Assembly: GCF_030444335.1 (NCBI RefSeq)
Contig: NZ_CP128595.1
Span: 2,432,501-2,496,500 of the forward strand
Direction of reading: 5' to 3'
DNA length: 64,000 nt
Origin: Polaribacter huanghezhanensis
GTDB taxonomy: Bacteria; Bacteroidota; Bacteroidia; Flavobacteriales; Flavobacteriaceae
The notes beneath the pieces were generated by a model. It had not been told where the DNA came from. It saw nothing but the letters and a program-made list of their open reading frames with translations, and ran no database searches. The position numbers were made by a program, and so were the translations under genes. Below are positions 1 through 64,000 of this stretch, piece after piece. Within the stretch, counting starts at the first letter, position 1. Each line of letters opens with the position of its first letter.

Positions 1-36
1 TCTAAAATTAAAAAAACTCATAAAATAAATTCTTAT

Positions 37-107
37 CTGTTCGAGCGGAATCGAGAACTCATTAAAAGCTAAATTTAAATAACATCTCGACTCCGCTCGA
101 TGAGACA
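37..107. repeat. REP-like inverted repeat pair
   Basis: Two GC-richer elements face each other: GTTCGAGCGGAATCGAGAAC on the left and TCTCGACTCCGCTCGATGAG on the right, about 25 bases apart. The same element recurs near 28.95, 31.6, 54.5 and 58.9 kb, mostly as opposed pairs between genes. Here it lies just beyond the 3' end of kdsB. A REP/REPIN-type dispersed family is the best description; no transposase is visible nearby. Confidence 0.75.
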
Positions 108-117
108 ATGAAGAAGT

Positions 118-849
118 TTAATCTTTTAAATATTTTTGTGCTTTAATCAAATCTTCGGGAGTATCAATTTCGATGCCCATAAAATCTGTTTCTACCATTT
201 TTATTTTCTTACCGTATTCTAAATAACGGATACATTCAATTTTCTCCGTCGCCTCTAAAGAACGCATTGGCAAATGATAAAAATCTAAAATAGCTTGTTT
301 TCTAAACGCATAAACTCCGATATGTTCAAAATAACGCGCACCCGCATTTTTATCTCTTGGATACGGAATTGGAGAACGAGAAAAGTACAAAGCAAAATCG
401 TGTTCATCTACTATTACTTTTACGTAATTAGGATCTGTAATATCTTTCCAATCTGTAATTTCTTGCATTAACGAAGCCAAATCTATTTGATCAGCATCAT
501 CTCCTTTAAAAACTTTTAAAACATCCTCTAAAGGTTGTTTTTTTACAAATGGCTCATCGCCTTGCACATTGACAACAATATCTACCTCTAAATTTTCAAC
601 AGCTTCAGCGATTCGATCAGAACCGCATTCGTGTTCTTTAATACTCATGATTGCTTTTCCTCCAAACTTCTCCACTTCATCTTTAATGATTTCACTATCA
701 GTAACTACATACACATCATCAAACAATGCTGTTTTTACAGTTGCTTCATAGGTTCTAACAATTACAGGTTTACCGCCTAAATCTGCCATTAATTTTCCAG
801 GAAATCGAGTTGCTCCATAACGAGCCGGAATCATTGCAATAATTTTCAT
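118..849 (-). CDS. kdsB: 3-deoxy-manno-octulosonate (or 8-amino-Kdo) cytidylyltransferase
   Basis: This cytoplasmic enzyme activates Kdo-type sugars with CTP to give the CMP-sugar used for lipid A-core assembly. The 243 residues match the usual family length. The N-terminal nucleotide-binding motif [13 protein letters not shown] is at residues 7-19 and the metal-binding VQGDEP at 95-100. It follows a KdnA-type aminotransferase on the same strand (81-base gap). In Shewanella that pairing goes with a KdsB that prefers 8-amino-3,8-dideoxy-octulosonate, so the substrate here may be the 8-amino sugar rather than ordinary Kdo. The family assignment is firm; the substrate preference is inferred from context. 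Confidence 0.93.
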
Positions 850-876
850 TCTTTATGAATTTTATTTTTAAAAATG

Positions 877-924
877 AGATTCCTGCCTTACTGAATCTAG
901 TTCAGCATAAATCGCAGGAATGAC
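877..924. repeat. 48-bp dispersed repeat (AGATTCC...GGAATGAC)
   Basis: The element begins AGATTCCTG and ends AGGAATGAC, with a TACTGAA..AGTTCAGCA core. A clearly related 49-bp copy lies at 4221-4269 and a shorter palindromic relative at 15240-15264. This copy fills the gap between kdsB and the aminotransferase gene. Confidence 0.6.
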
Positions 925-930
925 CTTAAT

Positions 931-2124
931 TTATAATACTGATTTAATTGCCGCAACCATGTTTGCTGCTCTTTCATTTACTTGTGCTTCTGTCCACGAT
1001 AATTTTATCAAACAAGAAATATTTCTTGAAATTAAATCATCAGATTGCGGGAATTTAGCCGTATTTAAATCTTGCATTCCGTTTACAATTTGATCTGATA
1101 ATGGAAATAAAGAAACTTGATCCTTTAAATGATTCCATTTGCGCACATAATGCCAATCGTTTTCGTAATAATTCCAATAGGCATCAACACCGTGTTCTTT
1201 AAAAGCTTTCACCACTTTGTCTGTCAATTCTTTAGTAGCCATAAAAAATGATAAAAACCCTGCGCTATCTCCAGCTTCATCCGGAATTCTTCTAAAAGTA
1301 ACTTCTGGAATTGTTTTTAAAGCATCTTTTAATACTTTTTTATTTTTACGTTGTGTTTCCACAAATCCATCTAAACGTCTAACTTGTGCCAAACCAACAG
1401 CAGCATTTAATTCTGAAATTCTAAAATTGTATCCTAAAAAGGGATGCGATTCTGCGCCTCTATCATTCCCAACATGATCGTGACCGTGATCTGTATAATG
1501 ATCAGCATTTACTGCTAAATTTGGATCGTTGGTAACCATTGCACCACCTTCACCACAGGTAATTGTTTTTACATAATCAAAAGAAAAACAACCTGCATCG
1601 CCTATTGTTCCTAGTTTATTTCCTTTATAAGAACCTCCAATTGCCTGACAAGCATCTTCTAATAAAATTAAATTGTATTTGTCGCATATTGCTTTTAACG
1701 CATCTAAATCTGCCATAGAACCACACATATGAACGGGCATTACAACCTTTGTTTTTGGTGTAATTGCAGCTTCCACAGCTTTTGGATCTAAAGTTAAGGT
1801 ATCATCTATTTCTACTAAAATCGGAGTTGCTCCGGCAGCTAAAATAGATTCGAAACTTGCCACAAAAGTAAACGTTGGCATAATTACTTCGTCTTCTGCT
1901 CCAACTCCTAACACTGCTAACGCAACATTTAAAGCAGTTGTTCCGCTACTTGTTAATTGCGCGTGTTTAACGCCTAAGTTATTTTGTAATTCTTGTTCTA
2001 ATTCTTTTGCTTTCCAATGTCCATTTCTGGCACCATCAAATCCGTAACGCATTAAAACTCCACTTTCTAAAACATCGTTTACTTCTTTGCGTTCTGCATC
2101 TCCAAATAATTCAAATCCTGGCAT
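931..2124 (-). CDS. kdnA: KdnA-type PLP aminotransferase (DegT/DnrJ/EryC1/StrS family), probable 8-amino-Kdo transaminase
   Basis: This predicted PLP- and glutamate-dependent sugar aminotransferase would convert 8-oxo-Kdo to 8-amino-3,8-dideoxy-octulosonate for lipopolysaccharide. The start at 2124 is chosen because the N-terminus MPGFELFGDAERKEV then resembles the start of Shewanella KdnA as I recall it; nine upstream in-frame residues look untranslated. From that start the protein has 397 residues, with TSSGTTALNVAL at 58-69, the cofactor Asp157 in LLEDACQ, and the Schiff-base Lys186 in SFDYVK. It sits between manA and kdsB on one strand. The partner oxidase KdnB is not in the window and could lie to the left. 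The family is certain; the KdnA subtype is likely. Confidence 0.82.
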   Translation of the reverse strand: MPGFELFGDAERKEVNDVLESGVLMRYGFDGARNGHWKAKELEQELQNNLGVKHAQLTSSGTTALNVALAVLGVGAEDEVIMPTFTFVASFESILAAGATPILVEIDDTLTLDPKAVEAAITPKTKVVMPVHMCGSMADLDALKAICDKYNLILLEDACQAIGGSYKGNKLGTIGDAGCFSFDYVKTITCGEGGAMVTNDPNLAVNADHYTDHGHDHVGNDRGAESHPFLGYNFRISELNAAVGLAQVRRLDGFVETQRKNKKVLKDALKTIPEVTFRRIPDEAGDSAGFLSFFMATKELTDKVVKAFKEHGVDAYWNYYENDWHYVRKWNHLKDQVSLFPLSDQIVNGMQDLNTAKFPQSDDLISRNISCLIKLSWTEAQVNERAANMVAAIKSVL

Positions 2125-2206
2125 TTTTATAAATTTTAAATGAAGCATCAAAGATAAAGAATTAATCCTTGATTTTTATCACAGATAAAAGCGAATACTT
2201 GAACTT

Positions 2207-3184
2207 CTATTTTATATAAATCTCTAGCAATTCTGAAGTTTCATCCGAAGTAATAGAAAATTCTTTAAAACAAGCGGGAACTAAAAGTGTTTCTCCGAAG
2301 TTTAAAACTTCGTTATTTCCATTATGATGAAAAATGGCTGCGCCTTTTACACACATATAAATGACAAAGGAATCTTTATCTGAGTGGTTTACAGAAAACT
2401 CTTCATTAACCGATAAAATATTTGTGGTAAAATAAGGGCACGAAATAATCTCTGACGCTGTGTTTTTTTCTTTTTGATAGGTGGTTTTATAAGAATTTTG
2501 TGCCGTATAATCAATGGCATTTAATGCTTCTTCGGTGTGTAAATCTCTCGATTTTCCTTGTGAATCTATCCTGTCCCAATCGTAAATTCTGTAGGTAATA
2601 TCAGATGTTTGTTGAATTTCTGCTAACAAAACTCCTGCACCAATTGCGTGCACTCTTCCGGTTGGAATAAAATACACATCGCCTTCTGCAACTTTATCAA
2701 CATTTAAAATTTCTAACAATGTTTTGTTTTCTAAATGCTGTAAATATTCTTTTGATGAAACTTCTTTTTTAAAACCGACAATCAAATTTGCTTTTTCATC
2801 GGATTGCATTACATACCACATTTCTGTTTTTCCGAACGAATTATGACGTTCTTTTGCCAATGCATCATTTGGATGTAACTGAATGCTCAACGCTTCTTTT
2901 GCATCAATAAATTTAATTAAAAGCGGAAATTTTTCTCCAAATGCTTGATAGATTTTTTCTCCAACTAATTCGCCTTTATAATCAGCAATTAATTGTTTTA
3001 AATCAATTCCTTTTAAATTTCCGCTTGCAACAACAGAAGTATCATTTTTTACATCAGAAATTTCCCAGCTTTCGCCAATATCTTTTTTATCAGATCTTTT
3101 AGACAAGACTTTCATCAACTTTTCGCCGCCCCAAAGTTTCTCTTTTAAGATGGGATCAAATTTTAAAAACTGGTTGATTTTCAT
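2207..3184 (-). CDS. manA: mannose-6-phosphate isomerase, type I (short form)
   Basis: This enzyme interconverts fructose-6-phosphate and mannose-6-phosphate with a zinc-dependent cupin active site and supplies mannose for surface glycans. Visible zinc-site signatures are QLHPND at residues 102-107, a Glu in KTEMWYV just after, and a His in GRVHAIG near residue 180. At 325 residues it is the short bacterial form rather than the 390-residue enteric type. It is the first gene of the minus-strand run manA-kdnA-kdsB, 82 bases before the aminotransferase start, consistent with one cell-envelope sugar operon. Confidence 0.88.
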   Translation of the reverse strand: MKINQFLKFDPILKEKLWGGEKLMKVLSKRSDKKDIGESWEISDVKNDTSVVASGNLKGIDLKQLIADYKGELVGEKIYQAFGEKFPLLIKFIDAKEALSIQLHPNDALAKERHNSFGKTEMWYVMQSDEKANLIVGFKKEVSSKEYLQHLENKTLLEILNVDKVAEGDVYFIPTGRVHAIGAGVLLAEIQQTSDITYRIYDWDRIDSQGKSRDLHTEEALNAIDYTAQNSYKTTYQKEKNTASEIISCPYFTTNILSVNEEFSVNHSDKDSFVIYMCVKGAAIFHHNGNNEVLNFGETLLVPACFKEFSITSDETSELLEIYIK

Positions 3185-3273
3185 AAAATATTTCTTGATT
3201 AATTTTAAGCAAATTTACATCAATTATAAAACTTATAATTCTAAATAAAAAATAATTAACTTTGAGATGATAA

Positions 3274-4147
3274 TCAACTAAAAACCAGACTTATAAAACC
3301 ACGATAAAATTCAATATTTATTTTGGCAAGAAAGCTTCTTTAAACAATGCGCAAGTTTATTTGGTTGAAGAAAATAGTTTTAACAAAGAATTATTGTTAA
3401 GAATTGATGAGTTTAGCATCAACCATACGTATAGATGGAAACAATGGAAAAACAAAGTATTGTCTGCTGGCGGATTCGATTTGTACTTAAAAAGCTTAGT
3501 AGACAAAGACAAATCGTTAGATTATTATGATTTGTATTATACCGATTCGGTTTTTGACAATTATAAAAATCGATATAAAATTGAGTACGAAAACTCGTAT
3601 AAATTTGAAATGCAATTGCTTGGACAGTTTTATGATTTCTATAAATTACAACACGATTCTGATTATGCAAACCAAGTATATGTAGAGTTTAAGAATTTAG
3701 AAACCAAACACTACGCTTATTTATATAAAGAAAATCCAACTTTTAATTCATTTTTTACGTGGAAGATAAATCAGTTTTTAAAAATATTTTCTAGCTACGG
3801 AACCAATCCGTCGTTATCAATTATATTCTCTTTATACGTCATATTTCTGTTTGCTTTTGTGTATATGTTGTTTCCAAATAATTGGGAAACAGGTAAGAAA
3901 AACAAACTGATGAATCGTTTACGATTCTTCATCAAATACTTTAGACAAAACAAAGGAATTAGAGAGATTTACGAAGAAGAACGCCAACACGACGCAATGT
4001 CTTACACCGAATTTAGAGATTATATGCACAGTAGTAAAAAAGGAAGTTCCTTGGTTTTTTCTTTGGTTAACAAAACCCATTTACTATTTCTCATCGTACA
4101 ATTATAAAATGACAGGTAAAATAATTGTTGAATTAGTTACAAAGTAG
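3274..4147 (+). pseudogene. frameshifted membrane-protein remnant
   Basis: A coherent protein-like frame runs from about 3274 without a good start codon (first in-frame start is TTG at 3361) to a stop at 4107. It includes one strong membrane segment near 3815-3880 (LSIIFSLYVIFLFAFVYMLF). After the A6 run at 4035-4040 the downstream bases make sense only in the +1 frame, where they read KKEVPWFFLWLTKPIYYFSS and continue to a stop at 4145-4147. Removing one A would join the two. The gene therefore appears truncated at its 5' end and frameshifted near its 3' end. The family is not recognised; it looks like an integral membrane protein with long charged cytoplasmic parts. Confidence 0.65.
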
Positions 4148-4167
4148 CAAAGTTTAAAAGTAGAAAG
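4136..4167 (+). repeat. octamer array, 4 units (GTTACAAA type)
   Basis: Four consecutive 8-base units read GTTACAAA, GTAGCAAA, GTTTAAAA, GTAGAAAG. The array overlaps the shifted stop codon of the preceding pseudogene, in the same mRNA-sense orientation as the arrays that follow idi, the 6414 lipoprotein gene and the 16925 peptidase gene. Confidence 0.6.
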
Positions 4168-4172
4168 GAATT

Positions 4173-4269
4173 GTCATTCCCAACATGACTGGAAATCTAC
4201 AAAACCAATTTAAAACAATAAAGATTCCTTGTCATACTAAAACAAGTTTAGCACAAGTCGTAGGAATGA
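4173..4269. repeat. inverted pair of the GTCATTCC/GGAATGAC repeat family
   Basis: GTCATTCC at 4173-4180 is answered by GGAATGAC at 4262-4269. The right half (4221-4269) matches the repeat at 877-924 in length and in most positions. It fills part of the 240-base gap between the pseudogene and queD, in which I see no other feature. Confidence 0.55.
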
Positions 4270-4388
4270 CAAACCGAATATCATTGCAAATAGAAGCAAT
4301 CTTACCTTCCCGTAGTAATTTACCTAAAATAAAAATCAATAATTGTTAGAACTAGTAATTATCAAGTCGATAAAAAGGATAAAATAAT

Positions 4389-4802
4389 TTACTCCCCAGC
4401 ATACGTAACAAAATTCCTTGGTGTTTCGTAAAGCGTCACAGAAATATCTAAATAAGTACTGATTTTTGCACGCAGTTTGTTGTAAATAACGACAGAAATA
4501 TTTTCTACAGTCGGATTTAAATTCTTGAATTCTGCAACTTCAACATTTAAATTTTTATGATCAAAAGCGTCTTCAATTTCGGTTTTAATCAATTCTCGCA
4601 ACACAGATAAATCCATTACAAAACCTGTAACAGGATCAATTTTTCCAGTAACAGAAACCGTTAACTCATAATTATGACCGTGATAATGTGGATTGCTACA
4701 TTTTCCAAAAACTTCAGCATTCTTTTCATCAGACCAAGCTGGATTAAACAATCTGTGCGCTGCATTAAAATGTGCTTTTCTATGTGCGGTAATTCTTGGC
4801 AT
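4389..4802 (-). CDS. queD: 6-carboxytetrahydropterin synthase / 6-pyruvoyl tetrahydropterin synthase family
   Basis: This zinc enzyme of the PTPS/QueD family converts dihydroneopterin triphosphate to 6-carboxytetrahydropterin, an early step toward queuosine and other 7-deazaguanines. At 137 residues it has the expected length. The zinc ligands are His16 (AHFNAAH), His41 and His43 (HYHGH), with the catalytic Cys35 just before them (GKCSNPH). It ends 241 bases from the upstream remnant and shares no operon with another queuosine gene here, so the pathway assignment rests on family alone; a biopterin role is the alternative. Confidence 0.87.
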   Translation of the reverse strand: MPRITAHRKAHFNAAHRLFNPAWSDEKNAEVFGKCSNPHYHGHNYELTVSVTGKIDPVTGFVMDLSVLRELIKTEIEDAFDHKNLNVEVAEFKNLNPTVENISVVIYNKLRAKISTYLDISVTLYETPRNFVTYAGE

Positions 4803-4815
4803 AATTCAGTGTTCG

Positions 4816-4899
4816 GTTATCAGTTATCAGTTATCAGTTATCAGTTATCAGTTATCAGTTATCAGTTATCAGTTATCAGTTATCAGTTATCAGTTATCA
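4816..4899. repeat. perfect heptamer array, 12 x GTTATCA
   Basis: Twelve uninterrupted copies of the 7-base unit GTTATCA fill exactly 84 bases. The array lies just upstream of the queD start codon (4802), where its promoter would be expected. The same unit reappears within the 110-bp repeats at 16.1-16.5 kb. Confidence 0.95.
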
Positions 4900-4950
4900 A
4901 AAATAAAAATTTCGAAACGTCTACAATATTAAAACTTCACTTCTTTAGCC

Positions 4951-5030
4951 TTTGAACCTTTGAACCTTTGCAACTCTGGAACTTTGAACCTTTGAGACTT
5001 TGAGACTTTGAGACTTTGAGACTTTGAGAC
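4951..5030. repeat. octamer array, 10 units (TTTGAACC to TTTGAGAC)
   Basis: Ten consecutive 8-base units: two TTTGAACC, TTTGCAAC, TCTGGAAC, TTTGAACC, then five identical TTTGAGAC. The last unit ends two bases before the idi stop codon, so the array forms the start of the idi 3' untranslated region. Confidence 0.93.
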
Positions 5031-5032
5031 TT

Positions 5033-5551
5033 TCAATCAGCTATTCTATGATAATATTCGTCAAAAATAATTTTAAACCATTCTGTGTAAATTCCTGGTT
5101 CTTTTTCCATATCAACCTTCACTTCTTCTAATGTCATCCATTTAAAAGTTGCTACTTCTTCTTTATTTACAATTGGATTTTCATTGTATTTTCCAATCAT
5201 CACATGATCTAATTCGTGTTCTGTTAATCCATTGTCAAATGGCGCTTTATAAATAAAAGAAAATACTTCTTCTAACTCACAGGTAAAACCCATTTCTTCT
5301 TGTAAACGTCGTTTTCCTGCTTCTAAAGAAGTTTCTCCATTTCGTTGATGCGAACAACAGGTATTGGTCCATAATAATGGCGAATGGTATTTATCTGCTG
5401 CTCTTTGTTGCAATAACAATTCGCCTTTATCATTAAACGTAAAAACCGAAAATGCTCTGTGCAACAAGGCTTTTTCGTGCGCTTCCATTTTGGCCATTAA
5501 CCCAATTTGGTTGTCGTTTTTATCTACTAAAATTACTTGCTCTTCTGCCAT
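5033..5551 (-). CDS. idi: isopentenyl-diphosphate delta-isomerase, type I
   Basis: This Nudix-fold enzyme interconverts isopentenyl and dimethylallyl diphosphate, the C5 building blocks of quinones, undecaprenyl phosphate and carotenoids. The 172-residue protein carries the catalytic cysteine motif TNTCCSHQ at 62-69 and the Nudix-like metal motif ending RRLQEEMG at 81-88. It is transcribed alone and divergently from the prolyl isomerase lipoprotein gene, with about 57 bases between start codons. An octamer array begins immediately after its stop codon. Confidence 0.93.
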   Translation of the reverse strand: MAEEQVILVDKNDNQIGLMAKMEAHEKALLHRAFSVFTFNDKGELLLQQRAADKYHSPLLWTNTCCSHQRNGETSLEAGKRRLQEEMGFTCELEEVFSFIYKAPFDNGLTEHELDHVMIGKYNENPIVNKEEVATFKWMTLEEVKVDMEKEPGIYTEWFKIIFDEYYHRIAD

Positions 5552-5574
5552 AAAACAAATGTAGTAAAATCAAT

Positions 5575-5584
5575 TATCTTTGCA
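5575..5584 (+). promoter_or_regulatory. Bacteroidota -7 promoter box TATCTTTGCA
   Basis: A perfect match to the TAnnTTTG -7 consensus, followed by GCA, lies 25 bases before the start codon at 5609. It fixes the start of the following lipoprotein gene and rules out the longer in-frame extension from 5537. Confidence 0.75.
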
Positions 5585-5608
5585 GTTAATAAACACGTCA
5601 TTTTAAAA

Positions 5609-6295
5609 ATGAAATTAATTAAATTTTGTATTGCTTTATTCATATTAACAGTCATTTTTAATTGTGATGAAAAGAAAAAAGCACAGCCAATTGTTCCAAA
5701 AATAAAACAAGAAAAGAAGCTTATTAAAAAAGCAGAAAAAAGTTGGGACAGCTTAAATAAATACAATGTAGAAGCTTTTTTTACTCAATACGGAAAGGAA
5801 AATAAAGAAACCAAAGTACTTATTAAAACCGATTTCGGAAATATCAAATTGCGTTTGTATACTGATACTCCAATCCATAGAGCCAATTTTATCTTCTTAA
5901 CTAAGATTAAGTATTTTAATAGTACTGTTTTTTATAGAGTTGCAAAGAATTTTGTCATTCAAGGTGGTAATTCTGATCGATATGAGACCATGAAAAGTCG
6001 ATATAAATACGGAAACTACTTGCTAAAACCAGAATTTAGATCCAACAGAAAACACAAATATGGCGCACTTGCAGCAGCAAGAGAATGGGAAAAAAACCCT
6101 AATAAATTATCAAGTCCGTTTGAATTTTATATTGTACAAAGTAGAAAAGGAGCACATCATTTAGACAATGAACATACGGTTTTTGGCGAGGTAATTTCTG
6201 GGTTTTCTACCTTAGATAAAATTGCCCAATTAAAAACAGATGAGAAAGAATGGCCTTTAGTTGATGTCAATATGAAAATTGAAATTATAGAATAA
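5609..6295 (+). CDS. lipoprotein peptidyl-prolyl cis-trans isomerase (cyclophilin type)
   Basis: This is a predicted envelope-located prolyl isomerase. The start at 5609 gives a lipoprotein signal peptide with the lipobox VIFNC (Cys19), and a -7 box lies just upstream. A charged linker of about 50 residues leads into a cyclophilin domain with the FVIQGGNSD signature and the late HTVFGEV motif. The total of 228 residues is typical for a tethered bacterial cyclophilin. The active-site arginine region is only partly conserved (FYRVAKNFVIQGG), so activity is likely but not certain. The last codons of the gene are followed by an octamer array shared with the convergent gene at 6414. Confidence 0.85.
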   Translation: MKLIKFCIALFILTVIFNCDEKKKAQPIVPKIKQEKKLIKKAEKSWDSLNKYNVEAFFTQYGKENKETKVLIKTDFGNIKLRLYTDTPIHRANFIFLTKIKYFNSTVFYRVAKNFVIQGGNSDRYETMKSRYKYGNYLLKPEFRSNRKHKYGALAAAREWEKNPNKLSSPFEFYIVQSRKGAHHLDNEHTVFGEVISGFSTLDKIAQLKTDEKEWPLVDVNMKIEIIE

Positions 6296-6322
6296 AATAA
6301 ATAGAGAATAGAGAAAAATAAA

Positions 6323-6410
6323 CTTTACTACTTTGCCTCTTTGCAACTTTGACCCTTTGTAACTCTGTAACTCTGTAACTTTGTAACTTTGTAACTTTGT
6401 AACTTTCCAA
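6323..6410. repeat. octamer array, 11 units (CTTTGTAA type)
   Basis: Eleven 8-base units, from CTTTACTA through four CTTTGTAA and two CTCTGTAA to CTTTCCAA, fill the convergent gap. The array ends three bases before the stop codon of the minus-strand gene at 6414. On that gene's mRNA it reads as repeated TTACAAAG. Confidence 0.93.
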
Positions 6411-6413
6411 CTA

Positions 6414-7613
6414 TTATTCTATTCCGTCTAAATCAAATTTCACCGTTTTTAGTTGGTTTTTTTTATCAACAGAAATCGTCCAAACTACATACGCATCATT
6501 ATTACTAATTTCTAATTGTGGAACTCCAGTACTTCTTCCAGAACTAATATCAGAAATTGTAATTGCTTTAGAAACTTTTCCGTTTTTAGATACTTTTTTA
6601 CACCGTAAATACGTGTTGTTATTATCAGATTCCATATAACTTACCAACACTTCATCAGTATTAATAAACGCAATATCTACTCTACCAATTGCGGGAATGT
6701 CATTTAAAATAATTGGTTTATTAAAAGTATTATTCTCGAAAAATGAAACTTTTACCTCTGGTTTTTCATTTGCTCCAGTAAACCAAGCAACCGCAGTATT
6801 TTTTGTGTTTGAAACAACTTTTGGACCATTTACTGGGCAACCATTTATATTCCAATGATCATTAAATACAGCAACAGGTGTAGACCAAACTGAATCTTTT
6901 TTCTGAGAAAAATAAATATCTCTAATTTCGTTTTCACTTCTATCTCTGTACACAATCATTGGTCCGTTTTGAGTCATTGTTATGGATGTCTGACAACAAT
7001 CGCAAGTTCTTCCATCTACTTCTGTCTCATTAAAAATTGTGCCTGTTTTAGAAATTTCTGCTGTCCGTACCGTCATTGCTTTATGGACGCTTTCTTTCAT
7101 TTCTTTTACTGTATTTCGTCCATCTAACCACGTAATTAAAAAACCATCACTTTTATTTGGAATGATACTCACAAAACCATGTTCTGCTTTCATTCCGTCT
7201 GTATTTAGCAAGAAGTTTTCTTTGATGATGTCTCCGTTTAATTTTCGAAGATTTAATACAATATCGTAGGTATATGTTCCTTTTGCTGATTTTTGTAAGT
7301 GACTTGTCAGTAAAACATCTCCGTTTGTTGCATTCGCAGGAAAATCTGCCCAATTTACAAACCAATCATCACCAGAAATAATTTTTGAAGGTGCGTTCCA
7401 TTTTTCATTTTCCAATTGAGTATAAAATAATGTAGCTTCTTCTCCTCTGATAGAACTTACCCAAGACAAAGATAATTTTCCTTTTTGAGCAACTAAATTT
7501 GGCTCTGCATTATTAATTCCAAAGTCAAACGGAATTTCAGTAATTTTTACTTCCTTTTTTTCACAGGCAATAAATAACATTGCTACACTTAAAATAAATA
7601 TTAGTTTTTTCAT
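6414..7613 (-). CDS. sialidase-like beta-propeller lipoprotein with CDCC motif
   Basis: This is a 399-residue lipoprotein with signal peptide and lipobox AMLFIAC (Cys17). Repeated short blades containing W-S-like turns (SLSWVSS, FLITWLDGR, AVAWFTG, AYVVWTI) suggest a BNR/sialidase-type propeller. An unusual cluster DGRTCDCCQTS sits near residue 205 and GCPVNGP follows about 50 residues later, which could bind a metal. It starts one base after the stop of the TlpA-type gene, so the two are co-transcribed. Catalytic sialidase residues are not evident; a binding or assembly role linked to thiol chemistry is equally possible. Confidence 0.7.
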   Translation of the reverse strand: MKKLIFILSVAMLFIACEKKEVKITEIPFDFGINNAEPNLVAQKGKLSLSWVSSIRGEEATLFYTQLENEKWNAPSKIISGDDWFVNWADFPANATNGDVLLTSHLQKSAKGTYTYDIVLNLRKLNGDIIKENFLLNTDGMKAEHGFVSIIPNKSDGFLITWLDGRNTVKEMKESVHKAMTVRTAEISKTGTIFNETEVDGRTCDCCQTSITMTQNGPMIVYRDRSENEIRDIYFSQKKDSVWSTPVAVFNDHWNINGCPVNGPKVVSNTKNTAVAWFTGANEKPEVKVSFFENNTFNKPIILNDIPAIGRVDIAFINTDEVLVSYMESDNNNTYLRCKKVSKNGKVSKAITISDISSGRSTGVPQLEISNNDAYVVWTISVDKKNQLKTVKFDLDGIE

Positions 7614-7614
7614 T

Positions 7615-8091
7615 TTATAATTCTTTTAGTTGAGTAATCATTTCTTCACTATTCCATTCTGTTGCACCAATAATTTCTTTTACTTTCTTTCCTTTTTCGT
7701 TAAAAACAAAAGTAGTTGGCATGGCGTAAATTCCTATGTTTGACAATGATTCTGATGATCTTAAAAATGTGAAATCATATTTAAATTTATTTTTAAAATC
7801 TTGTATTTGCTCTTTAGACTCATCAGAAATTAATAAAAAAACATAGTTTTCTTTCGATAAAATTTTTTGCGCTGCTAATAAATCTGGCATTTCTTTTTTA
7901 CAAGGAGCACACCAGGTAGCCCAATAATTAACCAACACTTTTTTCCCTTCTAAAGTAGAAACATCAAAGGGTTCTCCTTTTAAGTCAACAAGGTTTTCTA
8001 GATTATTTAAAATTTTAGAAACTTTGGGGTCCTGAGAATCTTTGCAACCTAAAACAAGTATAAAAGAAATGATAAAGAGTGTTTTTTTCAT
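7615..8091 (-). CDS. TlpA-like thioredoxin-fold lipoprotein
   Basis: This is a predicted periplasmic thiol-disulfide oxidoreductase anchored as a lipoprotein (signal with lipobox LVLGC, Cys16). The thioredoxin fold carries the redox motif WCAPC followed by KKEMPDL, and the cis-Pro loop appears as AMPTTFVF. At 158 residues it is a single-domain TlpA/ResA protein. It is the first gene of a two-gene unit with the CDCC lipoprotein gene (one base between them), suggesting that it reduces or services the cysteines of its partner. Confidence 0.85.
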   Translation of the reverse strand: MKKTLFIISFILVLGCKDSQDPKVSKILNNLENLVDLKGEPFDVSTLEGKKVLVNYWATWCAPCKKEMPDLLAAQKILSKENYVFLLISDESKEQIQDFKNKFKYDFTFLRSSESLSNIGIYAMPTTFVFNEKGKKVKEIIGATEWNSEEMITQLKEL

Positions 8092-8193
8092 GCGACTAAT
8101 TTAAAGACAAAAAATTGATTTTTAACATCTTTTTACAGTTAAAATAGCATTAGATTTATAGATGTGGCGTTTAAAAAATTATAGAATAAATCG

Positions 8194-8203
8194 TACATTT
8201 GCA
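8194..8203 (+). promoter_or_regulatory. Bacteroidota -7 promoter box TACATTTGCA
   Basis: A TAnnTTTG box followed by GCA lies 16 bases before the prfC start codon at 8219, giving a very short leader. Confidence 0.7.
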
Positions 8204-8218
8204 CCTCAAATTTTGTAG

Positions 8219-9808
8219 ATGAGTTTTTTAAAAGAAATACAACGTAGAAGAACATTTGGTATCATTTCGCATCCAGATGCAGGAAAAACAACATTGACTG
8301 AAAAATTGTTGCTTTTTGGTGGTGCAATACAAGAAGCTGGAGCTGTAAAAAATAATAAAATCAAAAAAGGAGCAACTTCCGATTTTATGGAAATTGAACG
8401 TCAGCGTGGAATTTCTGTAGCAACTTCTGTATTGGCTTTTATCTACAAAGACAAAAAAATAAACATTTTAGATACTCCTGGTCACAAAGATTTTGCTGAA
8501 GATACTTTTAGAACTTTAACTGCTGTAGATAGTGTTATTGTTGTAATTGATGTTGCCAAAGGAGTTGAACCTCAAACAGAAAAACTGGTTGAAGTTTGTA
8601 GAATGCGTAACATACCAATGTTGGTTTTTATCAATAAATTGGATAGAGAAGGTAAAGATGCTTTTGATTTATTAGATGAAGTTGAGCAGAAGTTAGGACT
8701 GCGAGTTACCCCCATGAGTTTTCCAATTGGAATGGGTTATGATTTTAAAGGAATCTATAATATTTGGGAAAAGAAATTAAACCTTTTTTCTGGTGATTCT
8801 AAAACAACGATTTCTAAAGGAGTTGAATTTAACGATTTATCAAATCCAGAATTAGATACCATTATTGGAGAAAAAGCTGCAAAAACGTTACGTGAAGAAA
8901 TTGAATTGATTGATGAGGTATATCCTGAATTCAATCATCAAGAATATCTTGAAGGAAACTTACAGCCTGTATTTTTTGGTTCTGCATTAAATAATTTTGG
9001 TGTTAAAGAATTGTTGGATGCATTTATAGAAATTGCTCCTACTCCACAACCTAAAAAAGCGGAAGAGCGTTTAGTAGATTCTAAGGAAAAACAATTAACT
9101 GGATTTGTGTTTAAAATCCATGCCAATATGGATCCAAAACACAGAGATCGTTTGGCATTTGTAAAAATTGTTTCCGGAATTTTCAAAAGAAATGCTCCTT
9201 ATTTACACGTTAGAAATGGTAAAAAAGTAAAATTTTCAAGTCCAAATGCATTTTTTGCTGAGAAAAAAGAAATTGTAGAAGAATCGTATCCTGGAGATAT
9301 TGTTGGATTACACGATACCGGAAATTTTAAAATTGGTGATACACTTACTGAAGGAGAAATCTTGAACTTTAAAGGAATTCCGAGTTTTTCTCCAGAGCAT
9401 TTCCGATATGTAAACAATGCGGATCCGATGAAAGCCAAACAATTATTCAAAGGACTGGATCAATTAATGGATGAAGGTGTTGCGCAGTTATTTACGTTAG
9501 ACATGAACGGAAGAAAAGTAATTGGAACCGTTGGTGCGTTACAATACGAAGTAATTCAATATCGTTTAGAACACGAATATGGTGCAAAATGTACGTACGA
9601 AAACCTACAAGTACACAAGGCTTGTTGGGTAGATCCTGAAAACCCAAAAAGTGAAGAGTTCAAAGAATTTAAACGTGTAAAACAGCGTTATTTAGCAAAA
9701 GACAAACAAGGACAATTGGTGTTTTTAGCAGATTCTGCTTTTACAATTCAAATGACTCAGAGTAAATATCCTACGGTAAAATTGCATTTTGTAAGCGAAT
9801 ATAAATAG
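8219..9808 (+). CDS. prfC: peptide chain release factor 3
   Basis: This translational GTPase recycles RF1/RF2 from the ribosome after peptide release. The 529-residue length is typical. The G domain shows the P-loop SHPDAGKTTLTEK near residues 17-29, the switch sequence RQRGISVATSV, G3 DTPGHKDF and G4 NKLDREGKD. The C-terminal domains contain the conserved GALQYEVIQYRLEHEYG segment characteristic of RF3 rather than EF-G. It has its own -7 box. The exported protein gene at 9858 follows 49 bases later and may be read through. Confidence 0.96.
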   Translation: MSFLKEIQRRRTFGIISHPDAGKTTLTEKLLLFGGAIQEAGAVKNNKIKKGATSDFMEIERQRGISVATSVLAFIYKDKKINILDTPGHKDFAEDTFRTLTAVDSVIVVIDVAKGVEPQTEKLVEVCRMRNIPMLVFINKLDREGKDAFDLLDEVEQKLGLRVTPMSFPIGMGYDFKGIYNIWEKKLNLFSGDSKTTISKGVEFNDLSNPELDTIIGEKAAKTLREEIELIDEVYPEFNHQEYLEGNLQPVFFGSALNNFGVKELLDAFIEIAPTPQPKKAEERLVDSKEKQLTGFVFKIHANMDPKHRDRLAFVKIVSGIFKRNAPYLHVRNGKKVKFSSPNAFFAEKKEIVEESYPGDIVGLHDTGNFKIGDTLTEGEILNFKGIPSFSPEHFRYVNNADPMKAKQLFKGLDQLMDEGVAQLFTLDMNGRKVIGTVGALQYEVIQYRLEHEYGAKCTYENLQVHKACWVDPENPKSEEFKEFKRVKQRYLAKDKQGQLVFLADSAFTIQMTQSKYPTVKLHFVSEYK

Positions 9809-9857
9809 ATAGATGGTAGGATTAAGAAACAAGAAACAAGACCTGTTTCTCTGTAAA

Positions 9858-11429
9858 ATGGAGCACTCTTTTGTTAAAAGACGAAAAAGGTTTTATAATT
9901 CGTGCCTCTTTTCTCTTTTCTTTTCTCTCTTTTCTATATGCTCTTTCTCACAAGAAAACATAACGACTTTAAAAGGAAGGGAATTAAAAAATTCAGTTCG
10001 TTTGAATTTTATTCCTGTTCAAATGCCCACAGATTTTGACCCTAGTTTAAAACCAACTATGGGAATGATGGGGTTACACTATAAAGTTCCCATAAACAAT
10101 TGGCTGTATGGTGGCGTTGGAATGTATGCTGCGATTACTGGAGATCAAGGTGGGTTATTTACATTAGGAGTTGATGTTGGAATGAACAAAAAATTATACA
10201 ACAACCTTTACTTTGATGCTAATTTTCATTTTGGCGGCGGAGGCGGATATCGGTATTTAATTAATGATGGTGCATTTATCAATCCAAATATTGGGTTTAG
10301 TTATAAACAAGAAAAATTTAATGTAGGGATACAATACAGTCATGTAAATTTTTACACAGGAAAAATTAAAAGCAATGCTGTTTCCTTTTTTATTGAAATC
10401 CCAAGCACATTACGTTTTACTGAGTATCAAAATGCTCAAAAAAAATTTATTGCTTCAAATTTATCGGATACCAATTTTTGGAAACAGCCAGTAGTAAAAA
10501 ATGTACAACAAGTCCGTTTTGACTTCTTTAAACCGATCGGTAATTCTAGAAAAGATAATGTTAATAATCAAGAACCTTTAACAGAAACATTGTATGTATT
10601 GGGGTTTGAATATCAAAAATATATAAGCAGTAACACTTTCTTATTTACACACGTTGATGCTATTTATAAAGGATTACGTGCCGGATTTATGGACCTATTT
10701 TTTGGCGTTGGTTATCATCCATATCAAACAGAAAAAATAATTTTTTTTACTAAAATAGGAATTGGCGCTGCGGGCGGAAGAATTGCTCCTGAAGGTGGAC
10801 TAATGATTTATCCAAGTACAGGAATTGATGTAAAAATATCGAATAAGTTAGCGGTAAGTTCTCATCTAGGGTATTATAAAGCAATTGCTGGAGATTTGGA
10901 AGCTTATACTTACGGATTTGGATTAAAATATTATGGCTTTAATGGTGGAACAAATAACCATAGCACTTTTAAAACTCAAGGAATTAGAATCGGAATTCAA
11001 AATCAAACCTACTTAAATGTTTTAAAAACGGATAGTCCAATGGTTGATTTACAATTATTAGGTGTACAAATTAATTACGACATCAATCAAACCTTTTATT
11101 TAATTGGCGAAGCAAGTTTTGCTTACGGCGGAAAATCTGGTGGATATGCCCAAGGTATGGCGGGTGTTGGAATTTACAGCCCTTATTTTTTAAATAATAA
11201 ATTGAGAGCTCATTTAGAAGCAATGGCTGGAGCTGCTGGTGGCGCTGGAGTTGATACTGGAGAAGGAATTGTACTAAGACCTACAATTGGGTTAAGTTAT
11301 AAACTAACAAATGCCCTATCTTTGCAGTCATCAATTGGAAAATTAATTACCCCTTTTGGTAATTTAAAAGCAACAAATATAACTATTGGATTGAGTTTTG
11401 GTTTAGCCACTTTATCCACAAGAAAATAA
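9858..11429 (+). CDS. exported outer-membrane beta-barrel-like protein, unknown function
   Basis: This is a 523-residue protein with an N-terminal signal peptide (hydrophobic core SLFFSLFSICSF ending SQ). The start at 9858 is preferred over 9813 because it puts the positively charged n-region KRRKRF directly before the core. The rest alternates short aromatic strands with glycine-rich turns (FGGGGGYR, GVGIYSPYF, GLSFGL) and ends on a hydrophobic strand, as in outer-membrane barrels. No named family is recognised. It follows prfC and precedes the isomerase fusion on the same strand. Confidence 0.65.
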   Translation: MEHSFVKRRKRFYNSCLFSLFFSLFSICSFSQENITTLKGRELKNSVRLNFIPVQMPTDFDPSLKPTMGMMGLHYKVPINNWLYGGVGMYAAITGDQGGLFTLGVDVGMNKKLYNNLYFDANFHFGGGGGYRYLINDGAFINPNIGFSYKQEKFNVGIQYSHVNFYTGKIKSNAVSFFIEIPSTLRFTEYQNAQKKFIASNLSDTNFWKQPVVKNVQQVRFDFFKPIGNSRKDNVNNQEPLTETLYVLGFEYQKYISSNTFLFTHVDAIYKGLRAGFMDLFFGVGYHPYQTEKIIFFTKIGIGAAGGRIAPEGGLMIYPSTGIDVKISNKLAVSSHLGYYKAIAGDLEAYTYGFGLKYYGFNGGTNNHSTFKTQGIRIGIQNQTYLNVLKTDSPMVDLQLLGVQINYDINQTFYLIGEASFAYGGKSGGYAQGMAGVGIYSPYFLNNKLRAHLEAMAGAAGGAGVDTGEGIVLRPTIGLSYKLTNALSLQSSIGKLITPFGNLKATNITIGLSFGLATLSTRK

Positions 11430-11455
11430 TAGAATAAAAATTAAATATTTAAAAA

Positions 11456-12388
11456 ATGAATAACGGAATCTACGCTAAATTCAATACAAATAGAGGCGAA
11501 ATTTTAGTAAACTTAGAATTTGAAAAAACTCCTGGAACAGTTGGTAACTTTGTTGCTTTGGCAGAAGGAAATTTAGAAAATGATGTAAAACCACAAGGAA
11601 CTCCATATTATGATGGATTGTCTTTTCACAGAGTAATCTCTGATTTTATGATTCAAGGTGGTTGTCCACAAGGAACAGGAACTGGAAATCCTGGTTATAA
11701 ATTTGATGACGAATTTCATCCAGAATTAAAACACGATGCGCCAGGGAAATTAGCTATGGCAAATTCTGGACCAGCAACAAACGGAAGTCAGTTTTACATT
11801 ACCCACATACCTACGCCTTGGTTAGATAATAAACATTCTGTTTTTGGAAGTGTTGTTGAAGGACAAGATATTGTTGATATCATTTCTCAAGGAGACGAGT
11901 TGACATCCATAGAAATTATTAGAGTTGGTGATGCCGCTGAAAAATTTAATGCTGTTGAAGCTTTTAGAACTTTCGAAGGATCTAGAGCAAAAAGAGAAGC
12001 AGAAGAATTGGCAAAACAAAAAGAATTATTAGATTCTGCTGCTGCTGGTTACGACGAAACTGCAAGTGGTTTACGTTACCAAATCTTACAAGAAGGAAAA
12101 GGGAAAAAAGCAACAAAAGGCGCTACCGTTTCTGTACATTATAAAGGTCAATTATTAGACGGAACCGTTTTTGATTCATCATACAAAAGAAAACAACCAA
12201 TCGATTTTGCTATTGGTGTTGGTCAAGTAATTGCTGGTTGGGATGAAGGAATTCAATTGTTAAACGTTGGTACTAAAGCTCGTTTGGTAATCCCTTCTCA
12301 TTTAGCGTATGGAGAAGCTGGTGCTGGTGGTGTTATTCCTCCTAACGCAACGTTAATTTTTGATGTTGAGTTAATGGATGTAAAATAA
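11456..12388 (+). CDS. cyclophilin-FKBP fusion peptidyl-prolyl isomerase
   Basis: This cytoplasmic two-domain prolyl isomerase has a cyclophilin at about residues 1-160 ([21 protein letters not shown]) and an FKBP at about 205-310 ([37 protein letters not shown]). A charged, probably helical linker rich in Glu, Ala and Lys joins them at about 165-200. Such dual-family immunophilins are known in some flavobacteria. No signal peptide is present. Both domains keep their core active-site residues. A strong terminator follows at 12411. Confidence 0.93.
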
Positions 12389-12410
12389 ACATCACACTAA
12401 AAAAAAGTAT

Positions 12411-12441
12411 AAATGCGTTCGATTTTCGAGCGCATTTTTTT
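12411..12441 (+). terminator. intrinsic terminator of the isomerase fusion gene
   Basis: The stem AAATGCGTTCGA pairs with TCGAGCGCATTT around a TTT loop with one G-U-type mismatch, followed by a T run. It lies 23 bases after the stop codon. Confidence 0.85.
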
Positions 12442-12456
12442 GTTTTTATAAAGAGT

Positions 12457-12759
12457 TTAATTTCCTTTCAAGATTATGAATTAAAAAAGCTTTTAACTTT
12501 ATGGATTAATGATGGATTAATGTCCATTTTCTTTTTTTTAATTGGACTAGAATTAAAAAGAGAGTTATTAATTGGAGAAATAAACAACTTGAAAAAAGCA
12601 GCCTTTCCTTTTATTACAGTACTAGGAAGTGTTCTGGTTCCAATAGCACTTTATTTATTTTTAAATCAAAATCCAGAAAACATAAAAGGTTGGAGAATTT
12701 TGGGCTATTTAATTCTTAGATTTACTAAAAGTAAAAAGGCAAATAAAACTAATTACTAA
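12457..12759 (+). pseudogene. nhaA: Na+/H+ antiporter NhaA remnant
   Basis: The frame reads YELKKLLTLWINDGLMSIF and FFLIGLELKRELLIGE, which is the NhaA segment around transmembrane helix 2, followed by KKAAFPFITVLGSVLVPIAL. About the first 45 residues are missing. After GWRI the conserved GIPMATDIAF region is replaced by an unrelated tail and the frame stops at residue 79 from the first ATG (12520). A complete NhaA has roughly 390-440 residues, so this is a decayed fragment retaining about one fifth of the gene. Confidence 0.85.
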
Positions 12760-12850
12760 AAAGTTATAATACGTTGAATTGCTTTTGTATTTGTTTCTAA
12801 AAACATTTTTAGGTAACTTGGCTTCTTTACTAACCTAACCATTCTTAAAA

Positions 12851-13600
12851 ATGAAAAGAATTATCCTACTTTGTGTTGTTGCCGCTTTTATTTCTGTAAG
12901 CGCATTTAGTCAAGATCAATATATATTTCCTTCTGGTAGCGGACCTAACAAATTGTTTATGAAAGAAATCATAAAATTAACCGGGAAACCACGTCCAAAA
13001 ATTTTATTCTTACCAACTGCTTCAGGAGATAGTGAGCGTAGTATTAAAAGGTGGAATGATTTAGTTAGTGATCTTTCGATAGAATCTTCAGTTCAGGGAG
13101 TTTGGATTAGTTCTTACCGCCAAAAAAAAACTTTTGAAGAAATACTTTTAAATGTTGATGCAATTGTTGTTGGTGGAGGAAATACATTAAACATGATGGC
13201 AATTTGGAAAGCACAAGGGATAGACAAAGTGCTTAAAGAGGCTTTAGAAAAAGGAATTATTTTAGCTGGTGGAAGTGCTGGATCTTTATGTTGGTTTGAA
13301 AATGGAACCACAGATTCTAGACCAAAAGAATTAAGTGTTGTAGAAGGACTTGGGTTTTTACCTTTTAGTCACAGTCCACATTACGATGGTGAAAAGTTTA
13401 GAAGACCTCTATATGAGAAAAATATCGAAAAAGGAATATTCAAAGCAGGTTACGCAATGGATAACAATGCCGGAATCATTTTTAAAAACGGAAAACCATT
13501 TAAAATTGTTTCTATTGATAAAAAACACAACAACTACTTTGTGTCTTTAAAAAATGGAAAAGTAGTTGAAGAAAAATTAGAATCAATTATTCTTAAGTAA
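12851..13600 (+). CDS. exported peptidase E-like serine peptidase (S51 family)
   Basis: This is a predicted secreted or periplasmic relative of dipeptidase E and cyanophycinase. The signal peptide ends SAFSQ near residue 21. The class-I-amidotransferase-like fold shows the nucleophile elbow GGSAGSLCW, preceded by the VGGGNTLNMM loop, and later the SHSPHYDGE segment that may provide the histidine. At 249 residues it is about the size of PepE plus a signal peptide. It heads a patch of exported hydrolases ending with the amidohydrolase at 13907. Substrate specificity cannot be read from the sequence. Confidence 0.83.
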   Translation: MKRIILLCVVAAFISVSAFSQDQYIFPSGSGPNKLFMKEIIKLTGKPRPKILFLPTASGDSERSIKRWNDLVSDLSIESSVQGVWISSYRQKKTFEEILLNVDAIVVGGGNTLNMMAIWKAQGIDKVLKEALEKGIILAGGSAGSLCWFENGTTDSRPKELSVVEGLGFLPFSHSPHYDGEKFRRPLYEKNIEKGIFKAGYAMDNNAGIIFKNGKPFKIVSIDKKHNNYFVSLKNGKVVEEKLESIILK

Positions 13601-13674
13601 TTGAAACTACATGATCCAACAACTTTTGTCTCTATAACAAGTTCGTAAGTATTAACAATATATATTTATCATCA

Positions 13675-13902
13675 ATGAAATACAAACTTTTAAGTACGGT
13701 ATTTATTTTTAGTTTCTTGTTTCAAACAATTACAGCACAAGATCATAAAATGTTTACCAACAGTCGTCTCATTTTAGGTACTTATAAAGAACGAACAGCA
13801 TCTGTGTCAAGTGGTGATATTGATGGTGATGGTTTTATAAATATTATAGAAGCGAATTCAGATCAAATAAATCGTTATTATATCAACCAAATAAAAAAAT
13901 AA
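13675..13902 (+). pseudogene. truncated FG-GAP/VCBS repeat protein
   Basis: The 75-residue frame has a complete signal peptide (ending TITAQ) and one FG-GAP-like calcium-binding blade with DIDGDGFINIIEANSDQ, then stops abruptly after ten more residues. Family members have several blades over 400 residues or more, so this looks like the 5' stump of a longer gene. It lies five bases before the amidohydrolase start. A genuine short protein cannot be excluded. Confidence 0.6.
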
Positions 13903-13906
13903 TCTT

Positions 13907-15211
13907 ATGAAAAGAATCAATGCTTACTTTTTATTTATTTTCAGTTTATTCAAGAAAATCATCCTTATTTTGTTACTGTTTATTAGTTTTCAGGCAATAG
14001 CACAAGATGATTCCTATACACTTATCAAAGCCAAAACTATTTTTGATGGTGTTCAATTTCATACCAACAAAGCTGTACTTATTAAAGGAAATAAAATCAT
14101 TGCTTTTGATAAGGTAGCCAATATTAAAATTCCGAAAGGCACAAAAACCATTAATTATCCCAATGGGACATTGATGCCAGGAATGATTGAAGGGCATTCT
14201 CATTTATTATTACACCCATACAATGAAACTTCATGGAACGATCAGGTACTAAAAGAATCCTACGCAGAGAGAGCTATTCGCGGTGCCAATCATGCGAAGA
14301 AAACTTTGATGGCTGGGTTTACTACGATAAGAGATTTGGGGTCCGAAGGTGCTTCTTATGTAGATGTTGGACTGAAAGAAACCATCGAAAAAAACGTAAT
14401 TATAGGCCCTAGAATGATTGTCGCTGGAAAAGCCATTGTAACAACAGGTAGTTATGGTCCTAAAGGATTTGCAGAACATGTAACCGTTCCATTAGGTGCT
14501 GAAACTGCAGATGGAATTGACGATTTAACTAGAGTTGTAAGAGATCAAATTGGACATGGTGCTGATGTTATTAAAGTCTACGCCGATTATCGTTGGAGTC
14601 CAGATAATAAGGCTGCTCCAACTTTTACTTTAAAAGAATTAAAATTGATTGTTGAAGTTGCTGAAAGTAGCGGTAGAAAAGTTGTTGCTCATGCAGCTAG
14701 TGAAGAAGGAATGCGTCGTGCTATTTTGGCTGGTGTTAGTACTATTGAACATGGTGATGGTGGTACCAAAGAAATTTTTGAATTGATGAAAAAACACAAT
14801 GTTGCCCTCTGCCCTACACTTGCTGCTGGAGATGCTATCGCACAATATCAAGGGTGGAAAAAAGGAATAGATCCTGCCCCTACTAGAATTACAAAAAAGA
14901 AAAAATCTTTTAAGCTTATATTGGAAACTGGAGTTACTATAGTAGCTGGAGGTGACGTGGGTGTATTCCCTCATGGCGATAATGTTCGTGAACTAGAAAT
15001 GATGGTTCAATACGGAATGAATCCTTTGTCTGTGTTACAATCCGTTACTTCTGTAAATGCGAAGGCTTTTGGATATGAAAATTCTATAGGTCAAATAAAA
15101 ATTGGCTTGCTAGCTGACTTAGTTGTTGTTGATGGTAATCCTATAAAAAATATCTCTAATTTAAGAAGAATTAATATGGTAATCAAAGACGGTACAATTT
15201 TTAAACAATAG
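13907..15211 (+). CDS. exported metal-dependent amidohydrolase (imidazolonepropionase/prolidase-like)
   Basis: This exported TIM-barrel amidohydrolase has a signal region of about 32 residues (long hydrophobic core ending QAIAQ). All expected metal ligands are visible: the paired His in EGHSHLLLHP, a Lys in VIKVYADY, His in VAHAASEEG and IEHGDGG, and Asp in AGGDVGVFPHGD. The 434-residue length fits the family of secreted Xaa-Pro dipeptidase-like enzymes common in Bacteroidota. It is probably co-transcribed with the FG-GAP stump upstream. The substrate, a peptide or cyclic amide, is not determined by the motifs. Confidence 0.85.
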   Translation: MKRINAYFLFIFSLFKKIILILLLFISFQAIAQDDSYTLIKAKTIFDGVQFHTNKAVLIKGNKIIAFDKVANIKIPKGTKTINYPNGTLMPGMIEGHSHLLLHPYNETSWNDQVLKESYAERAIRGANHAKKTLMAGFTTIRDLGSEGASYVDVGLKETIEKNVIIGPRMIVAGKAIVTTGSYGPKGFAEHVTVPLGAETADGIDDLTRVVRDQIGHGADVIKVYADYRWSPDNKAAPTFTLKELKLIVEVAESSGRKVVAHAASEEGMRRAILAGVSTIEHGDGGTKEIFELMKKHNVALCPTLAAGDAIAQYQGWKKGIDPAPTRITKKKKSFKLILETGVTIVAGGDVGVFPHGDNVRELEMMVQYGMNPLSVLQSVTSVNAKAFGYENSIGQIKIGLLADLVVVDGNPIKNISNLRRINMVIKDGTIFKQ

Positions 15212-15239
15212 TATACAATTCCAATGGATATAACTATTT

Positions 15240-15264
15240 GTCATTCCTATGGAAACAGGAATCT
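15240..15264. repeat. short palindromic GTCATTCC repeat relative
   Basis: GTCATTCCTATGGAAACAGG followed by AATCT forms an imperfect palindrome (ATTCCT / AGGAAT). It resembles the ends of the 48-bp repeat at 877-924. It falls inside the 5' extension of the next open frame, which is why the later ATG at 15346 is preferred as the start. Confidence 0.5.
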
Positions 15265-15345
15265 ATTAAAAAAAGTAGACTCCGAATCTACCGCAAAATG
15301 TCGGGAACAATAAAATTCCTATATTTATTCTTTAATTCAATTTTT

Positions 15346-15804
15346 ATGAAAACTGCACAACAATGGTTTGATGAATACGCTGTAAGTCATCAAAACGAAA
15401 CGAATAAAGCCATCCATTTCATTTGTGTTCCTGCTATCTTTTTTAGCGTAATTGGGTTGCTAATGAGCGTTCCAACTACATTTTTAGAGGACACTTTTGG
15501 TTTGTACAATCCATTACTTGAAAACTGGGCAGCAATTGTTGGCCTTTTTATTTTAATCTTTTACGCACGATTAGGGTTTTGGTATTTTATCAATATGTTG
15601 TTGGTAACCATCTTGTCAATAGTTGGAAATTATTGGTTGAGTGGTTTTGGAAATCTAACAATTATTTCAATATCTATTTTTGTGATTGCTTGGATTGGAC
15701 AGTTTTACGGACATAAAGTAGAAGGTAAAAAACCATCATTTATAAAAGACTTGCAATTTTTATTAATTGGTCCGCTTTGGGTGATTAAAAAACTTGGGAA
15801 TTAA
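15346..15804 (+). CDS. DUF962/Mpo1-like membrane protein
   Basis: This 152-residue integral membrane protein has four hydrophobic segments and the family landmarks YAVSHQNETNKAIHFICVP near the N-terminus and GQFYGHKVEGKKPSF near the C-terminus. The yeast relative Mpo1 is an Fe2+-dependent dioxygenase acting on 2-hydroxy fatty acids; whether the bacterial protein does the same is inferred. The start at 15346 excludes a 36-residue extension that consists of dispersed repeat sequence. Its stop codon overlaps the start of csaA by one base, so the two genes are translationally coupled. Confidence 0.85.
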   Translation: MKTAQQWFDEYAVSHQNETNKAIHFICVPAIFFSVIGLLMSVPTTFLEDTFGLYNPLLENWAAIVGLFILIFYARLGFWYFINMLLVTILSIVGNYWLSGFGNLTIISISIFVIAWIGQFYGHKVEGKKPSFIKDLQFLLIGPLWVIKKLGN

Positions 15805-16142
15805 TGGATACAGAAATCACCTTCGAAGACTTTACAAAAATTGATATTAGAATAGGAACAATTATAGAAGTAAATGATTTTCCGAAAGCTAGAAAACCTG
15901 CCTATCAATTAACGATAGATTTTGGAGGCTTAGGTGTTAAAAAATCAAGTGCTCAGATTACAGAATTGTATACAAAAGAAGACTTACTCAACAAGCAAAT
16001 TTCTGCAATTGTAAACTTTAAACCTCGACAAATAGCGAATTTTATGAGCGAGTGTTTAGTGCTTGGAATTTATAATGAAGACGGAAATGTTGTTTTATTA
16101 CAAGCTTCTGTTCACATTAAAAACGGAGAGCAAATCAGTTAA
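15804..16142 (+). CDS. csaA: CsaA-type tRNA-binding domain protein
   Basis: This stand-alone OB-fold tRNA-binding protein of 112 residues is the usual CsaA size. The family pattern is clear: FTKIDIRIGTIIEV at the start, then FPKARKPAYQL, KKSSAQIT and the FKPRQIANFMSECLVLG block. In Bacillus CsaA has been described as an export-related chaperone. It overlaps the upstream DUF962 gene by one base and is followed by the 110-bp repeat block. Confidence 0.92.
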   Translation: MDTEITFEDFTKIDIRIGTIIEVNDFPKARKPAYQLTIDFGGLGVKKSSAQITELYTKEDLLNKQISAIVNFKPRQIANFMSECLVLGIYNEDGNVVLLQASVHIKNGEQIS

Positions 16143-16490
16143 CAATTGTCAGTTATCAGTAACAGTTGGCAGTTGCAGTTTACAGTTAGCATTGTCAGTT
16201 CGAGTGTCACGCTTTTTTTAGCGTGATGTATCGAGAACAGTTTTTCAATTAACAGTTATCAGTAACAGTTGACAGTTGGCAGTTGCAGTTTTCAGTTAGT
16301 ATTGTCAGTTCGAGTGTAACGCTTTTTTTAGCGTGATGTATCGAGAACAGTTTTTCAATTAACAGTTATCAGTAACAGTTTACAGTTGCCAGTTGCAGTT
16401 TACAGTTAGCATTGTCAGTTCGAGTGTCTCGCTTTTTTTAGCGTGATGTATCGAGAACAGTTTTTCAATTATCAGTTATCAAAACTATAA
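16141..16490. repeat. three tandem copies of a 110-bp compound repeat
   Basis: The marker ATTGTCAGTTCGAGTGT occurs at 16191, 16301 and 16411, giving a strict 110-base period. Each copy has GTTATCAG/CAGTT-type short repeats, then the split element GTTCGAGTG ... TATCGAGAAC, in which a hairpin TCACGC-T(6)A-GCGTGA is inserted. Copies 2 and 3 differ in the left hairpin arm (TAACGC, TCTCGC). The block begins at the csaA stop codon. A simple-sequence stretch rich in TTCATTG follows at 16500-16550. No gene is seen in this 410-base gap. Confidence 0.95.
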
Positions 16491-16551
16491 AACGAATACT
16501 CTTCATTGTTCAATGATCATTGTTCATTGTTCACTGCTCATTGTACATTGA

Positions 16552-16710
16552 TTAATTCTCAGGATTATTCAAGATTACCAAAGCGGCAATTACTCCAGGA
16601 ACCCATCCGCAAAGCGTTAATAGAAAAACGATCACAAAAGAACCACATCCTTTTCCCAAAACAGATAATGGCGGAAAGAAAATGGCTAATAAAACTCTTA
16701 ATAAACTCAT
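16552..16710 (-). CDS. small Pmp3/YqaE-family membrane protein
   Basis: This 52-residue protein is read on the minus strand from the ATG at 16708-16710. It consists of two hydrophobic helices, LLRVLLAIFFPPLSVLG and SFVIVFLLTLCGWVPGVIAA, joined by KGCG and ending ALVILNN. This is the Pmp3/UPF0057 pattern: PPL in helix 1, then GWxPG and an IxAL ending in helix 2. Relatives affect membrane potential and salt tolerance in yeast. It is monocistronic between two repeat blocks. Confidence 0.88.
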   Translation of the reverse strand: MSLLRVLLAIFFPPLSVLGKGCGSFVIVFLLTLCGWVPGVIAALVILNNPEN

Positions 16711-16781
16711 AGTATTTTAGTTGATATAATACTTATGAGACGTTTCTAATCGAGAATTGTTACAAAAAAAGAAGTGGCAAT

Positions 16782-16821
16782 AAGTAACAAAGGCACAAAG
16801 TTGCAAAGCGACAAAGTTTTC
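16782..16821. repeat. octamer array, 5 units (AAGTAACA type)
   Basis: Five 8-base units AAGTAACA, AAGGCACA, AAGTTGCA, AAGCGACA, AAGTTTTC. It faces the opposite-orientation array at 16885-16924, making an imperfect inverted pair 63 bases apart between pmp3 and the peptidase gene. Confidence 0.7.
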
Positions 16822-16884
16822 TTACTGAAAATAAATTACAAACAAATATGTCTAACAATCTAAAAATCCAATAATCTAACCATC

Positions 16885-16924
16885 TACTTTCGACTTTGCA
16901 ACTTTGTAACTTTTAAACTCCTCT
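16885..16924. repeat. octamer array, 5 units (ACTTTGCA type)
   Basis: Units TACTTTCG, ACTTTGCA, ACTTTGTA, ACTTTTAA, ACTCCTCT. The last unit abuts the stop codon of the minus-strand peptidase gene at 16925 with no gap, matching the position of the arrays after idi and the 6414 gene. Confidence 0.75.
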
Positions 16925-19423
16925 TTACATTTTATCACCAAAGAAAATTGCATTCATTAATAACTTATTGGTTCCGTACCAAAAAGCTCTAAAGTTGGTG
17001 TTGTCTGTAAAAACAATTACTCTACCTCTACCCATTCTTTGTACTTGAAAAGGAACTGAACCTGCTAATACTTTTAAGTTTTGCTTAGAAATATAACCTG
17101 CCAATAACGGATTTTTAGTATACTGAATTGGATTGTTATAATTCGTTTTGTTTGGTTTTATAAAGATGGTTGTATTTCTAAACATTGGCAATTCGTTATT
17201 CTTATATCCAAAATTAATTGGATGCGAAACATCTAACTTTGTGTTGAAAATGGCACCACCAATTACTTGTGCTCCAGAACGCAATCCTCTATTTTCGAAT
17301 GTAACAGGATTTGTAGGAGGTGCTGCTTTTTCAAATTCTACGTTGATAAACTTCTTTGAAGCCAACCATCTTACAGCACTTCTATATCCTATTAAAACGC
17401 CACCATTTCTAACCCACGTTTTAAGGTTCGCTTCTGTTCCTTTATCAACTCCACGGCTACTTGGTACAATTAATGTAGAGTATTTACTCAAATCTGTTCT
17501 ACCCACATAAGACATGTCTAGTTTTGTTATTTTAATATCAAAACGCGTATCAAACAAATGCCAAATCTCTCCAGCATCAGAACTCGAAATTCCATCACCA
17601 ACTAGCATTGCAATCTTTTTAGGACTTATATTGCTAAAATTATTAGAACCTAAATCAACACCTTCATTTAAACCAGTTCTTGTTCCGTACACATGCACAT
17701 GACTGTTTTTAGCCACTTTTTCTAAAAAGGTATATAAGTCAACCGCATTTAATTTTTGGTTCTGTACAGGAATAAAAATAGTTCCGTAATCAAAATCTTT
17801 TCCGCCATTGTTAAACTTCTTTAAAGAAACTTTTGCTCTAATACCTTTGTTTAAAATAGTGTTCAATGCTTTTGGCGTATAGTAATCGTTCCAAGGCATT
17901 AAATATCCGTAATCGCTTTTATAAGAAATTGAACCAGCAGGCATTTCTAAATTGGTGACTTCTTTTCCTATTTTGTTAGTTGCAACGTTTTCTTCGTAAT
18001 CTAAATTAAATGCTAGTGGAAACGTCCAAGCAGAAATGTCGTAGAATAAACTATCGGCAAATTGTGTTCTTTTTTGGAACATCGCTTTTACCAATCTGCT
18101 GTTCTTTTGATTCATCGGAATTATAAAACTACTTCCTTTTTTATAGGTTTTCCCTTTGGATGTAAAGTCTGACGCGATTTCGTTGAACTTGATGTCTTGT
18201 CTTTTTAAAATCTCTGCCAAATGATATGTTTTGGCTGCATCGTTTTGATCACCAAAGACAATTGCTTTTGTTTTTGCTGTTTCTTTTCTTGCATTCTTAA
18301 AGAAATCTTGTTGGTATTTTAGAAGTTGAACTCGCATATTACGTGCTGCTTCTAAAGTAGACAGCGCTGCGGTAAATTGATTTCTAATAGTAAACGGAAA
18401 CGTTAACACGCCATTTACGGTTTCTTGTGCATGACCACGAGAACTTCCTTGTTCAAATAAGATTCCGATACTTCCATTTACATCTGGAAACGTAGATCCT
18501 TTTCCGTAATAAAAATCGTCATAACTTTCTTCTGAATAATATAAAGAGCTTATTTTATCTAACGCTTTTGCGTGATAAGCACCAATTTGCTTGGTCAATT
18601 CTTGGTTTAATTTTGGCGTTAACGGATTTGTTCTAGACGGAATTCCCGGTTGAAAGAAGAAACTAGAATTGCTTCCCATTTCGTGATGATCTGTTAAGAT
18701 ATTTGGCATCCATTTATGAAACGATGCAATTCTTGCTCTAGATTCTGGCAACTGCACTGGCAACCAATCTCTGTTCATATCAAACCAATAATGATTGGTT
18801 CTACCGCCAGGCCAAACTTCTCTGTATTCTCTATCGTTTGGGTCTGGGTTGATGTTAATCGCTTTGTTTGTATTTGCCCAATATGCAAAACGTTGCAATC
18901 CGTCAGGATTAAAAGAAGGATCAAATAAAATAACCGTATTGTCTAACAATTCATCTATGTCGCTTCCTTGTGCAGCGGCTAAATAATAGGCTGCAGCCAA
19001 ACTAGCATTTGATCCACTTGGTTCGTTACCATGAATAGAAAATCCTTGATACACCACAATCGGCGCATTAGAAACATCTATTGAAGCATTGTCTGTTGCA
19101 GCAATATGGTTTTTACGGATGGCTTCTATATTTTGATGATTCTTTGGCGATGTAATGGTTAATAACAACAACGGTCTTCCTTCAAAAGTAGTTCCTCTAG
19201 TTTCTATAGATATTCTGTCTGACGCTTTTGCCAAAGCCTTCATATACTCTACTAGTTTATCGTGTGTAACATGCCATTCGCCCACTTCGTGACCGATGAC
19301 AGATTTTGGAGTTGGAATGTTTTTATTGTAGGTTACATCATTAGGTAAGTAATACGATAAATCTACTTGTTGTGCAGATACAGAATACGCAAGCAACAAC
19401 AAAAGGAAGGTCAATTTTTTCAT
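16925..19423 (-). CDS. exported M14-family zinc carboxypeptidase with C-terminal amidotransferase-like domain
   Basis: This 832-residue secreted metallopeptidase is counted from MKKLTFLLLL at 19423; 22 upstream in-frame residues do not look like a signal and are dropped. The signal peptide ends SVSAQ near residue 18. The zinc motif is HGNEPSG (His131, Glu134), with the third ligand in TDHHEMG near 246 and a candidate catalytic Glu in ILFEQGSSRG. The C-terminal part (about 600-830) has a Rossmann-like segment with LIVPSSRG and GGVLIGYRSAV, as in ThuA/GATase-like domains. A paralogue lies at 56383. It likely degrades peptides or peptidoglycan fragments outside the cell. Confidence 0.9.
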   Translation of the reverse strand: MKKLTFLLLLLAYSVSAQQVDLSYYLPNDVTYNKNIPTPKSVIGHEVGEWHVTHDKLVEYMKALAKASDRISIETRGTTFEGRPLLLLTITSPKNHQNIEAIRKNHIAATDNASIDVSNAPIVVYQGFSIHGNEPSGSNASLAAAYYLAAAQGSDIDELLDNTVILFDPSFNPDGLQRFAYWANTNKAININPDPNDREYREVWPGGRTNHYWFDMNRDWLPVQLPESRARIASFHKWMPNILTDHHEMGSNSSFFFQPGIPSRTNPLTPKLNQELTKQIGAYHAKALDKISSLYYSEESYDDFYYGKGSTFPDVNGSIGILFEQGSSRGHAQETVNGVLTFPFTIRNQFTAALSTLEAARNMRVQLLKYQQDFFKNARKETAKTKAIVFGDQNDAAKTYHLAEILKRQDIKFNEIASDFTSKGKTYKKGSSFIIPMNQKNSRLVKAMFQKRTQFADSLFYDISAWTFPLAFNLDYEENVATNKIGKEVTNLEMPAGSISYKSDYGYLMPWNDYYTPKALNTILNKGIRAKVSLKKFNNGGKDFDYGTIFIPVQNQKLNAVDLYTFLEKVAKNSHVHVYGTRTGLNEGVDLGSNNFSNISPKKIAMLVGDGISSSDAGEIWHLFDTRFDIKITKLDMSYVGRTDLSKYSTLIVPSSRGVDKGTEANLKTWVRNGGVLIGYRSAVRWLASKKFINVEFEKAAPPTNPVTFENRGLRSGAQVIGGAIFNTKLDVSHPINFGYKNNELPMFRNTTIFIKPNKTNYNNPIQYTKNPLLAGYISKQNLKVLAGSVPFQVQRMGRGRVIVFTDNTNFRAFWYGTNKLLMNAIFFGDKM

Positions 19424-19625
19424 TAGAAACGGTTTGTTAGTTTTCAGCGTACAATATAAAGAAACTAAGTCTTTATGAAAATTTAACACAACCTATTTAA
19501 CTTTTGTTTAACAAATGTTGGTAACGCAACAAAAACTTTTCTTTTTAATAAATTGATTTTTGACTAGTAAAATTTTCGAATTAAAGTAATGAAGGAATTG
19601 AAAATGGAAATTGACGCGAATTAAT

Positions 19626-19634
19626 TATCTTTCG
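19626..19634 (+). promoter_or_regulatory. probable -7 promoter box TATCTTTCG
   Basis: One mismatch from TAnnTTTG, 26 bases before the start codon at 19660. Confidence 0.5.
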
Positions 19635-19659
19635 CATCGATAAAAATATTTTTTAACAA

Positions 19660-20364
19660 ATGAAAGAACATCTTACTCTTTTAATTGATGACAAGAACAT
19701 CGATTTATGGAATGAATTAAATAACATCTATAAAATTGAATTAATTGCAAGTCCAGAAGGAATTTATAGTTCTAACGTTTCTAGCAAAACTGCAACCATA
19801 AGCATTAATGAAGAAGACCTTAGTGCTATTTCTTTTACACATCAATTAATTCATCTATCCTTAAAGTCTAAAAACGTAAAAATTGCAGAAGATTTCTATA
19901 CTGCTTTAGAAAAAAACGAGCGCATAAATAGTCTTTTTTCTGATGGTTTAAAAGAGCATGTAACGTATTGTTTAGAGCTTGAATTAACACGTCCATTATT
20001 TTTAAAAATGGGTTATGAAAATCAACTTATCACAAGTGATTTTAATGAACCTAAAATGAATAAAAAGATGCTAGATATTCTCTTTAAAAGGTATACCAAT
20101 AAAAATGTTTATGACAGAGAAGCTGTAGATTTTTTTATCGGTACCTTCTTCGCAATGAAGTCTTGTAATAATCCTGCTTTTAAGTATCATAAATACTTCA
20201 TCGCTTTTCAAGATTTAGATAAAGAGTTGTATACCTTATTATCGGAGTTTTGGTTAGATTGGAAAACCTATGATATGGAAGATATTGAAGATAGCTATGA
20301 TAAAATTTTGCAATATTTTATTGAAGATCTTACGCGTTGGATATCAGAAAAAACCATTTCTTAA
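19660..20364 (+). CDS. unknown protein with a degenerate HExxH-like motif
   Basis: This 234-residue protein is soluble, without a signal peptide, and unrecognised. Near residue 67 it reads FTHQLIHLSLK, which matches the helix of small metallopeptidase-like proteins (HELxH) except that the catalytic Glu is Gln. It is acidic and rich in aromatic residues toward the C-terminus (FWLDWKTYDMEDIEDSYD). It is followed after 27 bases by the VF530-like gene. It may be a catalytically dead peptidase-fold protein or simply an unrelated helical protein. Confidence 0.55.
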   Translation: MKEHLTLLIDDKNIDLWNELNNIYKIELIASPEGIYSSNVSSKTATISINEEDLSAISFTHQLIHLSLKSKNVKIAEDFYTALEKNERINSLFSDGLKEHVTYCLELELTRPLFLKMGYENQLITSDFNEPKMNKKMLDILFKRYTNKNVYDREAVDFFIGTFFAMKSCNNPAFKYHKYFIAFQDLDKELYTLLSEFWLDWKTYDMEDIEDSYDKILQYFIEDLTRWISEKTIS

Positions 20365-20391
20365 AACAGCCCTTAATAGTACACACCAACA

Positions 20392-20742
20392 ATGAATACA
20401 AATAACATTGACAACAACAAACCAACAAATTCACAAAAGCAATCTGATAAACTTTCTAGTGAAAAGAAACCTACGAAACGCATACGAAGGCAAGCTACAG
20501 AAGAACAGTTAAACAACCCGTTTCATGGAGTTAAACTTGCCCAGGTATTAGAAAGTCTGGTAGCGCATTATGGTTGGGAATATCTAGGAGACCGTGTTAA
20601 TATTCGCTGTTTTATATACAATCCAACTATGAAATCGAGCTTGGGTTTTTTAAGAAGAACCACTTGGGCAAGAGAACATGTTGAGGATCTTTATTTGGAG
20701 ATGTTAGATGAAAAAGAAGATAGATCTAAAGAGAATAATTAA
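20392..20742 (+). CDS. VF530/DUF2132-family DNA-binding protein
   Basis: This is a small basic protein of 116 residues. After a 40-residue charged, low-complexity N-terminal tail (KKPTKRIRRQATEE) comes the complete VF530 domain: NPFHGVKLAQVLESLVAHYG, WEYLGDRVNIRCF, then KSSLGFLRRTTWAREHVEDLY. The family is reported to bind DNA. It shares the strand and a short spacing with the unknown gene upstream. It marks the left boundary of the accessory methyltransferase operon. Confidence 0.85.
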   Translation: MNTNNIDNNKPTNSQKQSDKLSSEKKPTKRIRRQATEEQLNNPFHGVKLAQVLESLVAHYGWEYLGDRVNIRCFIYNPTMKSSLGFLRRTTWAREHVEDLYLEMLDEKEDRSKENN

Positions 20743-20925
20743 AAAGTAAATTAATTTATTCTTTTCCGTTGATTAACTCTTCCATTAGTTACACTAGCTA
20801 CCTTCAATCAAAACATATTTTGATTTTGCTAATGCTCAAGGAGATATTTAAAATTAAGACTTACTTTTATCTTTTATTCTACTCTCCTCGAACTAAAACA
20901 GAAATAAATTAGGAATTACAAAAAA

Positions 20926-20962
20926 TGTCCGTAAATTTGTCCGTGTACGCAAAAACGTCCGT
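20926..20962. repeat. three GTCCGT direct repeats upstream of the methyltransferase
   Basis: GTCCGT occurs at 20927-20932, 20939-20944 and 20957-20962, with start-to-start spacings of 12 and 18 bases. The last copy is 8 bases before the start codon. The repeats could be sites bound by the arm-type DNA-binding domain encoded immediately downstream, giving autoregulation. This role is inferred. Confidence 0.6.
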
Positions 20963-20970
20963 GAATAATT

Positions 20971-23178
20971 ATGGCAACAATTAATTTTTATTTAGACAAA
21001 CCTGACAAAAAAGGGTTTGCACCAATTCATCTACGAATAAACTGTAACGGAAGTCAAATTAAGGTTTCTACAGGACAGAAAATAGAACCAAAAAACTTCA
21101 ATAAATCTAAACAAAAAGCGATTGGACTAAGTGTTGAATCTCACGAAATTAATCATTATTTAGACTTTTTAAGAAAAAGAACAGATGAACTCCTGCACCA
21201 TTCCAACAAGAAAACCTTTATTCAAGACGAAGTTAAAAGCTCATTAAACGAACATATAGAAAACTACAAAGAAAGCAACAATGTAAATATTGTCAAAGAA
21301 CAGGTTGCTCTTTATGGAAAACCATTCACTTTTGTAGATTTATTTGCTGGAGCTGGCGGTTTTAGTGAAGGTTTTTTACAAGCTGAACATAACAATAAAT
21401 TCTTTGATTTCGTTGTTGCCAACGACATCAATGAAAATTGCGAATTAACTCACGTTGTTCGCTATAATCATCAATTAGGTTTGGATGCTGAGTTTTTAAA
21501 ACAAGATATTACTGAACCAGATTTTTTAGACAATTTATTAGAAAAAATTAATGGACGTAAAATTGACGTTGTTTGTGGAGGACCACCTTGTCAAAGTTTC
21601 AGTCTTGCAGGAAAACGAAAAAAATTCGATAAAAAAGACGACCTTTTTTCTCACTACTTAGAAGTCATTAAGGTTTTACAACCTAAATACTTTGTGATGG
21701 AAAATGTAAAAGGCATTTTGACAAAAGAAGGTGGAAAAATAAAAGAATTGATTATCAAAGAAATCAATTCTATTGTTGACACAAAAGAAATTCCATTACT
21801 AAATACATTCATCAAAAAAATACGGAAAGAATCAAATTCATTTCTTTTCGATAGTATTGTAAAAAGGGTTGAGCTTGAAAAATTACTTGAAAAAGATAAG
21901 GAAACTGGAAAAGCTGATTTCATCAGCTTTGTAGAAAGTAAATTTAAAAAACTGACGCCAAAAATTGCAGACTACAAAACCAGTAAAACAGACGAAAACA
22001 TTAATACAATTCGTCACGGTTTTAACATTTTAGCAAGAACAAAAGAATGGGAAAAATTAAAGCGTGACATTATCAAAGAAAAAGATTTTTGCAATATCGA
22101 TAGTGACGACTTTGCAAATGCCTTTACAGATTTTCTAACAGAAATAAGCTCTGAAAATGTAATTTCAAAAATTGAAAATTCATTTAAAGCCTTAAGAGTT
22201 CCAACAAACTACAAAAAGGATTGTGAGGATATTATAACTGCCTTAAAAATCTACACAACATCTTTTGATGAAACTATCGAGGTTTTAAAATCTCATTGTA
22301 ACACATTACAAAAAAAAGAATTAAAGACTATTCTTGAAAGTATTAGACTTTATAAAATAGAGCAACCATTTGTCGCAAACGCATCAAATTATGGAGTACC
22401 TCAAAATAGAGAAAGAGTGCTTTTTATTGGTTGTCGTAAAGATCAAAAGTATATTTCAGAAATTCCTGCAACAGTTTCCGAAGAAGAAAAAGTAACCATT
22501 TTTGAAGCTTTGTATGATTTGGACTTTATTGGTAATAACCAAGAAGCTCGTCGTTATGAAGAAATTAATATTTCTGCTCAATACAACGGAACTGCAAAGA
22601 AAATGACTAAACTTCTTAAAAAAAGAAAAATTGATGGAAAGCCAATTTCTAAAGGAGGAAAATCATTTGCAGAATGGTCAAAAAAAGGGAGGTTAATTGC
22701 ACGCTTTAAACCACAAACAAAACCTTTTTACGTGAAGAATAATGAAGGCTTGGAGAACGGAGAAAAATATTTTGATGTACTCAACAATCACAAAACCAGT
22801 AACCAAAACGATACTGTAATTGAAAGACTTGGTGTCATTCTAAAAAATGGTAATTATAGACAAGCTCAACCAGAACTTAAAAAGTTAGATCTTTCAACAA
22901 ACAAACGCAACTACAATGTTTTAAAACCTGACGAACAAAGCTCAACAATAATGACTATTGCAGATGATTACATTCATTATAATTCACCAAGGTCTTTGAC
23001 AGTTAGAGAAATGGCACGTTTACAATCATTTGATGACTCTTTTGTTTTTCAAGGAAAACGCTCAACTGGAGGAAATAATAGAAAAACTGAAGTTCCACAA
23101 TATACTTTAGTAGGTAATGCTGTACCACCTTTATTAGCAAGAGCAGTAGCAACAGAAATATTAAAAAATATTAAATAA
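20971..23178 (+). CDS. cytosine-5 DNA methyltransferase with N-terminal recombinase-type arm DNA-binding domain
   Basis: This 735-residue protein joins two parts. Residues 1-100 (INFYLDKPDKKGFAPIHLRI; STGQKIEPKNFN; INHYLDFLRKRTDELL) match the arm DNA-binding domain found at the N-terminus of Bacteroidota tyrosine recombinases. Residues 118-735 are a C5 methyltransferase with motif I FVDLFAGAGGFSEGF (121-135), catalytic Cys207 in GGPPCQSF, ENVKG (244-248), QNRERV (478-483), then LTVREMARLQSF and GNAVPP. Between ENV and QNRERV there is an insertion of about 200 residues rich in charged helices, much longer than usual. No recombinase catalytic domain is present. It is the first gene of a tight four-gene operon and presumably provides self-protection for the nuclease gene at 25389. 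Confidence 0.9.
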   Translation: MATINFYLDKPDKKGFAPIHLRINCNGSQIKVSTGQKIEPKNFNKSKQKAIGLSVESHEINHYLDFLRKRTDELLHHSNKKTFIQDEVKSSLNEHIENYKESNNVNIVKEQVALYGKPFTFVDLFAGAGGFSEGFLQAEHNNKFFDFVVANDINENCELTHVVRYNHQLGLDAEFLKQDITEPDFLDNLLEKINGRKIDVVCGGPPCQSFSLAGKRKKFDKKDDLFSHYLEVIKVLQPKYFVMENVKGILTKEGGKIKELIIKEINSIVDTKEIPLLNTFIKKIRKESNSFLFDSIVKRVELEKLLEKDKETGKADFISFVESKFKKLTPKIADYKTSKTDENINTIRHGFNILARTKEWEKLKRDIIKEKDFCNIDSDDFANAFTDFLTEISSENVISKIENSFKALRVPTNYKKDCEDIITALKIYTTSFDETIEVLKSHCNTLQKKELKTILESIRLYKIEQPFVANASNYGVPQNRERVLFIGCRKDQKYISEIPATVSEEEKVTIFEALYDLDFIGNNQEARRYEEINISAQYNGTAKKMTKLLKKRKIDGKPISKGGKSFAEWSKKGRLIARFKPQTKPFYVKNNEGLENGEKYFDVLNNHKTSNQNDTVIERLGVILKNGNYRQAQPELKKLDLSTNKRNYNVLKPDEQSSTIMTIADDYIHYNSPRSLTVREMARLQSFDDSFVFQGKRSTGGNNRKTEVPQYTLVGNAVPPLLARAVATEILKNIK

Positions 23179-23183
23179 AAAAT

Positions 23184-24329
23184 ATGAAATCACTTGAAAT
23201 AATTGGTTTTACCAAGGATTACAGAACCAACACCAATGTTATATATGCACAAATATTAGTGAAAGAATATTTTGACTTAATTGGCGATAATTATAATAAA
23301 TTCCAACTTCAAAGGAAGAAAGAAACTCATAAAGGTTACAAGAGATTAATGGAAGACTTGGAAGAAGGAGCTTTACTACCTGGAATCACTTTAGCAATTG
23401 AGCCTAGTAAAGCTAAAGAGTTTATTCCCTTAATTGAGAAAAAAGCTAAAGAAAAGATTTCGGCACAATTAGAATCTATAAAAGATAGTATTTACATTCT
23501 TGACGGCCTTCAACGAACTCATAAAATAAAAGAATTAATTGATTCGAAAATTGAGTTTAAAGCTGAGCAAAAACTACTTTTAGAAATTTGGGTTGAACCT
23601 GAAATTTCTCATTTGGTATATAGACTTATAGTTTTAAATTCAGGGCAGAAACCTATGTCGATGAGACATCAAATAGAATTATTATTTACTACTATGAGAA
23701 CAACTTTAATAAAGGATATACCAACATTAGAGATATTAGTAGAAAACAAGGAAGATAAAAGAACTAAAGCCTCTCAGTTTCCATTTGAAAGACTTGTAAC
23801 TGCTTATTACAGTTTTCTTACCAAATCACCTGAAGTGGACAAGACAACTATCGTTTCACAAAAAATTGTAGAAGAAAAAATTATGGATGAAACTGAAGAA
23901 TATTTGTCAGATAGTTTTGCTTCTTTCAAAGGCTATTTAAAAAAATATTGTGAATTAGATAACGAGTTGTTTAGAATTTGTGACAATTCTGATCTTAAAT
24001 CATTTAGAAACTGGTTTGCTGATGCCAATGTTATTAATTCGTTTTTCTCATCAATTGGAAAGTTACACGAGGCAAAAGCTGGAAGAATTGAAAAGGCAAT
24101 AAATGTTCTAATTGAAAAATTAAAAAGTGCTCAAAATGGTGAGGATATTATCAAATTAGAAGAATACAAAAAAATAAAAGAAGAAGTAGCTGACCCGAAA
24201 AAATATAATGTTGGATTTGCCACAAGGTTATTGTTATCAAAATCTTTTGATGAATACTTTAGAGATGAAGGAGATAGAACTTTACATGAATGTTGGATAG
24301 AATTATCTTTGGATTTAAAAAAGGATTAA
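23184..24329 (+). CDS. DGQHR/DndB-like protein in restriction operon
   Basis: This 381-residue cytoplasmic protein begins five bases after the methyltransferase gene. It contains YILDGLQRTHKI at about 104-115, resembling the DGQHR/DUF262 signature, and IVLNSGQKPMSMRHQIELL at about 149-167, the partner motif of that family. The family includes DndB-type regulators and ParB-like proteins of DNA-modification defence systems. Whether it binds DNA, hydrolyses nucleotide or regulates the operon cannot be told. The C-terminal half is helical and unrecognised. Confidence 0.65.
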   Translation: MKSLEIIGFTKDYRTNTNVIYAQILVKEYFDLIGDNYNKFQLQRKKETHKGYKRLMEDLEEGALLPGITLAIEPSKAKEFIPLIEKKAKEKISAQLESIKDSIYILDGLQRTHKIKELIDSKIEFKAEQKLLLEIWVEPEISHLVYRLIVLNSGQKPMSMRHQIELLFTTMRTTLIKDIPTLEILVENKEDKRTKASQFPFERLVTAYYSFLTKSPEVDKTTIVSQKIVEEKIMDETEEYLSDSFASFKGYLKKYCELDNELFRICDNSDLKSFRNWFADANVINSFFSSIGKLHEAKAGRIEKAINVLIEKLKSAQNGEDIIKLEEYKKIKEEVADPKKYNVGFATRLLLSKSFDEYFRDEGDRTLHECWIELSLDLKKD

Positions 24330-24330
24330 T

Positions 24331-25392
24331 ATGATCTTCGAACATATAATTGCAATAAAAGATGACGATGACTTTTTAGAAGACATTGAAATAATAGAAT
24401 TTTTAGGATATCCTTGTATAGATGATAAAATAGCTTTACCAATTAATACATCCTTCTCGTTTAACAGAAATAATACCATTGATATTAAATATGAATCTGG
24501 TATCAGTATTGGTGAAATAAAATTTTTAAAGGATAGAAAAATTGAAGATATAGAAGGTTTACCAAACGATGAAAGAATATGTTTCTATATCGATTATGAT
24601 CAAGAACATATCGTAGACCAAAGTCATACTTTCAAGTTTGATTACATAATTATAAATAAAAGGAATTTTAATAAATATAAGTCAAAATATAAAAAGACTT
24701 CTTCGATTTGGGGAAGTTTCTTTCATATTGATGATAAGCCTAATATTATATTTGATAAGAAAAAAACAACAACTAGTTTATCAGTCTCTAGTAATTTAAA
24801 AATAAGAAATAGTATTTATAAAGACAATCTATTTCTATCTATAAATGAGCCCAATCCATTTAATCGTTTTTTAAAGTTATATCATCTATTGGAGTTACAA
24901 TTTGATATGCATACTGCTCAAAAAATTAAAGCATTAGTTGAAGAAGGAAATAAAGAGAAAGAAATTAGCAGTAAACTAAAAGAATATACACGTGAGGAGA
25001 TAAATAGACTCGTGTCAATCATTAGAGAACGTTGTGTTGATTTAGTATCACTAACAAATACAATGAATACCATTGAACCTTTTAAGGAAAAAGCAATCAA
25101 AATATTTTATCAATATGGTAAAGAAAGTAACCCTTTGAGGAGAACTAATGATTTTAGAAACATTGTTGATGAAGAAGGAAGTTTTAGCAATCAAGCCTTT
25201 GTTGAATCTCAAGGACATACCTATAATATAATAATACCTAAAATATGTGCTTATTGGATATATCGTGTTAGGTCTTCAATTGCTCATAATAAGTTTGGAG
25301 AATACATAATGGATAAAAATGACGAAGAATTTATTGTTGAATTTGCCGAACCACTACTTAAAGAAGTTGTTACTCAATGTTTTAAAATATGA
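24331..25392 (+). CDS. HEPN-like protein in restriction operon
   Basis: This 353-residue protein is acidic and rich in Ile, Lys and Asp at the N-terminus. Its C-terminal region is helical and carries RSSIAH (residues 314-319), an RxxxxH motif in the local setting YRVRSSIAHNKFGE that is typical of HEPN domains, many of which are RNases in toxin and defence systems. It starts one base after the upstream stop and its last four bases overlap the start of the nuclease gene (ATGA), so it is translationally coupled to both. The fold assignment is inferred from the motif; the N-terminal 200 residues are unrecognised. Confidence 0.6.
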   Translation: MIFEHIIAIKDDDDFLEDIEIIEFLGYPCIDDKIALPINTSFSFNRNNTIDIKYESGISIGEIKFLKDRKIEDIEGLPNDERICFYIDYDQEHIVDQSHTFKFDYIIINKRNFNKYKSKYKKTSSIWGSFFHIDDKPNIIFDKKKTTTSLSVSSNLKIRNSIYKDNLFLSINEPNPFNRFLKLYHLLELQFDMHTAQKIKALVEEGNKEKEISSKLKEYTREEINRLVSIIRERCVDLVSLTNTMNTIEPFKEKAIKIFYQYGKESNPLRRTNDFRNIVDEEGSFSNQAFVESQGHTYNIIIPKICAYWIYRVRSSIAHNKFGEYIMDKNDEEFIVEFAEPLLKEVVTQCFKI

Positions 25393-26567
25393 GAAAACTT
25401 ACAGAAACAGAACAAGGAAAGATAAAATTACTGACCAAAAACCAAGTTTCTCTTACATTAATTGAACCAACAGAAACAGGTCTAAAGAAATCCATAATGG
25501 ATGCAACTGGTTCTGTACGAAGTTATTTGAAAAGTGAAAACATCCACGATTACGAATTACAAAAACAAGGTACAGAGAGCAAAATAATGATTCCAGCAAG
25601 TATTCATACAGGTTTTAATACTATAAAATCACAAGCATCTTTATATAGACCTACAACCAAAAAAGGAGACCCAAGAATCTGGTTTTATGGTTTGACAAAA
25701 ATCGCTGACCCAAATGATATTATTGCAATCACATATTACGATGATAGTTTTCAAGCTTTCAACTTGACAAAATTAGATGTTAATGTATTGATTAATTCTT
25801 CAATTCAAAATCCATTTCAGTATTTAATTAACGCAATCAATAATACAGAAAACGAAGTGGCATTTGAACTTTTAGAAATGTTAAGAAAAATTGCAAGTGC
25901 TGGCCCAATTCCTTCAATGGTAGATGCTGATACTTCTGTTGGTCGAACACTCGAAACAGCACTTGGAATAAATATCAATTCTTCTAAGGAACCTGATTAC
26001 AAAGGAATTGAGTTAAAGTCATTCAGAAATAGCAGAACAAACCGTAAAAATTTATTTGCCCAAGTACCAGATTGGAAATTGAGTAAATTTAAAAGTTCAG
26101 GAGAAATTTTAGAAACTTTTGGATATGAACGTGAAGATGATTTTAAATTGTATTGTACAGTTTCAGCAATAACTAGAAATTCACAAGGTTTAAACTTAAG
26201 GCTTGATAGTGACATTAAACAATTGATTGAAAATTCTGATAAACCAGAAGTTGGAGATTTTGTTGTTTGGACTTTGGACAAACTTCATAATCGATTAAGA
26301 GAAAAGCATAAAGAAACATTTTGGGTTGAAGCCGAAAGCACAACAATAAATAACCGAGAACATTTTCAATATAAACTAGTTGAGCATACAAAAAAGCCTA
26401 TTACTACACAATTTGATTTATTAATTGAACAAGGAATAATTACGCTTGACCATTTAATTAAACGAACAAAAACAGGAGGAGCAAAAGAAAAAGGTCCTAT
26501 TTTTAAAATCAAACCTGAAGGAATTGAGCTATTGTTTCCACCAAGTGAAAGTTATAGTTTAATCTAA
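25389..26567 (+). CDS. MvaI/BcnI-family type II restriction endonuclease
   Basis: This is a predicted DNA nuclease of 392 residues. The C-terminal half has the family pattern: DADTSVGRTLETALGI (Glu189), then the catalytic PDYKGIELKS with Asp203, Glu208 and Lys210, followed by a segment (TNRKNLFAQVPDW) expected to contact DNA. Characterised relatives cut within CC(W/S)GG-type sites, often as monomers that nick; the site here is unknown. The N-terminal 170 residues are extra relative to the roughly 240-residue MvaI/BcnI core and may add a targeting domain. It is the last gene of the operon; the next gene follows 204 bases later without a clear terminator. Confidence 0.82.
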   Translation: MRKLTETEQGKIKLLTKNQVSLTLIEPTETGLKKSIMDATGSVRSYLKSENIHDYELQKQGTESKIMIPASIHTGFNTIKSQASLYRPTTKKGDPRIWFYGLTKIADPNDIIAITYYDDSFQAFNLTKLDVNVLINSSIQNPFQYLINAINNTENEVAFELLEMLRKIASAGPIPSMVDADTSVGRTLETALGININSSKEPDYKGIELKSFRNSRTNRKNLFAQVPDWKLSKFKSSGEILETFGYEREDDFKLYCTVSAITRNSQGLNLRLDSDIKQLIENSDKPEVGDFVVWTLDKLHNRLREKHKETFWVEAESTTINNREHFQYKLVEHTKKPITTQFDLLIEQGIITLDHLIKRTKTGGAKEKGPIFKIKPEGIELLFPPSESYSLI

Positions 26568-26771
26568 ACGGTATAACAAAACTAAAAGCTAACGCATCCC
26601 ATTTTTAAAAAAACCCAATGCCCAACTAAAAACAAACTTAAGAGTCCCTTCATTTACAACTAAACACTAGCTAACAAATTCCAAAATTAGCAATACTTAA
26701 TTATTCAAAACAAAATCAATAGAGAAGCAATTTATTATTTTTAAATTCGCAGTATTCGATGTTATACAAAA

Positions 26772-29696
26772 ATGATTGACACTTCTATTTTAACTGTATT
26801 AGATGCTTCTTTAAAAGGAAGTCTCCTTTTTGATGCTTTACACAAGTCCATTTACGCAACCGATGCGTCTGTATATCGTAAGATTCCGTTGGCTGTTGCT
26901 TTTCCGAAAGATGTCGCAGACATTCAACAATTGATTGCTTTTGCAACCAAAAACGAGATTACGTTAATACCGAGAACCGCAGGAACTTCGTTGGCCGGAC
27001 AATGTGTTGGAGACGGAATTGTAGTAGATGTTTCTAAACATTTTACCAACATCATTTCTTTTGATAAAATACATCAAACGGTTACCGTACAACCTGGAGT
27101 TATTCGTGATGAATTGAATTTGTTTTTAAAACCCCACGATTTATTTTTTGGTCCAAATACCTCAACATCTAACCGCTGTATGATTGGCGGAATGGTTGGG
27201 AACAATTCTTCTGGAACTACTTCTATTCGCTACGGAGTTACTCGAGATAAAGTGATTTCTATTGATGCGATTTTGAGTGATGGAAGTTTGGCGACATTTT
27301 CTGAAATTTCTTCGGAAACCTTTAAACAGAAAATGGAATTAGAAACGCTGGAAGGAACTATTTACAAAGCCATTTATAGCGAATTGATTTTTGATGCGAA
27401 TCAAGAAGAAATTAAAAAAGAATTTCCGAAAGCAACCATTCACAGAAGAAATACGGGTTATGCCGTTGATGAATTTTTAACATCGGATTTGTTTGGTGGA
27501 ACAGCACCAACCATTAACGTGGCAAAATTCTTAGCAGGAAGTGAAGGAACCTTGGCCTTTTCTACTGCAATTACCTTGCAATTGGATGCCATTCAACCGA
27601 AAGAAAGTATTTTAATTACGTCGCATTTTAAAAGTATCAACGAAAGTTTAAAAGCCACGTTGGTTACCATGAATCACAACTTGTTTACCTGTGAATTGAT
27701 GGACAAAGCCATTTTAGATTGTACAAAAAACAACAGAGAACAAGCAAAAAACAGGTTCTTTTTACAAGGAGATCCTGAAGCCGTTTTAATGTTAGAAGTT
27801 GCAGCAAATTCTATTGAAGAAGCAGAAGTTTTGGCAAACAACGTGATTGCTGATTTAGAAAAAAATAACTTCGGATATCACCATCCAAAGATTTATGGAG
27901 ACGATATTCAAAAAATATTCGCCTTGCGAAAAGCAGGTTTAGGTTTGTTAGGAAATATGATTGGCGATAAAAAAGCCGTTGCGTGTATCGAAGACACCGC
28001 AGTTGCTTTAGAAGATTTGCCTAATTATATTGAAGAATTCACCAAAATAATGGATGCCTATCAACAAAAGGCCATTTATTATGCACACGCTGGCGCTGGT
28101 GAAATTCATTTACGCCCTATTTTAAATTTAAAGAAAAAAGAAGATGTGGTATTGTTCCGTAAAATTACCACAGAAACCGCAAAGCTTGTAAAGAAATACA
28201 ACGGTTCGTTTAGTGGAGAACACGGAGACGGAATTGTACGAGCAGAATTTATTCCGTTAATGATTGGTGAAGAAAACTACCAATTATTACGACGTATAAA
28301 AAAAGCATTTGATCCAAAGAATGTTTTTAACAAAGGTAAAATTACCGATGCTTTTCCGATGGATGAAAGTTTGCGGTATGCAATCGACCGAAAAGAACCA
28401 GTTATCAAAACCCTTCAAGATTTTTCAGAAAACGAAGGAATTTTAAAACTAGCAGAAAAATGTAATGGTTCTGGAGATTGTAGAAAACCTGTTTCTGCTG
28501 GCGGAACGATGTGTCCGAGTTACAGAGCCACCAAAAACGAAAAAGATACTACACGCGCAAGAGCAAACGCATTGCGTGAGTTTTTAACCAATTCTGAAGA
28601 ACCAAATAAGTTCAATCATCAAGAATTAAAAGAAGTCTTTGACTTGTGTTTGAGTTGCAAAGCCTGTGCTTCTGAATGTCCAAGTAATGTAGATGTTTCG
28701 GCTTTAAAAGCAGAGTTTTTATATCAATACCAAGAAACAAACGGCTATAGTTTTAGAAGTAAATTATTTGCGAATAATGTAAAATACAATCAATTAGGAA
28801 GCCTCACTCCTGCTCTAACGAATATGCTATTAAACACTTCGTTGTCAAAAGCGATTATGGGAATTGCACAAAAAAGAAGCGTTCCAAAATTGGCTTCAAG
28901 GACATTAAATAGCTGGTACAAAAAACGAAATGTCACTTCGAATTTGTCATCTCGAGCGGAGTCGAGAGGTAAAAAAGTATACCTATTCAACGACGAATTT
29001 ACCAATTATTACGATGTAGAAATCGGAAAAGACGCCATTTTTGTCTTGGAAAAATTAGGATATGCTGTAGAAGTCCTGCATCACAAAGAAAGCGGACGAA
29101 GTTTTATATCCAAAGGATTTTTAAAAGAAGCGAAACAAGTTTGTAACGAAAACATTGCTATTTTTAAAGATGTAATTTCTGATGCAACGCCGTTAATCGG
29201 AATAGAACCATCAGCAATTTTAACTTTTAGAGACGAATACATCAGATTGGCTGATGATAAAGTATCCGCGACAGAAATTGCGAAAAATGCATTTACTATT
29301 GAAGAGTTTTTAAACAACGAGCATCAAAAAGGAAATCTAGATACTTCTATATTTACATCAGCTTCTAAAACACTCAAAATTCACGGACATTGTCATCAAA
29401 AAGCATTGTCTAGTACAGCAGCGAGTTTTACTATTTTAAACATTCCAACAAATTATTCTGTAACCATTCTAAACACAGGTTGTTGCGGAATGGCAGGAAG
29501 TTTTGGCTACGAAAAAGAGCATTACGACTTGAGCATGCAAGTTGGAGAAGACACTTTGTTTCCGAAAGTTAGAAATTGTACCACAGACACAGAAATTGTT
29601 GCAGCTGGAACAAGTTGTCGTCATCAAATTTTTGATGGAACAGAACGCATTGCAAAACATCCAATTACCCTATTAAAAGAAGCTTTATCCAATTAA
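26772..29696 (+). CDS. FAD-linked oxidase fused to Fe-S/CCG reductase (D-2-hydroxyglutarate dehydrogenase/YdiJ-like)
   Basis: This is a 974-residue flavin and iron-sulfur dehydrogenase of D-2-hydroxyacids. The N-terminal FAD domain has RTAGTSLAGQCVGDGIV and IGGMVGNNSSGTTSIRYG; the cap ends with SGEHGDGIVRAEF near residue 490. Ferredoxin-like cysteines follow (NGSGDCRKP, GTMCPSYR, then CLSCKACASECPSN), and the C-terminal CCG domain has HGHCHQKAL and NTGCCGMAGSFG. A REP-like repeat is embedded in frame at 28946-28970, encoding LSSRAESRG between the Fe-S and CCG regions. It is monocistronic. Confidence 0.9.
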   Translation: MIDTSILTVLDASLKGSLLFDALHKSIYATDASVYRKIPLAVAFPKDVADIQQLIAFATKNEITLIPRTAGTSLAGQCVGDGIVVDVSKHFTNIISFDKIHQTVTVQPGVIRDELNLFLKPHDLFFGPNTSTSNRCMIGGMVGNNSSGTTSIRYGVTRDKVISIDAILSDGSLATFSEISSETFKQKMELETLEGTIYKAIYSELIFDANQEEIKKEFPKATIHRRNTGYAVDEFLTSDLFGGTAPTINVAKFLAGSEGTLAFSTAITLQLDAIQPKESILITSHFKSINESLKATLVTMNHNLFTCELMDKAILDCTKNNREQAKNRFFLQGDPEAVLMLEVAANSIEEAEVLANNVIADLEKNNFGYHHPKIYGDDIQKIFALRKAGLGLLGNMIGDKKAVACIEDTAVALEDLPNYIEEFTKIMDAYQQKAIYYAHAGAGEIHLRPILNLKKKEDVVLFRKITTETAKLVKKYNGSFSGEHGDGIVRAEFIPLMIGEENYQLLRRIKKAFDPKNVFNKGKITDAFPMDESLRYAIDRKEPVIKTLQDFSENEGILKLAEKCNGSGDCRKPVSAGGTMCPSYRATKNEKDTTRARANALREFLTNSEEPNKFNHQELKEVFDLCLSCKACASECPSNVDVSALKAEFLYQYQETNGYSFRSKLFANNVKYNQLGSLTPALTNMLLNTSLSKAIMGIAQKRSVPKLASRTLNSWYKKRNVTSNLSSRAESRGKKVYLFNDEFTNYYDVEIGKDAIFVLEKLGYAVEVLHHKESGRSFISKGFLKEAKQVCNENIAIFKDVISDATPLIGIEPSAILTFRDEYIRLADDKVSATEIAKNAFTIEEFLNNEHQKGNLDTSIFTSASKTLKIHGHCHQKALSSTAASFTILNIPTNYSVTILNTGCCGMAGSFGYEKEHYDLSMQVGEDTLFPKVRNCTTDTEIVAAGTSCRHQIFDGTERIAKHPITLLKEALSN
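28946..28970. repeat. REP-like element inside a coding sequence
   Basis: GTCATCTCGAGCGGAGTCGA then GAGGT matches the dispersed element found between genes at 58871 and 54456. Here it keeps the host reading frame open and contributes residues LSSRAESRG. Confidence 0.85.
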
Positions 29697-29762
29697 TAGA
29701 GCAATTATTAAAAACTTGTAAAAAAGTCGTAATTTAGTCATCTAAACTATAATCTACATAAA

Positions 29763-30155
29763 ATGATACAATCAAAATTTTTAAAAAGTAAGCTAGTACT
29801 CGGGATGTTCTTTTTTATTGCAACTATTGTGCTTACTTCAATGCAATCAAATGATATTAAAGATATTGATGGCAGATGGGATTACGAAGTTGAAGCTGCT
29901 GATGATACAATGACTGGCGAAATGACTATTAAAAAATCAGATGATAACTATACCGTTCAAATAGAAACTACCCAATTTGGTTCTTTAGAATTAGAAAATA
30001 TAGTACTAAATAACAATGTACTTAATGCAAATATTGATATTGAAGGTAATTCGATTGAATTTGAATTTAAGTTTGATGGAGATTCTATGTCTGGTTCTGT
30101 TAGCACTCCAGATGGAGACCTTGATATCAAAGCAAAAAGAAGGAAAGAACAATAA
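29763..30155 (+). CDS. small secreted beta-rich protein, unknown function
   Basis: This 130-residue protein has an N-terminal hydrophobic segment (VLGMFFFIATIVLTS), probably a signal peptide. The mature part is acidic with alternating strands (GRWDYEVEAADDTMTGEMTI; FEFKFDGDSMSGSVSTPDGD) and a basic tail. The WDY..TGEMTI..SGSVSTPDG pattern recalls short lipocalin-like proteins of Bacteroidota that are often neighbours of hydrolases. Function is not known. A terminator hairpin follows at 30177. Confidence 0.65.
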   Translation: MIQSKFLKSKLVLGMFFFIATIVLTSMQSNDIKDIDGRWDYEVEAADDTMTGEMTIKKSDDNYTVQIETTQFGSLELENIVLNNNVLNANIDIEGNSIEFEFKFDGDSMSGSVSTPDGDLDIKAKRRKEQ

Positions 30156-30176
30156 TGCGTTCTTGAAAATATATGA

Positions 30177-30219
30177 ATGTATTTGATACTTAAAATTTAG
30201 GTATTGAATACATTTTTTA
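30177..30219 (+). terminator. intrinsic terminator after the small secreted protein gene
   Basis: A 13-bp stem ATGTATTTGATAC / GTATTGAATACAT (two G-U pairs) with an AT-rich loop is followed by TTTTTTA. Confidence 0.75.
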
Positions 30220-30276
30220 TTTACAAATAAGACTTCATTTTTGTTTTTGTAAATTTAAAATCTAAACATTCCTATT

Positions 30277-31524
30277 TTGCAAAAACAACATAAATTTACT
30301 TCAATGTTTGCCTTGATTATTGCGGGCGAAGCTATTTTCTTATTACCTTTTATTTTAATGCGTGTTTTTAAACCCGTTATTAGAGAAGCCTTTTTAATTT
30401 CTGATGCTCAGATTGGTGAAGCACAAGCTTTGTATGGAATAACAGCTGTAATTTCTTATTTTTTTGGTGGTTTTATTGCTGATAAATGGGAAGCAAGAAA
30501 ATTATTGTCAATCTCATTAATACTAACAGCAATTGGTGGCTTTTGGATGACAATGATTCCGTCTATTTTTACATTAAAAATACTCTATGCTTTTTGGGGA
30601 GTTTCTACCATATTATTGTTTTGGGCTTCGCTAATTAAAGCAACAAGACAATGGGGAAATTCACATAACCAAGGGTTATCTTTTGGTTTATTAGATGGTG
30701 GAAGAGGTTTTTTTGCAGCAACTATTGCCTTATTTGGCGCAGCAATTTTGACTTATTTTTTTCCAGCCGAAGCTGTAAATATAACAATTGATCATAAAGT
30801 ACAAACCTTGCAATACATTATTGGAACTATAACTGCTATCGTTTTTTTAGTTTCTTTATTTGTTTGGTTTGTATTACCGAAAGAGAACGTTATAAAATCA
30901 AGTTCTAAAGAATTTCAATTCGATTTTAAACAAGCATTTCAATTAATGAAAAAACGAAAAGTAATCTATCATTCATTGATTATTTTTTGTGCGTATTGTG
31001 CTTATAAATTAACTGGAACTTACGGAACGTATGCTAAAGATGTTTGGAATTATTCGCTGGAAGAAGCTACTTATTTTGCTGTATTTATTCAATATTTAAG
31101 GCCAATCGCAGCAATTACTGTGGGTTGGATTGCTGATAAGTTTGTACCATCAAAATTAATTATTCCTTGTTTTACAATTTTAATTATTGCTTCTGCAATT
31201 TTAGGAATGGGCTTCTTTCATGATCAACTAATCTATTTATCATTCACTTTTTTTATATTTATGGCCCTGGGAACTTACGCATTAAGAGGTTTGTACTTTG
31301 CCATAATTGAAGAAACAAAAACACCTTTACAACTTACTGGAACCTTAGTCGGAATAATTTCTGTAGTTGGTTTTACCCCAGATATCTTTATGTCTTTGTT
31401 TATCGGCTATATGTTAGGGAAAGGCCCAACAATTGTAGAATATCAAAATTTATATTCGTTGTTTACTATTATTCCAATTATTGGTTTGTTAGCTGCAATT
31501 GGTTTTCGAAAAGCAATCAAATAA
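30277..31524 (+). CDS. MFS transporter
   Basis: This is a 415-residue inner-membrane permease with about twelve hydrophobic helices. Family landmarks are the GGFIADKWEARK loop between helices 2 and 3 and its counterpart VGWIADKFVPSK in the second half. The start at TTG (30277) is kept because HKFTSMFALIIAGEAIFLLP looks like the natural N-terminus; ATG at 30304 would cut into the first helix. Substrate is unknown; relatives include sugar and organic anion transporters. It ends convergently with valS. Confidence 0.8.
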   Translation: MQKQHKFTSMFALIIAGEAIFLLPFILMRVFKPVIREAFLISDAQIGEAQALYGITAVISYFFGGFIADKWEARKLLSISLILTAIGGFWMTMIPSIFTLKILYAFWGVSTILLFWASLIKATRQWGNSHNQGLSFGLLDGGRGFFAATIALFGAAILTYFFPAEAVNITIDHKVQTLQYIIGTITAIVFLVSLFVWFVLPKENVIKSSSKEFQFDFKQAFQLMKKRKVIYHSLIIFCAYCAYKLTGTYGTYAKDVWNYSLEEATYFAVFIQYLRPIAAITVGWIADKFVPSKLIIPCFTILIIASAILGMGFFHDQLIYLSFTFFIFMALGTYALRGLYFAIIEETKTPLQLTGTLVGIISVVGFTPDIFMSLFIGYMLGKGPTIVEYQNLYSLFTIIPIIGLLAAIGFRKAIK

Positions 31525-31555
31525 AAAAGCTCCCAATTATTGAGAACTTTTTTTA
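31525..31555. terminator. weak terminator hairpin between MFS gene and valS
   Basis: AAGCTCCCAA and TTGAGAACTT form an interrupted stem (two mismatches) around TTA, flanked by A and T runs on either side, so it could serve both convergent genes. Confidence 0.5.
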
Positions 31556-31562
31556 TTAACTG

Positions 31563-31617
31563 TGTCATCAGTCGCAGTCTAGATGTAAATTAGTTCTCGA
31601 CTGCGCTCGAACTGACA
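31563..31617. repeat. REP-like pair, left copy degenerate
   Basis: The right element TTCTCGACTGCGCTCGAACT at 31594-31613 is intact; the left mate (TCATCAGTCGCAGTCTAGAT) is degraded. It ends two bases before the valS stop codon. Confidence 0.7.
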
Positions 31618-31618
31618 T

Positions 31619-34255
31619 TTATTTTAAACCAGCTAAACTATTTTTAATCGTTTCAATTTTCGCTAACGTATCCGCTTCTTTTTTACGCTCCATCGTAATT
31701 ACTTGTTCTGGTGCATTACTTACAAAACGTTCGTTAGATAATTTCTTTGAAATTCCGAATAAAAAGCCTTCTGCCCTTTTTAACTCAGCTTGTAATTTTT
31801 CAATTTCCGCTTCCACATCAATATCCTCTACAGAAATGGGCACAAAGTACTCGTTCGATTTTACTCTGAAGGAAGCACCTTCAACTTTTTCTGAAACATA
31901 GGTAATTGCCGCTGCGTTTGTTAATTTCTGAATGACTACATCAAAATTTTGAGTAGCGTTTTCATTATTTACCACAAACAATTCAACGGTATCTTTAAAA
32001 GAAATATTCTTCTCTTTTCTGATGGTTCTAATTCCTGAAACCACATCTGTAATCATAGAAAAATTGGTAATCAACTCTTGATTGCTTTTTTTAGCTTCTG
32101 GCCATTTTGCAACAATCAATGCTTCATCTGGAGTTCTTTCTGTAATGTGTTGCCAAATTTCTTCTGATAAAAATGGCATAAATGGATGTAATATTTTTAA
32201 ATTATTTTCTAATACAGCAATAATGTCTGCATAGGTTTTTGCATCTATAGGTTGTTGATATGCAGGTTTTACAATTTCTAATAACCATGAAGAAAAATCG
32301 TCCATAATTAATTTATAAATTGCCATCAACGCATCTGATAATCTGTACTTACTAAAATGATCTTCAATTTCTGATAATGCTTTTTGAAACTTCGCTTCGT
32401 ACCAAGACAAACCAATTTTTGCAGTTTCTGGTTGTGTTAAAGTAGCATCAACTTCCCAACCTTTTATCAAACGAAACGCATTCCAAATTTTATTTGCAAA
32501 TTGTTTTCCTTGTTGACAAAGTGATTCATCAAACATTAAATCGTTTCCAGCAGCAGAACTTAATAACAACCCTACTCTTACTCCATCTGCGCCATAATCA
32601 TCAATCAACTTTAACGCATCAGGAGAATTTCCTAATGATTTCGACATTTTTCTACGTTCTTTATCACGTACCAAACCTGTTAAATACACATTGTTAAAAG
32701 GTTTCATGTCTTTATATTCGTATCCTGCGATAATCATACGCGCCACCCAGAAAAATAAAATATCTGGACCTGTAACTAAATCGTTTGTTGGATAATAATA
32801 TTTGATTTCTTCGTTTTCTGGATTTCTAATTCCGTCGAAAACCGACATTGGCCACAACCAAGAAGAAAACCACGTGTCTAGTGCGTCGTTATCTTGTTTT
32901 AAGTTTTGAGTTGTTAGTTTTGAGTTTTGAGTTTTCTCTTTTGCAAGTTCAAGTGCATCTTCTATATTTTCTGCAACCACAAAATCTTCTTTTCCGTCTC
33001 CGTAGAAATAGGCCGGAATTTGTTGTCCCCACCACAATTGACGAGAAATATTCCAATCACGAATATTTTCCATCCAATGACGATAGGTGTTTTCGAATTT
33101 CTTTGGATACAAATTGATTTCAGCATTTTCTCCTAAAACCGCTTCAATTGCAGGTTTTGCCAACTCTTCCATTTTTAAAAACCATTGATCTGACAATCTT
33201 GGTTCAATCACAGCTTTGGTTCTTTCAGAAGTTCCCACTTTGTTTAGGTGTTGTTCTGTTTTTACCAAGAATCCTTTTTCTTCTAATTCTTTGGTGATTT
33301 CTTTACGAACTACAAATCTGTCTTTCCCTTCATAATGCAATCCAAACGAATTTAAAGAAGCATCATCATTAAAAATATCAATTACTTCTAAGTTGTGTTT
33401 ATCGCCTAAAACTTTATCATTTTCATCATGTGCTGGTGTTACTTTTAAACAACCAGTTCCGAATTCTACATCCACATATTCATCTTCTATAATCGGAATT
33501 ATACGATTACACAAAGGCACAATTGCTTTCTTTCCTTTTAAATGTGTAAAACGTTCATCATTTGGATTGATACAAATTGCGGTATCTCCAAAAATAGTTT
33601 CAGGACGCGTTGTAGCAATTGTTAAGGTTTCCTCAGAACCTTCAATTTTGTATTCTAAATAATATAAATTTCCTTGTTTTTCAACATGAATTACTTCTTC
33701 ATCAGATAATGTTGTTTTTGCTTCAGGATCCCAATTTACCATTCTATAACCACGGTAAATTAAGCCTTTGTTGTACAAATCAACAAATACTTTAATCACA
33801 GATTCAGACATTTCTGGATCCATTGTAAAAGCCGTTCTGTCCCAATCACAAGAACATCCTAGTTTTTTTAATTGCTCTAAAATGATACCACCATATTCGT
33901 CTTTCCAATCAAAAGCATGCTGTAAAAATTCTTCTCTTGTTAAATCATTTTTACGAATTCCTTGTTCTTTTAATTTTGCAACCACTTTTGCTTCTGTAGC
34001 AATAGACGCATGATCGGTTCCGGGAACCCAACACGCATTTTTTCCTTGCAAACGAGCATGACGAATTAATACATCTTGAATGGTATTATTCAACATGTGT
34101 CCCATGTGTAAAACCCCAGTTACATTTGGCGGCGGAATTACAATTGTATATGGCTCTCTTTCATCTGGTGTTGAATGAAAATAATTATTCTTCATCCAGT
34201 AATCATACCATTTACTTTCTACACTTGTTGCAATATATTTAGAAGGAATTTCCAT
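31619..34255 (-). CDS. valS: valyl-tRNA synthetase
   Basis: This enzyme charges tRNA-Val and edits misactivated threonine. The start at 34255 ([13 protein letters not shown]) gives 878 residues, the usual length; eleven upstream codons are dropped. The class I signatures are [13 protein letters not shown] (HIGH box) and [12 protein letters not shown] (KMSKS), with the editing domain in between and a C-terminal coiled coil ([16 protein letters not shown]). A low-complexity 14-residue insertion (about [14 protein letters not shown]) lies just before [11 protein letters not shown] and is encoded by a 42-base heptamer repeat at 32896-32937. The gene should still be functional, since the insertion is in a surface-loop position. 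Confidence 0.96.
32896..32937. repeat. heptamer array inside valS (6 x 7 bases)
   Basis: Six 7-base units on the + strand: GTTTTAA, GTTTTGA, GTTGTTA, GTTTTGA, GTTTTGA, GTTTTCT. The total of 42 bases is a multiple of three, so the valS frame is kept. The unit length equals that of the GTTATCA array near queD. Confidence 0.85.
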
Positions 34256-34377
34256 TCTTTGGCTTAATTTTTGAGATATAATCAGCAAAAATACAATTAT
34301 CTTAAAGAACAGAAAAGCAGTAGTTGAATTTTTAAATATAAGATTTAAAGTCTATTTTTATCTCTAATTTATTCCTT

Positions 34378-34764
34378 ATGAAATATTGTGTTTTACTGTT
34401 GTTCGTTTTCTTTACTTCGATGACTATTTTTGGTCAAAGTACTACAAAACCTGAGTTTAAATTTGTAAAAGAACTGATTAATTATGGTAAGGTAGTTCAA
34501 AATTCAGACGGACATAGAATCTTTGAGTTTACGAATGTTGGCAAAAGTCCGTTAATTATAACAGACATCAAAACTTCTTGCGATTGTGCAGTTCCTGAAA
34601 AACCAACAGCCCCAATTATGCCTGGAGAAAAAGGCACCATTACAGTTTCTTATGACACTTCTAAAATTGGTGGATTTTCTAAGCAAATTACCATTTTTTC
34701 AAACGCGAAAACAGAAATAAAAACCATAAGAATAAAAGGTTTTGTTGTGAAAAAAGCTTACTAA
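34378..34764 (+). CDS. secreted DUF1573 protein
   Basis: This 128-residue exported protein has a signal peptide ending MTIFGQ. The mature part is an immunoglobulin-like DUF1573 domain with the family core FTNVGKSPLIITDIKTSCDC followed by PIMPGEKGTITVSYDTS. Such proteins are abundant in Bacteroidota envelopes, with no established biochemical role. Its stop codon is two bases from that of the convergent protease-like gene at 34766. Confidence 0.88.
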   Translation: MKYCVLLLFVFFTSMTIFGQSTTKPEFKFVKELINYGKVVQNSDGHRIFEFTNVGKSPLIITDIKTSCDCAVPEKPTAPIMPGEKGTITVSYDTSKIGGFSKQITIFSNAKTEIKTIRIKGFVVKKAY

Positions 34765-34765
34765 T

Positions 34766-36115
34766 TTAGATTTTCTTTATCAATCTAAACTGAAAGTTTA
34801 TATCTACACCTAACCTTTCAATTGTCATTCTAATTTTTCTCTTATGCCCTTTTTGAAATTTACCTAACAACTGTTTTAATGTTAATTTGTGTACTTCAGT
34901 TCCGTTTATTGATAAAATAATATCGTTTTTTTTTATTCCTGCTAACCCTGCTGGCGAATTTTCTAAAACATGTTTAATTTTATATGAAGGTTTAAACCTA
35001 TAACTATAGGTAGAGACTAAAGAAATTGTACTATTATTTACGGTTTGAGAAACACTATTAGAATATGCGTCTGAAAATGTTGTTTGGGCTTTTTCTTTTA
35101 CCAAAACCTTACCATTATACACAACATCTAAACCACTCATATTGTATTCAAATCCACCTCTAAATGAACCATTCTTTTTTAATGTAATTTTTTTATTTTT
35201 ATAATCTACCCAAACTTTAAATCTCTTTAAAATATTACCACCAACACTTCCGTTTCTTTCTTTAAATTGTCTTGCATTAAAGGTAGATGAAGAGTCTAAA
35301 AATGACACTGTAGGGTCTTTAATTTTAAAGCTTCCAATTAATATTTGTTTAATTCTACTTTTTTTTCCGTAAATGGTTCCGCTTATTCCTTCTCCTAAAA
35401 CATCATCAAAATGTCTAATTGGAGTTTGAATTTCTTCTTTAGAGTTTTCAAATAACCAAATTGCTTCTGACCCACCCGTATCTATTAATAATTTTACATC
35501 TGTTACTGTATTACCAACAGTGTCTAATTGAATTTTTGCATCTATATAAGGTTTGTTTCGAAAAAATTGTAGAGGAAAAGATTGGCATTTTCTGCATTTT
35601 TTTTCTTTATAAAATTTAGGGTTATAAAAAAAAACTCGCCTTGTAGCATAGTTAATATAAACGATTGCATCTTTAAATAAATTGTAACCAACTATTCCAT
35701 GAATGGTAATACCCATTCTTCCAGACACATCAAACCTGTCTTTTAAAAGGACATATATTTCTTGATTTTCACCAACAAAATTTTTAATTTTTAACGTGTT
35801 ATTTCCAGATATCAATGCATCCATTGACTTGCCTTCTCCTAAACCCTGTAATGATATTTTTCTCACATCATTTAAGTCAATACTATCATTTTGTGATAAA
35901 TTAAAAAGGATGGTTTTATTAACTCCTGTATCTAAAATAAAAGACAATTGCCTTCCGTTAACTTCCATCGGAATCACAATTAAGTTGTTTATTAGATTAA
36001 ACCTAACAGATTGTTCTTTTTGGTCAGGTCCTAAGAAATTAAATTGAGATTGAGATTTCGTAGTACTCGAAAAAACAATTAAAAACAAAAAGAATACGAT
36101 ATATTTTTTTTTCAA
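34766..36115 (-). CDS. exported aspartyl protease-like protein with PDZ domain
   Basis: This 449-residue exported protein has a signal peptide ending TTKSQ. It has two retropepsin-like aspartyl motifs, FILDTGVNKTILF near residue 62 and LLIDTGGSEAIW near residue 210, implying a pepsin-like pseudo-dimer in one chain. A C-terminal PDZ domain covers about 370-445 (ENSPAGLAGIKKNDIILSI; GHKRKIRMTIERLG). It is probably a periplasmic protease or peptide sensor. It is transcribed alone. The DTG residues are intact, so catalysis is plausible. Confidence 0.85.
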   Translation of the reverse strand: MKKKYIVFFLFLIVFSSTTKSQSQFNFLGPDQKEQSVRFNLINNLIVIPMEVNGRQLSFILDTGVNKTILFNLSQNDSIDLNDVRKISLQGLGEGKSMDALISGNNTLKIKNFVGENQEIYVLLKDRFDVSGRMGITIHGIVGYNLFKDAIVYINYATRRVFFYNPKFYKEKKCRKCQSFPLQFFRNKPYIDAKIQLDTVGNTVTDVKLLIDTGGSEAIWLFENSKEEIQTPIRHFDDVLGEGISGTIYGKKSRIKQILIGSFKIKDPTVSFLDSSSTFNARQFKERNGSVGGNILKRFKVWVDYKNKKITLKKNGSFRGGFEYNMSGLDVVYNGKVLVKEKAQTTFSDAYSNSVSQTVNNSTISLVSTYSYRFKPSYKIKHVLENSPAGLAGIKKNDIILSINGTEVHKLTLKQLLGKFQKGHKRKIRMTIERLGVDINFQFRLIKKI

Positions 36116-36289
36116 AAAAAAGATTTATAAATATTAATGTCAATATACAAATTTACAATTTACTAATTGTTTTTATTTTGCAAATATTTAACCTTTATTT
36201 GCGGATGAAAAAGAAATGCTAAACCACGTAGGTTTTTAAAAATAAATTCAGAAATTTGCTTTACATTTAACCAGACAAAATCAAAGATT

Positions 36290-37480
36290 ATGCCTTTAAT
36301 TTCAAAGAAGGGAAACTTAATGCCAGAATCACCAATTCGTAAATTGGTACCGTATGCAGAAAATGCATATAAACAAGGTAAAACAGTGTACCATTTAAAC
36401 ATTGGTCAACCAGATATTAAAACTCCACAAGTTGCTTTAGATGCCGTTTCTGTGCACTCGCTAACAACAATTGCGTACACAAGATCTGAAGGTTCTGAAG
36501 GATATAGAACAAAAATTGCTGATTATTATAGCAAACACGACATTCATGTAAAACATGATGATATTATTGTAACAACCGGTGGTAGTGAAGCACTTATGTT
36601 TGCTTTTGGTAGTGTGATGGATGTGGATGATGAAATCATTATTCCGGAACCTTTTTATGCAAATTACAACGGATTCTCAGTAGCATCTGGCGTAAACGTT
36701 GTTCCAGTGATTTCTAAAATTGAAGATAATTTTGCATTGCCTCCAATAGAAGAATTTGAAAAATTAATCACACCAAAAACAAAAGCAATCTTAATCTGTA
36801 ATCCTGGAAATCCGACAGGATATATTTACAGCAAGGAAGAAATTAAAAAATTAGCCGCAATTGTAAAAAAGCATGATTTATTTTTAATTTCTGATGAAGT
36901 ATATAGAGAATTTGCTTATGATGGCATAGAACATTACTCTATTTTACAAGAAGAAAGTATTGCTGATAACGCCATTATTATTGATTCTGTCTCAAAAAGA
37001 TACAGTATGTGTGGTGCAAGAATTGGCTGTTTAGTTTCTAAAAATAAAGATGTCATAAAAACCGCATTAAAATTTGCGCAAGCTCGTTTAAGTCCACCAA
37101 CACTAGCACAAATTGCTTCTGAAGCCGCCTTAGAAACTCCACAAAGTTATTTTGATGAAGTAATTGAAGAATATGTGAGTAGAAGAAATACACTAATTAA
37201 AGCACTACAAAAAATAGACGGAGTGAAAGTTGCAAAACCTAAAGGTGCTTTTTATTGTATTGTAGAATTGCCTATTAAAAATGCAGATGACTTTGCAAAA
37301 TGGTTGTTAGAATCTTTTGATGTAGATGGAGAAACAGTTATGGTTGCTCCTGCAGCCGGATTTTACTCAACGCCTGGAGTTGGATTAAATCAAATTAGAA
37401 TTGCCTACGTTTTAAATAATGATAGTTTAAAAAAGGCCATCAATATTTTAAAAGAAGCTTTAAAAGTATATAAAGATTAG
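36290..37480 (+). CDS. class I/II PLP aminotransferase (aspartate aminotransferase-like)
   Basis: This 396-residue cytoplasmic aminotransferase of fold type I carries the substrate-side motif NIGQPDIKTP, the conserved CNPGNPTGYIYS, Asp and Tyr in ISDEVYREF, and the PLP lysine in DSVSKRYSMCGARIG. Family members in this clade act on aspartate, phenylalanine or alanine; the exact substrate is not resolved. The stop codon overlaps the GTG start of murB by one base, so the two are co-expressed, although no biochemical link is obvious. Confidence 0.88.
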   Translation: MPLISKKGNLMPESPIRKLVPYAENAYKQGKTVYHLNIGQPDIKTPQVALDAVSVHSLTTIAYTRSEGSEGYRTKIADYYSKHDIHVKHDDIIVTTGGSEALMFAFGSVMDVDDEIIIPEPFYANYNGFSVASGVNVVPVISKIEDNFALPPIEEFEKLITPKTKAILICNPGNPTGYIYSKEEIKKLAAIVKKHDLFLISDEVYREFAYDGIEHYSILQEESIADNAIIIDSVSKRYSMCGARIGCLVSKNKDVIKTALKFAQARLSPPTLAQIASEAALETPQSYFDEVIEEYVSRRNTLIKALQKIDGVKVAKPKGAFYCIVELPIKNADDFAKWLLESFDVDGETVMVAPAAGFYSTPGVGLNQIRIAYVLNNDSLKKAINILKEALKVYKD

Positions 37481-38487
37481 TGACTATTTTAAACAACATA
37501 TCTTTAAAAGAATACAATACGTTTGGTGTAGAAGTTTATGCCAAACGTTTTGTTTCTATCAGTTCTTTTTATGATTTACAGCAACTTTTAAAAACCGAAA
37601 AAGAGTTGTTTTTGTTATCTGGCGGAAGTAATATGTTGCTTACAAAAGACATCGAAAAATTAGTTACTTTTATTAATTTTAAAGGAATCTCTATTGATAG
37701 AGAAAATGAAAATTCTGTACATATTACGGTAAACTCTGGAGAAAATTGGCACGAATTTGTATTGTGGTGTATTTCTCAAGATTATGGTGGCATTGAAAAT
37801 TTATCTTTAATTCCTGGAAATGTTGGTACTTGTCCGATACAAAATATTGGCGCGTACGGAGTTGAAGTAAAAGATACCATTACAAAAGTGGAAGCTTTAG
37901 AAATTGAAACCGGAAAGTTGGTTCCTTTTTCAAATACTGATTGTGAGTTTGGTTATCGAAATTCAATCTTCAAGAATCACGCAAAAGGAAAGTACATTTT
38001 AACTTCTGTTAGTTTTCAATTGACAAAAACTACACATCAACTAAATACTTCTTACGGAGCGATTGAAACTGCTTTGAAAGAAAAAAACATTACAAATCCA
38101 ACCATTAAAGATGTTTCTGATGCTGTTATTGCAATCAGAAAATCGAAACTTCCAGATCCAAAAGAAATTGGAAATAGTGGAAGTTTTTTTAAAAATCCTG
38201 TAATTACAACTCAGCAATTTATAGAAATCCAAAAACAACATCCTACAATTCCGAGTTATAAAATCTCTGAAACTGAAACCAAAGTTCCTGCTGGTTGGTT
38301 GGTAGAACAATGTGAATTTAAAGGCAAACGTTTTGGCGATGCCGGTGTTCACGAAAAACAAGCATTGGTCTTAGTAAATTATGGAAATGCAAGTGGAAAA
38401 GAAATCCATCAATTGGCACAAAACATTCAACAAGCCGTTTTTAAAAAATTTCAAATTTCTCTAGAGATTGAAGTAAATATATTTTAA
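37480..38487 (+). CDS. murB: UDP-N-acetylenolpyruvoylglucosamine reductase
   Basis: This FAD enzyme reduces UDP-GlcNAc-enolpyruvate to UDP-MurNAc with NADPH, the second committed step of peptidoglycan synthesis. The 335 residues fit the type I (E. coli-like) enzyme. Visible motifs are LSGGSNMLL, SLIPGNVGTCPIQNIGAYG and the catalytic-serine region GNSGSFFKNP. The GTG start overlaps the upstream stop by one base. About 120 AT-rich bases follow before the next gene. Confidence 0.96.
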   Translation: MTILNNISLKEYNTFGVEVYAKRFVSISSFYDLQQLLKTEKELFLLSGGSNMLLTKDIEKLVTFINFKGISIDRENENSVHITVNSGENWHEFVLWCISQDYGGIENLSLIPGNVGTCPIQNIGAYGVEVKDTITKVEALEIETGKLVPFSNTDCEFGYRNSIFKNHAKGKYILTSVSFQLTKTTHQLNTSYGAIETALKEKNITNPTIKDVSDAVIAIRKSKLPDPKEIGNSGSFFKNPVITTQQFIEIQKQHPTIPSYKISETETKVPAGWLVEQCEFKGKRFGDAGVHEKQALVLVNYGNASGKEIHQLAQNIQQAVFKKFQISLEIEVNIF

Positions 38488-38579
38488 TCTCTTTAATATT
38501 TTCATCCTTAGGAAAGTTTATTTCAACTTTAAAAAACAGCTTTTAACGTATTTTTTTAGTTCTTGTTTTTAATAATAAG

Positions 38580-38587
38580 TATCTTTG
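38580..38587 (+). promoter_or_regulatory. -7 promoter box TATCTTTG
   Basis: A perfect TAnnTTTG box, 19 bases before the start codon at 38607. Confidence 0.65.
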
Positions 38588-38606
38588 TTGTATCAAATTA
38601 TTTACA

Positions 38607-38810
38607 ATGAAACTTGTTTTACTTACCATCGGTTTATTAGGATTGGCTTTTGCAGGAATTGCCATTAAAATTTGGGCAAAAAAAGACGGAAAATTTGCAG
38701 GAACTTGTGCAAGTCAAAACCCAATGTTAAACGAATCTGGAGAAGCTTGTGGATTTTGCGGTAAAAGTCCAGATCAGTTTGATACCTGTGCAGAACCTGA
38801 ACACAAATAA
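38607..38810 (+). CDS. small single-pass membrane protein with C-terminal cysteines (NqrM-like pattern)
   Basis: This 67-residue protein has an N-terminal transmembrane helix (LVLLTIGLLGLAFAGIAIKI), then a hydrophilic tail with four cysteines in GTCASQN, EACGFCGKS and DTCAEP. The helix followed by GxC...C..C resembles NqrM, the small maturation factor of Na+-NQR, but no nqr genes are in view and the similarity is by pattern only. It may bind a metal or heme. It has its own promoter and the glycosyltransferase gene follows 14 bases later. Confidence 0.65.
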   Translation: MKLVLLTIGLLGLAFAGIAIKIWAKKDGKFAGTCASQNPMLNESGEACGFCGKSPDQFDTCAEPEHK

Positions 38811-38824
38811 TTGATTTTCTCGCT

Positions 38825-39925
38825 ATGATTCTTACAGTTATTTTCTACATTTTCGTAGCAACAACTGCTGTTCAACTTATTTATTTTTTGTGTTTTTCAT
38901 CCATCTTATTTGTAAAAGAAAAGAAAAAAACTATCAAACAAATTCCTGTTTCTATAATCATTTGCGCTAAAAACGAAGAACACAATTTACAAGCATTTTT
39001 ACCAAGTATTATCAACCAAAAGTATGCTGATTTCGAAATCATTTTAATTAACGATGCTTCTTCGGATGATACATTAGAAGTGATGGAATCTTTTAAAGAG
39101 CAACACGCCAATATTAAAATTGTAAACGTAAAAAATAACGAAGCTTTTTGGGGAAATAAAAAATATGCTTTGACACTCGGAATTAAAGCGGCTACAAACG
39201 AACATTTATTATTTACGGATGCAGATTGCGAGCCTGTTTCTAGATTGTGGGTTCAATCGATGACACAACATTTTTCTAGCAAAAAAACAATTGTGTTGGG
39301 TTACGGAAAATACAAAACTCAAAAAACTTTTGTCAATTTATTAGTGCGATTTGAAACCTTTTTAACTGCAATTCAATATTTTAGTTACGCAAAATTAGGT
39401 TCTCCATATATGGGCGTTGGCAGGAATTTAGCGTACACAAAAAGCGAGTTTTTTAAAACAAACGGATTTATAAAACACATTCAAATAAGATCTGGCGACG
39501 ATGATTTGTTTATACAAGAAGCAGCAACAAAAATAAATACTGCAATTTGTTTGAACAGAAAAAGTTTTACAATTTCAAATCCGCCAGTAACATTAAAAGA
39601 ATGGTTTCGTCAAAAAAGAAGACATGTTTCTACGGCATCTTATTATCAATTTAAACATCAATTTTTTTTAGGATTGTATTTTGCAAGTAAATTCTTCTTT
39701 TATGTATCCGCAATTCTTCTTTTCTTTTTGATGAGTTGGAAACTTATTACGCCCATTTTTGGTGTGTATATTTTGAGCTTGTATCTCGTTTTTGGCTTTT
39801 CTGCAAAGCGTTTGCAAGAAAAAAAGGTGATCTTCTTTCTTCCTTTTTTAGATCTTTTTTTACTTCTATTTCAATTTAGTATCTTTATCTCCAATACTTT
39901 TTCAAAACCTACGCATTGGAAATAA
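38825..39925 (+). CDS. membrane-anchored family 2 glycosyltransferase
   Basis: This 366-residue GT-A glycosyltransferase has an N-terminal membrane helix and two or three C-terminal ones. The catalytic part shows VSIIICAKNEEHNL, LINDASSDDT, the metal-binding FTDADCEP, an acidic GDDDLF near the acceptor site and a QxxRW-like RQKRRHV, as in processive or polysaccharide-type GT2 enzymes. It likely acts on a lipid or polysaccharide at the inner membrane. The 3' end overlaps the start of the sigma factor gene by ten bases. Confidence 0.87.
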   Translation: MILTVIFYIFVATTAVQLIYFLCFSSILFVKEKKKTIKQIPVSIIICAKNEEHNLQAFLPSIINQKYADFEIILINDASSDDTLEVMESFKEQHANIKIVNVKNNEAFWGNKKYALTLGIKAATNEHLLFTDADCEPVSRLWVQSMTQHFSSKKTIVLGYGKYKTQKTFVNLLVRFETFLTAIQYFSYAKLGSPYMGVGRNLAYTKSEFFKTNGFIKHIQIRSGDDDLFIQEAATKINTAICLNRKSFTISNPPVTLKEWFRQKRRHVSTASYYQFKHQFFLGLYFASKFFFYVSAILLFFLMSWKLITPIFGVYILSLYLVFGFSAKRLQEKKVIFFLPFLDLFLLLFQFSIFISNTFSKPTHWK

Positions 39926-40479
39926 AAGGCGACGAGTTACTACAAACCATACAAAAAGCGAAAGAAGGCAGTCAACTTGCTTTTAATCTCTTGTTGGATA
40001 ATTTCTGGAACAGTGTCCATAATTTTCAATTAAAAAGACATCAAAACGAAAATGATGCAGAAGATATTACCATTCAAACTTTTTCTAAAGCTTTTGATAA
40101 AATTGACACTTTTGATGAGAAATATCAATTTAAAACATGGTTGATTACCATTTCTAAAAACATTCATATTGATATGCTGCGCAAAAAAAAATCTTCCATT
40201 TTAGCGGAATCTTACAAAGTAAAAAGTGCCGAAATTTATGAGGTTATTGATGACAATCCGACGCCAGAAGATAAAATAATTACAGAACAAAATTTGGCAA
40301 AACTGCTAAAAGACATCAAGCAATTAAAGCCAAAATACCAAGAAGTCATTAACTTACGTTATTTTCAAGAATTGAGTTATAAAGAAATTTCTGAACAAAT
40401 TGGAGAACCCATAAACAACGTAAAAGTAAAGTTATTACGTGCCAAAAAATTGTTAGCTGAGATTATTAAAAAATCTTAA
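39916..40479 (+). CDS. RNA polymerase sigma-70 family (ECF-type) factor
   Basis: This 187-residue sigma factor has the region 2 core DAEDITIQTFSKAFDKID and KTWLITISKNIHIDMLR, and a region 4 helix-turn-helix with LKPKYQEVINLRYFQELSYKEISEQ split around the turn. It starts at TTG inside the end of the glycosyltransferase gene. No anti-sigma gene is adjacent: the next frame is a transporter. It could respond to envelope or oxidative stress; targets are unknown. Confidence 0.88.
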   Translation: MEIKGDELLQTIQKAKEGSQLAFNLLLDNFWNSVHNFQLKRHQNENDAEDITIQTFSKAFDKIDTFDEKYQFKTWLITISKNIHIDMLRKKKSSILAESYKVKSAEIYEVIDDNPTPEDKIITEQNLAKLLKDIKQLKPKYQEVINLRYFQELSYKEISEQIGEPINNVKVKLLRAKKLLAEIIKKS

Positions 40480-40480
40480 C

Positions 40481-41701
40481 ATGAAAAAATCGTTTCTAAA
40501 TTCTTTGGGTCCAGGTTTATTATTTGCTGGAGCAGCAATTGGCGTTTCGCATTTGGTGCAATCTACCAAAGCTGGAGCAGAATTTGGATTTGGATTATTA
40601 TGGGCGTTGTTATTGGTACATTTATTCAAATATCCGTTTTTTCAATTCGGACCGCGTTACGCAGCGGCAACTGGAGAATCTTTATTGGATGGATATAAAA
40701 AACTTGGCAAACCTGTTTTAATCGCTTATTACATCATCAATTTTGCAACCATGTTTACCATTCAAGCTGCAGTTACCATTGTAACTGCCGGAATTGCTTC
40801 TCAGTTGTTTGGTTTTACAAACAATTTGGTTGTATGGTCGATACTAATTATTAGTATTAGCACAATAATTCTAGTGATTGGGAAATATAAATTGCTAGAT
40901 AATTTGATGAAATATATTATCATTTTATTAACGATAAGCACTGTAATTACAGTAGTTATAGCGGTATTTAGCACAAAAGAATCATTTACTTTTACGCAAA
41001 TTTTACCAAGCGGAACCATAGAAATTACCTTTTTAATTGCTTTTTTAGGTTGGATGCCAGCGCCCTTAGATATTTCTGTTTGGCATTCTTTATGGACCTT
41101 AGAAAAGGATAAAACCACGCTTTTAAAAACGAAACCAAATCAAGCAATATTCGATTTTAATATTGGCTATTTAGGAACGCTTTTTTTAGGAGTTTGTTTT
41201 ATCGTTCTAGGAGCTTTGGTCATGTTTAATTCTGGAGAAACGTTTTCGAATAATGGTGGCGTTTTTGCATCTCAATTGATACATCTTTATACTGAAAACC
41301 TTGGAGAATATTCATCTATTTTAATTGGCGTTACGGCATTTACAACCATGTTTAGCACCACAATTACAACCTTAGATGCATCGCCAAGAGCCATGACAAA
41401 AACAACTGATTTATTGTTTGACAAAAAAACAAAATTCAATTACTGGTTTTGGATTTTATTTTTAGCTTTTGGCACATTTATCATTTTATATTTCTTTATG
41501 AGCAATATGGGTTTATTGGTTAAAATTGCAACTATTTTATCCTTTCTAACCGCCCCATTTTACGCCATTCTTAATTATATTTTAATCACAGGAAGGCACA
41601 CACCAAAAAAACATCAACCAAGTATTTATTTAAAAATCTTAAGTTGGTTTGGAATTGCTTTTTTAATCGGATTTAGTAGTTGGTTTTTAATCAATTTATA
41701 A
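40481..41701 (+). CDS. Nramp-family transporter lacking the canonical metal motifs
   Basis: This 406-residue inner-membrane protein has 10-11 helices. The fold landmarks [17 protein letters not shown] (helix 1) and [18 protein letters not shown] (helix 6) align with Nramp helices 1 and 6, but the metal-binding DPGN of helix 1 is replaced by AIGVS and the MPH of helix 6 by MPAPLD. It therefore belongs to a divergent clade whose substrate may not be Mn2+ or Fe2+. It begins one base after the sigma factor gene and is probably in the same transcript. Confidence 0.82.
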
Positions 41702-41713
41702 TCCTTTTCTTTG

Positions 41714-41723
41714 TAACTTTGCA
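41714..41723 (+). promoter_or_regulatory. -7 promoter box TAACTTTGCA
   Basis: A perfect TAnnTTTG box followed by GCA, 18 bases before the lipA start codon at 41742. Confidence 0.75.
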
Positions 41724-41741
41724 TCTCAATTTTTATTTCGC

Positions 41742-42611
41742 ATGATAAACGAATCAGCAACACTTCCAGAAAAAGTAAAAAAACCAAAATGGTTGCGTGT
41801 AAAATTACCTGTTGGTAAAAAATACACAGAACTTCGTAGTTTGGTTGACAAGTATAAATTAAACACCATTTGTACTAGTGGAAGTTGCCCAAACATGGGA
41901 GAATGTTGGGGAGAAGGAACTGCTACTTTTATGATTTTAGGAAATATTTGTACGCGTTCTTGTGGATTTTGTGGCGTAAAAACCGGAAGACCAGAAACCG
42001 TTGAATGGGACGAACCAGAAAAAGTGGCGCGCTCTATAAAATTGATGAGCATAAAACACGCCGTTTTAACATCGGTTGATAGAGACGATTTAAAAGATGG
42101 TGGTTCTATTATTTGGGCAGAAACTGTAAATGCAGTTCGCAGAGCAAATCCAGGTACAACTTTAGAAACATTGATTCCTGATTTTCAAGGAAACGAAAAA
42201 TTAATAGATAGAATTATCAACGTTGCTCCAGAAGTAGTTTCTCATAATGTAGAAACCGTTCGTAGATTGACTAGAGAAGTTCGGATTCAGGCAAAATACG
42301 ACAGAAGTTTAGGTGTTTTAAAATACTTAAAAGAAAAAGGAATGCGTACCAAATCTGGAATTATGTTAGGTTTGGGAGAAACCGAAGAAGAAGTCATTCA
42401 GACCATGAAAGATTTACGCAATGTTGGTTTAGATGTAATTACAATTGGGCAATATTTACAGCCAAGTAAAAAACATTTACCCGTAAAAGAATTCATCACT
42501 CCAGATCAATTTAAAAAATACGAAACACTAGGTTTAGAAATGGGCTTTATGTACGTAGAAAGTGGCGCATTAGTGCGTTCTTCATACAAAGCACACAAAC
42601 ACGCTCGTTAG
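41742..42611 (+). CDS. lipA: lipoyl synthase
   Basis: This radical SAM enzyme inserts two sulfurs into octanoyl groups on E2 and GcvH proteins. The 289-residue protein shows both cluster motifs: the auxiliary-cluster cysteines in [14 protein letters not shown] and the radical [13 protein letters not shown]. The C-terminal [15 protein letters not shown] carries the serine ligand motif RSSY. It has its own promoter and terminator (42633). The E3 gene lpdA, which uses the product, is elsewhere in the window at 50885. Confidence 0.97.
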
Positions 42612-42632
42612 ATTTTAACTTATAATATTATT

Positions 42633-42665
42633 AAACTCACAAAGTATATTTGTGAGTTTTTTTGT
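42633..42665 (+). terminator. intrinsic terminator of lipA
   Basis: A perfect 11-bp stem AAACTCACAAA / TTTGTGAGTTT with a short loop and a following T run, 21 bases after the lipA stop. Confidence 0.9.
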
Positions 42666-42808
42666 TTTTTCAAAAAACTACAAGTATTATTAAAGTATCC
42701 TCAATAGAATTGACCACATGATTAAACATTCCTTAATTATTTCGAATCAAATGTTAATTAAATGTAAAAATCACATTTATTTAACTTTTTTTCAAAGAAA
42801 AATTCATT

Positions 42809-42825
42809 TTGGCACAAGATTTGTA
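42809..42825 (+). promoter_or_regulatory. candidate sigma-54 promoter (-24/-12)
   Basis: TTGGCACAAGATTTGTA has the -24 TGGCAC and a -12 TTGT with the invariant GG-N10-G spacing; the only core mismatch is T for C at -12. No open reading frame follows before the terminator at 42893. Confidence 0.5.
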
Positions 42826-42835
42826 AAATAGAAAA

Positions 42836-42926
42836 ACGAAGACAAATGTGAGAGACTTGTTTTCATTGTGTAAATTATTTGAATTAGTTGACATAAAAAA
42901 AACCACTTCGTTTGAAGTGGTTTTTT
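42836..42926 (+). ncRNA. candidate small RNA between lipA and the cystathionine synthase-like gene
   Basis: A transcript starting about 12 bases after the sigma-54-like -12 element would run some 90 bases and end at the strong hairpin AACCACTTCG-TT-TGAAGTGGTT with a T run. The segment contains no credible coding frame. This is inferred from promoter plus terminator only; no homologous RNA family is recognised. The alternative is an untranscribed spacer whose hairpin simply terminates the minus-strand gene. Confidence 0.35.
42893..42926. terminator. bidirectional intrinsic terminator
   Basis: AACCACTTCG..TGAAGTGGTT with A and T tracts on both sides, 20 bases beyond the stop codon of the minus-strand gene at 42946, which it would terminate. 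Confidence 0.88.
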
Positions 42927-42945
42927 AGTTTGTCATGTATTTTAT

Positions 42946-44304
42946 TTATATAGCATTGATGATATCGTGCTTTGTAATAATACTAAACTTTCCATTTTCT
43001 AAATCCACCAACACTGCTTGATTTTCTTTTGTAATTAATTTAGAAACTTCAACAATTGAAGCTGATGTTTTTACCACAGGATACTTCGCTCCCATTACTT
43101 CTTTTATTGGTTTATCTGCAACGTTTGTGTCTTTTAAATAACTTCTTAATAAGTCTGTTTCATCTAAAGAACCTACAAATCCGTTTATATCTTCTACAGG
43201 AATTTGAGAAATTTTATATTCTTTCATTCGTTCAATTGCATGCGAAATCAATTCTTCCGTTTTTACAGAAACCAATGGTTCATTTACATGATTCTTAATT
43301 AAATCTGCAGCAGTTGTGATTTTTTCTTCTAAAAATCCACGTTCACGCATCCACTCATCGTTAAACATTTTTCCAACATATCTACTTCCATGATCATGAA
43401 ATAAAACTACAACAACATCATCTTTTGTAAAATGCTCTTTTAATTGTAACAATCCTTTGATTGCAGAACCTGCAGAATTGCCAACAAAAATACCTTCTTC
43501 TTTGGCAATTCTACGTGTGTAAATAGCCCCATCTTTATCAGTTACTTTTGTAAATCCATCGATGATAGAAAAATCAACATTTTTAGGTAAAATATCTTCT
43601 CCAATTCCTTCGGTGATGTATGGATAAATTTCATTTTCATCAAAAATTCCAGTTTCATGGTATTTTTTAAACACAGAACCATAGGTGTCTATTCCCCAAA
43701 TTTTAATGTTTGGGTTTTTTTCTTTTAAGTATTTTCCGATTCCAGAAATTGTTCCTCCTGTTCCAACTCCAACAACAAAATGTGTGATTTTCCCATCTGT
43801 TTGCTCCCAAATTTCTGGGGCAGTTTGCTCGTAATGCGCTAGTGCATTTGATGGATTATCATATTGATTTACGTACCAAGAATTTGGCGTTTCTGCTCCT
43901 AATCGTTTAGAAACTGAATAATACGAACGCGGATCATCTGGATCTACGTTGGTTGGACACACAACTACTTCCGCCCCAACTGCACGTAAAATATCCATTT
44001 TTTCTTTTGATTGTTTATCAGAAATCACAAAAATACATTTGTATCCTTTTATAATGGCAGCCAAAGCCAATCCCATTCCTGTATTTCCAGAAGTTCCTTC
44101 AATGATTGTTCCGCCAGGTTGCAATCTTCCGTCTGCTTCTGCATCTTCAATCATTTTTAATGCCATTCTGTCTTTTACAGAGTTTCCTGGATTAAAGGTT
44201 TCTACTTTAGCCAACACCAAAGCGTCCACTTCTTTTGTTACTGAATTTAATTGAACTAAAGGTGTATTACCAATGGTTTCTAATATGTTTTTTGCGTATT
44301 TCAT
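42946..44304 (-). CDS. cystathionine beta-synthase-like PLP enzyme with two CBS domains
   Basis: This 452-residue fold-type II PLP enzyme condenses serine or acetylserine with homocysteine or sulfide. The catalytic domain shows the PLP lysine in NPGNSVKDRMALKM, the asparagine loop EGTSGNTGMGLA and the phosphate loop GVGTGGTISGIG. From about residue 335 a pair of CBS domains follows (VKTEELISHAIERMKEY; TSASIVEVSKLI), which in eukaryotic enzymes bind S-adenosylmethionine. An unusual GC-richer leader of about 100 bases precedes the start. Cysteine synthase is the alternative name. Confidence 0.9.
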   Translation of the reverse strand: MKYAKNILETIGNTPLVQLNSVTKEVDALVLAKVETFNPGNSVKDRMALKMIEDAEADGRLQPGGTIIEGTSGNTGMGLALAAIIKGYKCIFVISDKQSKEKMDILRAVGAEVVVCPTNVDPDDPRSYYSVSKRLGAETPNSWYVNQYDNPSNALAHYEQTAPEIWEQTDGKITHFVVGVGTGGTISGIGKYLKEKNPNIKIWGIDTYGSVFKKYHETGIFDENEIYPYITEGIGEDILPKNVDFSIIDGFTKVTDKDGAIYTRRIAKEEGIFVGNSAGSAIKGLLQLKEHFTKDDVVVVLFHDHGSRYVGKMFNDEWMRERGFLEEKITTAADLIKNHVNEPLVSVKTEELISHAIERMKEYKISQIPVEDINGFVGSLDETDLLRSYLKDTNVADKPIKEVMGAKYPVVKTSASIVEVSKLITKENQAVLVDLENGKFSIITKHDIINAI

Positions 44305-44403
44305 GTGTCTATTTTACTTATCTTTTATTGGTCACGTAGCCTCCAAGTAGTCATTCCCTTAGGTACTGAACTCTCGTTATGGAAGTTTCATCTTCTTAAA
44401 TTA
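44305..44403 (-). promoter_or_regulatory. possible structured 5' leader of the CBS-like gene
   Basis: The region upstream of the start is GC-richer than other spacers. On the mRNA strand CTTCCA can pair with TGGAGG about 34 bases later (one G-U), enclosing GAGAGTTCAGTACC. A TTTG-type -7 box (TTTCTTTGCA) lies further upstream at about 44410. No known riboswitch class is recognised; the helix is a hand-found possibility. Confidence 0.3.
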
Positions 44404-44470
44404 TTGTGCAAAGAAACAAAATATTTAAGAGAAATGATTTAATAAGACATCTGTTTTAAAAAGAACAGAT

Positions 44471-45706
44471 TTATGCAAATTGAATAGATTTTGACGGATT
44501 TATTTTTGTGATGATGTACGAAGGAATAATCAACATTAAAAAACACAAAATTAATGTACCAATATTTAATGCAATAATTGCAAAAACATTAATATCAATA
44601 GGAACTGTAGAAACATAATAGGTTGTAGGGTCTAGCGTAATAAAACCAAAATGCTGTTGTAAAATTAATAGTGTTATTCCAATTAAATTTCCCCAAAACA
44701 ATCCTTTTAAAATTAAATAACTGGCGTTGTACAAAAAGATTTTACGGATGCTCCAATTATCACTTCCCAACGCTTTTAAAATTCCGACCATTTGCACACG
44801 TTCTAAGATTAAAACCAACAAAGCAGTGATCATATTTATACTGGCGACTAAAATCATAATTCCGATGATAAACCACACATTATTATCAAACAATTCTATC
44901 CATTCAAAAATAAATTGATAATTGTCTTCAATCGTGTTGCTGTTTAAAGTGGATCCAATTGCGGCATATACTTCATCTCCTTTTTGTTTGATATCGTCAA
45001 AATTATCAATCAATACTTCAAATCCGCCAATCTGATTTTCGTCCCATTTATTTAAACGTTGAATTTCTCTAATATCGCCAATCATCATGTTTTTATCAAA
45101 CTGATTAAAACCAGTAGCGTAAATTCCGACAATTATAAATTTGTATCTGCTAGGTAATTTATTTTTGGTTGATTTTAAGAAAAATACATTGATGGTGTCG
45201 TGGAGATTTAAGTGTAATCTATTGACCAACGTTTTAGACAATAAAACATCTCTAACTCTTTGTTGATTAAAGTTTGGCAACCTTCCTTTTACCAAATATT
45301 CTGTAAAAAAAGACCAATCGTAATCTGTAGAAACTCCTTTAAAAACAATGCCTTCAAAATCGGTTGCAGTTCTTATCAATCCTGCTTTGTTGGCAAAAAC
45401 TTGCACCTTTTTAATGCCTTCAATATTTTTAAACTTCGGATAAAAATCTTGATTTTTATCTATTGGAGTGATTGAAACCTCAGAATTATTGTCATCATAA
45501 TTTGTGATTTGAATATGCCCTTTAAAACCAGATATTTTATCTCTAATTTTATGTTGCATTCCGCTTCCAGTTGCAATAGAAATCATCATAATAATAATTC
45601 CCAATGCAATTGCCGTGATTGCAATTTTTATTATTGGAGATGAAATGCTATTTTTATACTCTTTACCAGCAATAATACGTTTGGCAATAAATAACTCGTA
45701 ATTCAA
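44471..45706 (-). CDS. FtsX/LolE-type ABC transporter permease
   Basis: This inner-membrane permease of the lipoprotein-release or cell-division (FtsX) family has one N-terminal helix, a large periplasmic MacB-like domain and three C-terminal helices. The TTG start at 45706 (reading MNYELFIAKRIIAGKE) is preferred over the upstream ATG at 45763 because MNYELFIAKRI is the usual N-terminus, giving 411 residues; the longer start would overlap the divergent gene. The C-terminal permease block reads RVQMVGILKALGSDNWSIR. The ATPase subunit is not adjacent. Confidence 0.88.
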   Translation of the reverse strand: MNYELFIAKRIIAGKEYKNSISSPIIKIAITAIALGIIIMMISIATGSGMQHKIRDKISGFKGHIQITNYDDNNSEVSITPIDKNQDFYPKFKNIEGIKKVQVFANKAGLIRTATDFEGIVFKGVSTDYDWSFFTEYLVKGRLPNFNQQRVRDVLLSKTLVNRLHLNLHDTINVFFLKSTKNKLPSRYKFIIVGIYATGFNQFDKNMMIGDIREIQRLNKWDENQIGGFEVLIDNFDDIKQKGDEVYAAIGSTLNSNTIEDNYQFIFEWIELFDNNVWFIIGIMILVASINMITALLVLILERVQMVGILKALGSDNWSIRKIFLYNASYLILKGLFWGNLIGITLLILQQHFGFITLDPTTYYVSTVPIDINVFAIIALNIGTLILCFLMLIIPSYIITKINPSKSIQFA

Positions 45707-45710
45707 TTTT

Positions 45711-46913
45711 ATGATTCCATTAGTTCGTTTCAAAAGTACATATTTAATCTTATTTTTAGGCATTTGTTTTCCCTTGACTTCTTGCGCTCAAGAATCAACA
45801 AAAATTAAAGTTGCCGCTGAGCAAACAGAATTGTACTTAAATTTATTAAAAGGAAAAAATATTGCCGTTGTTGCAAATCAAACATCCGTTATTGAGAAAA
45901 AAGAAAAAAGAAAAGAGAAAAGAGAGTTTGTACATCTAGTAGACAGTTTACTTTCATTAAATATGAAGGTGAAAAAAGTGTTTGCTCCAGAACATGGTTT
46001 TAGAGGAAAAGCAGATGCTGGCGAACTTCTAAAAGACGGAGTTGACACTAAAACGGGCTTGCCTATTATTTCTTTGTACGGAAAAAATAAAAAACCTTCT
46101 GCAGAACAATTAAAAGGAATCGATCTGATTGTTTTTGATATACAAGATGTTGGCGTGCGATTTTATACTTATATTTCTTCGCTACACTATGTGATGGAAG
46201 CTGCTGCAGAAGCGGGAATTCCGCTGATAATTTTTGACAGACCAAATCCGAATGGACATTATATTGATGGTCCCCTTTTAGAAATGGAGCATAAAAGTTT
46301 TGTTGGTATGCATCCTGTTCCGGTTGTTTACGGAATGACGATTGGAGAATATGGACAAATGATTAATGGAGAAAAATGGCTAAAAAATGGAATTCAATGT
46401 GATTTAACTGTTATTCCCTTGAAAAATTACACCCACAAATCTACCTACAGTTTACCAATAAAACCTTCGCCAAATTTACCAAATGACAAAGCTATAAACT
46501 TGTATCCAAGTTTATGTTTTTTTGAAGGAACTTCTGTTTCAGCTGGACGTGGAACAAACATGCAGTTTCAAATTTATGGTTCACCTTATTTAGAGATAAC
46601 AACATTTCATTTTACACCTCAATCTAACGAAGGAGCAAAATACCCAAAACATAGAAACAAAAAGTGCTATGGTGAAGATTTAAGAGAGACAAAAAGATTA
46701 AGCCAACTTAATTTAAGCTGGTTGCTAAAAGCCAATAAGCAAACTCACACAGCTGGAAGTTTTTTTAATTCGTTTTTCGAAAAACTTGCAGGAACAGAAA
46801 AGCTGCAAAACCAAATTATGCAAGGTTTATCTGAACAAGAAATTAGAGAATCTTGGCAAAAAGGATTGTCAGGTTTTAAAAAAATAAGATCTAATTATTT
46901 AATCTATGAATAG
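45711..46913 (+). CDS. NamZ-like exo-beta-N-acetylmuramidase (DUF1343), exported
   Basis: This 400-residue protein has an N-terminal export signal with a lipobox-like LTSCAQ near residue 25. The DUF1343 core shows VVANQTSVI, VFAPEHGFRGKADAGE, TGLPIISLYG, DIQDVGVRFYTYISSLHY and FEGTSVSAGRGTN. Characterised members (NamZ) release MurNAc from the ends of peptidoglycan chains during wall turnover. Only four bases separate its start from the divergent permease start, so each promoter must lie inside the other gene. Confidence 0.88.
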   Translation: MIPLVRFKSTYLILFLGICFPLTSCAQESTKIKVAAEQTELYLNLLKGKNIAVVANQTSVIEKKEKRKEKREFVHLVDSLLSLNMKVKKVFAPEHGFRGKADAGELLKDGVDTKTGLPIISLYGKNKKPSAEQLKGIDLIVFDIQDVGVRFYTYISSLHYVMEAAAEAGIPLIIFDRPNPNGHYIDGPLLEMEHKSFVGMHPVPVVYGMTIGEYGQMINGEKWLKNGIQCDLTVIPLKNYTHKSTYSLPIKPSPNLPNDKAINLYPSLCFFEGTSVSAGRGTNMQFQIYGSPYLEITTFHFTPQSNEGAKYPKHRNKKCYGEDLRETKRLSQLNLSWLLKANKQTHTAGSFFNSFFEKLAGTEKLQNQIMQGLSEQEIRESWQKGLSGFKKIRSNYLIYE

Positions 46914-46947
46914 TTGTAAGTTATTTAAAAACATTAAGATTAATAAA

Positions 46948-47784
46948 TTAAATTTCTTCTGAATTCGTCGGTTTTCGATATCCTTGAAAAGGTTGTTTTA
47001 ATAATTCCATTAAATTTGCATTCGTTTTTTCATTCGGAAAAGTATCAACTCCGTACACAATTTTTTCGCGCTCTAAATACAAATACGTTCCGAAAATCCG
47101 ATCCCAAAGAGAAAAGATGTTTCCGTAATTAGAATCTGTATATGGCAACATATGATGATGATGAATTTTATGCATGTCAGGAGAAATAATAATAGAACTC
47201 AATATTTTATCTACCCTTTTATTCATTTTGATATTTGCATGTGTAAACTGCGTAAAAATTAACGATATCGATTGGTAAATCATTACAATTGCAATGGGTG
47301 CGCCAACTACAAAAACACCAAATAATGTAAATGCAAAACGAATCATACTTTCTAACGGATGATGACGATTTGCTGTTGTTGTGTCTACGTTGTGATCTGT
47401 ATGATGCACCAAATGAATCATCCAAAGTGATTTTACTTTGTGTTCTACAAAATGCACCAAATAGGCTCCAAAAAAGTCCAATAATACAACACCTAAAACA
47501 ACATACAACCACAACGGCATTTCTGGTAACCAATTGATAATTCCAAAATGATTTATTTGCACCCAATCAGCAGATTTCAGCAATAAAAAAGCCAATGAAA
47601 AGTTAATTACAATCGTTGTTGCTGTAAAAAATAAATTCGGAAAAGCGTGTTTCCATTTTTTATAACTGAGCTTAAAAAGTGGCAATGCGCCTTCTAAAAC
47701 CCAAAAAAAAGTAATTCCGCCCACAAGTAGTAAACTTCTATGTAAAGACGGAATGGTTTCGAAATAATGTATGATTGTTTCCAA
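46948..47784 (-). CDS. sterol desaturase/fatty acid hydroxylase-family membrane protein
   Basis: This 278-residue di-iron membrane oxygenase has four or five helices. The histidine boxes are complete: HFVEHKVK, HLVHHTDHNVD, NRHHPLE and HKIHHHHM. Bacteroidota members hydroxylate or desaturate lipids, carotenoids or sphingolipid-like molecules; the substrate here is unknown. It is transcribed alone, ending 34 bases from the convergent NamZ gene. Confidence 0.88.
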   Translation of the reverse strand: METIIHYFETIPSLHRSLLLVGGITFFWVLEGALPLFKLSYKKWKHAFPNLFFTATTIVINFSLAFLLLKSADWVQINHFGIINWLPEMPLWLYVVLGVVLLDFFGAYLVHFVEHKVKSLWMIHLVHHTDHNVDTTTANRHHPLESMIRFAFTLFGVFVVGAPIAIVMIYQSISLIFTQFTHANIKMNKRVDKILSSIIISPDMHKIHHHHMLPYTDSNYGNIFSLWDRIFGTYLYLEREKIVYGVDTFPNEKTNANLMELLKQPFQGYRKPTNSEEI

Positions 47785-48009
47785 ATAAATATATTTTCTC
47801 TAAAAATAAGAAAATTAAATAACTCTTTATCCAACTTAAAATTGATGTAAAATTTCGTGCTTTTTTTTATAAAGTTTATCAAACATTTTGTATGTTTACT
47901 GAAATACTTGGGAAATTTACCTAATTAGGTTAGTTTTACACTACAAAAAACTAGATTTGCGTAATCAAGCTGAAGTAGAATTAAGTAACGATATAAATTC
48001 AAGAAAACA

Positions 48010-48237
48010 ATGAGCACGGTGGTAGAAAGAGCTTTAAAATTTAAAGATACAAGTTTAAAAGCATTAACAACTAATCAAAGAATAATCATTTCAAGAGAAG
48101 CAAAAGAATTAATATTAAGTTTAAATGAAATCTACAAAGAAGAAAAAGATCCAGCTATTATGGATCTTATGAAAGAATTGACTTTGATAAAACAAAAAGT
48201 AGAAAAGCGTTTAAAAGGAAAACCTACAAGTTCTTAA
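48010..48237 (+). CDS. small helical cytoplasmic protein, unknown function
   Basis: This 75-residue, lysine- and glutamate-rich protein has predicted helices throughout and no membrane segment (LKALTTNQRIIISREAKEL; LMKELTLIKQKVEKRLKG). A TAGATTTGC-type -7 box lies about 50 bases upstream, and codon use is like that of its neighbours, which supports a real gene. No family is recognised. It is convergent with the YkgJ gene, ten bases away. Confidence 0.6.
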   Translation: MSTVVERALKFKDTSLKALTTNQRIIISREAKELILSLNEIYKEEKDPAIMDLMKELTLIKQKVEKRLKGKPTSS

Positions 48238-48247
48238 AAATTGCAAC

Positions 48248-48781
48248 TTAACTTCTTCTCTTCTTCACTTTTGACACCAAAGGCAATCGCTTCTTTAATT
48301 CTTCTACAATAGAATAAGCAGCAGGACAAACTTCAGTATTACTTAGTGTTAAATCTGTAAGTTGAATAAACTTTTTTCTGTTTGTATGCGGATATTCTGA
48401 ACAGGCTTTTGGGCGTACATCATAGATAAAACACGTATTATCGTTTTCATCAAAAAAAGTACAGGGAGCCGATTTTAATACCATAAAATCATCATCGTCC
48501 CGTTCTAAATATTGACTTTCAAAGTTGGCAACTTTCATTTTTAAATGCTTTGCAATCCGCTCCACATCTTTCTCTGTAAAAATAGGACTCGTTGTTTTAC
48601 AACAGTTTCCACAAGACAAGCAATCTGTTTTTTTAAACTCAGCATCATGCAATTCTTGCATTACATAATCTAAATTTTTAGGCGTTCTTTTCTTAAGATT
48701 CAAAAAATATTTTTTACTCTCTTTCTTTGCTTCTTCTGCTAATTTTGGCAGTTCTTCTAAACGTTTATTCATGTCTTTCAT
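48248..48781 (-). CDS. YkgJ-family zinc/iron-chelating cysteine cluster protein
   Basis: This 177-residue cytoplasmic protein of the CxxCxxCC family has cysteines in DCLSCGNCCKTTSP near residue 57, then APCTFFDENDNTCFIYDVRPKACSEYP further on, which together form the metal-binding cluster. The helical N-terminus is charged. Function is unknown in most bacteria. It is transcribed divergently from argS with about 115 bases between start codons. Confidence 0.85.
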   Translation of the reverse strand: MKDMNKRLEELPKLAEEAKKESKKYFLNLKKRTPKNLDYVMQELHDAEFKKTDCLSCGNCCKTTSPIFTEKDVERIAKHLKMKVANFESQYLERDDDDFMVLKSAPCTFFDENDNTCFIYDVRPKACSEYPHTNRKKFIQLTDLTLSNTEVCPAAYSIVEELKKRLPLVSKVKKRRS

Positions 48782-48867
48782 ACAAGTACAAAAATAAGAG
48801 TATTTCTAAGAAGAAACCTTTTAATTTTCATCTTTAAAATTTGAAAGAAAAAATGAAATAAAATATG

Positions 48868-48877
48868 TAATTTTGCA
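48868..48877 (+). promoter_or_regulatory. -7 promoter box TAATTTTGCA
   Basis: A TAnnTTTG box followed by GCA, 19 bases before the argS start at 48897. It overlaps the alternative TTG start at 48873, which argues against that start. Confidence 0.72.
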
Positions 48878-48896
48878 CTTCAATTTTAAGAAACCA

Positions 48897-50672
48897 ATGA
48901 GTATTCAAAACCATATAGAAGCTGCTGTAAAAAAAGGATTTTTAACTTTATATGATGCTGAAATTCCGTCTGTAGAATTTCAAGCAACGCGTAAAGAATT
49001 TGAAGGAGATATTACGGTGGTTGTTTTTCCGATGTTGCGATACAAGAAAGGAAATCCAGTTCAGATTGGAAATGATTTAGGGAATTACATTGTAGAAAAC
49101 GTACAAGAAGTGACTCGTTTTAATGTGGTAAAAGGGTTTTTAAACTTAGTGATTGATGACTCCTTATACCTAAAATCATTTGATAAAATTTATACCAATT
49201 CAACTTTTGGATTTGTAAAATCATCAGAAAAAGATGCTGTTTTGGTAGAATATTCTTCTCCAAACACCAATAAACCATTGCATTTAGGACATGTTCGTAA
49301 TAATTTACTAGGCTATTCTGTTGCTGAAATTTTAAAAGCATCCGGAAAAAAAGTCTATAAAACTCAGATTATTAACGATCGTGGAATCCATATTTGTAAG
49401 TCGATGTTGGCTTGGCAGAAATATGGAAACGGTGAAACTCCGACTTCAACAGGATTAAAAGGCGATAAATTGGTTGGAAATTATTATGTAAAATTCGACC
49501 AAGAATATAAAAAAGAAATTACCAATTTAATTGCTTCAGGAGTATCTGAAGAAGATGCAAAAAAACAAGCTCCGTTGTTGCTAGAAGCACAAGAAATGCT
49601 TCAAAAATGGGAAGCTGGAGATGAAGAAATTGTTGCACTATGGAAAACTATGAATGCTTGGGTCTATGCAGGGTTTGACATCACTTATAAAAATTTGGGC
49701 GTTGATTTTGATTCGTATTATTACGAAAGCAATACATATATATTAGGAAAAGACAATATTGAAGAAGGATTGAAAAATGGTGTTTTCTTCAAAAAAGAAG
49801 ACGGTTCTGTTTGGATTGATTTAACCGAAGACGGATTGGACGAAAAAATCGTTTTACGTTCTGACGGAACAGCGGTTTATATGACGCAAGATATCGGAAC
49901 TGCTGTGCAACGTTCTAAAGATTATCCAGATGTAAACGGAATGGTGTATACGGTTGGAAACGAGCAAGAATATCATTTTAAAGTATTGTTTTTAATCTTA
50001 CAAAAATTAGGTTATTCTTGGGCTGATCAATTGTATCATTTGAGTTACGGAATGGTAGATTTACCTTCTGGAAAAATGAAATCTAGAGAAGGAACTGTTG
50101 TTGATGCTGATGAATTAATGGTAGAAATGACGGACACAGCAAGAAGTTTATCCCAAGAATTAGGAAAACTAGAAGGTTATTCAGAAGAAGAAAAAGAATC
50201 TTTATACAATACCATTGGATTAGGCGCATTAAAATATTACATTTTAAAAGTAGATCCTAGAAAACGTATTTTATTTGACCCAAAAGAATCGGTAGATTTT
50301 CAAGGTAATACTGGTCCTTTTATTCAATATACCTACGCGAGAATTCAGTCGATTTTAAGAAAAGCTACGTTTGATTTTTCTAAAGAAATAACTGATTTAG
50401 AATTGCATCCAAAGGAAAAAGAATTGATTAAAATTATTGAAAATTACCCTGAAATTATTCAGCAAGCAGCTGCAAATCATTCGCCTGCAATCATTGCAAA
50501 TTATACGTATGATTTGGTAAAGGAATTCAATTCTTTCTATCAAAATGTATCTATTTTAGGAGAAGAAAATCAAGATAAAAAAATAATCAGAGTACAATTA
50601 TCAAAAAAAGTAAGCGATATTATTAAATCAGCTTTTACGTTATTGGGAATTAATGTTCCTGAGAGAATGTAG
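48897..50672 (+). CDS. argS: arginyl-tRNA synthetase
   Basis: This class I enzyme charges tRNA-Arg. The start at 48897 (MSIQNHIEAAVKKGF) gives 591 residues. The N-terminal Add-1 domain is followed by the HIGH box in SSPNTNKPLHLGHVRNN, a KMSKS-like GKMKSREGTVVDADEL, and the C-terminal DALR anticodon-binding domain ending NVPERM. It has its own -7 box. A complex repeat follows the stop codon. Confidence 0.97.
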   Translation: MSIQNHIEAAVKKGFLTLYDAEIPSVEFQATRKEFEGDITVVVFPMLRYKKGNPVQIGNDLGNYIVENVQEVTRFNVVKGFLNLVIDDSLYLKSFDKIYTNSTFGFVKSSEKDAVLVEYSSPNTNKPLHLGHVRNNLLGYSVAEILKASGKKVYKTQIINDRGIHICKSMLAWQKYGNGETPTSTGLKGDKLVGNYYVKFDQEYKKEITNLIASGVSEEDAKKQAPLLLEAQEMLQKWEAGDEEIVALWKTMNAWVYAGFDITYKNLGVDFDSYYYESNTYILGKDNIEEGLKNGVFFKKEDGSVWIDLTEDGLDEKIVLRSDGTAVYMTQDIGTAVQRSKDYPDVNGMVYTVGNEQEYHFKVLFLILQKLGYSWADQLYHLSYGMVDLPSGKMKSREGTVVDADELMVEMTDTARSLSQELGKLEGYSEEEKESLYNTIGLGALKYYILKVDPRKRILFDPKESVDFQGNTGPFIQYTYARIQSILRKATFDFSKEITDLELHPKEKELIKIIENYPEIIQQAAANHSPAIIANYTYDLVKEFNSFYQNVSILGEENQDKKIIRVQLSKKVSDIIKSAFTLLGINVPERM

Positions 50673-50722
50673 AAATTAGTAAACAGTTGCAGTTGGCAGT
50701 AAGCACAAAAGTTAGTAAATTT

Positions 50723-50806
50723 GCCTGCGTTAGGGATTGAACGGTATGTTTGAGCTCTCACGCTTTTTCAGCGTGAAGCGAGTAGTGAAAGCCCGCTCGA
50801 ACGCCC
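50723..50806. repeat. structured dispersed repeat with nested hairpins
   Basis: The outer arms GTTTGAGC (50748-50755) and GCTCGAAC (50795-50802) enclose a hairpin TCACGC / GCGTGA (50758-50776) and the sequence GAGTAGTGAAAGCCC. It is preceded by GCGTTAGGGATTGAACGG and by CAGTTGCAGTTGGCAGT. The inner hairpin and the CAGTT-type prefix are shared with the 110-bp repeats at 16.1-16.5 kb. I recall similar GTTAGGGATTGA...GAAAGCCC sequences as common between flavobacterial genes. Confidence 0.7.
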
Positions 50807-50884
50807 AAAGAATTAAAAAATTAAAGGATTAAAAGACTCAATACTTATTGAATTTTTTAATTTTAAATCATTAAATAAAGAAAC

Positions 50885-52273
50885 ATGAAATACGACATCA
50901 TTATTATAGGAAGTGGACCTGGAGGTTATGTTACAGCAATTAGAGCTTCACAATTAGGCTTTAAAGTTGCAGTAGTTGAAAAAGAAAACTTAGGTGGAAT
51001 CTGTTTAAATTGGGGTTGTATTCCTACAAAAGCATTGTTAAAATCTGCACAAGTCTATGATTATTTAAAGCATGTAGATGCCTACGGATTAAAAGCGGAA
51101 GCAATTGATAAAGATTTTGAAGCAGTTATCAAAAGAAGTCGTGGTGTTGCAGACGGAATGAGCAAAGGTGTTGCTTTTTTAATGAAGAAAAACAAAATCG
51201 ATATTATTGATGGTTTTGGAAAGATAAAAACGGGTAAAAAAGTAGATGTTACTGCCGAAGACGGTAAAGTAACTGAATATAGTGCTGATCATATTATTAT
51301 TGCAACTGGAGCGCGCTCTAGAGTATTACCAAACTTACCACAAGATGGTAAAAAAGTAATTGGTTATAGGGAAGCGATGAGCTTACCAACACAACCAAAA
51401 TCTATTATTGTTGTAGGTTCTGGTGCCATTGGAGTTGAATTTGCTCATTTTTATAATTCAATGGGAACTGATGTAACTATTGTAGAGTTTTTACCAAATG
51501 TAGTTCCGTTAGAAGATAAAGATGTTTCTAAACAATTTGAACGTTCTATCAAGAAAGCAGGAATTAAAGTGATGACAAATTCTTCTGTAGAAGCTGTAGA
51601 TGTTTCTGGCAAAGGCGTTAAAGCAACTGTAAAAACTAAAAAAGGAGAAGAAATTCTAGAAGCGGATATCGTTTTATCAGCAGTAGGAATTAAAACAAAT
51701 ATTGAAAACATCGGATTGGAAGATGTTGGAATTGTAACAGATAGAGATAAGATTTTGGTAAACGATTTTTACCAAACTAATTTACCTGGTTATTATGCTA
51801 TTGGTGATGTGGTTCCTGGTCCGGCATTGGCACACGTTGCTTCGGCAGAAGGAATTACTTGTGTAGAAAAAATTGCAGGTTTAGATACCGAAGCAATTGA
51901 TTACGGAAATATTCCTGGTTGTACCTATGCAACTCCAGAAATTGCTTCTGTTGGAATGACAGAAGAACAAGCAAAAGAAGCTGGTTACGAATTAAAAATC
52001 GGGAAATTTCCATTCTCTGCATCTGGAAAAGCAAAAGCAGCTGGAACTCCAGACGGATTTGTAAAAGTAATTTTTGATGCTAAATATGGCGAATGGTTAG
52101 GTTGCCATATGATTGGTGCTGGAGTTACAGACATGATTGCAGAAGCAGTTTTAGGAAGAAAATTAGAAACTACTGGACATGAAGTGTTAAAAACAATTCA
52201 CCCACATCCAACAATGAGTGAAGCGGTTATGGAAGCTGTTGCAGATGCTTATGATGAAGTGATTCATTTATAA
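50885..52273 (+). CDS. lpdA: dihydrolipoyl dehydrogenase (E3)
   Basis: This flavoprotein re-oxidises dihydrolipoamide in pyruvate and 2-oxoglutarate dehydrogenase and glycine cleavage complexes. The 462 residues show the FAD motif IIGSGPGGYVTAIRA, the redox disulfide in GGICLNWGCIPTKAL, the NAD motif VVGSGAIGVEFAHFY, AIGDVVPGPALAHVAS and the catalytic HPHPTMSEAVMEA. It is transcribed alone with its own terminator at 52296. Confidence 0.97.
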   Translation: MKYDIIIIGSGPGGYVTAIRASQLGFKVAVVEKENLGGICLNWGCIPTKALLKSAQVYDYLKHVDAYGLKAEAIDKDFEAVIKRSRGVADGMSKGVAFLMKKNKIDIIDGFGKIKTGKKVDVTAEDGKVTEYSADHIIIATGARSRVLPNLPQDGKKVIGYREAMSLPTQPKSIIVVGSGAIGVEFAHFYNSMGTDVTIVEFLPNVVPLEDKDVSKQFERSIKKAGIKVMTNSSVEAVDVSGKGVKATVKTKKGEEILEADIVLSAVGIKTNIENIGLEDVGIVTDRDKILVNDFYQTNLPGYYAIGDVVPGPALAHVASAEGITCVEKIAGLDTEAIDYGNIPGCTYATPEIASVGMTEEQAKEAGYELKIGKFPFSASGKAKAAGTPDGFVKVIFDAKYGEWLGCHMIGAGVTDMIAEAVLGRKLETTGHEVLKTIHPHPTMSEAVMEAVADAYDEVIHL

Positions 52274-52295
52274 AATTTTAGAAAAATATATTTAC

Positions 52296-52328
52296 AAAAA
52301 ACCGAAGTTTTACTGCTTCGGTTTTTTT
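52296..52328 (+). terminator. intrinsic terminator of lpdA
   Basis: The stem AAACCGAAG / CTTCGGTTT with a TTTTACTG-like loop is followed by a T run, 23 bases after the stop codon. Confidence 0.9.
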
Positions 52329-52352
52329 ATATTTGAAACTTCAATAATTTTT

Positions 52353-52965
52353 CATGAAAAAACTCACTTTACTTCTACTCTTTCTTTTAATTTTTAGTGT
52401 TGGATATAGTCAACAAAAAACATTTGGCATTATATAGAAAATGAGCAAGTTATTTCTGAAAACAAAGAAGATGCACATGCAAATTCCGAAAGAATTTAAC
52501 AAGGTTACCTATTATGGCCGTGGTCCTTGGAAGAATTATCAAGACAGAAAATCATCAACATTTATAGATGTTTTTAAAACGACTGTTTCTGCTTTTTATG
52601 TTCCTTATATACGCCCACAAGAAAACGGCTTGTTAATTTCTTCTCCTTCGCAAAAAGACTTGAGTATTTCTGCCTTACACATGCCAAATGAAGATCTTGA
52701 TATTACCAATGATTTAGATTATACGAAAGAAAATAAAAAAGCTAATTTTAGCAAGCATACAACAGATATAAAAGAGCAAAATTTAGTGCAGCTAAATATA
52801 GATTTAGTACAAAGAGGTTTAGGTGGTGATGATAGTTGGGGAGCAAAACCACAAGAAAAATATCAATTAAAAAGGAATAAAAAATATTCGTATTCTTTTT
52901 ATTTAATTCCGTTTACAAGTGGAACAATAGAAAAATTTGTGGAATTACAACAGCAATTTAAATAA
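52353..52965 (+). pseudogene. lacZ: beta-galactosidase (GH2, LacZ type) gene collapsed by an internal deletion
   Basis: An intact signal peptide (MKKLTLLLLFLLIFSVGYSQ, start 52353) leads into a frame that stops at 52437. One frame over, the same DNA reads WHYIENEQVISENKEDAHA, the N-terminus of LacZ-type GH2 enzymes. Within a few codons this joins directly to the C-terminal domain: MQIPKEFNKVTYYGRGPWKN, PYIRPQENG, DLVQRGLGGDDSWGA and a terminal SYSFYLIPF. About 800-900 central residues, including the catalytic domain, are missing, and an A6 run near 52416 carries the frameshift. The 174-residue downstream frame is a remnant, not a working enzyme. Confidence 0.85.
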
Positions 52966-53588
52966 TGGCATTTACCAAAAATCAAAAAAAGGAAACTTTT
53001 AAAGCGTTGGCTATCGCTACAGTAAAAATTACGATTCCTGGGATTATTATTGGAGTTTTTCACGAATATGACTTTTGGGTTGGCTTGTTGCTATTTAGTT
53101 ACCTACTTGTGTTTTTATACAGGAATTACTTGAATAGAATTTCTAAAAATTGGGTTTTATTAATAGGAATGATCATTACCGGAATTCTAGGAATTTGTGC
53201 AGAAATTTGGGGCGTAACAAATGGTTTTTGGGAATATCACGATTTAACAAACAACAGACAATTACCCTATTGGTTGCCATTTGCGTGGATGTTTGCTTTT
53301 CGATTTATTTATGTGTTAGAAACAAAATTAATTGTTTCGTTACAGTTAAAAAAGATGAGTCATAAAACGTGGCTGGCTATTTGTATTGCCGCATTTTTTC
53401 CTGCTTACGGAGAAGTCATCACGATAAACTTAGGGGTTTGGACCTATTCTTGGCCGTATCAATTTTTAGGCGTTCCGTTGTATGCAGTACTTTGTTTGGT
53501 TGCTTTGCATATGGGAATTAATTTTTTATTGAGTATTTGGGTGAAAAAGAAACAACTAAAAGATCCGATTTTTATAAATGAAGATTAA
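52965..53588 (+). CDS. integral membrane protein, unknown function
   Basis: This 207-residue protein has about six hydrophobic segments (IPGIIIGVFHEYDFWVGLLL; LLIGMIITGILGICAEIWGV; LGVPLYAVLCLVALHMGINF). Conserved-looking polar and aromatic positions within the membrane (AEIWG, NGFWEYHD, YGEVITINLGVW) suggest an enzyme rather than a channel, but no family is recognised. The start codon overlaps the stop of the lacZ remnant by one base, and the gene is intact. It is convergent with rlmF, overlapping its end by four bases. Confidence 0.7.
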   Translation: MAFTKNQKKETFKALAIATVKITIPGIIIGVFHEYDFWVGLLLFSYLLVFLYRNYLNRISKNWVLLIGMIITGILGICAEIWGVTNGFWEYHDLTNNRQLPYWLPFAWMFAFRFIYVLETKLIVSLQLKKMSHKTWLAICIAAFFPAYGEVITINLGVWTYSWPYQFLGVPLYAVLCLVALHMGINFLLSIWVKKKQLKDPIFINED

Positions 53589-54445
53589 TTTTGATAAGAC
53601 CAAGCAACGATTCTTGTCACTTTATTTCCTTGATACATCGGAATTACTTTAAAAGTTGTTGCACCTAATTTCTTTGCTGATTTCTGTAAACTTTCTACAT
53701 TTTCTTTTTTAGAAACCAAACTCGTAAACCAAGTTACTTGTTTTTTATACAGAGAACTTTGATATAAATAATTGTGTAAAAAAGCTTTCTCTCCGCCAAC
53801 ATACCACAATTCGTTATTGTTCCCTGCAAAATTACGCACTGCATTTGTCCCTAAATTTCTAGTTTTTCTTCTGTTTGCTCCTCTCGCCTCTTCGGCAGAT
53901 TTATAAAATGGCGGATTACACATTGCTGCTGTAAAAGCATCTTCTGATTCTATAACCCCTGTTAAAATATTATTTTCATCAAACTGTTGACGTAATAAAA
54001 TCTGTGGGTCTAACTTATTATCATCAATAATATCTTGTGCAGCATCTAAGGAATCTAAATCGATGTCGGTTCCTACAAAATTCCAGCCGTATACTGCATT
54101 TCCTAACAACGGATAAATACATGTTGCTCCAGTTCCGATATCTAAAACAGTTACATCTTTTTCATCTTTTAACAAATCATTTAAATGATGGATATAATCT
54201 ACTCTCCCTGGGATTGGTGGACATAAATTTTCGTCTGGAAATTCCCAAACAGAAATTTTATCATAAGTAAATAATAATGCTTTGTTCAGTTCTTTAACTG
54301 CTTTTGGATTTGAAAAATCAATCGTAATTGCATCAAATTTATTTTTAGTAACAAACTCTTTTAACAAAGGGTTTTTAATGATTAAATCATCAAAATCATA
54401 TCCTTTATTAAATTTATTATTGGGATGAAGCCCTTTTTCTTTCAT
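53585..54445 (-). CDS. rlmF: 23S rRNA (adenine(1618)-N6)-methyltransferase
   Basis: This SAM-dependent enzyme methylates A1618 of 23S rRNA. The 286-residue protein starts MKEKGLHPNNKFNKGYDF, typical of RlmF, and contains the SAM loop VLDIGTGATCIYPLLG and the catalytic CNPPFYKSAEEARGANRRK. Its start is followed upstream by a REP-like pair that separates it from bshC. Confidence 0.93.
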   Translation of the reverse strand: MKEKGLHPNNKFNKGYDFDDLIIKNPLLKEFVTKNKFDAITIDFSNPKAVKELNKALLFTYDKISVWEFPDENLCPPIPGRVDYIHHLNDLLKDEKDVTVLDIGTGATCIYPLLGNAVYGWNFVGTDIDLDSLDAAQDIIDDNKLDPQILLRQQFDENNILTGVIESEDAFTAAMCNPPFYKSAEEARGANRRKTRNLGTNAVRNFAGNNNELWYVGGEKAFLHNYLYQSSLYKKQVTWFTSLVSKKENVESLQKSAKKLGATTFKVIPMYQGNKVTRIVAWSYQN

Positions 54446-54455
54446 AAGTTAACGT

Positions 54456-54530
54456 GTCAGGTCGAGCGCAGTCGAGACCTATTTAAGTACCGATAATACA
54501 ATAACCTCTCGACTGCGCTCGAGGAGACAT
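54456..54530. repeat. REP-like inverted repeat pair
   Basis: GTCAGGTCGAGCGCAGTCGA at the left is answered by CTCTCGACTGCGCTCGAGGA at the right, 24 bases apart, forming a potential long stem between rlmF and bshC. It is the most regular copy of the family in the window. Confidence 0.88.
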
Positions 54531-54540
54531 TTATATTAAA

Positions 54541-56133
54541 TTAGACTTCTAGGATTGTAAATTTTAAATCCAATGGTTTTAATATTGATTTTAAAGCGTC
54601 AATAAATGTGTCGCCATATTCTAAATAATACTCAGAAAAATTGCGTTGACGCTCTTCTAAACCTTGATTCGGAAATAATTGTTCTTTTAATTCTCTGATT
54701 CTTAAAACCAACTCTTTTTGTTTTCTTTTTTCTGCTCTTAACAACCGTTTTTCTAAATTGTCTAATCCGTTTAATTGCTTTTTCTCTTGCGCACTTACTG
54801 CTCCAACAAAAGATTCATCAGTTTCATTTGCCACTCTTCTTAACATATAAAACTGTTGTTCTAATAAAGTTTTTGCATCTAAAAAATTAAAAGAAATATC
54901 TGAATTCTCATTGATTTTCAACTTTAATAAATCATCTTTCTTTAAAAACAATTCTTCTGTTGAAATACTTAAATTATCTAACTTTTTTTGTTGTTTCGCA
55001 GAAATTACTTGAACAGAATTTCGCAACACTAAAATCGGAAAAGGAACAGAAACAGTATTAAAATAATCTTTTAATTGTAACCAATACGCTAATTCTCCAC
55101 CTCCACCAATATAGGCTAGGTTTGGCAAAACAACTTCTTGATACAACGGTCGCATAATAACATTTGGTGAAAATAATTGTGGCTTTTCTCTTAATTCTTC
55201 TAGAATTTCTTCTTTAGAAAAAGTGCTTTTTGTATTGTTTACTTTGTAAACTCCGTTTTCAAAAACAATGCGTTCTCTAGAGTCTTCACTCAAATAAAAC
55301 AAGTTGATTTCTCTCGGATTTACTTGTACTTTATAGTTTTTTTCTAACTCTTTTATCGTGCTTGTAACGGCAGTATAAGACACTTGTTCTTGCAATTCTT
55401 GCGCAACAAATGGAGCAAATAATTGCTTTAATTGCTGATCGTCTCCATCAACAATTACCAAACCGTATTTTGCAAATAATTGATTGGCAATATACCTTGT
55501 TGCTTCCGCTAATGTGTTGTGTTCTATATATCCTTTTGTAAATAAATCTCTTAAAAAATCAGCATTTTTGGTGCTTCCTAATGTTGCTGAAAATTGCTCA
55601 AAAACTTCTTTCAATCCTTCAGTAGAAAAATGTCCCACTGCTCCACCATCATTTCTTTTCCATTGGATTTTTTTATTGTTGAAATTAAAATAATTGATTT
55701 CATCAAAATCATGATCTTCTGTTGCCATCCAATAAATAGGCACAAAATGATCCGCAGGAAATTGTTCTTGTAATGCTTCTGCTAAATTGATTGTAGAAAT
55801 AATTTTATATAAGAAATACAACGGCCCGGTAAACAAATTTAATTGATGACCTGTTGTGACTGTAAATGTATTTGCTTGTGAAAGTGCATCAATATGTTGT
55901 TGAGTTTCTTCTGAAATAGCAACATTTTTATATTGATTTTTCAAGGCAGAAACCAATACTTTTCTAGTTTCTAAAGAAAAAGAAGCTCGTTTTTCTTCTA
56001 ATTGATTTTTAAATCCGTTTACATCAGAAAAATTAGTGTAAAATGGTTGTATTGCTTCTTTTTGCGCCACATAATCAATCATGATCTTAGAGAAAAACCC
56101 TGTTTTCTGAAAAGGAATTTGCGTCACTTTCAT
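54541..56133 (-). CDS. bshC: bacillithiol biosynthesis cysteine-adding enzyme
   Basis: This enzyme is assigned to the last step of bacillithiol synthesis, adding cysteine to GlcN-malate. The 530-residue protein has the BshC landmarks TGHQLNLFTGPLYFLYKI near residue 97, YWMATEDHDFDEINYF, MRPLYQEVVLPNLAYIGGGG, and a C-terminal coiled coil (NGLDNLEKRLLRAEKRKQKE). bshA and bshB are not in the window. It implies that the cell uses bacillithiol as its low-molecular-weight thiol. Confidence 0.93.
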   Translation of the reverse strand: MKVTQIPFQKTGFFSKIMIDYVAQKEAIQPFYTNFSDVNGFKNQLEEKRASFSLETRKVLVSALKNQYKNVAISEETQQHIDALSQANTFTVTTGHQLNLFTGPLYFLYKIISTINLAEALQEQFPADHFVPIYWMATEDHDFDEINYFNFNNKKIQWKRNDGGAVGHFSTEGLKEVFEQFSATLGSTKNADFLRDLFTKGYIEHNTLAEATRYIANQLFAKYGLVIVDGDDQQLKQLFAPFVAQELQEQVSYTAVTSTIKELEKNYKVQVNPREINLFYLSEDSRERIVFENGVYKVNNTKSTFSKEEILEELREKPQLFSPNVIMRPLYQEVVLPNLAYIGGGGELAYWLQLKDYFNTVSVPFPILVLRNSVQVISAKQQKKLDNLSISTEELFLKKDDLLKLKINENSDISFNFLDAKTLLEQQFYMLRRVANETDESFVGAVSAQEKKQLNGLDNLEKRLLRAEKRKQKELVLRIRELKEQLFPNQGLEERQRNFSEYYLEYGDTFIDALKSILKPLDLKFTILEV

Positions 56134-56382
56134 CTATAACTTACTCTCTTTATCCATGTTAAACAATATATTTATAGAAGTATTGAAACTTAAACAATCA
56201 CAATCACTTTTCATATTAGAAATCTTATTAATAATAATTTTTATAAAAATACAATTTTTTGGTGGTTGCTCGAAATTAGCAAATCAATCTAACACATTTT
56301 TAACGCTTTCTTAGTTGTAAAATTTGATATCTAAATAATTACAAGTAGATTTGAAAAAGCTAATCAAAAAACTATCCATAAA

Positions 56383-58869
56383 ATGAAGCACAAGTCGATA
56401 TTCTTTCTTTTCATTTCAATTATTTCATTTCAATTAACTGCACAAAAACTTCAGACTCCAAGCGAGTTTTTAGGATACAAATTAGGTTCTCGTTTTACGA
56501 GACATCATAAAGTAGTTGACTATTTTAAATACATTTCTGAAAACACAGACAAAGTAAAATTTCAAGAATACGGAAAAACCAACGAGCTAAGAACCTTAGC
56601 AATCGCTTATGTTTCTTCTGTTGAAAATATTAAAAATTTAGAAACTATTCGCAAACAACATTTAACAAGTGCTGGTATCGAACACACATCTGAATTAAAA
56701 GACAAAGCGATTGTTTGGTTGAGTTATAATGTGCACGGAAACGAAGCCTCTTCTACAGAAGCATCAATGCTAACATTGTATAAATTGATAACAGAAAACA
56801 GCAATTATTTAGAAAATACTATTGTAATTATCGATCCTTGTATCAATCCTGACGGAAGAGACCGGTATGCAAATTGGTACAATCAAGTAGTGGCTTCACC
56901 AAATAATGTAAATCCTGATGCTAGAGAACATAGTGAACCTTGGCCGGGCGGAAGACCAAATCATTACTTATTTGATTTGAATAGAGATTGGGCTTGGGCA
57001 ACGCAAGTTGAAACGCAACAACGTTTAAAAGTGTATAATAAATGGTTACCTCATATTCATGTAGATTTTCATGAACAAGGCATCAACAATCCCTATTATT
57101 TTGCTCCTGCTGTAGAACCTTATCATGAAGTAATTACAGATTGGCAACGTAATTTTCAAACTCAGATTGGAAAAAATAATGCAAAATATTTCGATAAAAA
57201 TGGTTGGTATTATTTTACAAAAGAGAGTTTTGATTTGTTATATCCAAGTTATGGTGATACCTATCCAACTTATGTTGGTAGTATTGGAATGACGTACGAG
57301 CAAGCTGGTGGAGGAAGAGCTGGATTGGGAATCACAAAATCTGATGGAGAAGCTTTAACGCTTTGGGATCGATTGATTCACCATACAACTACAGGAATTT
57401 CTACCGTTGAGATGGCTTCAAAAAACATTGGTCAAATTAATGCTGAATTTAAAAAATACTTTAAACTGAACGATTTTAAATACAAAAGTTATGTTTTACA
57501 CGGAAATAAAAGCAAAACGAACAAGTTAATGGAGTTGTTAGACAGACACGAAATTACCTATGGTTTTGCTGAAGGAAAATCAGTTTCTGGGTATGATTAT
57601 GATACAAGAGCAAAAGGAAACATGAAACCTTCTTCTAGTGATTTGGTTGTTTCTACAAATCAACCAAAAGGAAGATTGGTGAAAGCATTGTTTGAACCAG
57701 TTGCAAAATTAAGTGATTCTATTACCTACGACATTACCGCTTGGTCATTACCTTATGCTTACGGTTTTAAAGCGATTGCTAGTGAACGATTAGTAGCGGC
57801 TAATTCAAGTAAAATGCAACCAAATTTGGCAACTCCAAATTACAATGCGTATGCGTATACATTTGAGTGGAATCATATTTCTGATGCCGCATTATTAGCT
57901 GATATTTTAAAACAAAATTTTAGAGTTCGTTTTAACAGAAAAGAAATGATCAATTCTGGTAAAAAGTTAAAAACCGGAAGTTTAATTGTGACTCGTAGTG
58001 ATAATAAACACATCAAAGATTTTGATCAAACATTAGTTGCTATTGCAAATATGCATCACAAATTTGCAAATTCAATCAACACGGGTTTTTCTGATAAAGG
58101 TCCAGATATGGGTTCATCTGATGTTAGAGAACTTAAAAATCAAAAAATTGCAGTGCTTTCTGGACAAGGTACTTCATCATTAAGTTATGGAGAAATCCAA
58201 TATTTTTTCGAAAAAGAAATCAACTATCCGTTTACGGCAATTAATACTTCTGATTTTTCTGTAAGCATGTTAGAAAATTACCACACATTGGTAATTCCGA
58301 ATGGTTATTACGGTAAATTTAGTAAAAGTGAATTAGCTAAACTAACATCATGGATTAGAAGCGGAGGAAAAGTAATTGCCATTGGTGGTGCCAACAGTAT
58401 TTTTGCAAATAAAAAAAGTTTTGGATTAAAAACGAAATCTGACAAAGACGATAAAGACAGATCTGATAAAGATGTTGAGTTGATTAATTACGAAGATTTA
58501 GAAAGAGAAAGTATTAAAGGAAGTATTACCGGCGCTATTTTTAAAACGAAAGTGGACAATTCTCATCCCTTAGGTTTTGGGTATGGCGATGCTTATTTTA
58601 CCTTAAAACAAGGCGCTAGATCTTATGATTATTTAGAAGATGGATATAATGTTGTTCGTTTAGAAAACAATACTGTATTTTCTGGATTTGTAGGAACCAA
58701 AGCTGATAAAAACTTAGCAAAATCATTAATTTTTGGTGAAGAAAATATTGGTAGAGGAAGCGTAATTTATATGATTGACAATCCTTTGTTTAGAGCATTT
58801 TGGGATAATGGAAAATTGTTTTTTGCAAATGCAATCTTCTATACAAATCCAAGTATGAAGAAATTGTAA
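56383..58869 (+). CDS. exported M14-family zinc carboxypeptidase (second paralogue)
   Basis: This 828-residue secreted metallopeptidase has a signal peptide ending FQLTAQ at residue 21. The zinc motif is VHGNEASS (His118, Glu121), with DFHEQG as the third-ligand region and a candidate catalytic Glu in GMTYEQAGGG. As in the paralogue at 16925, an amidotransferase-like C-terminal segment follows (LVIPNGYYG; GGKVIAIGGANS). The two share layout throughout, including NPDGR(D/Q)R and the FDLNRDW/FDMNRDW motif. A charged insertion KSDKDDKDRSDKD near residue 690 is peculiar to this copy. Confidence 0.9.
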   Translation: MKHKSIFFLFISIISFQLTAQKLQTPSEFLGYKLGSRFTRHHKVVDYFKYISENTDKVKFQEYGKTNELRTLAIAYVSSVENIKNLETIRKQHLTSAGIEHTSELKDKAIVWLSYNVHGNEASSTEASMLTLYKLITENSNYLENTIVIIDPCINPDGRDRYANWYNQVVASPNNVNPDAREHSEPWPGGRPNHYLFDLNRDWAWATQVETQQRLKVYNKWLPHIHVDFHEQGINNPYYFAPAVEPYHEVITDWQRNFQTQIGKNNAKYFDKNGWYYFTKESFDLLYPSYGDTYPTYVGSIGMTYEQAGGGRAGLGITKSDGEALTLWDRLIHHTTTGISTVEMASKNIGQINAEFKKYFKLNDFKYKSYVLHGNKSKTNKLMELLDRHEITYGFAEGKSVSGYDYDTRAKGNMKPSSSDLVVSTNQPKGRLVKALFEPVAKLSDSITYDITAWSLPYAYGFKAIASERLVAANSSKMQPNLATPNYNAYAYTFEWNHISDAALLADILKQNFRVRFNRKEMINSGKKLKTGSLIVTRSDNKHIKDFDQTLVAIANMHHKFANSINTGFSDKGPDMGSSDVRELKNQKIAVLSGQGTSSLSYGEIQYFFEKEINYPFTAINTSDFSVSMLENYHTLVIPNGYYGKFSKSELAKLTSWIRSGGKVIAIGGANSIFANKKSFGLKTKSDKDDKDRSDKDVELINYEDLERESIKGSITGAIFKTKVDNSHPLGFGYGDAYFTLKQGARSYDYLEDGYNVVRLENNTVFSGFVGTKADKNLAKSLIFGEENIGRGSVIYMIDNPLFRAFWDNGKLFFANAIFYTNPSMKKL

Positions 58870-58870
58870 T

Positions 58871-58972
58871 TGTCCGTTCGAGCGGAGTCGAGAACTATTA
58901 ACCTCTTTTAAGCTGCGCATTTATCTTCAAATTGGAATATATTTCAATTTTTAATAGTGCTCGAGGAGACAT
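58871..58972. repeat. REP-like inverted repeat pair, widely spaced
   Basis: GTCCGTTCGAGCGGAGTCGA near 58872 is intact; its mate GTGCTCGAGGAGACATTT near 58957 keeps only the outer half. The spacing is about 60 bases, longer than in the other pairs. Confidence 0.75.
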
Positions 58973-58982
58973 TTCTTACAAT

Positions 58983-59011
58983 AAAAAAGCTCGCAAATTG
59001 CGAGCTTTTTT
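58983..59011. terminator. bidirectional intrinsic terminator
   Basis: AAAAAAGCTCGCAA / TTGCGAGCTTTTTT is a near-perfect stem with A and T tracts on either side, between the convergent peptidase and rimO genes. Confidence 0.92.
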
Positions 59012-59015
59012 ATTT

Positions 59016-60332
59016 TTATTGAACTATCGGTGTTCCGTATAAGTCGTAATCTCCAGCTTCATCAATTTTTACATCAATAAACTCACCTATTTTTATATAA
59101 TGTTTAGTTGCATCAACAATTACGTCGTTATCTACATCTGGCGAATCAAATTCTGTCCGTCCGTAGAAATATTCTCCGTCTTTTCTATCAAACAAACAAC
59201 GGAATGTTTTACCAACTTTTTCTTGATTCAGTTCCCAAGAAATCTGAGATTGAACTTCCATAATTTCGTTGACTCTTTTAAACTTTACCTCTTCAGGAAC
59301 ATCATCTTCTAACACATAAGCGCCCGTATTTTCTTCGTGAGAATATTCAAAAGCACCCAAACGCTCAAAACGCATTTCTTCTACCCAATCTTTTAATTCT
59401 TGAAACATTTCTTCTGTTTCTCCAGGATACCCAACAATCAACGTTGTTCTAATTGCCATTTCTGGAACGGTTTCTCTAAACTTATGAATCAACGAAGTTG
59501 TTTTTTCGTGCGTAGTTCCACGTTTCATCGATTTTAACAATTCGGTGTTGATGTGTTGCAACGGAATGTCTAAATAATTACACACTTTTGGTTCGTTTTT
59601 CATCACTTCCAAAACATCCATCGGAAAACCAGTTGGAAACGCATAATGCATTCGTATCCATTCGATGCCTTCTACTTTTGTCAAAGCAAGTAACAAATCT
59701 GCTAAAGCACGTTTTTTATAAATATCTAATCCGTAATAGGTTAAATCTTGCGCGATTAACATCACTTCTTTGATTCCTTTTTCGGCTAATTTTGTAGCTT
59801 CTGTAATGATATCTTCAATCGGAGTAGAAATGTGTTTTCCACGCATTAACGGAATCGCACAAAACGAACACGGACGATCGCAACCTTCTGCAATTTTTAA
59901 ATAGGCGTAATGTTTTGGTGTTGTTGTTAAACGTTCACCAATCAATTCGTGTTTATAATCTGCTTCTAAAACCTTTAATAAATTTGGCAAATCGTGCGTA
60001 CCAAAATACTGATCTACATTTTTAATTTCTCTTTCTAAATCTGGTTTATAACGCTCACTTAAACAACCCGTTACAAAAACCTTATCAATTTCTCCAGCTT
60101 CTTTACGCTGCGCGTGATGCAAAATAGTATCAATAGATTCTTCTTTGGCTTTCCCAATAAAACCACAGGTATTAATTACCACAATATTTCCTTCGTCATT
60201 TTCATCTTCATGAACCACATCTTTTCCGTTGGCTTTTAATTGTCCCATTAAAACCTCACTATCATATACATTTTTAGAACAGCCCAATGTAACTACATTG
60301 ATCTTGTTTTGCTTGATGGTTTTTGTACGCAT
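59016..60332 (-). CDS. rimO: ribosomal protein S12 methylthiotransferase
   Basis: This radical SAM enzyme adds a methylthio group to an aspartate of ribosomal protein S12. The 438-residue protein has the N-terminal UPF0004 domain with cysteines in TLGCSKNVYDSEVLMG, INTCGFIG and TGCLSERY, the radical SAM motif EGCDRPCSFCAIP, and a C-terminal TRAM domain. The promoter is at 60348. This sequence is RimO rather than MiaB because of the GCSKN start and the shorter length. Confidence 0.95.
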   Translation of the reverse strand: MRTKTIKQNKINVVTLGCSKNVYDSEVLMGQLKANGKDVVHEDENDEGNIVVINTCGFIGKAKEESIDTILHHAQRKEAGEIDKVFVTGCLSERYKPDLEREIKNVDQYFGTHDLPNLLKVLEADYKHELIGERLTTTPKHYAYLKIAEGCDRPCSFCAIPLMRGKHISTPIEDIITEATKLAEKGIKEVMLIAQDLTYYGLDIYKKRALADLLLALTKVEGIEWIRMHYAFPTGFPMDVLEVMKNEPKVCNYLDIPLQHINTELLKSMKRGTTHEKTTSLIHKFRETVPEMAIRTTLIVGYPGETEEMFQELKDWVEEMRFERLGAFEYSHEENTGAYVLEDDVPEEVKFKRVNEIMEVQSQISWELNQEKVGKTFRCLFDRKDGEYFYGRTEFDSPDVDNDVIVDATKHYIKIGEFIDVKIDEAGDYDLYGTPIVQ

Positions 60333-60347
60333 ATTTTTATTTTAAAA

Positions 60348-60357
60348 TGCAAAGATA
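60348..60357 (-). promoter_or_regulatory. -7 promoter box of rimO (TATCTTTGCA, minus strand)
   Basis: On the minus strand TATCTTTGCA lies 15 bases before the rimO start codon. Confidence 0.75.
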
Positions 60358-60577
60358 CAATCTTAATCTACGTTTTTAAACATATTTAGAATGTTAATAA
60401 TGAGGGAAAAACTTTAGTTAATTTTAAAGTGATTTTTGGTAACTTTGGTAATTATGAATAGAATTTATTAAAACGAAATTATATTCTTTTAAATTATGCT
60501 AAATTTTGATTAACTTTCAGATGTTTATTAAAATAATAGAATCTAAATTAAATTCTTTAAAAAATCACCTTTACGCT

Positions 60578-61558
60578 ATGTACAAAGAAAAATTAAAATT
60601 CATCGACCTCTTTTGTGGAATTGGAGGTTTCAGAGTAGCCTTTGAAGAGGCTTGTGAGGAAAATGGCATTCAATCTGAATGTGTTTTTTCTTCTGACATA
60701 GACAAGTATGCTCAAGACAGTTATGAAACCAACTTTGGAGAAAGACCTGCTGGAGACATTACTCAAATCGATGAAAAAGAAATTCCCGACCACGATATTC
60801 TTTTTGGTGGATTTCCTTGTCAACCGTTTAGTATAATTGGACAAATGAAAGGAATGGACGATACAAGAGGAACTTTGTTTTTTGATATTGCTCGCATAAT
60901 TAAAGAGAAAGAGCCAAAAGCATTTATTTTAGAAAATGTAAAGCAACTTGTCGGTCACGATGGAGGAAAAACATTAAAAGTAATCGTACAAGCATTAAAA
61001 GACATAGGATATCACGTTCAATATAGCGTTTTAAACGCTTTAGATTATGGATTACCTCAAAAACGCGAAAGAGTTGTTATAGTTGGTCATCGCGAACCAA
61101 TAATGTTTACTTTTCCAAATCCCGAAAAACCATATAAATCTCTAAAAGAAATTTTAGAAAAAAAAGTTGAAGACAAATATTTTGCGTCTGAATATATAAG
61201 AGAAAAAAGAAAGGATAAACATAAATCTTCTTACTATCCATCTATATGGCACGAAAACAAATCTGGGAACGTCTGTTCTTATCCATATTCTTGTGCGCTT
61301 CGTTCAGGTGCTTCTCATAATTATCTTCTAGTAAATGGAGAAAGAAGACTAACACCAAGAGAAATGTTTAGATTACAAGGGTTTCCTGATTGGTATAAAA
61401 TCATAGTAAGTGATGCTCAAGCTAAGAAACAAGCTGGAAACGCTGTCCCTGTTAATATGATAAAAGCAGTTGTGGAAAAACTTCTACCATATGTTGCTAC
61501 GAGTTTAGATCAAACATCAGTTTTAATAGAATATGACTTACAATACAATCCTAGTTAA
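60578..61558 (+). CDS. cytosine-5 DNA methyltransferase of a type II R-M pair
   Basis: This 326-residue C5 methyltransferase of minimal architecture shows motif I KFIDLFCGIGGFRVAFE, the catalytic Cys in GGFPCQPFSIIG, ENVKQL, QKRERVVIVG, then LTPREMFRLQGFPD and GNAVPVNMI. The start at 60578 (MYKEKLKFIDLF) is the best fit to the family; in-frame starts at 60521 (ATG) and 60506 (TTG) would add a poorly conserved N-terminus. The stop overlaps the start of the next gene by one base, which couples the pair. The target sequence is unknown. Confidence 0.9.
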   Translation: MYKEKLKFIDLFCGIGGFRVAFEEACEENGIQSECVFSSDIDKYAQDSYETNFGERPAGDITQIDEKEIPDHDILFGGFPCQPFSIIGQMKGMDDTRGTLFFDIARIIKEKEPKAFILENVKQLVGHDGGKTLKVIVQALKDIGYHVQYSVLNALDYGLPQKRERVVIVGHREPIMFTFPNPEKPYKSLKEILEKKVEDKYFASEYIREKRKDKHKSSYYPSIWHENKSGNVCSYPYSCALRSGASHNYLLVNGERRLTPREMFRLQGFPDWYKIIVSDAQAKKQAGNAVPVNMIKAVVEKLLPYVATSLDQTSVLIEYDLQYNPS

Positions 61559-62319
61559 TGGCAAAACAATTACCAAAATTAAGAACTGTAACAAAGTCCG
61601 TTTCAGCTTATCCATTAAATAAATTTAATACTGATTTTCCATATATTTTAGGTCAAGAAATTGTTTATTTACTTGCAAGTAAAGGCAGACCAGATTTGCA
61701 AGGCGACGAATGGGAACAAATCTTTTCCAAATGTATTGGAGCGAATTGGAAACCTTCAAATGTAGGTTTAGATGACGTTGTTATGGGTAATACTGCTTGG
61801 GGTGCGAAAACAGTAAAGTCAAACTTAAAAGATTTTAAGAAACTAAAACAAATTAGACTAATTTCAGGTAGAAATTCGCCTGTATATTCTTACGGGGGAA
61901 CAATAGACACGAATGCCAACCCTAATGTTATTGGAGAACAAGTTTTAGAAATTTGGAACGAAAGAGTATCTGCTATTCGAGAAAAGTTTAAGCATCTTAG
62001 AACTGTTGTACTTGTTAAATCAAATGATTTATCGCAAGTTGCAGTTTTCGAATTTGATACTGTAAGATATGATTACGATTTGTATGAATTTATTTGGAAC
62101 AAGAATGGAAACTTGGAAGGTTACGAAAAAGGTGTTGAACACAAAAGTACTAATAAGCGTTTCACTTGGCAACCTCATGGTTCTCAATTTACAATTACAG
62201 AGATTGTACCTGAAAAAACTTTAATACTGAAAATAAAGCAACCTGAGAAACTTGATAAAGTCAAAATACTGAAGGCTATAGGATTTGATAAAACTTGGGT
62301 AACAATTGAACACAAGTAA
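61558..62319 (+). CDS. probable type II restriction endonuclease partner
   Basis: This 253-residue cytoplasmic protein is translationally coupled to the methyltransferase. No named family is recognised with confidence. The segment VGLDDVVMGNTAWGAKTVKSN around residue 80 has an acidic-pair ... A-K arrangement like PD-(D/E)xK variants, and WKPSNVGLDDVV leads into it. The position directly after a C5 methyltransferase is the usual one for the cognate nuclease. It is likely a restriction enzyme by context; the catalytic residues are inferred. Confidence 0.7.
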   Translation: MAKQLPKLRTVTKSVSAYPLNKFNTDFPYILGQEIVYLLASKGRPDLQGDEWEQIFSKCIGANWKPSNVGLDDVVMGNTAWGAKTVKSNLKDFKKLKQIRLISGRNSPVYSYGGTIDTNANPNVIGEQVLEIWNERVSAIREKFKHLRTVVLVKSNDLSQVAVFEFDTVRYDYDLYEFIWNKNGNLEGYEKGVEHKSTNKRFTWQPHGSQFTITEIVPEKTLILKIKQPEKLDKVKILKAIGFDKTWVTIEHK

Positions 62320-62375
62320 AACTAGGTATAAAGTTAATTACTAACTCTATTCTACTTCTCAAAATTTAAATTTTT

Positions 62376-62410
62376 AAAAACTCCATGCTAAAATTTAACA
62401 TGGAGTTTTT
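62376..62410 (+). terminator. intrinsic terminator after the second R-M pair
   Basis: The stem AAAAACTCCATG / CATGGAGTTTTT with a 10-base AT loop, 56 bases after the nuclease stop codon. Confidence 0.85.
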
Positions 62411-62441
62411 GTTTACAAATACACCATTTCATTATTTCTCT
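62376..62441. repeat. left copy of a 65-bp direct repeat containing a terminator hairpin
   Basis: AAAAACTCCATGCTAAAATT continues through CATGGAGTTTTT and TACACCATTT; the right copy at 63761-63825 matches in about 55 of 65 positions. The hairpin ACTCCATG / CATGGAGT with flanking A and T tracts is itself an intrinsic terminator for the R-M pair. Confidence 0.85.
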
Positions 62442-62614
62442 TTTTTTTGATAACCAATTAACTATTAATGCAAGAAACTTTTCCATAAATAATCCACTTA
62501 TTATAAGTAAATTACAGCAGCACACAAACATTTTAAAATGTTAAAACACTCATTTTAAAGTAACAATAATTTCGCTTTATCGTCTTGATGTTATCACATA
62601 AAACATTTAAGACA

Positions 62615-63091
62615 ATGAAAACAACAAAAATTTTCAATTACGCATTACTCCTTTCTTTTTTATTTACAAACACTATTTTCTCGCAAAAAGCAGAAAATTC
62701 AATAACCAAAAATTCATTACAACAGGAGATTCTAAAAATGGACAACTTATTTTTTAATGTTGCATTTAATAAATGTGATTTAAAACTCTATAAGAAAATA
62801 ATGTCTCCAAAAATAGAGTTTTATGATGATCGTTCTGGGCTTAATACCTCTTATAAAGTAGAAATAGCTTCTTTTAAAGACAGATGTTCTAGACCTTTCG
62901 CTGTAACTCGAAAATTGATGAGTGCTACGGTACATGTTTTAGGAAATTATGGTGCTGTAGAAATAGGGGTTCATGAATTTTATGAAGATGGTAAAAAAGT
63001 ACAAAGAGGAAAATTTATTATTATCTGGGAAAAAAAAGAGGGTTCTTGGATTATAAAACGAACAGTAAGCTACGATCATGAGCCTGTTTAG
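62615..63091 (+). CDS. secreted DUF4440/SnoaL-like protein
   Basis: This 158-residue exported protein is counted from ATG 62615, which gives a clean signal peptide ending NTIFSQ; ATG at 62588 would add nine residues. The mature part follows the NTF2-like DUF4440 pattern: MDNLFFNVAFNKCDLKLYKKIM, then KIEFYDDRSGL and a late FIIIWEKKEGSWIIKRT. Catalytic role is unknown; relatives are often exported and of unassigned function. It lies inside the segment bounded by the direct repeats. Confidence 0.82.
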   Translation: MKTTKIFNYALLLSFLFTNTIFSQKAENSITKNSLQQEILKMDNLFFNVAFNKCDLKLYKKIMSPKIEFYDDRSGLNTSYKVEIASFKDRCSRPFAVTRKLMSATVHVLGNYGAVEIGVHEFYEDGKKVQRGKFIIIWEKKEGSWIIKRTVSYDHEPV

Positions 63092-63188
63092 TACTAAATA
63101 TTTTTAATAGTTTTAGTAATTATGACTTGTTTGACAAGGTAACTTAAAAACTGTAAGAATATCTTCATTAAATAAAAACATAAAGATA

Positions 63189-63734
63189 ATGGATAAAAAG
63201 ATAACATTTAAGTACGTTTTAGCAATTATAATTGCTGTGATTTTCACATGGAGTATTCATGAATTTGCTCATTGGTTGACAAGTGAGTTGCTGGGATATA
63301 AAGCCAGCATGAGTATAAACGGAACATCACTTGTGAACGGTCAAAATCCGACGGATTGGCATACCCTTTTTATTTCGGCTTCTGGCCCCATAGTAACCTT
63401 TTTACAAGGGTTTATAGTTTTTATTATTCTTAAAACTCAGAATTGGAATAAATATCTTTATGCCTTTTTATTTACTGCGTTTTATATGCGCCTTTTAGCG
63501 GGATTGATGAATTTTATAAATCCAAATGATGAAGGTCGAATAAGTGCCTTTTTGGGAATCGGTTTTTTTACTTTGCCCATATTGGTCAGCAGTCTTTTAT
63601 TTTTTATGATCTATAAAATTTCAAAAAAGTATTCTCTAAATTGGAGGTTTCAACTGGGAACTTATTTAATTGTAATGTTCGCAAGTTCTTTTTTAATACT
63701 TTACGACCAATTTCTTGGAATTAGAATAGTATGA
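63189..63734 (+). CDS. membrane protein with HExxH metallopeptidase-like motif
   Basis: This 181-residue integral membrane protein has about five helices. The first helix contains WSIHEFAHWLTSE, an HExxH motif, as in intramembrane zinc proteases of the M50/DUF3267 type. A second conserved region, NPNDEGRISAFLGIG, could supply the third ligand (N-P-x-D-E). Without a PDZ or further domains the assignment to M50 is tentative. It lies 97 bases after the DUF4440 gene and ends 26 bases before the right direct repeat. Confidence 0.7.
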   Translation: MDKKITFKYVLAIIIAVIFTWSIHEFAHWLTSELLGYKASMSINGTSLVNGQNPTDWHTLFISASGPIVTFLQGFIVFIILKTQNWNKYLYAFLFTAFYMRLLAGLMNFINPNDEGRISAFLGIGFFTLPILVSSLLFFMIYKISKKYSLNWRFQLGTYLIVMFASSFLILYDQFLGIRIV

Positions 63735-63760
63735 TGTTAAGACACATCTTCGAAAATCAT

Positions 63761-63825
63761 AAAAAACTCCATGTTCAAATTTAGCATGGAGTTTTTCTTT
63801 ACAAGTACACCATTTTGTTATTCAT
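63761..63825. repeat. right copy of the 65-bp direct repeat, with terminator hairpin
   Basis: AAAAAACTCCATGTTCAAAT continues through CATGGAGTTTTTC and TACACCATTTTG, matching the left copy at 62376. Its hairpin would terminate the membrane protein gene. Confidence 0.85.
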
Positions 63826-63835
63826 CCATTTTTGG

Positions 63836-63844
63836 TAACTTTGG
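63836..63844 (+). promoter_or_regulatory. -7 promoter box TAACTTTGG
   Basis: TAnnTTTG box 33 bases before the start codon at 63877. Confidence 0.65.
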
Positions 63845-63876
63845 GAACTAAGATTACAACTCTCAAAATCAAACCC

Positions 63877-64000
63877 ATGAAAAAAGCAAAATTTCTACTC
63901 ATCACAATGCTGTGTTTATTTATAGCACAGCCTACATTTAGTCAAGCCTATACTTCTAATCAAATAGATTCTATTGTAAAAAAAGCCATGTCAATTGGCC
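63877..64000 (+). CDS. exported protein, 5' fragment cut by the window end
   Basis: The first 41 codons give a signal peptide (LLITMLCLFIAQPTFSQ) and a mature start YTSNQIDSIVKKAMSIG. This pattern, a signal followed by a helix with D-x-hydrophobic-x-K-A-M, is common at the start of secreted serine beta-lactamase-like hydrolases of flavobacteria, but the catalytic region lies outside the window, so the family is only a guess. Confidence 0.55.
   Translation, partial: MKKAKFLLITMLCLFIAQPTFSQAYTSNQIDSIVKKAMSIG

Follow-up and report, generated by a model that had tools for sequence, protein, structure and literature searches.

Why should a cytosine methyltransferase begin with the DNA-binding arm domain of an integrase? 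The question is raised by the open reading frame at 20971-23178 (plus strand) in the window analyzed here, a stretch of 64,000 nucleotides from Polaribacter huanghezhanensis, in which a 735-aa protein consists of an arm domain followed by a complete C5 cytosine methyltransferase. A first-pass annotation of this DNA suggested that the domain had been captured from an integrase and gives the enzyme either a sequence-specific regulator or a second targeting module. We propose that the gene heads a Type II restriction-modification operon and that the methyltransferase, by way of its N-terminal arm domain, represses the promoter from which it is expressed. We give this reading a probability of about 0.78, in the absence of any binding or expression data. 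The features on which it rests are listed in Table 1.

Table 1. Features of the arm-methyltransferase operon, with window positions and the basis for each assignment
Feature	Positions	Strand	Basis
Predicted operator GTCCGT-AAATTT-GTCCGT-GTACGC-AAAAAC-GTCCGT, 36 bp	20927..20962	+	Cross-relative conservation; no binding data
Predicted -7 box TAAATTTG, matches TAnnTTTG	20932..20939	+	Fits sigma-A consensus; overlaps operator
Arm-DNA-bind_5 domain, residues ~1-77	20971..21201	+	Pfam, predicted fold (three strands and helix), Foldseek
Helical linker from arm domain to methyltransferase, residues 78-118	21202..21324	+	Predicted structure
C5 cytosine methyltransferase, residues 119-735	21325..23178	+	Profiles; main catalytic motifs all present
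DzbA (DUF262/DGQHR-like), Dazbog	23184..24329	+	PADLOC PDLC03835, E 3e-97
DzbB, Dazbog	24331..25392	+	PADLOC PDLC03836, E 2e-50
MvaI/BcnI-family restriction endonuclease, cognate to the methyltransferase	25389..26567	+	PF15515, E 4.8e-76

Profile searches bore out the arm-domain pattern that had been noticed at the N terminus. The Pfam family PF17293 (Arm-DNA-bind_5) matched residues 9 to 71 when the whole protein was searched (E 1.2e-6, 29.3 bits) and matched more strongly when residues 1 to 118 were searched alone (E 2.6e-8, 34.7 bits), both scores being above the curated gathering score of 22.6 bits; the domain proper covers about the first 77 residues, and residues 85 to 114 make up a predicted helical linker. 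The methyltransferase part matched PF00145 (E 2.7e-53) and TIGR00675, with an insert of about 200 residues between its two Pfam segments. Its C5 motifs were found at residues 123 (DLFAGAGG), 203 (GGPPCQSFS), 243 (MENVKG), 478 (QNRERV), and 714 (VGNAVPP), and the catalytic ones (PCQ, ENV, and QxRxR) were largely invariant across 31 aligned relatives. No profile for a recombinase core-binding or catalytic domain matched anywhere in the 735-aa protein, again as the annotation had it. The protein therefore does not qualify as a tyrosine recombinase, which would need both of these domains together with the RKHRH pentad and the tyrosine, because the remainder is a methyltransferase.

The predicted structure agrees with the profile match. 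An AlphaFold2 model of residues 1 to 119, built from 48 aligned N termini, has strands at residues 3-8, 17-25, and 28-38 and a helix at 55-77, with a pLDDT of about 90 across residues 1 to 70. The arm-domain claim would have fallen if there had been no significant profile hit and if the predicted fold had been unlike a three-stranded sheet with a C-terminal helix; neither was the case. Foldseek comparison with the BFVD viral models returned integrases as the best three matches, all with a probability of 1.00. In the PDB, a fold search with the predicted arm domain gave no significant chain, and a sequence search using the arm-domain profile gave a chance match only. The full-length model was poor beyond the arm domain and could not be used there. 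An N-terminal helix-turn-helix of the M.SsoII type is not present, since by both Pfam and fold the N terminus of this methyltransferase is an arm domain.

Fusions of integrase fragments could arise near mobile elements, and the arm domain might be nothing more than the degenerate passenger of a chance fusion, without DNA binding. This is scarcely credible: the first two arm strands (mean conservation 0.95 for residues 1-15 and 0.88 for residues 16-30) come close to the catalytic core in conservation, and relatives with as little as 58% protein identity still have the fusion. A scan of bacterial genomes recovered 75 loci, and the N terminus was kept in all 70 of those with a readable start, at 67 to 95% identity; these 70 full-length relatives belong to the Bacteroidota. 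That scan was biased toward close relatives. When 398 genomes of the order were searched at the protein level, with less bias of this kind, five intact genes and one broken copy came to light; all five are full length (from residue 1 or 2 to the end), the most distant at the 58% just mentioned. A broken methyltransferase copy (L154 and L155, on G316:C8) has several stop codons and an unmatched N terminus, and the repeat pattern described below was not found in its genome.

The origin of the fusion can be inferred in outline. Among 81 arm domains, those of the methyltransferases formed one clan with a support of 0.977, which fits a single capture. Three findings thus support capture from an integrase, as first suggested: the Pfam match, the integrases found around the domain in sequence and fold searches, and the one-clan tree. 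The direction, from integrase to methyltransferase, is inferred from the far greater diversity of the integrases; the probable donor is an integrase gene that supplied the arm domain and its repeat operator together. Viral contigs scanned with the methyltransferase gave no relative, and when they were scanned with the repeat pattern, the inspected ones among 53 matches were GC-rich or GT-rich repetitive sequence or coding sequence without an arm gene. Plasmids and phages yielded only methyltransferases, all below 60% identity and none reaching 80% query coverage, and most of the matches listed begin at or close to the methyltransferase domain. An arm-like open frame of 627 aa in genome G399 (L186) was discarded, as no arm-domain open reading frame of that length was found among the largest ones read. 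Locus L002 (G000:C1:430117-430329) holds a second arm-domain open reading frame in its genome, only 165 aa long; it could be an integrase that has been truncated or an arm protein standing on its own.

A clue to what the arm domain does lies just upstream of the gene, where exact GTCCGT hexamers at 20927, 20939, and 20957 and a degenerate copy at 20945 are set in a 6-bp register, with a 12-bp pitch inside each pair. The 3′ end of this 36-bp block is 8 bp upstream of the methyltransferase ATG. Such a block precedes the ATG in 70 of 70 relatives with a readable start. Among 11 representatives with less than 80% protein identity, mean pairwise identity was 88% over the block and 98% at the hexamer positions; the 30-bp flank before the block reached 42%, and the gene's own fourfold-degenerate sites 36%. 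Some variation was apparent: four relatives (L057, L061, L076, and L190) have a shortened operator with two hexamers only, and one (L044) has a single exact hexamer among near-matches. The distance from block to ATG ranges from 3 to 15 bp among the representatives. The block is not an extension of the coding sequence, because this distance varies and the changes in the spacers alter the reading frames.

The predicted operator also overlaps a predicted promoter. In flavobacteria, the main sigma factor, sigma-A, has TAnnTTTG as its -7 box, placed at -12 to -5 (PMC9723704). Here it is spelled jointly by hexamer 1, spacer 1, and hexamer 2, and the most variable columns of spacer 1 are the two n positions of the box, so that conservation of the spacer fits a -7 box. 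From this placement, transcription is predicted to start near 20944, inside hexamer 2. The promoter prediction rests on the -7 box; at -33 the window has at best a weak TTG. A short out-of-frame open reading frame at 20925-20984, MSVNLSVYAKTSVNNYGNN, runs across the operator and into the start codon, and its frame is not conserved in relatives. Since the block is probably transcribed in part and this short frame is open in the window, one could argue that the block works as RNA or as a leader peptide and not as a DNA site. We consider this very improbable. The first hexamer is upstream of the predicted transcription start, the leader ATG is missing from several relatives, and across the varying distances to the ATG the spacer changes alter codons whereas the hexamers stay constant.

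Reading the block as a DNA site does not by itself say what it is for. A DNA-binding-type domain tethered to a methyltransferase could be a second targeting module that steers methylation to particular genomic places, with the promoter repeats as one target of several. However, the repeat array is single copy in the 2.59-Mb genome, at the promoter of the arm-methyltransferase gene itself, and the wider sample of the order contained no full array away from such a gene. Among the 398 genomes, the two-hexamer pattern occurred in 12; all five intact methyltransferase genes have the operator directly upstream, and the other matches lack the third repeat and are not ahead of an arm-methyltransferase gene. 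Because the genome holds no second array, the targeting module, one of the two functions first put forward, is disfavored, and we regard it as quite unlikely.

The same survey bears on which gene the operator belongs to. In 151 genomes of the family, the operator was present at five of five methyltransferase genes, compared to none of 25 arm-integrase loci, around which no pair of GTCCGT was found at all; the operator sequence is therefore specific to the methyltransferase group. In six relatives (L061, L062, L069, L070, L071, and L073), the MvaI-type nuclease is absent and an unrelated convergent gene is found there, yet the arm-methyltransferase and its operator are kept. This means that the operator follows the methyltransferase and not the nuclease. 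To judge from gene content alone, the methyltransferase is the only constant gene able to read the operator. Without binding data on the methyltransferase, another regulator, from the host or from the module, might still bind a real operator while the arm domain serves dimerization or contact with the nuclease. This remains unlikely, although less so than the other alternatives. No other gene is constantly present, the operator travels with the methyltransferase across many genera and stays with it where the nuclease has been replaced, and arm-domain genes generally carry such repeats.

This last point comes from arm genes that have nothing to do with methyltransferases. Direct repeats ahead of the ATG were first noticed at some integrase genes whose arm domains are related to the one in the window. 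Upstream of 69 independent genes of this kind, direct repeats peaked sharply at spacings of 11 bp (9 observed compared to 0.55 expected) and 12 bp (10 compared to 0.4), with a weaker peak at 21 to 22 bp; inverted repeats of the same genes showed no comparable spacing peak. With the threshold and the spacing fixed beforehand, a second independent set of 56 arm-integrase genes gave 24 with repeats at an 11- to 12-bp pitch, compared to 1.1% in shuffles (binomial P = 1.6e-32), with no clear enrichment at any other spacing between 8 and 19 bp. In both sets combined, such repeats precede 43 of 124 arm genes, and their sequences are of many kinds. A TAnnTTTG box is found within the same 70 bp in 18 of these 43 (6.3% in shuffles) and overlaps the repeats in nine, and only 3.7% of the upstream regions of other genes at the first-set loci reach the repeat threshold (spacing 10 to 14). 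The loci concerned (L161-L214, L215-L323, and L324-L412) include 8-bp direct repeats at an 11- to 12-bp pitch no more than 70 bp before the integrase ATG, such as GTTGTACC (11-bp pitch, in L306), GTTTTACC, TTGTTTGC, and GACACCAA (12-bp pitch, in L211), among others. These integrase genes connect the arm domain with helically phased direct repeats without any methyltransferase being involved. The two groups are not identical in layout: the methyltransferase hexamers are spaced 12-6-12, whereas integrase genes mostly have a single pair at 11 to 12 bp, and at integrase genes the role of the repeats may be in recombination instead of repression.

A role for the arm domain as a sequence-specific regulator, the other function first put forward, is strongly favored on two grounds: a conserved operator lies across the promoter of the gene itself, and repeats of the same kind are found at other arm-domain genes. 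A broader reading is that the integrase arm domain of the Bacteroidota, together with its own phased repeats at 11 to 12 bp over the promoter, forms a portable autoregulatory cassette for any enzyme attached to it, and that a restriction-modification methyltransferase has acquired this cassette on at least one occasion. We lean toward this reading with less confidence than toward autoregulation at this locus. If it is true, the 70 bp ahead of the start codon could reveal the DNA target of many arm domains. The phased-repeat rule would yield candidate binding sites for many integrases and a route to how arm domains read DNA.

The genes behind the methyltransferase fit a restriction-modification operon. 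The nuclease resembles R.MvaI (E 5.7e-7), and a nuclease of this family beside a methyltransferase, as found here, is one mark of an MvaI/BcnI system, another being the recognition of sites like CCWGG or CCSGG; such a nuclease occurs in 71 of 79 relatives, mostly immediately after the methyltransferase. About 160 extra N-terminal residues of the nuclease (25389-25870) lie outside the Pfam model and are conserved in relatives. In the window, the methyltransferase and nuclease genes are separated by dzbA and adjoining dzbB, which qualifies the pair as a Dazbog system. All of these genes lie downstream of the methyltransferase on the same strand with gaps of 5 bp or less or with overlaps, and for this reason they are probably coregulated with it.

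The junction between the two enzymes is itself variable. The dzbA-dzbB pair was found there in four of the 79 relatives (L019, L053, L059, and L060). As Dazbog is present in few relatives and the two enzymes are directly adjacent in most, the junction appears to be a facultative slot for defense genes under the same operator. Other cargo was seen in this slot, namely an Mrr-type nuclease in L034 (8473-9288; PF04471, E 4.6e-30) and, in L036 (8211-9925), a DUF262/GmrSD_N protein (E 1.1e-19) next to an unknown protein of 207 aa. The convergent gene that replaces the nuclease (L061:8204-9133, L070:4063-5007, and L062:8211-9158 on the minus strand; also L069, L071, and L073) encodes about 210 to 315 aa and has no informative match in Pfam or PADLOC. 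Its ESDI...IQCKTNWND looks like the core of a PD-(D/E)xK nuclease, so the gene may represent a new family of restriction endonucleases.

Autoregulation by the methyltransferase would work as follows. In a newly entered cell the TAnnTTTG promoter would be free, and the methyltransferase would be expressed together with the nuclease and, here, Dazbog behind it. As the enzyme accumulates and the genome becomes methylated, arm domains would bind the helically phased GTCCGT repeats, cover the -7 box and the transcript start, and exclude RNA polymerase. This would cap the amounts of the methyltransferase and of the products of the downstream genes. Unmethylated sites would compete with the operator for the enzyme, a titration that is inferred, as are DNA binding and repression. 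The scheme addresses a long-standing question, namely how a new host cell survives the entry of a restriction-modification system. Three transcriptional solutions are cited here: a separate controller protein may be encoded, the promoter itself may be methylated, or the methyltransferase may bind a regulatory site at the promoter of its own gene (PMC3978073). If the present model is true, the logic of the third has been built on a different fold, taken from mobile-element integrases, with a conserved operator ready for testing.

Comparison with known systems places the operon between several of them. The nuclease belongs to PF15515, as in MvaI/BcnI systems, but its partner here is a C5 enzyme with an arm domain, whereas the MvaI and BcnI methyltransferases are N4-cytosine enzymes. 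The tyrosine recombinases of the Bacteroidota with PF17293 share with the window protein the N-terminal domain, in sequence and predicted fold, and the direct repeats before the ATG; they have core-binding and catalytic domains where it has a methyltransferase. RptR (PMC12255303) is a repressor of restriction-modification systems encoded by a separate gene; transcriptional repression, proposed here, would be common to both, whereas here the regulator lies inside the methyltransferase. In prophage KplE1, the integrase IntS represses its gene intS by way of attL, which carries its arm-type sites and overlaps the promoter, an overlap common in prophages (PMC2951348). The arrangement is alike in that the gene for an arm-domain protein lies behind a promoter overlapping its own sites (predicted here) and is repressed by its product (proposed here). 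However, IntS is a recombinase with its sites in attL, and the window has no recombinase and, without a systematic search, no sign of an attachment site. Single arm-site mutations gave no derepression of intS (PMC2951348), which counts against our model, as do the lack of a significant PDB match, the poor full-length structure model, the weak or absent -33 TTG, the shortened operators of four relatives, and the different repeat spacing and possible recombination role at integrase genes.

The closest precedents are methyltransferases. M.SsoII, M.Ecl18kI, M.EcoRII, M.MspI, M.ScrFIA, and M1.LlaJI are C5 enzymes that repress their own genes; M.SsoII and M.Ecl18kI bind the regulatory site via an N-terminal region with a predicted helix-turn-helix, and M.Ecl18kI competes with RNA polymerase (PMC3978073, PMC3695355). 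The self-regulating methyltransferase is thus a known type of system. No paper naming PF17293 or describing its fusion to a methyltransferase was found in the literature searched, which is no proof of novelty, and within that literature the integrase-type fold with its repeat operator is an undescribed variant of this type. With M.SsoII and M.Ecl18kI, whose operator is distinct from the methylation site, it shares a Type II C5 methyltransferase, an N-terminal DNA-binding region, and an operator, predicted here, at its own promoter. The difference is in the means of recognition: a predicted helix-turn-helix and a 15-bp quasipalindrome in those two enzymes, compared to an integrase-type beta-sheet domain and phased direct repeats in the methyltransferase of the window.
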